Translations under genes and position numbers: made by a program
DNA from: an uncultured Pirellulaceae bacterium
GTDB taxonomy: Bacteria; Planctomycetota; Planctomycetia; Pirellulales; Pirellulaceae
Assembly (NCBI GenBank): GCA_937921995.1
Contig: CAKZVF010000111.1
Location: forward strand, 1 to 45,621
Length of the DNA stretch: 45,621 nucleotides
Direction of reading: 5' to 3'
In this document: piece after piece, positions 1-45,621 of the stretch
How the letters are laid out: every line of letters starts with the position of its first letter
Position numbering within the stretch: the stretch's first letter is position 1
The notes under the pieces: model-generated
Seen by the model: only the letters and a program-made list of their open reading frames with translations
Database searches by the model: none
What the model was told of the DNA's origin: nothing

Positions 1-2724
1 TTCCGCAGCGTCTTGGATGTGCCCCATGTAGGCTTGGACCGTTTCACGGCCGTAGGTGGCCACCAGCTTTTTCAGTTCTTTGACGCCAGTTTCATTGGCG
101 GCCGCTTGCGCCATCAGATCCGCTATGTTTTGCTGAAGATTCCGAACAGGGTAGGGCGGGGCCAGCAACAATTTCGAGATGCGATCATTTGCAAACACTC
201 CGCCCTCAACCATCTTTTCACAGTCCAGCGTTATACCTTCTTCTGCGATCGTTCGTGCGAGGGGCGACATTGACCCCGGAGCAATCCCACCAACGTCTTC
301 GTGATGTGCCCGACTGGCTACGAAGAATTGAATTTTGTCATCGCTTCCAAACACGGGCGTCACAACCGTGATGTCGGGCAAATGCGACCCGCCGTTATAA
401 GGATTGTTCTGCACAAAAACATCGCCACGATTGATCACGTAGTCGCCTTTGATGACGACCTTTACCGCCGAATCCATTGAACCCAAATGAACCGGCACGT
501 GTGGTGCGTTGGCGATCAAGTTCCCCTCGGCGTCGAATATCGCGCAAGAGAAATCCAATCGCTCTTTCACGTTGACCGACTGGGACGTATTTTGAAGCAC
601 GACTCCCATTTGTTCAGCGATCGACATGAACAGATGGTTAAAAATTTCCAATTTGACTGGGTCGCAAGTCGTCGCGGCCTCCGTTTTTGAAACGTCGGCG
701 TCGCATTTTTCCAGAATCAAATGGCCCCATTCATTGATCGACGCCGACCAGTGATTTTCAACCACGATTGTGTCGTTGTCGCCAACGATGATGGCGGGAC
801 CAGCGATTTGGTGACCAAACTTCAAATCCTGAAATTGGTAGACCGGAGTTTGTACCCAACAACCATCCGTAAACATCTGCTCGTCAGCGGCAGCGACAGC
901 AGGCGCTGTCGCCGGTGTGGCTGCAACGACCTCTTCCAATCGTTGCGTTATGCCGGCGGATTCAACGACGACGGTATCGATCCAAATTCGTTTCTCCGGT
1001 GCCAAAAAGCCAAACTTTTGCTGATGTTTCGCATTGAAGTCGGTCTTCATTTTGTCGATGGAGGCCACCGCGACTTCGATCAGCGTATTGGTACCTTGAT
1101 AGCGCAGGTGAGCCTTCGCGTCGTGCGTTATGTCACCGACAGGAATGCCTTGCGCTGCTAAATGCGCTGCATTCTCACCGACCAACATTTGCGCCGCCCG
1201 TTCGATATCACCGACGTCGATTGTCGAAAGATCTTCATTTATCAATTTCTGTTGTTCCGTTTTTTGATGGGCCAAACCCATCCCGTAGGCCGATAAAACT
1301 CCCGCCAGAGGATGCAAGAAGATCTTCTTGATCCCCAACCGTGCCGCCACCGCGCAAGCATGTTGGCCGCCGGCTCCACCGAAACAATTCAGCACATAGT
1401 CTTGCACGTCATAGCCGCGCTGGATCGTGATTTTCTTGATCGCTTGAGCCATGTGTTCAACGGCAATCTCCAAAAACCCTTCCGCCACTTGTTCCGCTGT
1501 ACGCCCGTCGTTGAGTTCAGCGGCGATGGAGGCAAAGGCGGCCCGCGCACATTCGCAATCTAAGGTTTCATTCTGATCGCGCCCGAAAATAGCAGGAAAG
1601 AAATCAGGTTGGATTCGTCCCAAAGCGACATTGATATCCGTGACTGAAAGTTTTCCACCGTTTCGATAGCACAGCGGACCGGGATCAGCGCCTGAAGATT
1701 CGGGCCCGACGCGCAGTCTCCCTTTGTCAAACTTGAGAATCGAACCGCCGCCGGCAGCGACGGTATGAATGTCCAACATCGGCACGCGCATCCGTGATCC
1801 GGCGATCCGCGCTTCGTATACTTTTTCAAAATCGCCAGCGTAGTGAAATACATCCGTCGATGTTCCGCCCATGTCAAAGCCAATGACTTTTGTGAAACCC
1901 GCCAAACGCGCCGTCGCCACTGCGCCAACGACACCGCCGGCAGGGCCCGAGAGAATCGCATCGCGTCCGCGGAATGCCGACGCGTCTACCAATCCGCCAG
2001 AGGACTGCATGAACAACAGCGATGTCTGTCCCTTCAGTTCCGCCGAGATTTTGTTTACGTATCGTTTGAGAACAGGCGTGAGATAAGCATCCACCACCGT
2101 CGTTTCTCCGCGCGAAACGATTTTGGACAATCGGCTGACATCGTGACTGGCAGAGATTTGCTCAAAGCCAATTTCCGCCGCGATCTGCCCCAATTGCTGT
2201 TCATGTTGAGCAAAGCGATGGCCGTGCATCAACACAATCGCGACGCTACGGATTCCTCTATCAAAAGCCGCTTTGAGTTGCATCGCCGGCGCGTTTGGAT
2301 CAAGCTTTCTTTCAATCCGCCCGGACGCCAACACGCGCTCGTCGATTTCGATGACCGATTCGTACAACACCTCCGGTTTTTCGATCTTTAAGGCAAACGT
2401 CTTGGGTCGATCCTGGTAGCCAATCTCGATCACATTCGCCAAACCCTTGGTGACCGCCAGCAACGTCGGTGCACCTTTTCTTTCGAGCAAAGCATTGGTC
2501 GCGACGGTGGTACCCATCTTCACCGAAGCAATCGTGTCTGGCGGAATTGCGTCTCCCTCTTTCAAGTGAAGAAATTGACGAATGCCGTGAATCGCTGCGT
2601 CATGATAGACGGCCGGATTCTGTGACAGCAGTTTTTTGGTCGAGATTTCCCCCTCTGGAGAAAGCGCGATGATATCGGTAAAGGTACCGCCGCGGTCGAT
2701 CCAAAAATTCCATTGTGATTTCAT
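1..2724 (-). CDS. 5-oxoprolinase / hydantoinase (HyuA-HyuB fusion), 3' end cut by window edge
   Basis: ATP-dependent 5-oxoprolinase-type enzyme, expected to open the ring of 5-oxoproline (pyroglutamate) to glutamate in the cytoplasm. The frame is open from the ATG at 2724 to base 1 (908 codons). The full family protein is about 1250 residues, so roughly the last quarter is missing. The N-terminus has the HyuA start DRGGTFTD (residues 10-17), then [14 protein letters not shown], and a second kinase-fold motif [10 protein letters not shown] in the middle. The HyuB half follows in the same chain with [24 protein letters not shown] and, at the edge, [11 protein letters not shown]. It therefore looks like a single-chain fusion, as in eukaryotic OPLAH, rather than split hyuA/hyuB. 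It is divergent from the peptide precursor gene at 2840, sharing a 115-base gap. A hydantoinase with another substrate cannot be excluded. Confidence 0.9.
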
Positions 2725-2839
2725 GGTTTGCAATTACAAATCGCTGTATTTAAATGTTGCAAGCTGAAGTTATGACCGTAAAATCATTCACAGGCATTTT
2801 CATTTTCTTCTTCTCAGGAGCGGTTGGACCGGCGACACA
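2725..2839. promoter_or_regulatory. Divergent intergenic region upstream of the graspetide precursor
   Basis: This 115-base AT-rich gap must carry the promoters for both the leftward 5-oxoprolinase gene and the rightward precursor gene. A CAGGAG sequence at 2815-2820 resembles a ribosome binding site but lies 19 bases before the ATG at 2840, which is farther than usual. No convincing -35/-10 pair was identified. Confidence 0.35.
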
Positions 2840-3430
2840 ATGAATGAACTTCAGCAACAACAAGTTCGCAATCTGGTTCAACAATTTCGCGATGGTAGCG
2901 TTGGGCGACGCGACTTTCTTCGACAAGTCGTTGCGCTGGGAATCGGTTCGGCCGTTTCCTATTCTTTGCTTGGGCAAGCCGAATCGGATGCCCAAATGTT
3001 CGGCGCTCCGACAACCATGGCCGTCGGCGAAGAGGATCCCGCCCCTCAAGCCACAACTTTAATGGTAGGCGAAGAAGACGTCCACCAACCACCGCACGCG
3101 ACGACTTATGCAATCGGCGAAGAGGATCCCCATCATGGCCCTCAACCCACCACCGAAATGGTGGGCGAAGAAGACATCCCTCAACCTCCTCAGGTAACCA
3201 CCCAAGCACTAGGAGAGGAAGGCAACGGTCATCCTACCACGGCAATGGCGGGGGAAGAGGGCACTCACATCCAACCGCCTCAGCCATCCACTCGAAGGCG
3301 GGGCGAAGAAGGAAACGTCGCGCCTCCACAAATGTCGACGATGGCGATTGGTGAGGAAGATAATGTTCCACCAGTTTGTCCACAGCAACGCCCACCACTG
3401 AGGCCATGGAACGGTTGGAATCGTTGGTAA
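2840..3430 (+). CDS. Putative graspetide (plesiocin-type) precursor with Tat-like leader and eight TTxxxxEE core repeats
   Basis: A 196-residue ribosomal peptide precursor. Residues 1-50 form a leader with a twin-arginine motif (GRRDFLRQ, residues 22-29) followed by a hydrophobic stretch to about residue 45, like a Tat export signal. The rest is eight spaced repeats at residues 58-65, 72-79, 88-95, 104-111, 120-127, 133-140, 150-157 and 166-173. Six read TTxxxxEE and the last two STxxxxEE, usually with Gly before EE and often Asp after it. TTxxxxEE is the core motif of plesiocin-type graspetides, in which an ATP-grasp enzyme links Thr side chains to Glu or Asp side chains by esters; such peptides can inhibit proteases. 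Linkers are rich in Pro, Gln and His, and the tail is Trp-rich with a single Cys (residue 180). The next gene is an ATP-grasp ligase that overlaps this one, which strongly supports the reading. The leader does not resemble a microviridin leader. Product, rings and target are inferred. Confidence 0.85.
   Translation: MNELQQQQVRNLVQQFRDGSVGRRDFLRQVVALGIGSAVSYSLLGQAESDAQMFGAPTTMAVGEEDPAPQATTLMVGEEDVHQPPHATTYAIGEEDPHHGPQPTTEMVGEEDIPQPPQVTTQALGEEGNGHPTTAMAGEEGTHIQPPQPSTRRRGEEGNVAPPQMSTMAIGEEDNVPPVCPQQRPPLRPWNGWNRW
3011..3358 (+). repeat. Eight-unit TTxxxxEE coding repeat array
   Basis: Imperfect coding repeats with unit starts 39-51 bases apart (13-17 codons). The motif residues are tightly kept while the linkers vary in length and sequence, which points to selection on the protein motif rather than to a recent DNA duplication. 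Confidence 0.85.
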
Positions 3431-4302
3431 AGTCAAGCAACTCTGTCCCTCTGTTGATCGTCGGTGGTGACTCTGACCCCAACACTCGGCGCGTTGTGGA
3501 TCAGGCTCATATTAGACAGATTGACTATCACTTCTGGGACACCGATGTCGAAGGCAGTTTGCAGATCGCCTGGGATTTCGATAAACCGGTAATCGATCTG
3601 GGCGACCAGCATTTACAACCCGCGGCCATCTTCGCGCGTTGCAACGTGTTTTCGCAAGACACCAACCTGCCCGCGCGCGTCCACCAACTAATTCAGGGCT
3701 ATGCGTTGGCGTGGCCGGACGTTCGAATTTTGAATCGCCAAACGCTGAACACGCTCAATAACAAGTCGCGAAACTTGCGATTGGCCAGAGACATTGGGTT
3801 CGCGATTCCCGACACGATGGTGTTGGGCGATTGTTCGCCACTTGAGACGGTTCCCGACGCGGAGAATCGAATCGCTAAACCACTTGATGGAGGCGCTCAT
3901 ACCGTTTCGGTGTCCAAGCTGAATCAACAACGGACTCAGTCCCAATGGCCCAACACTTCCTATTTTATCCAAGAACGGCTTAAAGGCGAAAACCTGCGCG
4001 TGTTTGTTATTAATCAACAGGCCTATTGTTTCCATTTGGCAACGCAATCGCTGGACTATCGCGATGATCCCAAGGTTGCTGTGAGGCAGATATCCACGCC
4101 CTCTAGATTGGTGGCCCCTGCGCTAGCGTTGGCCAAAAAGATCGGCTTCGATTTCTGTGCGTTAGATTTTCGCTGTCGCGCGAATTTCGAAAACCCAGTT
4201 TTCTTGGAAGTCAATTCCTTCCCAATGTTTGTGCGTTTTGATGATGCGGGAGAAAACTGTTTGGTCGATCGCGTGTTAGATTTTCTTGTGCCCACAACAT
4301 AA
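3406..4302 (+). CDS. ATP-grasp ligase, putative graspetide macrocyclase
   Basis: A 298-residue ATP-grasp enzyme of the MvdC/MvdD/PsnB kind, expected to phosphorylate Glu/Asp side chains of the precursor and form esters with Thr/Ser. The N-terminal part (PLLIVGGDSD) is a pre-ATP-grasp fold. The ATP-binding Lys is probably K158 in AKPLDGG, followed by FIQERLKGENLRVFVI (residues 187-202) and the metal-binding set D254 (ALDF), E268 and N270 in FLEVNSFP. The ATG at 3406 is preferred. An in-frame TTG at 3376 would add ten residues that read in a second frame through the precursor tail. Either start overlaps the precursor, whose stop is at 3430, so translation is probably coupled. No transporter, protease or second ligase is adjacent. 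RimK-like or glutathione-synthetase-like activity is the alternative, but the repeat-bearing neighbour argues for a graspetide enzyme. Confidence 0.85.
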   Translation: MERLESLVKSSNSVPLLIVGGDSDPNTRRVVDQAHIRQIDYHFWDTDVEGSLQIAWDFDKPVIDLGDQHLQPAAIFARCNVFSQDTNLPARVHQLIQGYALAWPDVRILNRQTLNTLNNKSRNLRLARDIGFAIPDTMVLGDCSPLETVPDAENRIAKPLDGGAHTVSVSKLNQQRTQSQWPNTSYFIQERLKGENLRVFVINQQAYCFHLATQSLDYRDDPKVAVRQISTPSRLVAPALALAKKIGFDFCALDFRCRANFENPVFLEVNSFPMFVRFDDAGENCLVDRVLDFLVPTT

Positions 4303-4321
4303 AGCCCGTTCCTACTGGGCT
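4303..4321. terminator. Possible hairpin between convergent genes
   Basis: AGCCC (4303-4307) and GGGCT (4317-4321) can pair around a 9-base loop, directly after the TAA of the ATP-grasp gene and before the convergent aldo/keto reductase stop. The stem is short and has no U-run, so a terminator role is weakly supported. Confidence 0.3.
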
Positions 4322-4328
4322 CGTCCGT

Positions 4329-5303
4329 CTATTCGTAGATTGGCACAAACGTATTGAAGGCCGCTTCGCCGAAGTCGCCGGGATCATTAAACCGCCGGTT
4401 TTGGTTGAGCCCCGTGATCGCCGTCATTTGATCTTGGGTCAATTTGAAATCGGTCACCGTCAAATTTTCCACCAGTCGTTTGTGCTGTGATGACTTGACC
4501 ACAACCGAGGTGCCACGCTGGACGCCCCAACGTAGTAAGACTTGTGCCGCTGATCGACCGTGGGCTTGGGCGATTTCACAGACGATTGAGTTTTGCAACA
4601 GAGATTCTTCTTCTCCGGCCATGGATAGAGAGAAGTACGACTCTGCACCCAAAGGAGAAAACGCGGTGACCGCGATCGACTGCTGCTGACAGAACCTGAG
4701 CAATTTTTCTTGCGTCAACAGCGGATGCATCTCTACCTGCAGCAGCGCCGGAGGGACTTGTGCGTATGACAATAAATCGCGCAGCAAAGACGTCCCAAAA
4801 TTGCAAACGCCAATATGGTTGGCTTTCTTTTGGCCGTGCAACGATTCCATCGCCGCCCAAGTTTCCCGAATCGGCACACTTGCCAACTTCATTTTCGGCG
4901 CGGCATCATCGGGATCGTGGAACCACTCCGGCGGATAGCGCAGATCAAACGGCACATACTCAAGCGCGATCGGGAAGTGAATCAAGTAAAGATCCAAATA
5001 ATCCAGCTGTAAATCATCCAGTGATCGCTGGCACGCGGGAGCCACATGTTCGGCCGCATGGTAAGTATTCCACAGCTTCGAAGTCACCCAAAGATCTTCT
5101 CGAGTGCAAACGCCCTCGGCGATCGCCCGCGCGATTCCTTGGCCGACTTGAACTTCGTTGCCGTAATCACAGGCGCAATCAAGATGGCGATAGCCGGATT
5201 CAATCGCCGCATAGACCACCTCTGCCGTTTGATCCAAAGGTATCTTCCAAGTCCCCAAACCGACTGATGGGATGGGCAGGGGATTTTTTACTGTGTTAGT
5301 CAT
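4329..5303 (-). CDS. Aldo/keto reductase
   Basis: A 324-residue NADPH-dependent aldo/keto reductase in the usual size range. It starts PSVGLGTWKIP. The catalytic tetrad can be read as Asp and Tyr in DCACDYGNE, Lys in TSKLW and His in LIHFP, with the (beta/alpha)8 barrel continuing through LLQVEMHPLL, a typical Q-x-E-x-H-P segment. VVVKSSQHKRLVEN near the C-terminus is the NADPH-binding stretch. This is the xylose/aldose reductase branch of the superfamily; the substrate cannot be told. It is convergent with the graspetide ligase gene, so a role in peptide maturation is not implied by orientation. Short 16-base repeats lie upstream. Confidence 0.93.
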   Translation of the reverse strand: MTNTVKNPLPIPSVGLGTWKIPLDQTAEVVYAAIESGYRHLDCACDYGNEVQVGQGIARAIAEGVCTREDLWVTSKLWNTYHAAEHVAPACQRSLDDLQLDYLDLYLIHFPIALEYVPFDLRYPPEWFHDPDDAAPKMKLASVPIRETWAAMESLHGQKKANHIGVCNFGTSLLRDLLSYAQVPPALLQVEMHPLLTQEKLLRFCQQQSIAVTAFSPLGAESYFSLSMAGEEESLLQNSIVCEIAQAHGRSAAQVLLRWGVQRGTSVVVKSSQHKRLVENLTVTDFKLTQDQMTAITGLNQNRRFNDPGDFGEAAFNTFVPIYE

Positions 5304-5331
5304 GGGTGGAATCCTCAGTCTTCCATTTTGG

Positions 5332-5396
5332 GTTCGCCGAACGTTTAAGTCAGCCGAATATTAAGTCAGCCGAACGCTAAGTTCGCCGAACGACTT
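5332..5396. repeat. Four tandem 16-17-base repeats
   Basis: Units at 5332-5348, 5349-5364, 5365-5380 and 5381-5396 follow the pattern GTTCGCCGAACGTTTAA, with variants GTCAGCCGAATATTAA, GTCAGCCGAACGCTAA and GTTCGCCGAACGACTT. The array fills the gap between the aldo/keto reductase start and the YihY gene, and its last two units run over the YihY stop codon (5377-5379) and final codons. Confidence 0.8.
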
Positions 5397-6375
5397 CGAT
5401 TGTCTTCACAGCGGTATCGATTGTGTCCGCAGTTTCGTCCTCGGAGACACTTTCACGTTTGGCATCCGATGATTTCGATCCCAAGTTATAAGCGTAGGAA
5501 TGACTGAAGGACGCACCCAAAAACAAACACAACCCGATGATATAGGCCCAAATCAGCATCACCACCACCGAACCGGCCGCGCCATAAACTTCACTGGTGG
5601 ACGAAAATTTCAGATAGGCGGCGACCAAGTATCGACTTCCGGCGACCAAAAACGAAGTCAAGATTCCCGCCAACCAGACGTCTCGCCATCTCACTGGCGC
5701 GGCCGGGAAGAACCAAAACATCACCGAAAAAATTACCGGCATCAACAGATATACCAATCCGCGATCCGCCAAGTTCAACCATTGGACTAACGCGGGATAG
5801 CTGTCCGACCACATGCTTTCAAGATATGCGACGATTGAGCTGAGAACCAGCGTCCCCAGCAGCAGCACTCCCACAAAAACGACGACGCCGATTCCAATCA
5901 GTCGCTTTTGCACCATGAACCACCATCCCGAACGTTCCTCCGACGGGACATCCCAAATATCGTTGAAGGTATCGTACAACTGCGAAAAAACTCCGGAGGC
6001 ACCGAACAGACTGATCAACAGACTGATCGAACCAGCGACCAAACCCGAGGAAGGCTGAGTCGCGTTTTTCAGTAGACCTGCGACGACTTTGGCAGTCCGT
6101 TGATCGGTCAACTGTTCAACCTGCTGGACGATCTCTTGTTGAACTTGCGGTCCATCGTAATAGTATCCCGCTATCGCGACGGCGATCATCAGAATCGGTG
6201 CCAGTGACAAAATGGTATAGAACGTCATCGCCGCTGACATTCTGGACGCATTGGACCGGTCCCACGTTTGAAACGTATCGACAATCAGTTTCCAAAGCTT
6301 GGCAAACAAAACATCACTTATTGGGGACGACCGAGGGAAGGGAACGAATTGCGCGATTGAGTTCAATCGCGGCAA
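5377..6375 (-). CDS. YihY/BrkB family inner membrane protein
   Basis: A 332-residue protein of the YihY (formerly RNase BN / virulence factor BrkB) family. It shows the family start SAAMTFYTILSLAPILMIA, the LFGASGVFSQLYDTFNDIW segment, and about six membrane spans including VVVFVGVLLLGTLVLSS and AAGSVVVMLIWAYIIGLCLF. The function of the family is unsettled; it is probably a membrane transport or envelope protein. The start is uncertain: the longest reading begins at a TTG at 6375, and other TTG codons lie just downstream. The C-terminal tail after the last span is charged, and its last codons come from the tandem repeat at 5332-5396. Confidence 0.88.
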   Translation of the reverse strand: MPRLNSIAQFVPFPRSSPISDVLFAKLWKLIVDTFQTWDRSNASRMSAAMTFYTILSLAPILMIAVAIAGYYYDGPQVQQEIVQQVEQLTDQRTAKVVAGLLKNATQPSSGLVAGSISLLISLFGASGVFSQLYDTFNDIWDVPSEERSGWWFMVQKRLIGIGVVVFVGVLLLGTLVLSSIVAYLESMWSDSYPALVQWLNLADRGLVYLLMPVIFSVMFWFFPAAPVRWRDVWLAGILTSFLVAGSRYLVAAYLKFSSTSEVYGAAGSVVVMLIWAYIIGLCLFLGASFSHSYAYNLGSKSSDAKRESVSEDETADTIDTAVKTIEVVRRT

Positions 6376-6406
6376 CAGCGCACAATACGATTTTTAGTTA
6401 GCTACT

Positions 6407-7201
6407 TTACTCTAATTGAGACGAGCGTTTGGGCTTTTGGATCAACCGATAATTATCGACGAATAATTTCGTATCGCCGCCGATCCCAAAGTGGCTTGGA
6501 TCGTCTTCGGCGACGACCACCAAAGTGACTCCGCGTGTATTAAATTGCTGAATTTGCTCGATCGAACCTTCTCCAACTGTCATATCCGCAAGTTCAACTT
6601 CGACCGTTTGAAATTCATTGGTCAATTCAATCTTTTCAGGCGACTGAGAACCTGCGTATTTAAGACTGCACAGCAAATCGTCTTCGGTGTCGGCATCTGG
6701 CTCTGGGCCTTTTCCATCGGAGGTGACGAAAAGCAATTTGATACGACTGTACCTCATGGCCTTCCCGTTTTCGACCTTGGCATCGAAGACGACTTTAAAG
6801 TCCGCCACATCGAATTTTGAAAAATCGCAGTTGACGACATCGCCGCTAATTCCAGCTCCCAATCCGATGTAAGCAAAGTCTAATTTCTTTTTGTTTGGAA
6901 CGCTAACTTTGCTGCTGTCTAAGGAAACCTCAAGAGCTCCGCCTTCATTGCCACCCTCCGTAATCCTTTTGGCCTTTTTTGACAGTTGATCAAACAGGTC
7001 AACCAAATCGTCTGGGCCCTTTATTTTGTAGCCGCCGTAACGGAAACCAAAATCATACGTCGGTTGCTTATCGTCATAGTCTATATCGATAACTGCAGTA
7101 CCTTCTTGAGCCTGCACGGCTGAATAAGGCAGCAGATTCACCGAAAGCAGGCTCAATGCCAACCCTGTCAACCAAAATCGTTTTACTACATTGTTCATCA
7201 A
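6407..7201 (-). CDS. Secreted protein of unknown function, carbohydrate-binding-like fold possible
   Basis: A 264-residue exported protein. It has a clear signal peptide (KRFWLTGLALSLLSVNLLPY, with a likely cleavage after AVQA). The mature part has many short beta-type stretches, such as DFKVVFDAKVENGK, SRIKLLFVTSDGKG and GDTKLFVDNYRL. The pattern of a buried strand core ending in an FVDNYRL-like segment recalls jelly-roll carbohydrate-binding modules of planctomycete secreted proteins, but I cannot name a family. The C-terminus is basic (KPKRSS). It lies between YihY and miaB on the same strand, with 42 bases to the miaB stop. Function unknown. Confidence 0.7.
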   Translation of the reverse strand: MMNNVVKRFWLTGLALSLLSVNLLPYSAVQAQEGTAVIDIDYDDKQPTYDFGFRYGGYKIKGPDDLVDLFDQLSKKAKRITEGGNEGGALEVSLDSSKVSVPNKKKLDFAYIGLGAGISGDVVNCDFSKFDVADFKVVFDAKVENGKAMRYSRIKLLFVTSDGKGPEPDADTEDDLLCSLKYAGSQSPEKIELTNEFQTVEVELADMTVGEGSIEQIQQFNTRGVTLVVVAEDDPSHFGIGGDTKLFVDNYRLIQKPKRSSQLE

Positions 7202-7243
7202 AAAAAGCGACCTATCCGTCTTACTCGTCCTGGAAATATCAAA

Positions 7244-8824
7244 CTACACCAGACTGATAAGATCAGCCTTGGATTCTGAGACTGCCGTACCCAGCAACGT
7301 TAGTCCGCACACCTCGTAAACTCCAATGGGCAACATTTGCCCAATCAGACGCGGGCTTCCGTCGAAGACGACAATGCGGTCACAGTGCGTGCGCCCCGTC
7401 AGTTGCAACGGCTTGCCCTCAAACTGCTGTTTCTGCAGTCGCGCGGCGTCTTGCTGGGTTGTGTCCAACTGCACTAAATCACTCTTGCCCGCGGCACCTG
7501 GATCGCCAACGACGACGCGGTTCAAATCCTCTGCTTTGCCGTCTTTGATTTCGTTGACCGCGGCGTCATGCCGTTTGCTGGGACCCTCGACCAACACTTC
7601 GACCGTTCGGCCGAGGAATTTCTGGTTGTCCTCTTCGCTGATTCGGTTCTGGATCTGCAGAAGTTCGTTATTCCGTCGGCGCTTCACCTCGAAGGGAACA
7701 TCGTCAGGCAGTTGATCATGTGCCTTGGTACCGGGTCGTTCGCTGTATTTAAAAATGAAGCTGTTTTTGAATCGACATTCTTCGACCAAATCAACGGTCT
7801 CTTGAAATTCGGCGTCCGTCTCGCCGCAGAACCCGACGATGAAGTCACTTGATACGGCCGCTTTATCGCCCAGCGTTTCATTGATCCGCGCCATCATGTC
7901 ACGGTATTCGCCAACGGTGTAACCGCGCTTCATGCGCTTCAGCACCGCGTCGCTGCCGCTTTGCAGGGGCACGTGCAAATACGGCGAACATTTTTTCAGA
8001 TCCCGAATCGTCGTCAGCAGATCATAGCCCATGTCCTTGGGGTAACTGGTGACGAATTTTAGCCGTTCGATTCCATTAATATCGTGGAGCTTATGCAGCA
8101 GATCCGCCAACCGCGTTTCTGTTTTGTCTTTGTCGACATGACGGTAACTGTTCACCGTCTGACCCAAGAGAATAATTTCCTTGGCACCTTGGTCGGCCAG
8201 GATCACCGCTTCGTCATAAATCTGTTGCGGATGTCGACCTTGCTCAGGGCCGCGCGTCATCGGCACGATGCAGTACGTGCAAAACTTATCACAGCCAATC
8301 TGGATGCGCAGAAAAGCCTGAAACGGCGTCGGTCGCATCGTTGGATCGCGCAGCGGATCGAATGTTTCGTGGCTGCGTTTAATGTCCATCAGTTTTCCAT
8401 CGGTGCGGCCAAGGCTGACGGCGGTGTGTTTACCACCTTCGGCGCGGACCTTGTCGATCAAGCCGGGGATCTGCTGAAGCTGACCCGGACCGACGACGAT
8501 GTCGACGTAGGGGGCGCGTTTGAAGATCAGTTTTTGATCCTTCTGAGCCATACATCCCATGACACCGATGATCTTTTCGGGGTTGTCCTTTTTGGCTTGG
8601 CGAAGCCGCCCCAAGGCACTGTAGGTCTTGTTTTCGGCCTGTTCGCGCACGCTGCAGGTGTTGAACAGGATCGTGTCGGCATCGGTGACGTTGTCGGCCA
8701 GTTCGTATCCCTGCCGGCGGAGATCGGCGACGACCATTTCGCTGTCCAGCATATTCATCTGGCAACCGACGGTTTCGATGTACAGTTTGTGGGTGGCGGC
8801 CGGATTAGCCGTAGACGTTGACAT
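7244..8824 (-). CDS. miaB: tRNA-2-methylthio-N6-dimethylallyladenosine synthase MiaB
   Basis: A 526-residue radical SAM methylthiotransferase that converts i6A37 to ms2i6A37 in tRNAs reading UNN codons. The N-terminal domain supplies Cys21 (VGCQMN), Cys57 (NTCSVRE) and Cys91 (GCMAQ) for the auxiliary [4Fe-4S] cluster. The radical SAM triad is Cys178, Cys182 and Cys185 in GCDKFCTYCIVP. A C-terminal TRAM domain follows, with EVLVEGPSKR and GRTHCDRIVVF. It is longer than E. coli MiaB (474) because of an insert within the TRAM domain (around KAEDLNRVVVGDPGAAGKSD) and a C-terminal extension. The start ATG at 8824 gives the expected short leader before KLYIETVGCQMN. Confidence 0.97.
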   Translation of the reverse strand: MSTSTANPAATHKLYIETVGCQMNMLDSEMVVADLRRQGYELADNVTDADTILFNTCSVREQAENKTYSALGRLRQAKKDNPEKIIGVMGCMAQKDQKLIFKRAPYVDIVVGPGQLQQIPGLIDKVRAEGGKHTAVSLGRTDGKLMDIKRSHETFDPLRDPTMRPTPFQAFLRIQIGCDKFCTYCIVPMTRGPEQGRHPQQIYDEAVILADQGAKEIILLGQTVNSYRHVDKDKTETRLADLLHKLHDINGIERLKFVTSYPKDMGYDLLTTIRDLKKCSPYLHVPLQSGSDAVLKRMKRGYTVGEYRDMMARINETLGDKAAVSSDFIVGFCGETDAEFQETVDLVEECRFKNSFIFKYSERPGTKAHDQLPDDVPFEVKRRRNNELLQIQNRISEEDNQKFLGRTVEVLVEGPSKRHDAAVNEIKDGKAEDLNRVVVGDPGAAGKSDLVQLDTTQQDAARLQKQQFEGKPLQLTGRTHCDRIVVFDGSPRLIGQMLPIGVYEVCGLTLLGTAVSESKADLISLV

Positions 8825-8992
8825 GATAAAAAACGGGGAAAGCGTTCAAAATATGGGTGAATTAGCCGGTATCCTACCACGGCCGGATTTGTTCTGCCGA
8901 TAGGAAAAACGGCTGTGATGTCACGGATTGGACGATCCGCCGCATGATTTTCGGTGAAAGTAGTGCTATCGGTGAAAATTCGCTTTTTTGGG

Positions 8993-9021
8993 TTCACGGT
9001 ATGACCCGAATTAGCTAAAAT
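8993..9021 (+). promoter_or_regulatory. Candidate sigma-70-type promoter of rplU
   Basis: TTCACG at 8993-8998 and TAAAAT at 9016-9021 are separated by 17 bases, a good housekeeping spacing, about 45 bases before the rplU start. Assigned by eye. Confidence 0.5.
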
Positions 9022-9064
9022 CCCCAATCCGAAATCACAGCAATTTTAGAAACCGGTTTAGAAG

Positions 9065-9373
9065 ATGTACGCAATTATCGCAGACGGCGGTCGCCAATAC
9101 AAAGTAGAAGAAGGTCAATTCTTGGAGATTGACTACCGAGAGGTCGAAGCCGGTTCAGAGATCAAGTTCGACAAAGTGCTTGCCGTATCAGGCGACGCTG
9201 GTTTCAAACTGGGTGCTCCTCTGGTTGAAGGTGCTTCGGTCACCGCCAAAGTCGTTGGCGAAACCAAAGGCGACAAGATCTACATCCAAAAGTTCCGCCG
9301 CCGCAAAAACAGCAAGCGCCGCACCGGCCATCGTCAAAAGTACGTTAAAGTCCAAATCGCTTCGATCGCTTAG
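9065..9373 (+). CDS. rplU: 50S ribosomal protein L21
   Basis: A 102-residue ribosomal protein L21 of the large subunit, which binds 23S rRNA. The start MYAIIADGGRQYKVEEGQ and the basic signature FRRRKNSKRRTGHRQKY near the C-terminus are typical, and the length is normal. In most bacteria rpmA (L27) follows directly. Here a strong terminator follows within about 35 bases and no rpmA is seen, so rplU appears to be a single-gene unit. Confidence 0.98.
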   Translation: MYAIIADGGRQYKVEEGQFLEIDYREVEAGSEIKFDKVLAVSGDAGFKLGAPLVEGASVTAKVVGETKGDKIYIQKFRRRKNSKRRTGHRQKYVKVQIASIA

Positions 9374-9407
9374 TTGCCGACTGACGACTATTAAAATCAA
9401 AAAATGG

Positions 9408-9440
9408 AAAAGCCACCTGAAGGTTATAGGGTGGCTTTTT
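9408..9440 (+). terminator. rplU intrinsic terminator
   Basis: AAAAGCCACC (9408-9417) pairs perfectly with GGTGGCTTTT (9430-9439), with a 12-base loop and a run of T at the end. It is 35 bases after the rplU stop. Its stem resembles that of the terminator at 10838-10872. Confidence 0.9.
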
Positions 9441-9517
9441 TCGTGAAATTGCTCCAAGCAAGACTGCAAATCTGTTTCTAAAGGCTGGATTAATAAACTG
9501 TCTTTGCGATATTGGAC

Positions 9518-9526
9518 TGATATAAT
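9518..9526 (+). promoter_or_regulatory. Extended -10 promoter of the HEPN module
   Basis: TGATATAAT (TG at 9518-9519, perfect TATAAT at 9521-9526) is an extended -10 element about 40 bases upstream of the first gene of the module. A -35 box is not obvious, which is acceptable for an extended -10 promoter. Confidence 0.6.
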
Positions 9527-9565
9527 ACTGGTTGACGGCAACTAAGTCGTGGGTTGAGAGTGAAA

Positions 9566-9943
9566 ATGGCAGACGTAACAGATTTTCCGTATTTCGTTAT
9601 CGAAGCAAATGTGCTTGCGAACTGGGTGGAGGAACAGAAAGATGTTTGGTGGAACGTAGACGGCGATAAAAAGCTAATGTCCAAACTAAACTTCCCTTGT
9701 CCATCTGACGAATTGGCTGCGGAGCTTAAGAAAGTTTCCGGTGAAATGCTTGCCTACGATTGGCGTGAAGAACCTGAAGCCGAGCATCAAGAGATCGACG
9801 GGGAAAAGTTCGCTGAATTAGCAAACACCGATAACAATTCGAAGTGTCGAACCTTTTTGTTATCATGGCGATATTCCCCTCGGGATAAATGGTTACTTTC
9901 TGAAGATCTAGATGCTGCAAAGGATGCGGAAGATACCGTATAA
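9566..9943 (+). CDS. Small acidic protein of unknown function upstream of the HEPN gene
   Basis: A 125-residue acidic, Trp-rich protein starting MADVTDFPYF (ATG at 9566; an in-frame TTG at 9554 would add four residues). It contains VEEQKDVWWNVDG, FPCPSDELAAELKK and a C-terminal SWRYSPRDKWLLSE. No signal peptide or membrane span is seen. The gene has its own extended -10 promoter and ends five bases before the next ATG, so it is co-transcribed with the HEPN-type gene. As a small acidic partner it could be an antitoxin or immunity factor, but this rests on position and charge only. The base composition looks more AT-rich than in the flanking housekeeping genes. Confidence 0.7.
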   Translation: MADVTDFPYFVIEANVLANWVEEQKDVWWNVDGDKKLMSKLNFPCPSDELAAELKKVSGEMLAYDWREEPEAEHQEIDGEKFAELANTDNNSKCRTFLLSWRYSPRDKWLLSEDLDAAKDAEDTV

Positions 9944-9948
9944 GAAGC

Positions 9949-10302
9949 ATGCCTGCTGGACGTCCGCCTCTCAATTTGAATCAAAAGATTCGAGACATTC
10001 TCACCCATACATGTGGAGTTGATACAAGTGACGATTCTCCGATTGACAATTTCGAGTTAAGGGCAAACTCTTCCCTTAACCTGATTCGATATCTCGATAA
10101 TCGCATTCAACGGCAGTCTTTCTATCAAGCGGTTTATGATCGCCATATGGGTCTTCTCCGATTGCGGGTTCTCGGCAGCTTAATTGAAAACTTCGAACGC
10201 TTTATCAAAGAAACTGCTATTGTCTGTGTTGACTTAGTTGCACCCCACACGTTTGATGATCGGTTTGACAAATTCTCGGTCAAGTCAATAAAGGGATTTT
10301 AG
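9949..10302 (+). CDS. HEPN-type protein, N-terminal half (frame changes at its end)
   Basis: A 117-residue frame beginning MPAGRPPLNLNQKIRD and ending at a TAG at 10300-10302. It looks like the N-terminal part of a longer alpha-helical protein: the C-terminal stretch FDKFSVKSIKG continues naturally, one frame back, into ILVSQFSANSIGRALCESDTW of the next frame, which has no stop between. The junction contains a sequence that fits a -1 slippery heptamer (10290-10296). Either the gene is expressed through programmed frameshifting, giving a short and a long product, or it carries an inactivating frameshift, or the read has an error. The segment LRLRVLGSLIENFERFIKE is a likely amphipathic helix. 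No family is recognised for this half alone. Confidence 0.7.
   Translation: MPAGRPPLNLNQKIRDILTHTCGVDTSDDSPIDNFELRANSSLNLIRYLDNRIQRQSFYQAVYDRHMGLLRLRVLGSLIENFERFIKETAIVCVDLVAPHTFDDRFDKFSVKSIKGF
10290..10296 (+). promoter_or_regulatory. Candidate -1 ribosomal frameshift site
   Basis: Read in the upstream frame, the bases are A AAG GGA, which matches the X-XXY-YYZ slippery pattern, and a TAG stop follows one codon later. A -1 slip would give Lys-Gly and continue into the next frame at ATT (10296-10298). No strong downstream pseudoknot is evident, and the site is weaker than A-AAA-AAG. Confidence 0.4.
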
Positions 10303-10820
10303 TTAGCCAGTTTTCTGCGAATTCAATAGGACGAGCCCTTTGCGAATCTGACACCTGGTTGAGCAATCAGGGTATTAGTGAAAGATTTCGACAGTTACTG
10401 AAGCCACATTTTGGTGATCCTGAACAGGACTTCTTGTTTCCAAATAGAAAGCAAAAGCCTGATCGCGAGCGAGACCGTGCCGAATCTCTTGCAATTCTTT
10501 GGCGGATCCGCCACAACATCACGCACAACACAGGATTCTTGACCGACTCCGATGCCAAGAAGCTAACCTTACTCGTAAGGTCTCAAGTGGAGAGCGGATG
10601 TATGATCTGCCCTAATCTGGATGACCTTCGCTACGTGAAGCAGTTTTTAGATGAAACAGCGAACTGGACAAATCGTCGAATTGCTGACCGCTTATCCGAA
10701 TTACTCACCGATTTACACGCTGATAATCCATTGCTTTTTGATGCTCAAACAAAGGCAGACGAGGTATCTCTAAAATTTCAGCTAGTTCTGAACATCGGTG
10801 GAAAGACTGGTGCTCTATGA
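10296..10820 (+). CDS. HEPN-domain RNase-like protein, C-terminal half
   Basis: This frame is open from the junction near 10296 to the TGA at 10818-10820. On its own it would need a TTG start at 10359 (153 residues). Its key feature is R-H-N-I-T-H at bases 10509-10526, a match to the Rx4-6H active site of HEPN nucleases with a polar residue after the Arg, inside the helix ESLAILWRIRHNITHNTGF. This arrangement recalls RiboL-PSP-HEPN / MAE-type HEPN domains found in toxin-antitoxin and defence loci. The reading frame upstream of 10359 still looks coding (GILVSQFSANSIGRAL), so it is best seen as the second half of one roughly 290-residue gene starting at 9949. Target and partner are unknown. Confidence 0.65.
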   Translation: MLVSQFSANSIGRALCESDTWLSNQGISERFRQLLKPHFGDPEQDFLFPNRKQKPDRERDRAESLAILWRIRHNITHNTGFLTDSDAKKLTLLVRSQVESGCMICPNLDDLRYVKQFLDETANWTNRRIADRLSELLTDLHADNPLLFDAQTKADEVSLKFQLVLNIGGKTGAL

Positions 10821-10837
10821 TCGGAAACTAGCCATAT

Positions 10838-10872
10838 AAAAGCCACTCAAGGGAATCTTGGGTGGCTTTTTT
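10838..10872 (+). terminator. Strong intrinsic terminator of the HEPN module
   Basis: A long stem: AAAAGCCAC plus CAAG pairs with CTTG plus GTGGCTTTT through one T-G wobble, with a GGAAT loop and a T-run. It closes the module and also faces the end of the convergent cytochrome gene. Its outer stem is almost the same as that of the rplU terminator. Confidence 0.9.
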
Positions 10873-10886
10873 CATCCGAACTTTGC

Positions 10887-12392
10887 TTAGTTCTTTTTTC
10901 GATTCTTTCGTTTCTTGGCCTTTGCCTCGAACCACGCTTTGACCATGTCCACGCTTTCGATGTGCACCGATGGTTCGCCTTGGAAGCCGGTTTCGATCAA
11001 GTCTTCATCGGCCAGCGCGTCAATCGAATACGCGACGCCGTGACAGTGGTTACAGACCGAACGGATCATCTTCTCGTTGGGCCGGAGATTGCCGTTTTGA
11101 TTGTGATCCACAAAAACGTTTCCATCGTCGTCTTCCATGCGCGGCATGTGACATGTCGCACATGATACGCCCGTACCCGGTTGGGCTTCGCCGGAAACTT
11201 CCAATTTCCATAAGTCGTAATGGCTGGACGATTGATAGGCCAGCGAATGACGATCATTGTGGCAGCTTAAACAAGCATCCACCGCCGCGAACTGCGTGTC
11301 GAAACGATGGCCGCTGTGACAAGAAGAACAGTTCAATGACTCATGGGCACGCGATGCTTTCATCTTCAGCCGCGCGTCGGCGGGTGTCATCGGTGACAAC
11401 TGCTGGGCCAATCGCATTCCGTGCTTTCCTGCGGTGAAACCGGCCAGTTCGCGCTCATGGCATTTTCCACACGTCTGATGGTCGACTTGATTAGACCACG
11501 TCGCTTCCGCTTCTTTCGTTTCGTCCGTTTCATCCACACCGACAACGCTATCGACATGGCATTGATTGCAGTTCACACCTACTGCCGCATGAGCCGTCGT
11601 CGCCCAGTCGTCCAGCATTTCCTGAGGCGTCTCTACCGAATCAGGTGCATCCATATCCGCTAACGTCAACGACACTTTCTCTTTGAAATCGTTTCGCGCT
11701 GAATCTTCTTTGGTCGGCACTTTACCGGCTGATTTTGTTTCGGTTTGGGAACTTGATCGCAGCATAACGACCTGTTCGTCCAGCATATCCAATTCGTCAC
11801 TGTGCTTGCTCAAAAAGTTTTCATACAACGCGCGATTGTCGTGATAGTTATGACAGCCGGCGGTTGCGCAACTATCAAACGCAAAATCCTTGTGGCTCGG
11901 TCGTTGCTCCATCACGTCTTGGTGACAGTGATAACAATAATCTGTCGGCAATGACAGACCCATCGGATGCGTACGTTCGGGAACGTGTTCTCGATGGCAG
12001 GTGATGCACTTTTGAGCATCCAACAATTTGAGCCGTTGGGCGTTGGTGGGATCATTAAACTTCTTGGCCGGATGCGTATCCTTGGCGATGTTCAGTTCTT
12101 CCTGGTGACAGTTCAAACACGCATCCTGCTTCACGCCCATCATCGGCGTGTGACAAGCATTACAGGCCAGTTCAATTTGATAGTGCCCTTGCGATGTCTC
12201 GCCTGGCAACAGCATCGTTTTTACCGCTGAAAACAGAGGAATATCGCGACCGGCCACATGATCGGTCGTCATCACAAAGGCGAACACCGCCAACAGCGCT
12301 ACCGTCAACACGAACCAACAAAAGACTTGGAACTTGATGGACGAAAGAAACGATTGTTTCGTGCTTGCTTTATTGACGACCGCGTTTGCCAA
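10887..12392 (-). CDS. Membrane-anchored multihaem cytochrome c (11 haem sites), HAO-like C-terminal half
   Basis: A 501-residue periplasmic electron-transfer protein or oxidoreductase, anchored by an N-terminal span (FCWFVLTVALLAVFAFVMT). Ten CxxCH motifs are visible (CNACH, CLNCH, CITCH, CYHCH, CNQCH, CGKCH, CSSCH, CLSCH, CATCH, CNHCH), plus one CX4CH site (CATAGCH). The second half, with SSHYDLWKLEVSG and CATCHMPRM, resembles hydroxylamine-oxidoreductase-like and related octahaem cytochromes. The first half looks like a separate four- to five-haem domain. It is the last gene of a probable operon with the flavoprotein (18-base gap), the globin and a haem lipoprotein, which suggests a role in nitrite, NO or hydroxylamine chemistry. 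The Tyr crosslink of true hydroxylamine oxidases cannot be judged here. Confidence 0.9.
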   Translation of the reverse strand: MANAVVNKASTKQSFLSSIKFQVFCWFVLTVALLAVFAFVMTTDHVAGRDIPLFSAVKTMLLPGETSQGHYQIELACNACHTPMMGVKQDACLNCHQEELNIAKDTHPAKKFNDPTNAQRLKLLDAQKCITCHREHVPERTHPMGLSLPTDYCYHCHQDVMEQRPSHKDFAFDSCATAGCHNYHDNRALYENFLSKHSDELDMLDEQVVMLRSSSQTETKSAGKVPTKEDSARNDFKEKVSLTLADMDAPDSVETPQEMLDDWATTAHAAVGVNCNQCHVDSVVGVDETDETKEAEATWSNQVDHQTCGKCHERELAGFTAGKHGMRLAQQLSPMTPADARLKMKASRAHESLNCSSCHSGHRFDTQFAAVDACLSCHNDRHSLAYQSSSHYDLWKLEVSGEAQPGTGVSCATCHMPRMEDDDGNVFVDHNQNGNLRPNEKMIRSVCNHCHGVAYSIDALADEDLIETGFQGEPSVHIESVDMVKAWFEAKAKKRKNRKKN

Positions 12393-12410
12393 ATGATTGC
12401 TCGAGTTAAC

Positions 12411-14408
12411 CTAGTAGAAATAGACGCAGGCGATGTGAATGATCAGCAAAATGGGCATCGGCCAAAGACAGAGAATATGAAACTTGGTCAGCCTTGGCCG
12501 CCACTGACGAAGCGTCATCCCTAATTCGCCGCCGGTCCGGCTTTCCCAAGAAGTAATCGCTCCGGTGATCGCTCCACTGAAATTCAGACCTAGAAACGTG
12601 ACCGCCAGCAACAAATTGAAATTGCTTCCCATTCTCATCCCTGTGTGAACCAGCAGCCCTACCAGCGTCAGGATGCCGATAACACTATGAACTGTTCTCC
12701 AGACTCCATAGTTTCCATACGCAAACCGCTTGATTCGTTTGCGAAGCGGAAGCAACAACGCCAACGTCGCTACTGCCAACAGAACATAACCGGTGACCTG
12801 TTTCCAAAATGAATCGCGCCAAATGAAGTCGACTTGATGCCAGACATCGACCACCTTATCAGCGTAGGGCAGGGGGCCAACAAACCAACTAAATAGAACC
12901 AAGATCGCCACCACCGACGCGATCAATAAACCAACACCGGGACGTTGAGCCGGTTCGGCAGGATCGTCGACCAGATCAGCCAACAACGGCCTGCAGGATC
13001 CACAAACGGTTGATGCTCCGGTGGCTTCGGCGAGCGCAGCAACAGTGCAACAACCGGATTTTTGCGCCTCCGAAAGTGTGCCCCGTGTGATGTTCATACA
13101 ACTGCAGATGACCGCCGTTTTTGGCAGAGCGCTTGTTTTGCCCAAGACGCTTGGTTTCCACAAGTCTCCCGTCAAAGAAAACCGATTGAGTTGCCATTTC
13201 CAAAATCGGCTCTTGGCGGCAATCGCTTGACGAACGCGTTCGATGTCGGTCCATGGCCCCACAGCCATCACGCCAACCACGCGACCCTTGGAAAGGATCA
13301 GCTTTCGATAGGTGTCTTCGGTACGAGAGGCGACAGTGGTTGCTTTGGGGACTTCTCCAACAGGTTTTCCCAGTGTCGCAACATCCACGCCCAAAAGTTT
13401 TAGTCGCGCTGATTGATCGCCGGAAGTAAAAAGCGCTTTGCCTTGCCCGCCGGCCAACAGATTGTCCGCCAACACATCGGCCATCTGGTATCCGGGGACC
13501 ACCAGCCCATAAATTGTATTATTGTGCGAGGCACATTCACCAATTGCGTAAATATCAGAAACCGATGTCTCCAAACGATCATTGACTTTGAATCCACCTC
13601 GTGCTCCGACCTCCATGTCGCAACACTCGGCCAATTGGTCATTGGGACGGATACCAGCGGAGACAACCACCATCTCCACTGGTAACACGTCACCGTTGTC
13701 AAAATGCAATATGCGATTTCTTCCCGAACTTTCGATGCGCTCGGTGCGTTTAATAAGATGAACCTGGATACCAAGCTTCTCAATCTCGGTTTGAAGAACG
13801 CCAGCGCCTTCTGAATCCAATTGGCGCGGCATCAACGCCGGAGCCATCTCCACCACGTGCGTCTTCACATTGAGATTCATTAACGCCTGTGCCGCTTCGA
13901 GACCCAAAAGACCGCCGCCTAGGACCGCCGCGGATTTCGAGGTGCGGCTGTACTTGTCAATCGCCGCTATGTCCTCGATGCTGCGATAGACGAAAACGCC
14001 TTCATCATCGACGCCTTCAATAGTCGGAACAAACGGATGCGAACCGGTAGCCAATACCAACTGGTCGTAGTGCACCGTGTCGTCGGTCGAGGTCGTGACA
14101 AACTTCTGTTTTGAGTCTATCTGTACCACGCGCTGGCCAAGCCTAAGATCAATATCGTTTTCTCGATACCAATCCTCCGTGGCCAATAATAAATCATCCG
14201 CGGAATGATTCTTGAAATACCGAGTCAGATTGACTCGGTCGTACGCGGGTCGATTTTCGTCACCGAGGACGATGATCTCAAATTGTGGGTTGGCCGAATC
14301 AGCAGAGATGCCAGCGACTAATTTTGAACACAAGCAATGGCTGACCATCCCATTGCCGATAATGACTATCGTAGTTTTGGCGACCGAAGCTCCGGCATCC
14401 AAGATCAT
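12411..14408 (-). CDS. NirB-like FAD/NAD(P)H oxidoreductase fused to a [2Fe-2S] domain and a membrane cytochrome-b-like domain
   Basis: A 665-residue three-part fusion. Residues 1 to about 400 are a NirB/rubredoxin-reductase-type flavoprotein: TTIVIIGNGMVSHCL binds FAD, AVLGGGLLGLEAAQAL binds NAD(P)H, and IYAIGECASHNN is the second FAD motif. A BFD-like [2Fe-2S] domain follows, with its ligands in ICSCMN and STVCGSC. The C-terminal part has about five membrane spans, with a possible haem-binding WRTVHSVIGILTLVGLLVHTG segment and a final LIIHIACVYFY. It could pass NAD(P)H electrons to quinone, to the globin or to the multihaem cytochrome. Its ATG overlaps the globin stop by four bases, so the two are translationally coupled. 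Confidence 0.88.
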   Translation of the reverse strand: MILDAGASVAKTTIVIIGNGMVSHCLCSKLVAGISADSANPQFEIIVLGDENRPAYDRVNLTRYFKNHSADDLLLATEDWYRENDIDLRLGQRVVQIDSKQKFVTTSTDDTVHYDQLVLATGSHPFVPTIEGVDDEGVFVYRSIEDIAAIDKYSRTSKSAAVLGGGLLGLEAAQALMNLNVKTHVVEMAPALMPRQLDSEGAGVLQTEIEKLGIQVHLIKRTERIESSGRNRILHFDNGDVLPVEMVVVSAGIRPNDQLAECCDMEVGARGGFKVNDRLETSVSDIYAIGECASHNNTIYGLVVPGYQMADVLADNLLAGGQGKALFTSGDQSARLKLLGVDVATLGKPVGEVPKATTVASRTEDTYRKLILSKGRVVGVMAVGPWTDIERVRQAIAAKSRFWKWQLNRFSLTGDLWKPSVLGKTSALPKTAVICSCMNITRGTLSEAQKSGCCTVAALAEATGASTVCGSCRPLLADLVDDPAEPAQRPGVGLLIASVVAILVLFSWFVGPLPYADKVVDVWHQVDFIWRDSFWKQVTGYVLLAVATLALLLPLRKRIKRFAYGNYGVWRTVHSVIGILTLVGLLVHTGMRMGSNFNLLLAVTFLGLNFSGAITGAITSWESRTGGELGMTLRQWRPRLTKFHILCLWPMPILLIIHIACVYFY

Positions 14409-14824
14409 CCAGCAACCTCTTCTTGCGCGGCACCTTTCATCAAATCGGCCAATGTTGTGTAAACAATGGTCCAGGCCTCTTTGACGTCGTCGGTGAAACT
14501 GTCACCAAGGCCTTGGTCCAAGGTCCAGATCAAAGCCTCGCCAACGGTGGCGTAATGTTCGTCCTTGACGTTGTATCCCACGTGCCGTTTCCCTAACCCT
14601 TTTACAACCGGCGTTAGTTCTCCGAGGTTATCCAGCCCACGCACCGCCGCGCCGATCATGGTCATTAGCTTCTTTCCCTGTTCTTTCATATCGCCTTTAA
14701 AAAGGGGACGAAGATTGGGATCCAATTCGAAAAGTTTGGTGTAAAACAAGTCCGCAGCAGTCTCAGAAATCTCGTTAACGGGAATCCATGTAGACTGCAC
14801 CAAATCTTTTTGCTCAGGTGTCAT
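14405..14824 (-). CDS. Single-domain globin
   Basis: A 139-residue bacterial haemoglobin of the Vitreoscilla/flavohaemoglobin globin type, expected to bind O2 and NO. It begins MTPEQKDLVQSTWIPV, the usual A-helix. FYTKLFELDPNLRPLFKGDM covers the B-C-D region, and KRHVGYNVKDEHYATVGEALIWTL carries the proximal His (F8) in KRHVGY and the later HYATVGEAL motif. It has no reductase domain of its own. The next gene is a flavoprotein that overlaps it at ATGA, so the pair may act as a split NO dioxygenase system. That role is inferred from gene order. Confidence 0.93.
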   Translation of the reverse strand: MTPEQKDLVQSTWIPVNEISETAADLFYTKLFELDPNLRPLFKGDMKEQGKKLMTMIGAAVRGLDNLGELTPVVKGLGKRHVGYNVKDEHYATVGEALIWTLDQGLGDSFTDDVKEAWTIVYTTLADLMKGAAQEEVAG

Positions 14825-14896
14825 AAGAGTCTCTTCAGTTCTGTTAGTTAAAGCGTTATGTATCGCAGCATAAAATGACGGTTTAGTAACCGCGAT

Positions 14897-15532
14897 TCAG
14901 TTCATTGGGATTCGCAGTACGACTCCGCCCATGACGTCATCCTTTTTGAATTCGGGATAATCATCACCACGATTAGGATGTTCGTTGTGACACTCCCAAC
15001 AAGCCTGCGCGACAGCTCGATCGCCGTAGATCGCCGTAAAGAACTTCTTATCTCCAAGCGTCTCTTCGCCGAAGAACGGTTTTCCAGGATTAGCCTCGAT
15101 GTAGTCCAAACCTTCCTTTTCCACATCCGACTTAGGCTTGTGCTGCTCGTTGAGGGGCCACTTCGACCGCAAACCGTAGGTAAAACCGGCCGATTCATCT
15201 TCGTCAACCAATTCGGCTCCCATGCGAAACATTTGGGCCGGAAGAGGAATGGTGCCTTCTTCATCTTCCCAATACTCACTGGGTTTGGTGGGGCTTTCGG
15301 CCTTTTTCAAGTTGGTCACGACGTGCTTTGCGTAAACCGTTCGGTCCGCTTTCATGACTGCATAGAGTGCGTTTGCCATTTGTTCGGCTGAGAATCCACC
15401 AACAGTCGCTCCGGATGGGGAACCTGAAACACTTGCTTCGGAGACTGATTCACCTCCGCAACCCAATAACATAGGGATCATCGCAATTCCAATGACGGCT
15501 GATACCAACACTGGTATGTATGGATTCTTCAT
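14897..15532 (-). CDS. Tll0287-like (DUF3365) haem-binding lipoprotein
   Basis: A 211-residue exported lipoprotein. The N-terminus is a signal with a lipobox-like LLGCGG, so the mature protein is probably attached at Cys25. The body matches the Tll0287-like/DUF3365 domain pattern: a long AEQMANALYAVMKADRTVYAKHVVTNL helix, PLPAQMFRM, KPFFGEE and a single CWECHNEHP haem c site (CxxCH) near the C-terminus. Members are often single-haem sensors or electron carriers. It is 72 bases upstream of the globin gene on the same strand and is probably the first gene of the four-gene haem operon. Confidence 0.85.
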   Translation of the reverse strand: MKNPYIPVLVSAVIGIAMIPMLLGCGGESVSEASVSGSPSGATVGGFSAEQMANALYAVMKADRTVYAKHVVTNLKKAESPTKPSEYWEDEEGTIPLPAQMFRMGAELVDEDESAGFTYGLRSKWPLNEQHKPKSDVEKEGLDYIEANPGKPFFGEETLGDKKFFTAIYGDRAVAQACWECHNEHPNRGDDYPEFKKDDVMGGVVLRIPMN

Positions 15533-16057
15533 CTACATTTTCCTTCTTCAAAAGCTGAATGGATCTACATCGTCTTCAAAATGGCTTAAGCAAAGCGAAT
15601 GCCAATCGAAACACAGCAGAAGGACACGTCCCTACTACACTTTGTTTTCACTTTGCAAACACAAGCAATTTTTTTCGATGCGAAAGAAATATTAAGTTCT
15701 ATCAAAACGAAATCCGAAGAGTTTGCCAAATTGATATGCAGTCCACTGCCGATTCATTTCGCATTGATACCAAGACTGCTCGACTTCTGTTGATTAGCTA
15801 AATCAAATCTTTATTTTTCAGTGCATCAAACTGTTGCGTGAATTTCTTAAGCAATAAATCCTTCTCTGAAACCGCTATTGGAAAACTCTTGACATAGAGC
15901 CATCCTTAAGACGTCTAACAAATCATTAGAGTCTTTCCTTAGAGTCCGTCCTTAAAGCTTCGGGGCTTTGAGACGCGAGACCTTGTCACAACAGAAAATG
16001 AATCGTAGCTTGTCTAAATCAAATGGATAAACCGCAACAGAGAAGGTTGGTAAAGAC
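15533..16057. promoter_or_regulatory. 525-base divergent control region of the haem cluster
   Basis: This gap separates the leftward four-gene haem operon from the rightward one-haem lipoprotein. It is AT-rich and contains an imperfect inverted repeat, TTGATT-N5-AATCAA, at 15790-15806. A TTGACA at 15889-15894 is a possible -35 box, without a clear -10. Three copies of CCTTA(A/G)(A/G)(A/G) begin at 15905, 15938 and 15951. Short open frames in it lack ribosome binding sites and look random. No canonical FNR (TTGAT-N4-ATCAA) site was seen. Confidence 0.4.
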
Positions 16058-16603
16058 ATGTCGATTCAAAATGGCGTAAACACGTTTGCTTTGTTGCTGT
16101 GTCTTTTGACACTATTGATGTCAAGCCCAGGTTGTTCGGAGAAGCCCAGTGACACCGGTGGCGACCCGGTCACCAATGACGCGTCGGTTTCTGAACCGAG
16201 CGCTACAGCCGAGCAATCAAATGTCACGGCTGAACCAGAACCAGTTACACTCGAACCCTTACCTGATCCCGAAGGGGAAGAAGGCGGATTCTCTATTCCA
16301 CAAGTCATGCAATTGGCGCATGAAAACAAGCTCTATAGAAAGCTCTACAAAGTCCCACTCGATTCCGAAGTCGCCAAAAGGCTAACGGTTCTCTACGAGG
16401 GACTTCCAGCGCAATCTCCGCCTGTTGGTAGCCCCGAAAGTTGGCAGAAACGTTCGACGGCGCTGCGCGATGCTGCGATGGCAATCATCAACGATAGCGA
16501 TGCTAACGAGTTGGACAAAACGAAATTGCGAGCACTTCAGAAGGCAGTCAACTGCAACAACTGCCACAATCAACACACGACCGACCGTGCTCACTCTCAT
16601 TAG
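16058..16603 (+). CDS. Single-haem cytochrome c lipoprotein
   Basis: A 181-residue exported protein. The signal peptide (FALLLCLLTLLMSSPGC) ends in a lipobox-like SSPGC. A Ser/Thr/Glu/Pro-rich linker follows, to about residue 75. The C-terminal domain is helical, with IPQVMQLAHENKLYRKLYK near its start and one CNNCHNQH haem c site close to the end, followed by a His-rich tail. The arrangement resembles small planctomycete periplasmic cytochromes. It is divergent from the haem operon and probably serves it as an electron carrier or sensor, by position only. The start at 16058 has an upstream AGAAGG. Confidence 0.8.
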   Translation: MSIQNGVNTFALLLCLLTLLMSSPGCSEKPSDTGGDPVTNDASVSEPSATAEQSNVTAEPEPVTLEPLPDPEGEEGGFSIPQVMQLAHENKLYRKLYKVPLDSEVAKRLTVLYEGLPAQSPPVGSPESWQKRSTALRDAAMAIINDSDANELDKTKLRALQKAVNCNNCHNQHTTDRAHSH

Positions 16604-16622
16604 GTAAATCAGTGGGTTCGTC

Positions 16623-18062
16623 CTACGCGATCGTTTCGAGGATCTTAGTCAGATACTGCCAGTACAGTTCTACACTGGGGATGTGGCACTTTTCATCGGG
16701 CGAATGAGGGTGCTTGATCGTGGGACCGAAAGAGATCATGTCCATGCCAGGGTAGTGACTGCCGATGATACCGCATTCCAATCCCGCGTGGATAGCGCTG
16801 ACTTTCGGCTGTTTGCCAAACAACTCTTGGTAGACGGTTTTCATCTGATCAAGAATCTTTGATTCTGCATTCGGTTTCCAACCCGGATACTCTCCCGCGT
16901 GTTCGACAGTCGCTCCACCAAGACTGAAAATACTCTCGATCTTACGAGACAATTCTTCGCGCGCGGATTCGACACTGCTGCGTGTCAAAAACTGCACGGT
17001 GCCGCTGCCGCCGGTGACTTCAACCTTGGACAGATTCGTTGAAGTCTCCACCAATCCTTCGATGTCTTCGCTCATCCGATCCACGCCGTTGGGGGACGCG
17101 CTGACCAAGGACAACATCGTTTGTTGATCCTTGAGAGTCATCACCTCAGAAACGGGTTCTGAGGTTTCTATTTCAATGGTCAGGTTAGGTTCGGTTGTTT
17201 TGCGTTCGGCTTTAATAACCGCTGTGACGGCTTCGAGCTGCTGTTTGACGGTTTTGACGTTGTCTTTGTCGATCAATACTTCCGCAAACGATTCCCTCGG
17301 GATCGCGTTGCGTAGGTTTCCACCAGTCAATTTTCCAATGCGGATGCTATCCAGCGCTGACAGAACCCGGTTCATGATCTTATTCGCGTTTCCTCGGCCC
17401 AAATGAATATCCACGCCCGAGTGACCGCCACGCAGTCCGGTGACTGATATTTTGAAACCTTCGCCGGTTACCGATTCCTGAGCGTATTGCCAAGTCGCGG
17501 TGCTATCGACGCCGCCGGCACAACCGATGCAAAGTTCGCCTTCTTCTTCGGTGTCGGTGTTCAAGAGAATTTTGCCGTTGAGCAAACCGCCCTGAAGATT
17601 GATCGCGCCGGTCATTCCCGTTTCTTCGTCGATGGTGAACAGGGCTTCGAAGGGGCCATGCTGGATCGAATCCGATTGGAGCACCGCCATGATCGACGCC
17701 ACTCCGATACCATTATCCGACCCCAGCGTCGTGCCCTTGGCTTTGACCCAGTCGCCGTCGACGTAGGATTGGATTCCTTGCGTGTCAAAATCGAAGTCGG
17801 TATCCGCGTTCTTTTGATGCACCATATCTAAATGGCCCTGCATCACGACGGGCGTCACGTTTTCTTTTCCAGCAGTCGCCGGTTTGCGAATGATGATGTT
17901 ACCAACTGAATCGCTGATCACTTCCAGACCGAGGTCGTCGCCAAATTTCCTCATGAATGCCATGACACGTTCCTCCTTTTTGGAAGGGCGCGGGACAGCG
18001 TTGAGTTGCTCGAAACAAGTCCATACCGATTTTGGTTTGAGGTTGGCGACGTCTTGATTCAT
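16623..18062 (-). CDS. pepD: Aminoacyl-histidine dipeptidase (Xaa-His dipeptidase)
   Basis: A 479-residue cytosolic M20 metallopeptidase of the PepD/carnosinase type, which cleaves Xaa-His dipeptides. It starts with the family pattern KSVWTCFEQLNAVPRPSKKE. Metal ligands can be read in VVMQGHLDMVHQ (His, Asp), LGSDNGIG (Asp), DEETGMTGA (catalytic Glu plus ligand Glu) and, near the C-terminus, FGPTIKHPHSPDEKC (His). The length is close to that of E. coli PepD (485). The ATG at 18062 gives a normal N-terminus. It lies downstream of the NYN gene on the same strand, 44 bases apart. Confidence 0.95.
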   Translation of the reverse strand: MNQDVANLKPKSVWTCFEQLNAVPRPSKKEERVMAFMRKFGDDLGLEVISDSVGNIIIRKPATAGKENVTPVVMQGHLDMVHQKNADTDFDFDTQGIQSYVDGDWVKAKGTTLGSDNGIGVASIMAVLQSDSIQHGPFEALFTIDEETGMTGAINLQGGLLNGKILLNTDTEEEGELCIGCAGGVDSTATWQYAQESVTGEGFKISVTGLRGGHSGVDIHLGRGNANKIMNRVLSALDSIRIGKLTGGNLRNAIPRESFAEVLIDKDNVKTVKQQLEAVTAVIKAERKTTEPNLTIEIETSEPVSEVMTLKDQQTMLSLVSASPNGVDRMSEDIEGLVETSTNLSKVEVTGGSGTVQFLTRSSVESAREELSRKIESIFSLGGATVEHAGEYPGWKPNAESKILDQMKTVYQELFGKQPKVSAIHAGLECGIIGSHYPGMDMISFGPTIKHPHSPDEKCHIPSVELYWQYLTKILETIA

Positions 18063-18106
18063 TAGTTAATTCTTCAAAGCAATATGTTGATGGTATTAGG
18101 TCGATT

Positions 18107-18805
18107 CTATTTCCAAGTTTTTGGCTTTTTAAGTCTATACCCACTGGAAGAAACAACCTCGAGTGGAAGTTGGCTCGCTTTGAGATGACCCTTTTCAATT
18201 TGCCGTTTCCCTGTAGCAATTTGCGCTAACTCCGAACTTCTTCGACTGGGCGGAAATGCCACGATCACTCGTTTCGGTTTCGCCATTTTCAGGATTCGTG
18301 TAACAGGTGGAACTAAATCACTATCACCTGAAATCAAAACTAAGGTGTCGCAATTGTCTTCATACGAATCGCACAACATCTCAGTTGCGATGCTAACATC
18401 TGTCATTTTTTCTTCTTGATCGTGCCATCTCCGACCACATTGATTACAGGAAACTTCTTTGTCGAAGTATTTTCCCTCAAAAATATTTATCTCGGGGATA
18501 GTCACTAATGCGTCAAGATACGTTGTCTGGCGTTTCCGTTTGTTGTTCTTTTTTAAAGCAAAACTGCCTGAATCGGCTTTTTTTGCTCCAGAGATTCTCG
18601 CTGTAAAATACTTCGTTTCCGCTAATATCTGTTGCGGTCCTAGCAGCTTTGTTACCAACTTGTGAACGTTTAACCATAAATACTGTCTAAGTTCAGCCTC
18701 ACGAATGCCGAAATAGAGATTAAACCCGTCTACATAGCCAATGACACGCTCCAAGCGTTGTTGCTTAGGAATTTTCGGCATCAATTCTGTTGACGATTCT
18801 GACAT
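18107..18805 (-). CDS. NYN-domain (PIN-like) nuclease family protein
   Basis: A 232-residue protein with a NYN/LabA-type PIN-like fold. The first acidic site is in VIGYVDGFNLYFGI (residues about 22-35) and the second in TLVLISGDSDLVPPV, with a further Asp in TDVSIATEML. A CNQCGRRWHDQEEK stretch between them gives a pair of Cys that may bind a metal. The C-terminus has a basic tail (SGYRLKKPKTWK). These acidic residues are those of active metal-dependent RNases in the family, so RNA cleavage is likely but unproven. It lies between the gyrB unit and pepD and is more AT-rich than both, so it may be acquired. Confidence 0.85.
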   Translation of the reverse strand: MSESSTELMPKIPKQQRLERVIGYVDGFNLYFGIREAELRQYLWLNVHKLVTKLLGPQQILAETKYFTARISGAKKADSGSFALKKNNKRKRQTTYLDALVTIPEINIFEGKYFDKEVSCNQCGRRWHDQEEKMTDVSIATEMLCDSYEDNCDTLVLISGDSDLVPPVTRILKMAKPKRVIVAFPPSRRSSELAQIATGKRQIEKGHLKASQLPLEVVSSSGYRLKKPKTWK

Positions 18806-18833
18806 TGGGGCCTAGACTTAAATTATGAACAAC

Positions 18834-18890
18834 CCCTCGGATAGTATCCGAGGGCCGAACGCCTCTCATTTTTGGGAGGCGTTTCTTTTT
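18834..18890 (+). terminator. Tandem hairpins with plus-strand T-tail downstream of gyrB
   Basis: First stem: CCCTCGGATA (18834-18843) with TATCCGAGGG (18845-18854). Second stem: AACGCCTC (18858-18865) with GAGGCGTT (18876-18883), followed by TCTTTTT (18884-18890). The T-run follows the hairpin on the plus strand, although the neighbouring genes are on the minus strand. In the gyrB direction the first stem is followed by a weaker T-rich run. It may work in both directions or end an unseen plus-strand RNA. Confidence 0.6.
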
Positions 18891-18961
18891 AAAATTAATT
18901 CCGGCCAGACGCTGAATATTCTTACGCAAGATTTAATCTTAGATCACCGACCGTCTTCGGA

Positions 18962-21822
<2,861 letters not shown>

Positions 21823-21878
21823 CGAATCTTCGATTCCATTTCGACGCGCTTCGTCCGCTCCGTTTTTTCCTGTTTCGT

Positions 21879-22997
21879 TTAACGCCGATCCTTACTCAAA
21901 GGCATGATCACATATCCGTATTCGTCTTCGGTCGAGCAGTACGCGGCTTGTTCGCCATCTTTGATGTCAAAGGTGAACGTCTTATCGGGAGCAAGCACTT
22001 TCAGGAAATCCGCTACGTAACGATGGTCCAAGGTGATTGTCATCGATTCGCCATCGTAAGGTACCGGCATTTCGATACGCGATTCGCCAACCTCCGCAGT
22101 GGTGTTGCTCAACACCAGCGAACCGTCGGCAAATGTGAAATCGACGCCTCGACTTTCGTCACTGGAGACAATCGCGGCTTGGCGAAGCGATTGGTACATC
22201 GGTCCAACAGCAATTTCAATTTTGTGACCGTCATCGCGCTTGGGAATCACATCCCGCCACTTCGGATAGCGCCCTTCTACCAAACGCGTGAAAAATATCC
22301 CGTCAGGAGACCGCACCAATAGTTCATTGGACTGCGGTGAAATCTGAACCTTGTCGTCGGAATCGGGAAGGATGCGGTCGATCAACTGCATCGAACGAGA
22401 CGGCACAATCGTTGATGTACCGGTATCGGTGGGCGTTCCAACGGTTTCGATTTTCCCATGCTGAACCGCCAATCGACGACCATCGGTTCCGATCGCCACC
22501 AATTTCTCTCCGTCCATTTCCAACTTCACGCCGCCCAATGCATAACGACTGCTTTCGGCGTCAGTCGCGAACAGAGTCCGTTTAATCAATTCTCGCAGCA
22601 CATTGGATGGGAGTTCGTAGTAATCCTTTGCTTCGAAGTCCGAAACATCAGGAAACTCATCCGGATTATGAGCCTGCAGTTCGAACTTACTGCCTTTGCC
22701 CTTGATGATTGTTTTGTCCGGCGTCGCATCAATGTTCAGCGTCTCGTCCCGCGACTCTCGCAGAATCATGCTCAACCGCGTTACTGGAATCACGGCCGAG
22801 CCCGCGGTCTCGATCGTGACGTCTCCTACGACAACGCGGATACCAACTTCCATATCGGTGGCGGTCAGCACACATGCCGAATCAGTGCATTCGATTTTGA
22901 CGTTCTGCAAAATCGCTTTGGGACTGCGTGAAGGAGCTACCGTTGCCGCCAATTGAAATGCTTTGAGAAATGGCTCTCTCTGAATTGTTATTTTCAC
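21879..22997 (-). CDS. dnaN: DNA polymerase III subunit beta (sliding clamp)
   Basis: A 372-residue ring-forming sliding clamp that holds DNA polymerase III on DNA. MKITIQREPFLKAFQLAATVAPSRSP is the classic start and three repeated clamp domains follow, including LTATDMEVGI, SSRYALGGVKLEMDG and a final VIMPLSKDRR in place of the common VMPMRL end. Length is normal (E. coli 366). The gene is 369 bases downstream of dnaA, an unusually wide gap that has the features of an origin. Confidence 0.97.
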   Translation of the reverse strand: MKITIQREPFLKAFQLAATVAPSRSPKAILQNVKIECTDSACVLTATDMEVGIRVVVGDVTIETAGSAVIPVTRLSMILRESRDETLNIDATPDKTIIKGKGSKFELQAHNPDEFPDVSDFEAKDYYELPSNVLRELIKRTLFATDAESSRYALGGVKLEMDGEKLVAIGTDGRRLAVQHGKIETVGTPTDTGTSTIVPSRSMQLIDRILPDSDDKVQISPQSNELLVRSPDGIFFTRLVEGRYPKWRDVIPKRDDGHKIEIAVGPMYQSLRQAAIVSSDESRGVDFTFADGSLVLSNTTAEVGESRIEMPVPYDGESMTITLDHRYVADFLKVLAPDKTFTFDIKDGEQAAYCSTEDEYGYVIMPLSKDRR

Positions 22998-23366
22998 AGG
23001 TCTTCTTTTTTTATGGCTTGGTTGTGTTGGAAGCTTTTGATTTAGGTGTGTTGTTCAAGTTGCTCAAAAAGCAAAGCGCGAAATCAAATAGCTTATATAA
23101 GTTCTTTTTCAGTCTTCTTATTTATGTGATGGCCAAAAGTGTTCATAACTCTATTTGTCTTATCGATAACTCTCTGATAGACATGAACTTAGGGCGTAAA
23201 CTCTTTCGTGGATAAACTGTTTATTTAATGGTCTATTGGATGTTGGTTTGGCGTTTGGAAATATGTTTGTAAGTACAAAAATCAAATTGGATGTTCGAAA
23301 ACGAAACAGCTAATTACAACTCCGACAGACTTCTGACAACTTTTCCAGCGCTGTGTTTTGGATAAA
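22998..23366. other. Candidate chromosomal origin (dnaA-dnaN gap)
   Basis: This 369-base AT-rich gap between dnaA and dnaN contains no supported gene. It carries sites that resemble the DnaA box TTATCCACA: TTATCCACG on the minus strand at 23207-23215 (8 of 9), TTATGAACA on the minus strand at 23140-23148 (7 of 9) and TTATCCAAA on the minus strand at 23357-23365 (7 of 9). A perfect palindrome TTATCGATAA is at 23160-23169. T-rich stretches near 23000-23130 could be an unwinding element. An open frame at 22970-23215 is T-rich chance coding. Confidence 0.5.
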
Positions 23367-24554
23367 TCATGTTTGATAAATCTGTGCAGCGAACTGATCG
23401 GTCAGCTGTTGCTTCAATGCGTCGATCGCGTTGGATGTCGCGTTAGTTCTGCCTTCTTCGTAGATACTACTGATCTTCTGATAAGCGTGCAGCACCGTCG
23501 AATGGTCTCGATTGCCGAACGCGTTGCCAATTTTGACAAAACTGGTTCCCAATAAGGATCGCGTCAAAAAGATCGCAATTCCTCGAGCCAGAACTACGGT
23601 CTGCTTACGAGAAGCACTCTTGAGATCGCTCAGCTTCAAAGAGAATCTCTGCGCAACGCGTTTTTGAATCAGCTTGATCATTTTTTGCTGGTCTTCATCG
23701 CCGGGCTGCAATAGCGCCATCAAGGAAGTCTCGTCAATGATTGATAGGTTGTCTTCGACTTCGAACTTAAGACGCATTTGAACGAACAAGTGCTTAAGCT
23801 TGGGCACGGTGACTTCGAAACGTTCGGTCAACACCTCGACCGCACCCTCGGTCAGTTCCACACCGTGAATAACAGCCAGTTCTTTAATGATCTCCAGCCG
23901 AGCATCCTTACCTGGTGGATGGGTCGGAAGACTAAGCCCGCTCGAAAGCCGCGATGACAATCGGGAATTGATCCCCTCGACCGCCAAAGGAAGCATTGAG
24001 GATGTCACCAAGAGAGGTTTTCCTGTTTCGCTGCAGGATTCCACCAATGAAACCAATTCGTTTTGGGCGGGGGCTTTGCCGATCAACTGCTCCAAGTTGT
24101 CCAACACAATCGCCGGGGCCGAAAGAAACTGAGCGCGAAATTCGTCAACCGAATCGGTTTCGATCGCCGCGTAAAACTTTCGCGCAAAATCCGAACCGGA
24201 AACAAAGATCGGAGGTTCCGAGCCATCGAGATTATCGTTTTGGGCGATGCCAGCGGCGATCAATTTCGAAACCACCGCCATCGCCAGAGATGTCTTTCCG
24301 GTACCACTGGGCCCGTAAAGCACGATCGGCATTAATCCCATCGGTTGCTCAGAGCTGTGGCCTAGCATTTGGTCCAAGAAATCATCGGTCGTCAAATACT
24401 TCAGCAGGGCATTGGCTTCGTCGCCAAAAAACTGAGACAGCCCGGTCGCTTGCTGGGTGCCGACATCAACCACGTTGACGAAATCGGTTCGCCATTGATG
24501 GTCCAACGAAACCGAAAATACGGTGCTCGAATTGTCGGTCAAAAAGGTAGACAT
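23367..24554 (-). CDS. dnaA: Chromosomal replication initiator DnaA, lacking domain I
   Basis: A 395-residue AAA+ initiator protein. The Walker A is GPSGTGKT at residues 81-88 and the Walker B is IVLDNLEQL. Domain IV keeps the DnaA-box helix-turn-helix: KQTVVLARGIAIFLTRSLLG and the signature IGNAFGNRDHSTVLHAYQK. The Walker A of E. coli DnaA is near residue 172, so this protein lacks about 90 N-terminal residues, the space of domain I (helicase and DiaA binding) and the linker. Walker B has Asp-Asn where most have Asp-Asp. No upstream start in the 180-base gap could supply a full domain I. A DUF721/DciA-like loader two genes on may take over helicase recruitment. Confidence 0.93.
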   Translation of the reverse strand: MSTFLTDNSSTVFSVSLDHQWRTDFVNVVDVGTQQATGLSQFFGDEANALLKYLTTDDFLDQMLGHSSEQPMGLMPIVLYGPSGTGKTSLAMAVVSKLIAAGIAQNDNLDGSEPPIFVSGSDFARKFYAAIETDSVDEFRAQFLSAPAIVLDNLEQLIGKAPAQNELVSLVESCSETGKPLLVTSSMLPLAVEGINSRLSSRLSSGLSLPTHPPGKDARLEIIKELAVIHGVELTEGAVEVLTERFEVTVPKLKHLFVQMRLKFEVEDNLSIIDETSLMALLQPGDEDQQKMIKLIQKRVAQRFSLKLSDLKSASRKQTVVLARGIAIFLTRSLLGTSFVKIGNAFGNRDHSTVLHAYQKISSIYEEGRTNATSNAIDALKQQLTDQFAAQIYQT

Positions 24555-24733
24555 TAAAGGTGTCGCTACAGGAATTTTGGATCGCGTATTAACGTGATTT
24601 ACAGCCCAGAATTTTAACCGATTTTGTCCATTTTTAGTAGCGACGGGAGGGCTCTATTTAGCAATTTAATTTGGCTAAAAACCACCGGTTTTATCGCTAA
24701 TTTTGGGCTGAATTGGATTGACTAACGCAAAGG
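24555..24733. promoter_or_regulatory. dnaA upstream region
   Basis: This 179-base AT-rich gap between the cysteine desulfurase stop and the dnaA start must carry the dnaA promoter. It holds several short A/T runs but no clear -35/-10 pair. One strong DnaA box lies just to its right. Confidence 0.35.
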
Positions 24734-25936
24734 TTAAGTTGTGGATAACTTGTTTAGAATCTGTTTGCAAATTGTCAGGCAATTGTCAATTTCCTGTTCG
24801 GTATTGAGGGCGCCCAAACTGAACCGAATGGAACCCTCGACAACATCATTGTTGGCACCCATTGCGATGATCACATGCGAAGGATCGCTCGAACCGCTGG
24901 CACAGGCAGAACCCGTTGAGATTGCCAGACCGGCAAAATCGGCCGCCATCAAAAACGCTTGTCGGTTGATGCCCGCAAAGGAAAGGTTCAATGTGTGAGC
25001 CATGCGGTCGGCGGTCGCGCCGTTAATAACCACCAATGGATCGATGGCTTGCAGCCCCGTTTGCAGGCGATCGCGCAGTCGCTCAATCCGCGCTTCTCTT
25101 TGATCATCCTGTTGAAATTCTGTCAGTGCTCCGTGCATCCCCGCGGTCAGCGCGACGTCTTCGGTGCCCGGGCGAGTGGCCATCTGTTGAAACCCGCCAA
25201 AGAGCATCGGCGACAGTTCGACGCCATGGCGGACCATCAATCCGCCGACGCCGCGAGGCCCATGAAATTTGTGGGCGGTCATCGACATCGAGTCGACGCC
25301 TAGGTCCGCGAAGTTGACATTGGTTTTACCAACGGCTTGGACGGCGTCGCAGTGGAAGTAAACGCCATGCTGACGACACGCGGCGGCCGCCTGCGGAATC
25401 GGTTGGATGACGCCGGTTTCGTTGTTGGCCGCCATGATCGAAACCACCGCGATCGGGTCTTGGTCATGCGAGGACAGCTCCTGTTGCAGCTGAGCCAGGT
25501 CGACGACGCCGTTATGATCAACGGCCAGCGTTTGGATTCGATAACCGGCGGTGCCCAGGTAACCTGCAAAGGCCAGTACGCTGGGGTGTTCGACAGCGCT
25601 GACGATGATCCTTGGCCGTAGGTTTTTGGTTTTATCCGCGTTTTCAGCGCGTAATTGATTCGCTTTGGTGGCGGCCAAACCTGCCAGTGCGAGATTATTG
25701 CTTTCGGTGCCGCCGCTGGTGATGATCAGCCGGTCGGTCTGCATCCCAGTCGACACGCCGCCAAGCATCGCGATCATCTCAGTTCGAAGCCGCTCCAGTT
25801 TGGCCCGCGCGGTTTGGCCAAGTCGGTGTTGGCTGGCTGGATTGACGTAGCGGTCTTGGTAGCACCGAGCGATGGTCGCCGCGACGGTGGGGCTGATTTG
25901 CGTCGTGGAGTTGTTGTCGAGGTAAATCGTATTCAT
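24734..25936 (-). CDS. Cysteine desulfurase (NifS/IscS family)
   Basis: A 400-residue pyridoxal-phosphate enzyme that removes sulfur from cysteine for Fe-S cluster or tRNA thiolation pathways. It begins with the family pattern YLDNNSTTQISP. The cofactor Lys is in SMTAHKFHGPRGVGGL. The active-site Cys is in ISTGSACASGSSDPSHV, and IRFSLGALNTEQEID ends the fold. The loop form SGSSDPSH is that of the IscS/NifS group rather than SufS. No iscU, iscA or regulator is adjacent. It may be read in the same direction as dnaA. Confidence 0.95.
   Translation of the reverse strand: MNTIYLDNNSTTQISPTVAATIARCYQDRYVNPASQHRLGQTARAKLERLRTEMIAMLGGVSTGMQTDRLIITSGGTESNNLALAGLAATKANQLRAENADKTKNLRPRIIVSAVEHPSVLAFAGYLGTAGYRIQTLAVDHNGVVDLAQLQQELSSHDQDPIAVVSIMAANNETGVIQPIPQAAAACRQHGVYFHCDAVQAVGKTNVNFADLGVDSMSMTAHKFHGPRGVGGLMVRHGVELSPMLFGGFQQMATRPGTEDVALTAGMHGALTEFQQDDQREARIERLRDRLQTGLQAIDPLVVINGATADRMAHTLNLSFAGINRQAFLMAADFAGLAISTGSACASGSSDPSHVIIAMGANNDVVEGSIRFSLGALNTEQEIDNCLTICKQILNKLSTT
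24740..24748 (-). promoter_or_regulatory. Consensus DnaA box
   Basis: On the minus strand the bases read TTATCCACA, a perfect DnaA box. It lies inside the last codons of the cysteine desulfurase gene, about 185 bases before the dnaA start, and could serve origin function or dnaA autoregulation. Confidence 0.6.
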
Positions 25937-25993
25937 GGTGTTTTACATTACGTTCTAGTGTACCACTACGTTCTAGCGTTGCCTTTCCGAGCT

Positions 25994-26695
25994 TTAATCT
26001 ACACTTTGATCGGTCGCTTCTGGCGGCACAGCTTCGGCGGTCACCTCAAGCGGTTGGTTCCCAAAATCACCGGCGTCGTATTTTTTGGCTGATTCGAGCC
26101 ATTGATCTGCTTTGGCGTCGCCGTTGGCTTTGGCGACCTTGGCGGCCAATCGGTACGCATCAGCGAATTTCGCTTGAATCTGGGATTTGAACTCTTCGAC
26201 GGAACGATCATCACCTTCGTTGTAGTCTTCAGGGATTGCTGCCAACATGATTTCTGGCAGGTAAAGGTAGAGCCCCTCGCGCGCCATGATCGCCACCTCG
26301 GGCCACAGCAGTGATGCAAGCTTCGGATAGGCAGTGGTCCACTGATTGGAGTTGTAATTAAGAAAATGGGTCAGAAACCGGGCATCAAATTCCTCCGACA
26401 ACTTATTGCTAAACTGCATGTCTTCGTCGCACAGGTCCCAATTCTGGGGTGTCGAGTTGAGAATCGTGATATGGCCGTCACCAGCAATGGAGTCACAATA
26501 GGAGTCGAGAATCTTATTCTTTCGTTTGCTGCGGATGGAGCCTGAGAGCGGACTGCGACGATAGGAGAATCTCCGTACCGAAAAATCATCCGGGGAAAAC
26601 TCTCGACCTGAAACTGAGCAACCGTAAAATTCGGCGATCAACAGCGGTATCACGACGAAGAAGAGAACCAACAGATACGCCCAGAGATTTTTCAT
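25994..26695 (-). CDS. Membrane-anchored protein of unknown function
   Basis: A 233-residue protein with one N-terminal membrane span (WAYLLVLFFVVIPLLIA) and a soluble, probably exported remainder. The middle has a Trp-, Tyr- and acid-rich stretch (FLTHFLNYNSNQWTTAYPKLASLLWPEV) and a helical C-terminal part (FKSQIQAKFADAYRLAAKVAKANGDAKADQWLESAKKY). No catalytic motif or known family is evident. It stands alone between the cysteine desulfurase and scpB. Function unknown, perhaps limited to planctomycetes. Confidence 0.7.
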   Translation of the reverse strand: MKNLWAYLLVLFFVVIPLLIAEFYGCSVSGREFSPDDFSVRRFSYRRSPLSGSIRSKRKNKILDSYCDSIAGDGHITILNSTPQNWDLCDEDMQFSNKLSEEFDARFLTHFLNYNSNQWTTAYPKLASLLWPEVAIMAREGLYLYLPEIMLAAIPEDYNEGDDRSVEEFKSQIQAKFADAYRLAAKVAKANGDAKADQWLESAKKYDAGDFGNQPLEVTAEAVPPEATDQSVD

Positions 26696-26894
26696 AGATC
26701 ACAAAATTGGAGAAAAAGCCATTGGTCTCGCTAAATATAGCCCGATTTTAGACCGATGTACCGCAAGCAACCCCTTAAACAGCAGCAGAATTGGTTACAT
26801 TTATTGTAGTGGATAAAGCAGCCAGTCCCAGTCGATTCATCAACAGGCATCTGTCACATTTTCCCGGCCGCGATCTGACGCCTCGCACGACTGT

Positions 26895-26971
26895 TTGGCT
26901 CTGGAGCGATATTGGCTCTGGTGCGATACGAAAAAGCCCAAAGTAACCCTTCGAGCTCAAAGTAACCTTCG
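26895..26971. repeat. Two pairs of short direct repeats upstream of scpB
   Basis: TTGGCTCTGGAGCGATA (26895-26911) is followed directly by TTGGCTCTGGTGCGATA (26912-26928). Then CAAAGTAACCCTTCG (26939-26953) recurs as CAAAGTAACCTTCG (26958-26971). Both pairs lie in the scpB leader, ending nine bases before its start. Confidence 0.75.
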
Positions 26972-26979
26972 GTTTTCAA

Positions 26980-27708
26980 ATGGTCCCAAATAACGTCTCT
27001 CAAGACACCGATGCCACCGATGACCCCGATGCGATGCTGCAGCGCGTCGAAGCGATCCTATTCCTTGCCCGTAAACCACTCAACAGCCGCAAGATAGCTC
27101 AGCTTGCACATCTGGAGGACGGGACGCAAGCACGGACTATGATTGGCCATCTTAACCGGCGGTACGACGAGGTCGGCCGAGCATTTCATGTGAAAAAGAT
27201 ATCCGGCGGCTTCCAAATGCTGACCCGGCCTCAATTTTTTGATTGGATCAACCGATTAGAACATTCGCCCAGCCGAATTCGCCTGTCCAATCCGGCTCGC
27301 GAAACGTTGACGGTGGTAGCCTATCGACAGCCGATTATCAAGGCGGACATCGAGTCGATTCGAGGGGTCAGTTGTGGAGAAATGTTGCGGCAATTGCTGG
27401 AGAAAGGGCTAGTCAAAATATCGGGTCGTAGTGAAGATCTTGGGCGGCCATTTTTGTACAGTACCACGCGAAATTTTTTGACGGAATTCGGGTTCAACAG
27501 CCTCCATGACCTGCCAAAATTTGATACTCTAGCGGGCTCCGGGATGCCCGATTGGGACGCCGTAGACCTTGAAGAATCCGACGCCGATGAAGATGTGGAA
27601 GACGAAGATCAAGAGTACGACGAAGATCAAGAGTACGACGAAGAGGAAGACGAAGATCTCGGCGACGACGATGATGAATACGACGATGACCAATACGAAG
27701 AAGAATAA
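26980..27708 (+). CDS. scpB: Segregation and condensation protein ScpB with long acidic tail
   Basis: A 242-residue subunit of the SMC-ScpAB complex, which shapes and segregates the chromosome. The ScpB double winged-helix region spans about residues 18-180: RVEAILFLARKPLNSRKIAQLA, LSNPARETLTVVAYRQPIIKADIESIRGVSC and GRSEDLGRPFLYSTTRNFLTEFG are the family hallmarks. Residues from about 195 on are an Asp/Glu/Tyr-rich tail (for example DEDQEYDEDQEYDEEEDEDL), much like the protein of the next gene. No scpA or smc is adjacent in the window. Confidence 0.93.
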   Translation: MVPNNVSQDTDATDDPDAMLQRVEAILFLARKPLNSRKIAQLAHLEDGTQARTMIGHLNRRYDEVGRAFHVKKISGGFQMLTRPQFFDWINRLEHSPSRIRLSNPARETLTVVAYRQPIIKADIESIRGVSCGEMLRQLLEKGLVKISGRSEDLGRPFLYSTTRNFLTEFGFNSLHDLPKFDTLAGSGMPDWDAVDLEESDADEDVEDEDQEYDEDQEYDEEEDEDLGDDDDEYDDDQYEEE

Positions 27709-27773
27709 AATCCACCCGACTCATTCTAACCAACGATGCTGAACACACTGCGCGATGCCAAGGAGACTTTTTA

Positions 27774-28367
27774 GTGAACCAGTTACTTGCAAAATCTGAC
27801 GACCGCCAACTTGAGAGTGACGACTTGAATATAAACGCTTCTGCATTGTTCTCTGTTATGCCAGAGGCCAGTGAATTTGGATCCACTGCGCTCGAACCGT
27901 CGCGCTATGACTTTCTCGCGCCCTACATCATGGCTGAAATAGATGATGATGATGACGACGAAGAGGAGTACGAAGAGGAAGAGTATGAAGACGAAGATGA
28001 TGAGGAGTATGAAGACGACGAAGAAGTCGAAGATGAAGACGAGGATGGAGAATACGAGGACGGCGAAGATGACGACGACGATGTAGACGACGAAGAAGAA
28101 GATGACGACGAAGATGACGAGTACGAGTACGAAGACGACGACGATGATGAGTACGAATCAGTCGAAGATGACGACGATGAGTACGAATATGTCGACGAAG
28201 ATGATGTCGATTCAGACGACGACGACGAAGAAGATGATGAAGAAGAGTACGAGTACGAAAACGACGAAGACGACGACGATCTAGAAGACGATGAGTGGGA
28301 AGAAGTCGACGACGATGATCTCGACGATGAAGACTGGGACGATGACGATGACGACGATTGGGATTGA
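27774..28367 (+). CDS. Hyperacidic Asp/Glu/Tyr-rich protein
   Basis: A 197-residue protein. The start is the GTG at 27774, chosen because AAGGAG (27760-27765) sits eight bases before it. The first about 55 residues are ordinary in composition (MNQLLAKSDD, ALFSVMPEASEFGS, RYDFLAPYIM). From residue 57 to the end almost every residue is Asp, Glu or Tyr, with an occasional Val, Asn, Ser or Trp. There is no signal peptide. The chain should be disordered and very negative (DNA-mimic, histone-like decoy, metal-binding or chaperone-like roles are imaginable). It follows scpB by 65 bases on the same strand, and its composition matches the ScpB tail. No family is recognised. Confidence 0.75.
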   Translation: MNQLLAKSDDRQLESDDLNINASALFSVMPEASEFGSTALEPSRYDFLAPYIMAEIDDDDDDEEEYEEEEYEDEDDEEYEDDEEVEDEDEDGEYEDGEDDDDDVDDEEEDDDEDDEYEYEDDDDDEYESVEDDDDEYEYVDEDDVDSDDDDEEDDEEEYEYENDEDDDDLEDDEWEEVDDDDLDDEDWDDDDDDDWD

Positions 28368-28404
28368 TCCCTGTCGCCACGTTTGAGTAACCGCGGGCGT
28401 AGAA

Positions 28405-29676
28405 TCAATCGCCCAGTTGGAAAAGCCGTTTCATCGCATCCAACAATCCACCGGCCTCACTGTTTTGGTCAGCATTGATTGACTTCAGCGGCGGGTGAAG
28501 CAATTTATTGACCAACCGATGAAACGATTGCTCGATCTCTGCCTCTTGCTCAGGTGTTAAACGATCTAAACGGCCCAGCAACCGTTCAAGTTCGCTGTTT
28601 TTGACTTCATTGGCCTGCTTCTTCAGCAGCGCGATCGTCGATCCGCTGTTGCGACGATGAATGTCTTGGAAGAAGTTGGCCGTTTCCTGATCCACGATCT
28701 TCCGCGCCTTGGGCCATTGGCTTTGACGGGATTGGCGATTCTTTTCGCATTCTTTTTGCAGATCGTCCAGCGTATATAAATAGACGCTTTCGTAATCGCC
28801 GATTTTGGAATCGAAATCGCGCGGAATGGCTAAATCCAAGATCAAAAGTGGTTTGGCGCTACGTTTTTGAGCCACCGTTTTAAATTGTTCGTGCGTCACC
28901 ACCGGTTCAGTAGCACCTGTGGTGCTGACAATTAAATCGGCATCGGTCAACTGTTTATCCAGCGCGTCCCAAGGAGCGATCTGGCCCTTGAATTTTTCGG
29001 CCAAACCTTCGGCGCGGCTGCGAGTGCGGTTGGTGACGACGATATCTTTTCCGCCATTTGCGGCGATGTAAGTCAGGGTCTCCTCCGCCATCTTCCCGGC
29101 ACCGAGGATCAAGATTCGTTTATCGTTAAGCCGCTCAAAGATCTGTTTGGTCAGCACATTGACCGCCACACTGGGAACGCTGACGCGCGTGGTATGAATG
29201 TTTGTTTCGCTGGCGACTCGTTTGGCAACCTTCATCGCCGTTTGAAACACCTGATGGGTCAGTGGTATCTGGTGGCCGGTATCGACCGCGATTTTGTAGG
29301 CTTGTTTTACCTGCGACAGGATCTGAGCCTCGCCGACGACCATGCTGTCCAGTGATGCGGCGACGCTGAATAGATGAGCGATCGCTGCGCGGTCCTGATG
29401 GGCGAAGAGGTTGTTGGAGATTTCGCCAGCTTTCAGTCCACGGTTGTTGGCCAAAAATTCAATCATCTGCTGGGAACTGGGAACGCCCTCAGCGCTTTTA
29501 CCGGCAGCATAAAACTCGGTCCGATTACACGTCGACAGCAAGACCGCTTCGGACTTGGGAAAAGATTGGTGGAATTTATCCAAAAACGTTCGGACCTGAT
29601 CTTCGGTGAAAGCTAATTTTTCTCTTACCGAAACACTGGAGTCATGATGACTGCAGCCGATGACTTGGAGGTTCAT
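28405..29676 (-). CDS. hemA: Glutamyl-tRNA reductase
   Basis: A 423-residue NADPH enzyme that reduces glutamyl-tRNA(Glu) to glutamate-1-semialdehyde, the first step of C5 haem synthesis. The catalytic Cys is in LLSTCNRTEFY. GEAQILSQVKQAY is the family signature. The NADPH site is ILILGAGKMAEETL. The C-terminal dimerisation helix (LERLLGRLDRLTPEQEAEIEQSF, LLHPPLKSINA) is complete. It overlaps the upstream CcsA/HemX-like gene (ATG at 29676 within that gene's last codons), giving a haem-synthesis pair. Confidence 0.96.
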   Translation of the reverse strand: MNLQVIGCSHHDSSVSVREKLAFTEDQVRTFLDKFHQSFPKSEAVLLSTCNRTEFYAAGKSAEGVPSSQQMIEFLANNRGLKAGEISNNLFAHQDRAAIAHLFSVAASLDSMVVGEAQILSQVKQAYKIAVDTGHQIPLTHQVFQTAMKVAKRVASETNIHTTRVSVPSVAVNVLTKQIFERLNDKRILILGAGKMAEETLTYIAANGGKDIVVTNRTRSRAEGLAEKFKGQIAPWDALDKQLTDADLIVSTTGATEPVVTHEQFKTVAQKRSAKPLLILDLAIPRDFDSKIGDYESVYLYTLDDLQKECEKNRQSRQSQWPKARKIVDQETANFFQDIHRRNSGSTIALLKKQANEVKNSELERLLGRLDRLTPEQEAEIEQSFHRLVNKLLHPPLKSINADQNSEAGGLLDAMKRLFQLGD

Positions 29677-30695
29677 GAGATGCCTCCACTGGTTAGCCGC
29701 AGGGCGCTAGCCGCGGGTTGCCGGGCCTTCAACAGAAACATTGGGCCAACGTAGCGCGACGAACCAGCGGCTAGCGCCCTGCCGCTAACGTTGCGCGTCA
29801 TTTGGGCTGAAGGTAGCGCACGTGGAACATGAAACGCTCGCCGGTCGGTGGCATGTCCAACTTGCCAAACGATGACTAACTCCAATAGCAGAAAAATGAA
29901 ACTGATCGTCACGACGTAGGCGACCTTACGTCCACGCCGAGCGGGTTTGTAAAAGGTGCTGACGATCGTTGCCGCCAGCAGCCATAAAAACAATACCGCG
30001 GATGTCCAAATAACCGGATCTGACCAAGGAATCGTTCCATCAGCGGCGACAGTACTGGAGGCAGAGGATTGTTGGACCATCTTAAGCGCGATGCCCGAAG
30101 CAAAACCTCCGCACAACAAAACGGTCGATCCAAACAGACTTCGTTCGGCCCAGATATTCAACCACTCCAAAGACGGAAGTCGAAAACTGCCAGTACGTTT
30201 TTGCTTAAGTCGGCGCGATTGGATCAAGTACATGATGCCAAAAACAAAACCCAACGCCACGACCACGGTTCCTAATAGCAAGGAACTGCCGTGAACCATA
30301 TTCCAGACCGTTTTCGCGCGACCGGGAGAAAAGGGTGCGGCATTTGAGAAACTGTGCCCAAACCAGATCAACATCAACGTCACTGGCAGCAGGAAAATGC
30401 CGATCAACGAGTGCGGCTTGCGTAACGAAAGCCATAAGTAAACGGCCGCTAAAACCCATGCGCCGGACAGGCACCAACCAAACCAGCTGCCCAGCCAAAT
30501 GCCCTGGGAGTCAAACGAGAGCTGAGTGTGATAGATCAAAAATGCCGTATGGGCAAATAGCCCCGCTGCCGTGAAGCCAATCCGCACGTATCGACGTAGT
30601 TCTAATTGGAAAAAGACGCGCGACAATTCGATCCCGAACACGACTAGGTAGCTGGCCGCAAAGCAGGAGATCGAGATTTTCTGGAGCCATTCCAA
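29673..30695 (-). CDS. CcsA/HemX-like cytochrome c assembly membrane protein
   Basis: A 340-residue protein of the CcsA/HemX superfamily with about eight membrane spans. GSWFGWCLSGAWVLAAVYLWLSL and NMVHGSSLLLGTVVVALGFVFG, with His residues in YHTQLS and HSFSN, are the likely haem-handling parts. Placed directly before hemA, it corresponds to hemX of hemAX operons. The last 35 or so residues (from about 302) are translated from the inverted-repeat element at 29691-29790, so the native C-terminus has been replaced or extended. The ATG at 30695 is in the normal place before the first span (ISISCFAASYLVVFG). Confidence 0.85.
   Translation of the reverse strand: MEWLQKISISCFAASYLVVFGIELSRVFFQLELRRYVRIGFTAAGLFAHTAFLIYHTQLSFDSQGIWLGSWFGWCLSGAWVLAAVYLWLSLRKPHSLIGIFLLPVTLMLIWFGHSFSNAAPFSPGRAKTVWNMVHGSSLLLGTVVVALGFVFGIMYLIQSRRLKQKRTGSFRLPSLEWLNIWAERSLFGSTVLLCGGFASGIALKMVQQSSASSTVAADGTIPWSDPVIWTSAVLFLWLLAATIVSTFYKPARRGRKVAYVVTISFIFLLLELVIVWQVGHATDRRAFHVPRALPSAQMTRNVSGRALAAGSSRYVGPMFLLKARQPAASALRLTSGGIS
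29691..29790. repeat. 100-base inverted-repeat element (REP/MITE-like) inside the 3' end of the CcsA/HemX-like gene
   Basis: Arms at 29691-29719 and 29762-29790 are 29 bases long and pair at about 26 positions, sharing the core AGGGCGCTAGCC, with a 42-base spacer. The element ends 15 bases before the hemA start and is read through by the upstream gene. Its core AGGGCGCTAGCCGC resembles dispersed palindromic repeats common in planctomycete genomes. Confidence 0.8.
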
Positions 30696-30808
30696 AACGG
30701 ATCAACTTAAAAGATTGGGTGAAAAAGTTGGTGAAAAGACGGTGCCCAGTTCTCCGCTGGCGGCAAGCGTTTGTGTGGATTCAAAACAGGCGAAGGCCGG
30801 CACGACCA

Positions 30809-31876
30809 CTATTTTACTTCGGTTTTCGATTTGGCTAATCCAGATTCTTGAAGCTTCTTATGCAATGTGTTGCGATTGATGCCCAGCATTTGAGCGGCCT
30901 TGGTTTGTGTTTGATTACAACTTTCCATGACCTGTTCCAACAATTCGCGCTCCACGGGTGCGACGATTTGTTTGTATAGATCGTCGGCTGAATCTTCCGC
31001 CTTGGAGACCCGATTATAGACGAACTCGCGTACCAGCGATATTTCATCGGTCGGGCGAAATACCGCGGCCTGAGCGTCGGCTCGGTCGCCGGTTATTGCC
31101 GTTGGTAGCAGATAGGATTCGAGTTCAGACCCTTGGGCCAACACGACGGCGCGTTCGATGTAGTTTTGCAGTTCACGGACGTTGCCCGGCCAGTTGTATT
31201 TTTTCATCGCTTCGAGGGCTTCCGGTGCAATCGTTTTGACGTTCCCGTTGTTCTTTTGGTTGTATACCTCCAAAAAATGTCGCGCTAATAACTCCACGTC
31301 GCCAGTTCTTTTTCGCAGTGGTGGCAGGTTGATCGGTAGTACGTTCAATCGCCAAAGCAAGTCTTCGCGAAAATTTCCTTCGGCAACTGTTTTGGCCAAA
31401 TCGCAGTTGCTGGCCGCGATCACGCGTACGTCTACCGAAACAGATTTCGAATCGCCGACGCGCTCGAATTCGCGCTCTTGAAGCACGCGCAGTAATTTGA
31501 CTTGCAGGGTTGATGACGTTGAATTGATCTCGTCCAAGAAAATCGTACCACCGTGAGCCGCTTCGAAACGGCCGGTTCGATCCTTAACCGCATCGGTGAA
31601 GGAGCCCTTCACATGCCCAAACAATTCGCTGGCGAGTAGGCTTTCGGTCAACGCACCGCAATTGACCCGAACGAAGGGACCGCTGGCGCGATCGCTGAGA
31701 TGATGCAGGGCGCTGGCGAAAAGTTCTTTTCCGGTACCCGTTTCGCCCAAAAGCAGCACCGAGGCTTGGCTTTTGGCGGCCAGCCGCGTCATGCGAAAGG
31801 CCTCAACCATCGCTGGAGAATTCCCGATCAGATCAGGCAACGGCGATCCGTCGACGGCTTCGAAAGGAGAGTTCAT
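30809..31876 (-). CDS. Sigma-54-dependent transcriptional activator, no receiver domain
   Basis: A 355-residue NtrC-family regulator. The AAA+ domain begins almost at the N-terminus: DLIGNSPAMVEAFR, Walker A GETGTGKE, Walker B GTIFLDEIN, and LLWRLNVLPINLPPLRKR. A Fis-type helix-turn-helix ends the protein (TKAAQMLGINRNTLHKKLQESGL). There is no receiver or sensor domain, so its activity may be set by expression or by a partner. The sigma-54 contact loop, normally GAFTGA, reads GSFTDA here. It stands alone between the CcsA/HemX-like gene and the response-regulator gene. Confidence 0.92.
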   Translation of the reverse strand: MNSPFEAVDGSPLPDLIGNSPAMVEAFRMTRLAAKSQASVLLLGETGTGKELFASALHHLSDRASGPFVRVNCGALTESLLASELFGHVKGSFTDAVKDRTGRFEAAHGGTIFLDEINSTSSTLQVKLLRVLQEREFERVGDSKSVSVDVRVIAASNCDLAKTVAEGNFREDLLWRLNVLPINLPPLRKRTGDVELLARHFLEVYNQKNNGNVKTIAPEALEAMKKYNWPGNVRELQNYIERAVVLAQGSELESYLLPTAITGDRADAQAAVFRPTDEISLVREFVYNRVSKAEDSADDLYKQIVAPVERELLEQVMESCNQTQTKAAQMLGINRNTLHKKLQESGLAKSKTEVK

Positions 31877-32259
31877 GGTGGTTCGTAGGTTTTTTGGTGG
31901 TCTGTGCCGACAAAGCGAGCATTTTTAGCTGAAAAGCTGCAGAAGAGATGCTGTGTCAACACCGGTCAAGATCACGGACAGAATGCGTTCTCTCTATGTG
32001 CCTAATTTATAAGCATTGGTGGGGAATTCAAGGTCGGAAATGGCAAGATGGCCTTGAAAAGCGGCTTGGAGCGTGTTGGTTTTGCCGCTTATAGAAAACA
32101 ATTCGCAGTATATATAACTGCGGAGTTGCCGGGCGAGCTGCCGCAATCCCGTGCTGATGAGGTTTGAAGTTGCACTAATACTAGCCCGAAGCGCAAGCGA
32201 GTGGATATTTCCGCGGATTCACCATCCTTCGCTGGCGCGTCGGGCTTGTACGCATCAGG
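31877..32259. other. 383-base gap with repeat remnants
   Basis: No gene is supported here. It contains a short hairpin CGCAGT/ACTGCG (32104-32109, 32117-32122) around an AT loop and, at about 32181-32250, a degenerate inverted repeat listed separately. The promoter of the sigma-54 activator gene must lie at its left end. Confidence 0.5.
32181..32250. repeat. Degenerate inverted-repeat element
   Basis: AGCCCGAAGCGCAAGCGA on the left faces TCGCTGGCGCGTCGGGCT on the right, an imperfect palindrome of about 24-base arms with a short spacer. It is a decayed member of the CTAGCCCGAAGCGCAAGCGA-type repeat seen in planctomycetes. Confidence 0.55.
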
Positions 32260-33207
32260 CTATCGTACGTTCATCCGCTCAGGGCGCGTTTTGGGGGCGG
32301 AGCTGAAGCTGATCTTGCGTTGAAGTTTGACTTCGTTACCATCGCTGTTGAATTGGACTTCGTCCATGAACTTACGTATCAACGTCAGACCGCGCCCCCC
32401 TTCACCCGAAAGCTGGCTTGTTTGGTTCGCCGACGCCAGTCCGCCGGCAGCATCAAAACCTCGGCCTTCGTCTCGGATCAACATCGTGACAGCTTTGGCT
32501 TTGAATTCGATGTCGACGTGAACTTTGCGATCAGCGTAAGGTTGGAGTTGGCTTTGTTGGTTGACTTCGGGCGTCGTTTTTCCTTCGTGCATGGCTTTGC
32601 GCGCCGTTTGGACTTCGACCGAATCAAGTTCTAAGTTACCGTGGAACATGGCGTTGATGAGCGCTTCTTCCATCGCCAAAGCGCAGTGGCGCTGAGCGGT
32701 TTGATCTCCTAATTCGATGCTCTCCATTGTCATTTTGACAAAATCAGTCATCGGCGCGATCAGCGTCGGGTCATTTTCAAGATCGAAACGATAACGCGCT
32801 AGCGCGTTGGATTTCATCAACCGGTCGATCGAGGTGGTTCGACTGGCCAACAGAAGGACCTGTTCAACGGTGTCCAGCAACGATGACGCGAGTGCACTTT
32901 TGGGGACGTAACTTGCAGCGCCGGCATTAAGTGCTTCGGCGGCAAGTTCTTCGCTGCCTTTTCCAGTCATCAAAATGATGGGTACGTGCGGAGAGGTTTT
33001 CTTGGCTTCTTGACAAAGCTCAATGCCGTTCATGTTTGGCATCTGCAAATCAGTGACAATCACATCAGGAAAAATCTCGGAGACCATCGTCAGCGCTTCG
33101 GCACCGTCGCTGGCGAATTGAACGATCCAGTCGATCTGTGGCTTGAGCAGTCCGGCGACCAATTGACGATCTATCTCCGAATCGTCGACGACCAAAATAA
33201 TAGGCAT
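32260..33207 (-). CDS. Response regulator fused to an RsbW-like ATPase domain
   Basis: A 315-residue two-domain signalling protein. The ATG at 33207 is preferred over an in-frame GTG at 33219 because GGAGG lies just upstream of it. The receiver domain covers residues 1 to about 120: acidic pair D8/D9, phospho-accepting D53 (VTDLQMPNMNG), MTG, and YVPKS with the conserved Lys. The C-terminal HATPase domain has its N box in AMEEALINAMFHGN, G1 in IRDEGRGFD and G2 in GEGGRGLTLIRKF, the pattern of RsbW/SpoIIAB anti-sigma kinases. A phosphorylation-controlled partner-switching role is likely. No sensor kinase or anti-anti-sigma gene is adjacent. Confidence 0.9.
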   Translation of the reverse strand: MPIILVVDDSEIDRQLVAGLLKPQIDWIVQFASDGAEALTMVSEIFPDVIVTDLQMPNMNGIELCQEAKKTSPHVPIILMTGKGSEELAAEALNAGAASYVPKSALASSLLDTVEQVLLLASRTTSIDRLMKSNALARYRFDLENDPTLIAPMTDFVKMTMESIELGDQTAQRHCALAMEEALINAMFHGNLELDSVEVQTARKAMHEGKTTPEVNQQSQLQPYADRKVHVDIEFKAKAVTMLIRDEGRGFDAAGGLASANQTSQLSGEGGRGLTLIRKFMDEVQFNSDGNEVKLQRKISFSSAPKTRPERMNVR

Positions 33208-33513
33208 AGCATCCTCCACGCGCCGGCAAAGGCGCGATTTGGCAAAAGTGGAAAGCAGTAAGACGGAAGAAGGGCAGATAAGCTGGCTTTAGTACAGCTT
33301 CATGCGATCTATTTTAACCTTATTGGTTGCCTAAGTCGTGAAGAAATGCTGCAGGCCGCTGTTGTTTTTCCAGAAGATCCCAAATTTTTCGGGGCTTAAA
33401 ACTTTTGTAGGGCTTTTCCGGTACAGTTATTAGTTACCCGGTCGGTTACCCGGTTTCGCCGATGGCAGCTGCTCAAAGCCGAGGCAAGCCACACGCGCCA
33501 ATTCAAAGCGCGT

Positions 33514-33912
33514 TCACTGATGGCTGACTTGGGGCAGTTGATCGCGCAGTTCTTCCAGCATGTTCTTGAGCGTGTCGACTTCTTTGCCACTGAGCCGAGC
33601 CGACTGAACCATGTAGGTGAGCATCGGAATGGGGCGGCCCTGAAACACGGTGTGCAACAGTTGGTCGCTGACCTGATCGATGCATTGGGCTTCGGTGAAG
33701 TTGGAGCGATAGAGGTAGCGGTTGCCTTTGCGTTGAAAGTCGAGGATGCCTTTTTGCACCAGCCGATGGAGGAGGGTCTTGATCGTGCCAGCAGTCCACT
33801 GGGTGGTGGATGCTAATTGCGAGATGATTTCACTGGAGGTCACTGGCTCGGATTGCCAGACTTCGTGCATCACACGCCATTCGGCGTCAGAGATGGAAGG
33901 TTGATCGTTCAT
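33514..33912 (-). CDS. BlaI/MecI/CopY family transcriptional repressor
   Basis: A 132-residue winged-helix repressor. The ATG at 33912 gives the usual start PSISDAEWRVMHEVW; the longer frame up to 34011 adds 33 atypical residues and is not used. TAGTIKTLLHRLVQKGILDFQRKGNRYLYR is the recognition helix and wing. The C-terminal dimerisation helices follow (LTYMVQSARLSGKEVDTLKNML). BlaI-type repressors are often paired with a BlaR1-like sensor protease, but none is adjacent here. The length is normal for the family. The target is unknown. Confidence 0.92.
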   Translation of the reverse strand: MNDQPSISDAEWRVMHEVWQSEPVTSSEIISQLASTTQWTAGTIKTLLHRLVQKGILDFQRKGNRYLYRSNFTEAQCIDQVSDQLLHTVFQGRPIPMLTYMVQSARLSGKEVDTLKNMLEELRDQLPQVSHQ

Positions 33913-34166
33913 GCTATCGGCGTCGTAAAGGGGGGTGGGATCTCGACCAGAGTAGTCGTAAATAGAGATCCTGACGGAGAGCGTCAATAGAAGTTTTTTT
34001 CCCGAGTGCATGCACGATGTGGTTGTGAATTTTCTAGCCTAGTGGTGCTATCCTTGATCCGTTTAACGACTAGCCGGCAGGCGACCGTGTTTGGTGGGGC
34101 AAAACGCCGTCGCCTGCCGGCTTGTCGTTAAACTACTATCCAATTTTTGGATAACAAAAAAATGCC
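33913..34166. other. Gap with long inverted repeat and terminator
   Basis: This 254-base gap lies between the repressor and the anti-sigma gene. It contains the inverted repeat at 34061-34133 and a small hairpin TATCCAA/TTGGATA (34137-34143, 34147-34153). No gene is supported. Confidence 0.5.
34061..34133. repeat. Long inverted-repeat element
   Basis: Two 25-base arms (34061-34085 and 34109-34133) match at 24 positions, with the core AGCCGGCAGGCGAC and a 23-base spacer. It lies in the gap after the anti-sigma factor gene. Confidence 0.85.
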
Positions 34167-34176
34167 TCAAAAAGGC
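34156..34176 (-). terminator. Possible terminator of the sigma/anti-sigma operon
   Basis: On the minus strand GCCT (pairing 34164-34167 with 34173-34176) is a short stem followed by seven T. It overlaps the anti-sigma stop codon. The stem is only four to five pairs, so support is modest. Confidence 0.4.
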
Positions 34177-35087
34177 TTAGAAACCACCGTCGGTTCATTA
34201 CGCTGTTCAGAAACATCAACGCCGCCAGGCTGTTCAGCAGTGATCGAGAACTGCACAGCTTTCTTGACCGGGCTCAAAGGAGCGATCGGTACAACATAGC
34301 GGCCTTTTTTGGGAACATTAAACACACCGCCGTTGACCGGTTGCCGCTGCTTGGTGTCGGTGTCGTAAATCCACACTTGATACTGCTTCTGTTGGGGGTC
34401 GTTTACTTCGAGCCCTTTGAGCGCCATAAATCCGGCTTGCTGCTGATCGCTCCAGAAAACTTCTCCCGTCACGTTTTTGTTGTCCACAGGCGTCCATGAC
34501 AATGTCAGTAAATCTTCGGGAGTGGACCCAAGGAACTTCTTCATCAGTTCATCGTTGGGCATGATGTCTTCTACCAGATCCGCCGACGGTCCCACCGGAA
34601 GGCTGATTTCGTCTTTAACCAGCGCGTCGACGGGTTTGAGACTCTGGCTCTGACGGATGAACAGCGCCAACGCCAACAGACAGGCCGCGGCGACCGCCCA
34701 AACAAAAATGCCGTTCCATGCCAATCGCCGGTTTGGGCCTACTTCTGTTGCAGGAGAAGTGGCGCGCTCAAGGATTCGATCTTCGTCGTCCGCTGCGGTG
34801 CCGACGTCAAATGCTTGGACGGCTTGAAGTCGAATTCGTTCCTGCAGTTCGGGGCTTATCGATGATTGATCAGAAGGTTCTGAATCGGTCAATCCTTTTG
34901 TGATTTGGGAGACTTCCAAAGCGGCCAGAGAGAGTTCGAAACGTTCTATCTCTTGGGCGACAGCGTCGGGGTCGGCCGAACTCTCGATCAGTTGCTCCAG
35001 CTTTCGTCCATCCTCTGGCGACAGTCCGTAAGTGGATCGTTCGATGATCAGGTCGAGAATAACAGGGTTGAGATTCATTGGCGGCAT
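34167..35087 (-). CDS. RskA-like anti-sigma factor
   Basis: A 306-residue single-span membrane protein. The cytoplasmic N-terminus has a helical anti-sigma part (MNLNPVILDLIIERSTYGLSPEDGRKLEQLI), one span follows (WAVAAACLLALALFI), and the C-terminal periplasmic domain is RskA/anti-sigma-K-like: LTLSWTPVDNKNVTGEVFWSDQQQAGFM, QYQVWIYDTD and VQFSITAEQPGGV. It lies 18 bases after its cognate ECF sigma factor gene. By family logic it would hold the sigma factor inactive until a membrane signal releases it. Confidence 0.88.
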   Translation of the reverse strand: MPPMNLNPVILDLIIERSTYGLSPEDGRKLEQLIESSADPDAVAQEIERFELSLAALEVSQITKGLTDSEPSDQSSISPELQERIRLQAVQAFDVGTAADDEDRILERATSPATEVGPNRRLAWNGIFVWAVAAACLLALALFIRQSQSLKPVDALVKDEISLPVGPSADLVEDIMPNDELMKKFLGSTPEDLLTLSWTPVDNKNVTGEVFWSDQQQAGFMALKGLEVNDPQQKQYQVWIYDTDTKQRQPVNGGVFNVPKKGRYVVPIAPLSPVKKAVQFSITAEQPGGVDVSEQRNEPTVVSKPF

Positions 35088-35105
35088 GGTGGGTTGGAAC
35101 GGTGT

Positions 35106-35822
35106 CTAACTGGAGCTTAATCCGCCAAGTTTTCCGGTGGCAGAACTGGCGTGGTTTTGATTGGACTGTTTCTTGTTTGAAACTGAGTAGGGCTTTTTCT
35201 CGATGGCGTTGCTGCCATCGGAGGAAGTGTTTCCTTTTGGTTCGAAGGGCATGTCGGTGTTTGATGTTTTATCCGCCGCCAAGTTTTCTTTGAACAGCGA
35301 TTCGCGAATTTTCGTCAGGCCACGGCGAATGTGAGTTTTTACTGTGCCCAATTTCAAACCCGTGCGGTCGGCGATCTTGGAATGCGATAGTCCATCGAAT
35401 ACGCTCAACCGAATCACCGTTTGCTGATATTCGGGCAATTGGTTCAACAATTCTTTTGCTCGCGCGGCCTCTTCGTTGATTTCAAGTTCTACCAACGGAT
35501 CAACAGAGTCCATCTCTAAGTGGTCAAAATCGCAGTGAACGAAATCCTTCTTAGCCATCTGTTTCCGTTGGAAGTCAATCAATCGCCGCCGGGCCACCAT
35601 CGCGATAAAGGTCGTTTCGGTGGCGATGCTTTCGTCGAACGTCCCTGCCACTTTCCATAGGTGCAGGAAAATATTCTGCACCGCGTCTTCGGCCAACTGA
35701 ACATCGGCGCACCTTCGGCGAGCCAGCGACCAGATCAAACCACTGTATCGCTGTAAACAGTCATCAACCGCGGTTTTATCCCCGGCTGCTATCCTCGGCA
35801 GCACCGGCCGTGCGTTAGACAA
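35106..35822 (-). CDS. ECF-type RNA polymerase sigma factor
   Basis: A 238-residue extracytoplasmic-function sigma factor. Region 2 (YSGLIWSLARRRCADVQLAEDAVQNIFLHLWKVAG) and region 4 with its helix-turn-helix (LPEYQQTVIRLSVFDGLSHSKIADRTGLKLGTVKTHIRRG) are clear and separated by a short linker, without region 3. A low-complexity Ser/Asn/Lys-rich tail of about 50 residues follows. It is probably controlled by the RskA-like protein encoded next. Sigma K-type ECF factors have this arrangement. Confidence 0.93.
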   Translation of the reverse strand: MSNARPVLPRIAAGDKTAVDDCLQRYSGLIWSLARRRCADVQLAEDAVQNIFLHLWKVAGTFDESIATETTFIAMVARRRLIDFQRKQMAKKDFVHCDFDHLEMDSVDPLVELEINEEAARAKELLNQLPEYQQTVIRLSVFDGLSHSKIADRTGLKLGTVKTHIRRGLTKIRESLFKENLAADKTSNTDMPFEPKGNTSSDGSNAIEKKPYSVSNKKQSNQNHASSATGKLGGLSSS

Positions 35823-35993
35823 AGAAACTCCTTATTCCACTAATCGCTTGCTTATCGACGGGTTCGTAGATCCCCGAATTCTGGATTCAAATAGACTTGT
35901 TTTAGACCCAATTTGTGCCCAGTTTTTTTCTTTGATAGCAAAAACGACAAAAAGACAGCACTTTATCACACCTTCCCGCCAGGACCTGCCAAC

Positions 35994-36031
35994 AAAAAAA
36001 GCCTCTCCATCGAGCGATGAAGAAGCGTTTT
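35994..36031 (-). terminator. Terminator of the glycine-zipper gene
   Basis: On the minus strand an imperfect stem (from about 36001 to 36026, with the inner CATCG/CGATG pairing) is followed by seven T (35994-36000). It lies about 70 bases after the stop of the glycine-zipper gene at 36098. Confidence 0.6.
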
Positions 36032-36097
36032 GAATTTCAAATTGTCGATCCAACGATCGGTCGATTACCGACGTGACCAATGGGAAATCAGTGCCGG

Positions 36098-36478
36098 TTA
36101 CCAGCCGCGGCAGCCGCCACGACCACCACCGTAGAATCCTCCGCCGAATCCGCCACCATAAACGGGCGCAACGAATTGCTGCTGCGGGTAATACACCGGA
36201 CGGGCCGGCACGTAGTATTGTTGGGGTTGGACGTAACGGTATCCGCCCTGAAAATTATTGTAGGAGTTGTTTTGGATCGCGCGGCCAGCCACGCCTCCCA
36301 CCAGACCACCAATCGCCGCACCGGCAAGTGCTTCGTTGTTTTGGTCGCCAATGATGGCACCAAGGATCGCTCCACCGACAACTCCTTGACGGGGTCCAAA
36401 TTGAGCAGAAGATGTTTCGGCGAAGATGCTGGCAATCATTGCGATCGCTAAGAAAGAGCTAATTCGAGTAATGGTCAT
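36098..36478 (-). CDS. Glycine-zipper, Gly/Tyr-rich exported protein
   Basis: A 126-residue exported protein. The ATG at 36478 is chosen because AAGGA precedes it; the 18 residues upstream of it are atypical. After a signal peptide (FLAIAMIASIFAETSSA) comes a glycine-zipper membrane helix (VVGGAILGAIIGDQNNEALAGAAIGGLVGGVAG), then a Gln/Tyr/Pro-rich and Gly-rich tail (VYGGGFGGGFYGGG). Such domains insert into the outer membrane or periplasm in stress-related proteins. Function unknown beyond this. Confidence 0.8.
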   Translation of the reverse strand: MTITRISSFLAIAMIASIFAETSSAQFGPRQGVVGGAILGAIIGDQNNEALAGAAIGGLVGGVAGRAIQNNSYNNFQGGYRYVQPQQYYVPARPVYYPQQQFVAPVYGGGFGGGFYGGGRGGCRGW

Positions 36479-36736
36479 GGTTTTGTCCTTTGAAGTAGGC
36501 TGCGTAGGTTTTGCTAAAAAAAAATGTAACAATCACCTGTAGCTGAAATTTGGAGCATAGATTTCCCGTTTACGTTCGAATCACCACTGACAAGCGGTTT
36601 GGTGCGTCACGGCTCCAGACCCATGGATAATGAAAATTCATTTTCAAAGCAAGATTAAACGGGGTTTGTGCCAGCAGCCATCAGTTGCAGAATTTGCTAA
36701 ACTGTAGAAAATTCATGTTTCAACCAAGAGGCAACA

Positions 36737-37243
36737 TTGTCGAACTCACCGGGACCGATTCCGCCAGGTCAAATGATCCTCAGCTTCTTTACCGTTGCGA
36801 TAGGCTATCTGATCAGCAACTTTTTCTGGGTCGGAAGTTTTTTATTATTGATTTTGACGCCTAACGTCTTTCCCGAAGTGGCGGCGGGTTGGGCGTTGCC
36901 GCGCGCCGAATTCGACCAACAGTGGGCCGCGGATCCTACCCAGTTCGTTCCCAACAACCTCTTTTGGATTGTGTTTGCGGTGGGGCTAATGGGGAGTTTT
37001 CTGGCCGGTTATGTCGCGGTGAAAATCGCTCCCTTTTCGCGATTTGGGCATGTAATCTTTGTGGCGGTCGTCGTGTTCGTCAGTTGGCTGCAGCAATTGG
37101 TATCCGGCGATAGTCCCGACGAGTTCCGGTGGATGATTCTGCTGTCGATGATTTCGATGGCCTTGGCGACGGTCTTTGGCGGTAAAATCGGCTGGCAGCC
37201 AGACGTAGAATCAGAGGCCGACATTGAAGATCATATGTTGTAA
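36737..37243 (+). CDS. Four-span membrane protein of unknown function
   Basis: A 168-residue membrane protein starting at a TTG at 36737, with GAGGC nearby as a possible ribosome binding site. About four spans are seen: FFTVAIGYLISNFFWVGSFLLLIL, NLFWIVFAVGLMGSFLAGY, VIFVAVVVFVSWLQQLV and WMILLSMISMALATVFGG. The C-terminus is acidic (DVESEADIEDHML). No family is recognised. It is 131 bases before trkH on the same strand and could share a unit with it. Confidence 0.7.
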   Translation: MSNSPGPIPPGQMILSFFTVAIGYLISNFFWVGSFLLLILTPNVFPEVAAGWALPRAEFDQQWAADPTQFVPNNLFWIVFAVGLMGSFLAGYVAVKIAPFSRFGHVIFVAVVVFVSWLQQLVSGDSPDEFRWMILLSMISMALATVFGGKIGWQPDVESEADIEDHML

Positions 37244-37374
37244 CGGTCTTTTGGTCTTCCAACCGACCGCGTGCCCGTAGAAGTCGCTTTTCACAGCGGT
37301 GTGCTATCGGCTGCGGGTCAATCATTCACAAGTGCGCTACTTGGATTGCAATCCAGTTTCCCCAGCAAAATTAA

Positions 37375-39243
37375 ATGAACACACGCTTGCTTTCAAAATA
37401 CTTGGGCATCCTGGCCACCCTGATCGGCGTCGGAATGCTGTTCAGTTTGATCTGGGCGTGGCCGCAGCTGGGATGGCACACCGACGAAGTCGTCTCCGCT
37501 GAACACTGGGAGATCGGTGGTATCATCGGACTGATCGGCAGCGCGGTGATCAGTTGCAGCGCCGGTGGCCTGTTGATGCTGTACGGAAAGTCGGCTCAAG
37601 GGAAACTGTTCCGTAAAGAAGCGATGGCGGTGGTCGGGCTGAGCTGGATCCTTGCGACGGTGCTTGGAGCACTTCCGTATGTGCTCAGCGGAACCTCGCG
37701 CGGCCCGTCGATTCGGATCTTTGATCAACATCAGGCGGTCATGGTCAACGAATCACCGTATTTGGTCTGGCGATCTTGGCGGCAGGTCAAAATGGAACCG
37801 CGCGAATACCAAGTGCTCAAAACGGTGGCCTTGTCCAACGCGCGTGGCGTTGATCGGCGGACGCTTGTGCAGCGGTCGGGTGTCGCCAATGCGGTCGAAG
37901 TTTTTCGCTTCTTGCAGACCAAGCCCGAATTTGAACATCGGATTTTAGGGCCAGGCGATATTCCCGGTGCGCCCGCCGATCGCGCGTCTCATTTTCGCCA
38001 ATCCTGGGTCAAGATGACGCTCGTTGATTCCATGTTTGAAGCACAATCGGGTTTCAGTACGACCGGTGCCACGGTGTTGTGCGATTTGGAAGATCCTTAC
38101 CTGGTACCGCATTGCATCTTGTTTTGGCGGGCCAGCACGCACTTTTTGGGTGGACTGGGAATCATCGCGCTGTTTGTTGTGTTGTTGGGGCAGGGGTCCG
38201 CGGGTAAATCGCTGATGCGAAACGAAATGCCGGGCCCGTCTCAAGAAAGTTCCACCGTGCGGATGCAACACACGGCGTGGCTGTTCGCGGCGACCTATGC
38301 GGGACTGAATGTGGTACTGGCAATCATTCTCTACATCTTTGGGATGAACGCTTTTGATTCGATCTGTCACGCATTTGCGACCATGGCCACGGGCGGATTT
38401 AGCACTTACAACGCCAGTTTGGGTCACTTCGTAAAAGAGGGCACCAATGGGGTCGCAATTGAGTACACGGTGATCGTGTTTATGTTGCTGGCGGGTGCCA
38501 ATTTTACGTTGTTGTTTCTGTGTTTTACCGGCAACCCGCTGGCGATGTTAAAGGACGTCGAATTCCGGACTTACATTGGGATCATCGCCGTGGTGACATT
38601 GTTTGTGTGCGTGATGGGATACATTCACGGCGATGCGGACTTCGATACGCTGGAACATGGCTTCCGTAACGGTCTATTTCAAGTGATCTCAATCATCACG
38701 ACGACAGGTTATGGAACCGCTGATTTTGACGCTTGGAATGATTTTGGCCGCGGAGCGCTATTGTTGCTAATGTTTGTCGGCGGGTGTGCCGGAAGTACCG
38801 GCGGCGGGCTGAAAGTGATTCGCTATGTGCTGCTGGTGAAGATTTTAGGTTTGGAGATTGAACAAGCCTATCAACCGCGGGTCGTTCGATTGTTGAAGAT
38901 CGGCGGCAAGCCACTGGACGATCAAAACCTGCGTCATTCGATCGTTGTTTACTTTACTTTGATCGCAACGCTGTTCGCCTTTGGTTTCCTATTTGTGACC
39001 TTGTTCGAACCGGACGCCACTTGGGGCATGAACAGCGCCAATAAGCTGATCGATTCGGCCAGCGCCGTTGCTTCAACGCTGAATAATATCGGGCCGGGAC
39101 TAGGAACCGTGGGTGCGACGCAAAACTATGCCAGTTTCAGTCCGCTGACCAAATCGCTATTTATCTGGTTGATGATGTTGGGTCGTTTAGAGGTGTTCCC
39201 CGTTCTGATCCTGTTGGCCCCAGGATTTTGGCGAGACCAATAA
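37375..39243 (+). CDS. trkH: TrkH-type potassium uptake protein with a soluble insert
   Basis: A 622-residue potassium transporter subunit of the TrkH/KtrB superfamily. Four pore loops are visible: QSGFSTTGATV, ATGGFSTYNAS, TTTGYGTADF and NNIGPGLGTVG, each with the Gly that lines the filter. Typical TrkH has no domain before the first loop. Here about 80-90 residues (from roughly 113 to 195) containing YQVLKTVALSNARGVDRR are inserted between the first membrane spans and the first loop. No TrkA-like gating subunit gene is next to it. The spans and C-terminal FGFLFVTLFEP are normal. Confidence 0.93.
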   Translation: MNTRLLSKYLGILATLIGVGMLFSLIWAWPQLGWHTDEVVSAEHWEIGGIIGLIGSAVISCSAGGLLMLYGKSAQGKLFRKEAMAVVGLSWILATVLGALPYVLSGTSRGPSIRIFDQHQAVMVNESPYLVWRSWRQVKMEPREYQVLKTVALSNARGVDRRTLVQRSGVANAVEVFRFLQTKPEFEHRILGPGDIPGAPADRASHFRQSWVKMTLVDSMFEAQSGFSTTGATVLCDLEDPYLVPHCILFWRASTHFLGGLGIIALFVVLLGQGSAGKSLMRNEMPGPSQESSTVRMQHTAWLFAATYAGLNVVLAIILYIFGMNAFDSICHAFATMATGGFSTYNASLGHFVKEGTNGVAIEYTVIVFMLLAGANFTLLFLCFTGNPLAMLKDVEFRTYIGIIAVVTLFVCVMGYIHGDADFDTLEHGFRNGLFQVISIITTTGYGTADFDAWNDFGRGALLLLMFVGGCAGSTGGGLKVIRYVLLVKILGLEIEQAYQPRVVRLLKIGGKPLDDQNLRHSIVVYFTLIATLFAFGFLFVTLFEPDATWGMNSANKLIDSASAVASTLNNIGPGLGTVGATQNYASFSPLTKSLFIWLMMLGRLEVFPVLILLAPGFWRDQ

Positions 39244-39280
39244 CGTTTGCTCCGCCTTTTTGCCAATATCGAAGGAACCT

Positions 39281-39706
39281 ATGCCAATTGGGCCAAAACC
39301 AATCTACAAACCCGAGCTTGTCTTTCGCGTTTTGGTTTTGTTGATGTCGTTAACCGCGATTTCGATGTCGTTTGTGATGACGGTAGAAGACGGTCAAAAG
39401 GTTTTTCTTCCCTTTAGCAAAACGCCGATGCCCGAAATGTGTGGCGTTCGGAGTGTCTTGGGCGTCGATTGTCCCGGCTGCGGAATGTCGCGCGCGTTTA
39501 TTTCCATTAGCGATCTGGAAATAGGCAAAGCGCTGGCCCACAATTCAGCCAGTTTGGTCGTGTATCTTTTTGTGGCGATTCAGATCCCGTGGCACGCGAT
39601 GCAAATTTTCAGAACTCTCTATCGCAGTGGTCCCATCGATACCTGGTGGACGCTGTTTCCACCGATCGCCGTGATCGCTTGGCTGCTATGGTGCTATGTT
39701 AATTGA
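39281..39706 (+). CDS. DUF2752 family membrane protein
   Basis: A 141-residue membrane protein. The ATG at 39281 is preferred to the in-frame TTG at 39260 because GAAGGA lies just upstream. The signature GVDCPGCGMSRAFISI is the DUF2752 motif, with two Cys in CPGC that could bind a metal. About three spans: VLVLLMSLTAISMSFVM, VVYLFVAIQIPWHAM and LFPPIAVIAWLLWCYV. The function of the family is unknown. It follows trkH by 37 bases and is probably cotranscribed with it. Its end overlaps the end of the convergent next gene by eight bases. Confidence 0.85.
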   Translation: MPIGPKPIYKPELVFRVLVLLMSLTAISMSFVMTVEDGQKVFLPFSKTPMPEMCGVRSVLGVDCPGCGMSRAFISISDLEIGKALAHNSASLVVYLFVAIQIPWHAMQIFRTLYRSGPIDTWWTLFPPIAVIAWLLWCYVN

Positions 39707-40250
39707 TCTTAAATAGCGATTCGCTTTTAAGCACAGCGCAGGTGTCGGGGAAAGTGTGATAAGCACGAATCTTCACGTGGTTGATAAAGGATTGCACGTC
39801 AACGTAACTGACGGCTCCGAAGTCCAGCCTTCCGTTGGATTCAAATCGGTACACCAATCCGCTGGGTTCGGAGTGATCGGTTTGCTTGCTTAGATGTTGT
39901 TGAATCGTGACGAACGTTTTCGCATCGACCACTTCGAACTGAACTTTCGATTCGTATTGAATCTGACCCTCCAACAACGGCATTTCGTTGCGACAGGCCC
40001 CTTCGACCGGATGAGAGATCAACACCTGCGACGTCGGTAGAGGGTGATGCGCGCTTGCACTAACCTCGGTAAACACGAAGTTTTTATGCGTAAAGGCGAT
40101 CCAGTGACCGTCGGTCGTGATGTTCACGTTGAGAGAATAGTTTTCGCGTTCGTACAGACGGCTATTCCCAAGTTTAAACAGTTCTGGATGAAGAGATCTG
40201 CCAAACAGGTGGAAGCTAAGGTCGGTGATTTTTGGTCTGACCGATAACAC
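39699..40250 (-). CDS. DUF2617-like protein
   Basis: A 183-residue soluble protein with the planctomycete-style start MLSVRPKITDLSFHLFGRSLHPELF, which I associate with DUF2617. Hydrophobic strands (YSLNVNITTDGHWIAFTH, VQFEVVDAKTFVTIQQHL, LVYRFESNGRLDFGAVSYVD) suggest a beta-rich fold. There is no signal peptide. CRNEMPLLEGQIQYESKVQFE is a conserved-looking central stretch. Function unknown. Confidence 0.75.
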   Translation of the reverse strand: MLSVRPKITDLSFHLFGRSLHPELFKLGNSRLYERENYSLNVNITTDGHWIAFTHKNFVFTEVSASAHHPLPTSQVLISHPVEGACRNEMPLLEGQIQYESKVQFEVVDAKTFVTIQQHLSKQTDHSEPSGLVYRFESNGRLDFGAVSYVDVQSFINHVKIRAYHTFPDTCAVLKSESLFKIN

Positions 40251-40590
40251 GCAAAAGCCATTTCGAAAACGAAGTATACAGAAACGAAGTACAGCGTTGA
40301 AACAGCTCAGCTAAACCATGAACAATCACGAAATCCTTTTCGGGGCAGCGATCTGCAACAACGCTCTCATTATAAATACACTTACAAGAGCGCAGAAGAT
40401 CAATGCGATGAAAAGAAAAAGTTTTGAGTGCTGTCGTCAGCACTTTTTATTTCAAAACTTTTTAAAAAATGGTTGACTTTCGGTTTTGAATTTAGGCCAA
40501 AAAGTTGTAGGCCGCGTTGGCCGGCATGGCGTACGACTCGGAGATCGAATTACGTAAAGCGAATCTCCGAGTCATTATTCTCTGCGGCCG
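40251..40590. other. 340-base gap with two hairpins, no gene
   Basis: Between the DUF2617-like gene and asd, both on the minus strand. It contains a perfect 11-base inverted repeat (40535-40545 with 40563-40573, core CTCGGAGAT) and the nested hairpin at 40416-40463. No RNA gene or protein gene is recognised. Short open frames here lack supporting signals. Confidence 0.5.
40416..40463 (-). terminator. Nested hairpin, likely asd terminator
   Basis: AGTGCTG (40427-40433) and CAGCACT (40438-40444) form a perfect 7-base stem around TCGT. On the minus strand it is followed by CAAAAC and T-rich TTTTTC. Outer arms (40416-40427, 40452-40463) can extend the pairing. Confidence 0.6.
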
Positions 40591-41700
40591 TTACGCCTCT
40601 AATAGAATTCTTAACATGCGGCGAAGCGGTTCGGCCGCACCCCACAACAGCTGATCGCCCACGGTGAACGCGCCAAGATACTCATCGCCCATATTCAATT
40701 TTCGTAAACGACCGACGGGAACTTTTAGCGTGCCGGTGACGGCTGTTGGAGTCAGGCCTTCGATTGAGGCGTCGCGATCATTGGGGATGACTTCCACCCA
40801 ATCGTTGTGACTGGCCAACATCGATTCAATTTCTTGGATCGAAACATCTTTGGTCAGTTTGATCGTCAGCGCTTGGGCGTGACATCGCATGGCACCGATA
40901 CGCACACAGACGCCGTCGATAGCAATCGTACCGGGAGTCAGTCCTAAAATTTTGTTGGTTTCGGATTGGCCTTTCCATTCTTCTTTGGATTGGCCGTTTT
41001 CTAATTGCTTGTCGATGTAAGGAATTAGGCTGCCTGCCAGTGGGACGCCGAAGTACTCCGTGGGAAACTCGGGGCTTCGCATGGCGTCTGCTACTGCGCG
41101 GTCGATGTCCAGAATTGCCGAAGACGGTGTCGCCAACTGGTCGGCGACACACGCGTTGGCGGCGCCCATCTGCGAAAGCAATTCGCGCATGTTATTCGCA
41201 CCGGCACCGGAGGCGGCTTGGTAAGTCATCGCGGTCATCCACTCGACCAGCCCTGCTTCATACAATCCACCGAGCGCCATCAGCATTAGGCTGACGGTGC
41301 AGTTGCCGCCGATCCAGTTCCGACACCCGGATTCGATCCCTTGATCAATCAGTTTCCGATTGACGGGGTCCAGCATGATAATCGCGTCGTCAGACATGCG
41401 GAGGGCTGATGCGGCGTCGATCCAGTGTCCATCCCAACCGCTCGACCGCAGCTGTGAGTGAACGCCATTGGTGTAGTCGCCACCCTGGCAGGTGATGATG
41501 ACGTCTTGCTCGGCTAGGGCCTGGACGCTATTGGCATCTTGGAGCTTGGTCTCCGATTGCCCGACATCAGGTGCATCGCCGCCAGCATTGGAGGTGCTGA
41601 AAAAGGTTGGTTCGATTAAGTCGAAATCCTTTTCCGCGCGCATGCGCTGCATCAACACCGAACCCACCATGCCTCGCCATCCTACCAGTCCAACCTTCAT
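40591..41700 (-). CDS. asd: Aspartate-semialdehyde dehydrogenase
   Basis: A 369-residue NADPH enzyme that makes L-aspartate 4-semialdehyde, the branch point to lysine/diaminopimelate, threonine and methionine. It starts [20 protein letters not shown], like the Gram-negative Asd. The active-site Cys is in [17 protein letters not shown] and the catalytic His in [16 protein letters not shown]. The ATG at 41700 is chosen by alignment to the family start; a longer frame to 41772 adds atypical residues. The length is close to E. coli Asd (367). Confidence 0.97.
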
Positions 41701-42082
41701 CGTATCTCTCACGCCTTGTGTTTGTTTTCGTTTGTAATCGTCTGTTTGGGTCGCTTTATTCCAGCCCAGCATCGTAATCGAAGGAAGCCATTAGCGGAAC
41801 ATTGCAATTGGGCCAAGCGATCGGTTAGATCAAATTGCCAAGGGCTTAGCGTAGACGAAATGTTGACGCAGAGTGGGTTGTTGAGGAGCATCTTTTTCGC
41901 TTTGGCGGCCGGCAATCGGAATCGGGGACGACTTGCGACTATTCGCCATGATTTTGCTCGTCCCGCCGACCCCGAAATTTAGGCGCCCCAGACCGTGGAC
42001 GATTTCGCGCGTCGTGCACGTTCAATGGAACCTCTGGATTCGTCGCCTCGTCCACTACTTAAGATTAAGGCTTAACGTTGCA
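41701..42082. other. 382-base gap with nothing recognised
   Basis: Between asd and the HisA-like gene. It should hold the asd promoter. No hairpin, repeat or coding sequence stands out; the short open frames in it have no ribosome binding site and odd composition. Confidence 0.5.
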
Positions 42083-42931
42083 CTAAACCTTGGCTACGAA
42101 CACATCGCGTGTTTTGCTGTGGTTGTGAAAAGGTTTCAGCAAAGCGACTTCATCGGGCGTAATGCGACAATCAAAGATGGCTGACGCGACTAAAACCTGC
42201 TGGCAACCGGCAGTAAGAAACGCTTGGCAGTCAGCATGATCGCGGACGCCACCGCCGGAGATTAATCGTACATCAGGCAGTTCGCTGGCGATCTCCGAAA
42301 TGAAGGCTTTGCGGTCAAATGCCGATGTCTCCATTTCGACCCCATCGATTCCGGAACCGGTACCCACCGTTTCAAGGTTCAACAAGATGAAGTTGCGGAC
42401 GCCTTGTTGGTAGGCTTCGTGAACCAATTGAAGCGGCGTTAGGGCGGCGACTTCAGGTGCTTTGGCAATGACGTGATCCCCCTGCATGTCGATGCTGAAG
42501 CAAACATCGATACCGGCATCCATAACCTTCTTGAGGACTTCGAACTGCTCGATGGCAGCAATCGTCTCGGTCGAAACGATAAGTATTATGCCGTCGGCAT
42601 ACTTGGCATGAGCAAATTTGGATATCGCTTCGTCAATACGATCATTGGAAATCCAGTCCGCGTCGATCAGCAATTTAAAACCCGCGTCCATCAGCGCGTC
42701 ATAAGAGGCCCAGTTAGGATGGGCACCTGCAAAGCTGTCGATGTCCGCGACGTACAACCAATCACAACCGGTCTGGTTGAAAACAGCGCGAGCGACGTTG
42801 ACGGGATTGCTGTCCTGAATCAGTTTTGAATCCACCGGGCGATACTCATGACGCTGGCCGCCTTTGGCCCACACGACTTGCCCGATCATGATGTCTAAAA
42901 CCGGAATAACAGGGCTGATAATATCGGTCAT
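42083..42931 (-). CDS. HisA-like TIM-barrel protein
   Basis: A 282-residue (beta/alpha)8 protein related to HisA/HisF. PVIPVLDIMIGQVVWAKGGQR is the start of a HisA-like barrel and CDWLYVADIDSFAG its second strand with the acidic pair. VGTGSGIDGVE and LISGGGVRDHADCQAFL look like the two phosphate-binding loops. It has no surrounding his genes, and differs enough from HisA that it may belong to the HisA-related group known from methanogens and methylotrophs (COG1411-type), where a link to C1 cofactor synthesis has been suggested. It is six bases from the stop of the gene upstream of it. Confidence 0.8.
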   Translation of the reverse strand: MTDIISPVIPVLDIMIGQVVWAKGGQRHEYRPVDSKLIQDSNPVNVARAVFNQTGCDWLYVADIDSFAGAHPNWASYDALMDAGFKLLIDADWISNDRIDEAISKFAHAKYADGIILIVSTETIAAIEQFEVLKKVMDAGIDVCFSIDMQGDHVIAKAPEVAALTPLQLVHEAYQQGVRNFILLNLETVGTGSGIDGVEMETSAFDRKAFISEIASELPDVRLISGGGVRDHADCQAFLTAGCQQVLVASAIFDCRITPDEVALLKPFHNHSKTRDVFVAKV

Positions 42932-42936
42932 GGTTG

Positions 42937-44664
42937 CTACTGCTCTAGGGTAGGACGGTGGGGGCAGTCGTCTTGTGGGTGGGTTTTACCACTGGTTCTA
43001 GGTTCATCGGAGCCAAACAAAGGACTGTAGCGATAATATACTTCAAGCGTCATCACGGCCATTGCGGTGGTATATAAACGGCCGCCTACATCGCCGTGTT
43101 TGTGTCCAAAATGCCAGCTGCCGACTTCGTGGCCTCGTTTCGCCTGAGTCTTAATTAGACGCTCTCGGACCGCCTCGTTCCAATATTCCCAGCCATCATG
43201 CTGGAGGTGATGCAGCAGCAAAGTCGTATAAAAATTAAAATAGATATCGTCCTTGGACACTCTCCGATCAATCAAGTTATTGGCGCCTTGATCCAGCGAA
43301 GGATGGTCCTTGTGCCACTGCAGATACATTTGACTAAGCAGCCCCACCGCCGTTGCCACGTCACCGCTTTGCGATTCAGTGTAGTAATACCGATACGCCG
43401 ATCCGTTGCTTTCCATAAGGGATTCCATAAAGCGAATCGTCGAATCGTAAACGTCCGCCGGAGTCTCGATGCCGCACCGCTCCAAGGATTTCAACGCCAT
43501 CACTTGCCAACCGGTGATCAGCATGTCTCCACGACTGTTGGGGCGATACCGCCAACCACCTTCGTTATGTTGAGCGTTGAGAATGTACTGATGGGCCAGC
43601 AGCAGCGGTTGCTTCAGCTTCGGGTCCTGCGTCATCGCGTAGGCATCGGCGATGGCGATGGTACAAATGGCGTGTATATACATGCCGGAACTTGAATGAT
43701 CTACAAAGGGTCCGCCAAATTCGCTTTTGCGCCGGTCTTGAAAACGCAACAATGCATCCAGTCCGTTCTGCACGTTTTCTTGATAGGGCCCGCTGCGATG
43801 GGTGTACCCCGCACCCAGCAGCGCCATCAAGGACAGTCCCGTCGCGGCGTTGTCTGATTGTGAGCGTCCGTCATTGCCGCATTGCTTGCACTGTTGCTGA
43901 AAGCTCCAGCCACCGTCGTAACGGTTCTGATGTTCAACGATCCAGCGCAGCCCCGCCTCAACCGCCGCTTCGCTTTGGGGCGTACCGCCACGCGCTGCAG
44001 CGATCGCGCCGCGCGATTTGGGGTCGCGGCCCTCAATTCCTCCGCCGGTGATCCGGGGCATTGCAGCGACATTCGCGGCGCTTGCATCGGTCGGCGCGAC
44101 CGTCGGCAAGACAGGCTGGACGGCTACTTTAGGAATCGCGACGGTTTCCATTTCCGCTGCTTCAGCGTCAGCGGCGTCCACAGCGCTATCTTGAGTATTC
44201 TCTTTGGGCGATTCGAGGGGCTCGACAATTTTCGTGTTGATCTCAGTGGGCGTGAAAGCTTCGAGCGGGCTATCGTTCTCCGCCGATTCAAAGGTGGCAG
44301 AGATCGCGATCGGTTTGGGGGCGTTTTTGACTGGCGACGCCAGGTACAACAGCACCGCGATCCACAGCGCGTGAAAGATGAAACTTGTCAGAAATGAAGA
44401 GAGTGATCTTCGGTTTCGTTTTAGACGCTCAGACAGTCGCGCGTCGGGCGTTTGTTCAGAGATGTATAGGTTGAATTCGGGAGAGGGCGGCGATTGAGCT
44501 TCCGTCGGCCGCGTTGGAGTCGGAACGGGGACCGTCGGGGTCGCTGGCTTTTTAGCGACCGATTTTTCTGCGCGGTTAACGTCCAGTCCGGGCGTTCCGG
44601 TTCCCACGTTTTTTGGGAAGGAATCGGAATCGGAAGAAACGTTCATGGATACTGTCGTCGCCAT
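42937..44664 (-). CDS. Membrane-anchored squalene-cyclase-like / prenyltransferase-fold repeat protein
   Basis: A 575-residue protein. The N-terminus is a Pro/Thr-rich, probably disordered segment (AKKPATPTVPVPTPTRPTE) followed by one membrane span (FHALWIAVLLYLAS). An Ala/Glu-rich linker follows, and then an alpha/alpha-barrel repeat region from about residue 225 with GLRWIVEHQNRYDGGWSF, GLDALLRFQD and ITGWQVMALKSL, the pattern of squalene-hopene cyclase and prenyltransferase-like repeats. CKQCGNDG is a Cys pair. No DxDD catalytic motif was noted, so cyclase activity is not claimed. It is immediately upstream of the HisA-like gene in the same direction. Confidence 0.85.
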   Translation of the reverse strand: MATTVSMNVSSDSDSFPKNVGTGTPGLDVNRAEKSVAKKPATPTVPVPTPTRPTEAQSPPSPEFNLYISEQTPDARLSERLKRNRRSLSSFLTSFIFHALWIAVLLYLASPVKNAPKPIAISATFESAENDSPLEAFTPTEINTKIVEPLESPKENTQDSAVDAADAEAAEMETVAIPKVAVQPVLPTVAPTDASAANVAAMPRITGGGIEGRDPKSRGAIAAARGGTPQSEAAVEAGLRWIVEHQNRYDGGWSFQQQCKQCGNDGRSQSDNAATGLSLMALLGAGYTHRSGPYQENVQNGLDALLRFQDRRKSEFGGPFVDHSSSGMYIHAICTIAIADAYAMTQDPKLKQPLLLAHQYILNAQHNEGGWRYRPNSRGDMLITGWQVMALKSLERCGIETPADVYDSTIRFMESLMESNGSAYRYYYTESQSGDVATAVGLLSQMYLQWHKDHPSLDQGANNLIDRRVSKDDIYFNFYTTLLLHHLQHDGWEYWNEAVRERLIKTQAKRGHEVGSWHFGHKHGDVGGRLYTTAMAVMTLEVYYRYSPLFGSDEPRTSGKTHPQDDCPHRPTLEQ

Positions 44665-45075
44665 CTATCAAAAAATTAGAGCTCCACGCCACCCCGTAAA
44701 TTTGGACGAAAGAGCGTTCCATTTTAAATCCAATTTTATGGGGAGAGTGTGGCATAGGCTTCCAGCCTGTGATGCTACGTCTTCAAAGAAGACTAAATGA
44801 TTCGAATCAGGCAGCGTTCACAGGCTGGAAGCCTATGCCACGACTGTGCCGCAAATAACTCAACGACCCGCTTACGCCAAAACGGCTGGAAACAATCACA
44901 ACCTCCCATGGATGCCCCTTAATTCTAGTTCGGCTTGACCCTCCCAATGGCTAAAAACTATTTACCTAACCGGCACATTCGGAACCGCGTTTGAATCTGC
45001 CAGTTTACCTAGCGCCGTGCCGATGAAATGTAGAGAAGAGGACCTTTTCTATCTCTGTCGCCGCTGAGCCCACCT
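44665..45075. other. 411-base gap with a long inverted repeat
   Basis: Between two divergent genes. It contains the inverted repeat at 44749-44841 and should hold promoters in both directions. No gene is supported. Confidence 0.5.
44749..44841. repeat. Perfect 24-base inverted repeat with 45-base spacer
   Basis: Arms 44749-44772 and 44818-44841 pair perfectly, with the core GCATAGGCTTCCAGCC. The spacer holds two smaller perfect palindromes: GTCTTC-AAA-GAAGAC and GATTCGAATC. The core resembles dispersed elements of planctomycete genomes. Confidence 0.9.
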
Positions 45076-45621
45076 ATGCCGCTGAGAGTGCAAAAACCCG
45101 TTACGCCACCGGTTTCCAACCCGGCCACCGTGCTCAATGGATTGGGTGTGACCAGGATCAAGCACGACTTCGACGGGGCCGATGCGTCCGCTGCTAAGAC
45201 TTCCGCATCAGCGCCTGATCGCCCGGTGCTTCGACTGCACCAACCACGGGATGAATCAGCCGTTCAATTTTCGGACACCAAGCAACTTCAGCAGATGGGC
45301 CGGCACTTGATCCGGTGGCGCGCCGAGCTGGAGAATCAGCAGGCTCAATTGAAATCCGAGCAGTATCACTGGACGCGCCAGATGCAGCTCGAGCATGAAC
45401 TGATTGCCGACCGCAATGCCAAACTGGACCACCGCGATCGACAAACCAAATCCATCGAGTTCCAACTGATGCAGTTGCAAAACGACGTCATCGACGCTCA
45501 GGTGGCGCTACAAAAAACGGTAGCATCGTTGACCGAGTGTTCTCTGCTTGAGAACCAAAAACACAACCGGGACGGCCGCACCATCGCCGAGCTAACAACG
45601 CTACGTTTCGAACTCAACGAG
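45076..45621 (+). CDS. Coiled-coil protein, 3' end cut by window edge
   Basis: An open frame of 182 codons from the ATG at 45076 to the window end. The first 60 residues are Pro/Ala/Ser-rich and probably disordered (PLRVQKPVTPPVSNPATVL). From about residue 70 on it is a long charged alpha-helix with Leu heptads (LIRWRAELENQQAQLKSEQ, QMQLEHELIADRNAKLDH, SIEFQLMQLQND), a coiled coil. No domain beyond this is visible in the window. The start has no strong ribosome binding site. Function unknown. Confidence 0.75.
   Translation, partial: MPLRVQKPVTPPVSNPATVLNGLGVTRIKHDFDGADASAAKTSASAPDRPVLRLHQPRDESAVQFSDTKQLQQMGRHLIRWRAELENQQAQLKSEQYHWTRQMQLEHELIADRNAKLDHRDRQTKSIEFQLMQLQNDVIDAQVALQKTVASLTECSLLENQKHNRDGRTIAELTTLRFELNE

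Follow-up and report, generated by a model that had tools for sequence, protein, structure and literature searches.

We undertook a computational analysis of a 45,621-nucleotide stretch of DNA from an uncultured Pirellulaceae bacterium (hereafter the window) and identified in it a two-gene system that is probably a plesiocin-type graspetide, whose multi-core precursor bears a leader of the twin-arginine (Tat) kind and whose product likely acts outside the cytoplasm as a multi-headed serine-protease inhibitor. The genes themselves, the repeats, the leader pattern, the homologies and the gene neighbourhoods were shown by sequence; the cross-links, the export, the leader cleavage and the inhibition are inferred. 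The core chemistry is of a known type (graspetide, plesiocin type) and it is delivery by Tat that is apparently new.

The precursor gene (2840..3430, + strand) begins with an ATG at 2840, has a stop codon ending at 3430 and encodes 196 amino acids. The gene for an ATP-grasp graspetide ligase, identified by protein families, solved structures and alignment, follows on the same strand (3376..4302, +) and starts at TTG 3376 or, more likely, at ATG 3406, overlapping the end of the precursor frame by 55 or 25 nt, respectively. The precursor is composed of a leader of ~51 residues, eight [TS]TxxxGEE units separated by short linkers rich in Pro, and a tail that contains Cys and has WNGWNRW (3407..3427, +) at its end. 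The units, all on the + strand, are TTMAVGEE (3011..3034), TTLMVGEE (3053..3076), TTYAIGEE (3101..3124), TTEMVGEE (3149..3172), TTQALGEE (3197..3220), TTAMAGEE (3236..3259), STRRRGEE (3287..3310) and STMAIGEE (3335..3358). The original prediction, made from sequence alone, of eight [T/S]TxxxxEE repeats overlapped by an ATP-grasp gene within 2840-4302 held, both its coordinates and its reading being correct. Pfam and NCBIfam searches of the whole precursor returned no family at E ≤ 1. A chance origin of the repeats was ruled out, as each of 10,000 shuffles of the precursor yielded at most one copy of [TS]TxxxGEE (mean 0.0015) versus the eight units observed.

Within the leader, GRRDFLRQ occupies precursor residues 22-29 and is followed by VVALGIGSAVSYSLL and SDA|Q. 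Three elements can be distinguished: the twin-arginine motif RRDFLR (residues 23-28; 2906..2923, +), a mildly hydrophobic h-region, VVALGIGSAVSYSLLG (residues 30-45; 2927..2974, +), and a signal-peptidase-like site, SDA (residues 49-51; 2984..2992, +), placed from an alignment by eye and with a predicted cut before Q52.

The assignment of the ligase came mainly from searches against solved structures. The window ligase searched alone had 7DRM as its best solved match (E 3e-10), with the other eight structures listed all above 0.05, and a profile of 12 Pirellulaceae-type ligases matched 7DRM (E 4e-18), 7M4S, 7MGV, 5IG8 and 5IG9 and no other solved chain at E ≤ 0.1. These five are PsnB, aMdnB, CdnC, MdnB and MdnC, respectively (PMC10452190). 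All five are graspetide ligases, and the window ligase is related to these known enzymes, its nearest solved relative being PsnB of plesiocin, although macrocyclization by it is inferred. Alignment with PsnB revealed that the KPxxGG, the R of [LV]RV[FY], and the D and ExN positions are kept in the window ligase, residues which we take to be those of the ATP-grasp site. Graspetide models also ranked first in the NCBIfam search, none of them at its cut-off (TIGR04187, GRASP_SAV_5884, scored 40 bits, below its 350-bit cut-off). The RimK model TIGR00768 (cut-off 143.4 bits) had no match to the window ligase at E ≤ 1e-5; the controls, two RimK relatives encoded by members of the same bacterial family, exceeded that cut-off with 178 and 181 bits. 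A sibling ligase (L117) had a weak RimK match of 27 bits against the 143.4-bit cut-off, and the repeat-linked ligases of other lineages scored 47-74 bits with RimK, in each case lower than their own graspetide score. An AlphaFold2 model of the ligase built from a two-row alignment was unusable (pLDDT 30). The identification of a plesiocin-type graspetide in the original prediction is supported by these profile matches, its esters and protease inhibition remaining inferences. The half of its refuting condition that is open to computation, a RimK-like ligase whose homologues lack repeat-bearing partners, was not fulfilled: the ligase does not behave like RimK, and its homologues are partnered by repeat precursors at 13 of 13 Pirellulaceae-type loci.

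The system is not confined to the window. Precursors were collected with a profile of ten repeat stretches (E ≤ 1e-6), so that the collection was not chosen by leader, and matches were found in 11 of 392 genomes sampled across the phylum, 15 of 396 across the order and 19 of 397 across the class, these samples overlapping. Together with an ortholog from the same genus, this gave 39 repeat-bearing precursor frames in 35 planctomycete genomes, including two same-genome pairs at contig ends (L042/L054 and L046/L142) that are perhaps pieces of one gene. We distinguished a Pirellulaceae type (type A, found in four genera of one family as labelled), a second lineage (type B, starting M[RQKI]HPF), a third type (type C) and two others. 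In 32 of the 39 cases the stretch fetched around the frame also encodes a related ligase (type A 13/13, second lineage 13/16, third type 5/8, others 1/2). Three of the seven frames without one are near contig ends (L054, L124 and L142) and three are in genomes that have a related ligase elsewhere (L139, L140 and L143); for L133 neither a contig end nor a ligase elsewhere accounts for the absence. In the second lineage the ligase gene is often on the strand opposite the precursor, and by inspection 8 of 15 precursors carry an extra domain, three of those eight having weak, below-cut-off matches to Inhibitor_I9 (E 0.035-0.11). In a FastTree phylogeny of 58 ligases, 13 of type A formed one clade and 13 of the second lineage another, each with support of 1.0, the window ligase being 22-26% identical to second-lineage ligases. 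A third group had support of only 0.29, and the deep branches, including the placement of the RimK controls, were unresolved. The types were named by their leaders, yet this leader-free tree splits A and B identically.

The leaders of these precursors provide the principal support for a Tat signal. N-termini were usable in 35 of the 39 frames. Of the other four, three are truncated where a contig or fetched stretch ends, and in L037 the repeats are out of frame with the leader. We chose the start codons, setting those of the second lineage at the HPF motif. Twin arginines ahead of a hydrophobic stretch were present in 27 of the 35 (12 type A and 15 second lineage). All 12 complete type A leaders have RR[DSG][FL]LR. 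Behind it lies a mildly hydrophobic stretch that is conserved, and inspection by eye then shows a small-x-Ala site with Q or D after it. Second-lineage leaders have M[RQKI]HPF in 15 of 15 and, again by eye, the twin arginines and hydrophobic stretch in 15 of 15. The other eight N-termini, ahead of the same units, lack a Tat layout; one of them passes a relaxed pattern. Six of these are third-type leaders with a short [LF]F[IV]ExLExR start, among them that one relaxed hit; PF07595, a planctomycete extracellular motif, matched one of three scanned weakly (E 0.15). The remaining two have neither the Tat layout nor the third-type start. Since the twin-arginine layout recurs in 27 of 35 precursors that were collected by their repeats and not by their leaders, we regard the window leader as a likely Tat signal peptide, with Tat passage and cleavage being inferred.

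Two Tat patterns of our own making were used to compare leaders with controls, the relaxed one having been drawn up after the misses of the strict one, so its count is partly fitted. The window leader meets both. The strict pattern was met by 6 of 12 type A, 12 of 15 type B, none of 6 type C and neither of the 2 other leaders; among the controls, it turned up in 136 of the 27,000 shuffled leaders and in 12 of the 320 other open reading frames (ORFs). For the relaxed pattern the counts were 12/12, 14/15, 1/6 and 0/2, compared to 913 of 27,000 shuffled leaders and 27 of 320 ORFs. The ORF control rate is raised because the 320 include a true precursor (L124, one of the 27 relaxed hits), opposite-strand ORFs and apparently real Tat proteins. 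These control rates rule out twin arginines arising by chance. Other tests were less favourable. The Tat model TIGR01409 (cut-off 16.7) gave 13.3 bits for the window leader and 13.8 bits, 15.7 bits and no match for three others, so that none of the four leaders scanned reached the cut-off, which is a property of the model and not a defining trait of Tat cargo. A bare [ASV]xA cleavage test did not beat shuffles in type A (12/12 versus 72% in shuffles) and hardly helped in type B (13/15 versus 66%). The original prediction had read RRDFLRQ and the hydrophobic stretch as a Tat signal, a claim that is supported by the recurrence and not by TIGR01409.

In related Pirellulaceae the pair has company. 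In 9 of 13 type A loci it is preceded on the same strand by one to three genes for small secreted proteins: a secreted Gly/Asn-rich protein (n1) in eight loci, a secreted PDZ-like protein in six and a secreted protein rich in SxGGTA-type repeats (n3) in seven, with all three together in four. Pfam's PDZ_6 was above cut-off in two of four PDZ-like proteins scanned, just under it in one and absent from one; L130 and L132 had weak hits to PDZ models at their edges, which were not tallied as partners. No partners precede the pair in the window, its ortholog, L117 or L116, the last of which begins at the end of a contig. All 21 partner proteins have an N-terminal hydrophobic stretch and none has twin arginines in its likely signal. 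The n1 of L120 has an RR two residues before its likely ATG, outside the signal. Peak hydropathy of the partner signals was 1.85-2.78 over 12 residues, whereas the six strict-pattern type A leaders did not exceed 1.54 (over 13 residues). The peaks of strict-pattern second-lineage h-regions (1.39-2.27) overlap those of the Sec-like partner signals, and low hydropathy therefore marks type A only. Our script favoured starts near hydrophobic stretches, so the hydrophobicity of the partners is partly built in, but their lack of twin arginines is not; four of the chosen starts sat at the edge of the hydrophobic stretch, and the likely upstream starts also lack RR. Within one operon, then, the products that should cross the membrane unfolded have Sec-like signals, and the only product expected to be cross-linked is the one bearing twin arginines. 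We infer that in these relatives the chain is probably made and used with the small Sec-secreted partners encoded just upstream.

These findings suggest the following mechanism, each step of which is inferred. The PsnB-like ligase would bind the precursor in the cytoplasm and, in an ATP-dependent manner, join the two Thr (or Ser-Thr) of each TTxxxGEE unit to its two Glu by side-chain esters, producing up to eight bicyclic hairpins on Pro-rich linkers. Such a cross-linked chain would be a poor Sec substrate and would leave by Tat, a pathway open to folded cargo. Cleavage by signal peptidase after SDA would then free the chain of its leader, and outside the cytoplasm the chain would act as a serine-protease inhibitor with many heads, the specificity of each being set by its first loop residue. 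That Sec is unlikely for a cross-linked chain rests on a study which argued that cyclic lanthipeptides are too bulky for the Sec channel and suggested Tat instead, first attempts being unsuccessful (PMC5686179). With Tat export and signal peptidase cleavage, no dedicated transporter or protease would be needed. A C39 peptidase working in trans remains possible as the leader protease. Without the HPF motif, type A precursors must offer the ligase another docking place, for which the signal peptide and the conserved WxxFRRW-like tail are possible candidates. A bolder reading, against which we lean by a small margin, is that these systems are a planctomycete RiPP class with Tat as its natural exporter, knotted before export, cut by signal peptidase and co-delivered with the secreted partners in an extracellular assembly of Pirellulaceae.

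The source assembly (4.8 Mb, 77% complete, 329 contigs, of which the window is one entire contig) encodes TatC (171 bits), the only Tat component that we looked for, and has one gene for a C39-type peptidase, elsewhere in the genome. Pfam identified the flanks of the pair as a hydantoinase/oxoprolinase gene and an aldo-keto reductase gene on the other strand; the hydantoinase gene is on the left, and on the right the aldo-keto reductase gene is followed by a BrkB family gene and then a gene with no Pfam match. No NHLM-type transporter gene was seen beside the pair, with the caveat that the contig begins inside the hydantoinase gene and the leftward neighbourhood is visible only to that point. 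The claim that the system has no dedicated transporter or protease needs qualifying: no transporter gene was seen beside the pair, but a C39 gene is present elsewhere and the view to the left is limited.

The units themselves are compatible with inhibition. Among 279 strict units, the entropy of the three loop positions was 3.11, 0.74 (mostly Ala) and 2.38 bits (mostly V, L or I); only these positions are informative, as the pattern used fixes the two Glu and restricts positions 1-2 to T or S and position 6 to G, R or S. The first loop residue of window units 1-8 is M, L, Y, E, Q, A, R and M. Such variability would follow from contact between the first loop residue and the target protease, a possibility only, as inhibition is inferred. 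Each repeat of PsnA2 has two lactones, as seen by MS/MS (PMC9484694), and plesiocin inhibits serine proteases, the more potently the more units it has (PMC13097080).

Of the alternative explanations, the one that survives best is that the chain is indeed cross-linked and exported but is structural or adhesive, a protease-resistant string co-assembling with the partners in a matrix or fibre, in which case the variable loop residue would matter little. This is possible. In its favour, 9 of 13 type A pairs follow genes for secreted Gly/Asn/Ser-rich proteins, six of them with a PDZ-like protein; unit number ranges from 6 to 12 across the 12 complete type A precursors; the aromatic and basic tail W[KN]x[FW][RGNK]RW closes all 12 of those precursors; and 8 of 15 second-lineage precursors have the extra domain. 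Against it, the window and its ortholog have no partners, and no n1 relative was found in the source or sister genome (in a search without a positive control). In addition, variation among the open positions peaks at the first loop residue, as an inhibitor would show, and the weak Inhibitor_I9 matches hint at protease inhibition. The original prediction had proposed either a multi-site inhibitor or a cell-surface polymer; the inhibitor is the best reading and the structural string its rival, and both are inferred.

A second and unlikely alternative is that the leader is a ligase-recognition helix only, its twin arginines and hydrophobic stretch being used by the ligase, with any export being left to a C39-type peptidase transporter whose gene lies elsewhere. 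In its favour, the HPF motif of the second lineage is missing from type A precursors, in which another part must therefore dock the ligase, and the genome does have a C39 peptidase gene. Furthermore, conserved hydrophobic helices such as PFFARFL occur in graspetide leaders (PMC8939145), and some graspetides are processed by peptidase-containing transporters (PMC10885120). However, the second lineage keeps the twin arginines and hydrophobic stretch in 15 of 15 leaders (by eye) despite its separate HPF motif, and the feature common to the leaders is the Tat layout. None of the 21 operon partners, by contrast, has RR in its signal. The third alternative, a RimK-like amino-acid ligase that adds residues to a repeat protein with no graspetide macrocyclization, is very unlikely and was rejected: the ATP-grasp fold is common to RimK, L117 and the other-lineage repeat-linked ligases have weak RimK scores, and the RimK controls are not clearly separated from the deep, unsupported branches of the ligase tree, but the only solved structures that the profile found at E ≤ 0.1 are graspetide ligases, the RimK model that recognised the same-family controls had no match to the window ligase at E ≤ 1e-5, and the units fit TTxxxxEE.

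The preferred reading, a Tat-exported plesiocin-type inhibitor, has several known counterparts. TTxxxxEE is the plesiocin motif, and plesiocin belongs to graspetide group 2. The likeness to plesiocin (PsnA2/PsnB) consists of tandem TTxxxxEE-type units and a single PsnB-like ligase, with PsnB (7DRM) the best solved relative. Plesiocin is tetravalent (PMC12291112), whereas the window precursor has eight units and its ortholog 12, and the window leader is Tat-like, unlike that of plesiocin. Graspetide group 2 has a high co-occurrence with NHLM-type transporters (PMC13097080), but none was seen beside the window pair. The second planctomycete lineage shares the units, a related ligase (13 of 16 loci) and RR before a hydrophobic stretch (15 of 15), and differs in its separate HPF docking-like motif, the frequent placement of its ligase on the other strand, the extra domain (8 of 15) and its distant ligases (22-26% identity). 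Bufferins and other MNIO-modified RiPPs likewise are RiPPs whose precursors have an export signal, but theirs is a Sec signal and their enzyme and chemistry are unrelated; the text consulted on them contains neither 'Tat' nor 'twin-arginine' as a word. For modified lanthipeptides in phage display, Tat was proposed as an engineering idea, without a natural case (PMC5686179). We found no Tat leader on a RiPP or graspetide in the literature searched, nor any use there of TTxxxxEE as a term; planctomycete members may sit unremarked in earlier mining surveys.

If the bolder reading given above is correct, this would be the first natural Tat-exported RiPP, with one leader serving both export and enzyme recognition. 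Leader loss and exit are settled for some graspetides only. The leader-cleaving enzyme has been called unknown (PMC8939145), transporters with a peptidase domain serve some members (PMC10885120), and 2026 brought the report of a leader protease that acts on class I microviridins (PMC13039773). A Tat leader would add a third answer, both clear and testable. It would also provide a natural instance of Tat export of finished cyclic peptides, usable in display. Multi-headed chains in which the loop residue differs from unit to unit represent panels of possible protease specificities, and the secreted partners are a first handle on how planctomycetes use such peptides.

Searches for a carrier gave no sign of a plasmid or phage at their sensitivity: the window ligase matched just three plasmid records, at 25-27% identity, and the ligase profile had no matches in the viral contigs searched. 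Of 60 genomes of relatives, only two gave a match to the ligase, namely the source genome and a member of the same genus; the other 26 of 28 genus members, several of them with incomplete genomes, gave none. A scan of genome contigs likewise matched only this ortholog (G013, L002/L036), the sole one found in the genus. Its precursor (L002:518-1285) has 12 units, a near-identical leader and C-terminus, and the same neighbours as the window pair. The dN/dS between the two orthologs was 0.11 for the ligase, 0.12 for the leader and 0.28 for a C-terminal block, and the ligase and leader thus appear to be constrained to an equal degree. In another genus member (G009), the same two neighbour genes are 24 bases apart between matched ends, without the cassette, which indicates that the pair was gained or lost as a unit of ~1.6 kb.

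Four type A (Pirellulaceae-type) relatives carry a five-gene operon, located at L119:4677-8489, L120:4847-9024, L121:4524-8920 and L127:2510-6707 of the planctomycete stretches compared, in which the Tat-type graspetide precursor and its ligase are accompanied by a secreted PDZ-like protein and two unnamed secreted families rich in Gly, Asn and Ser. No Pfam match at E <= 0.01 was obtained for either the Gly/Asn-rich partner (n1, three members scanned) or the partner with SxGGTA-type repeats (n3, two members scanned). All 12 of the 12 complete type A precursors end in an aromatic/basic tail, W[KN]x[FW][RGNK]RW, whose copy in the window lies at 3407-3427. Potentially, this tail serves in ligase docking or as a sorting signal, neither of which is established. 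A genus member lacks the cassette between the same two neighbouring genes, an empty site (L148:1476-1501 versus 2734-4328 in the window).

Several precursors have additional domains. In four from the second lineage (leader M[RQKI]HPF then RR; L124, L128, L129 and L139), a long domain separates the Tat-like leader from the repeats, and three of the four matched Inhibitor_I9 weakly, below the cut-off, which hints at the possibility of a fused protein inhibitor. In the precursors of L133, L136, L138 and L039, another domain follows or interrupts the repeats; at E <= 0.5, Pfam returned nothing for three of these and a single chance-level match for L039. At L037:7700-8343, in a one-contig genome, the leader MQHPF..RR is in a different frame from the six repeats, reflecting possibly a real frameshift, possibly a sequence error.

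The third precursor type, found in L040, L041, L044, L054, L142 and L143, has a short [LF]F[IV]ExLExR start, and one of three leaders scanned weakly resembled PF07595, a planctomycete extracellular motif. Repeat number in this type reaches 20.
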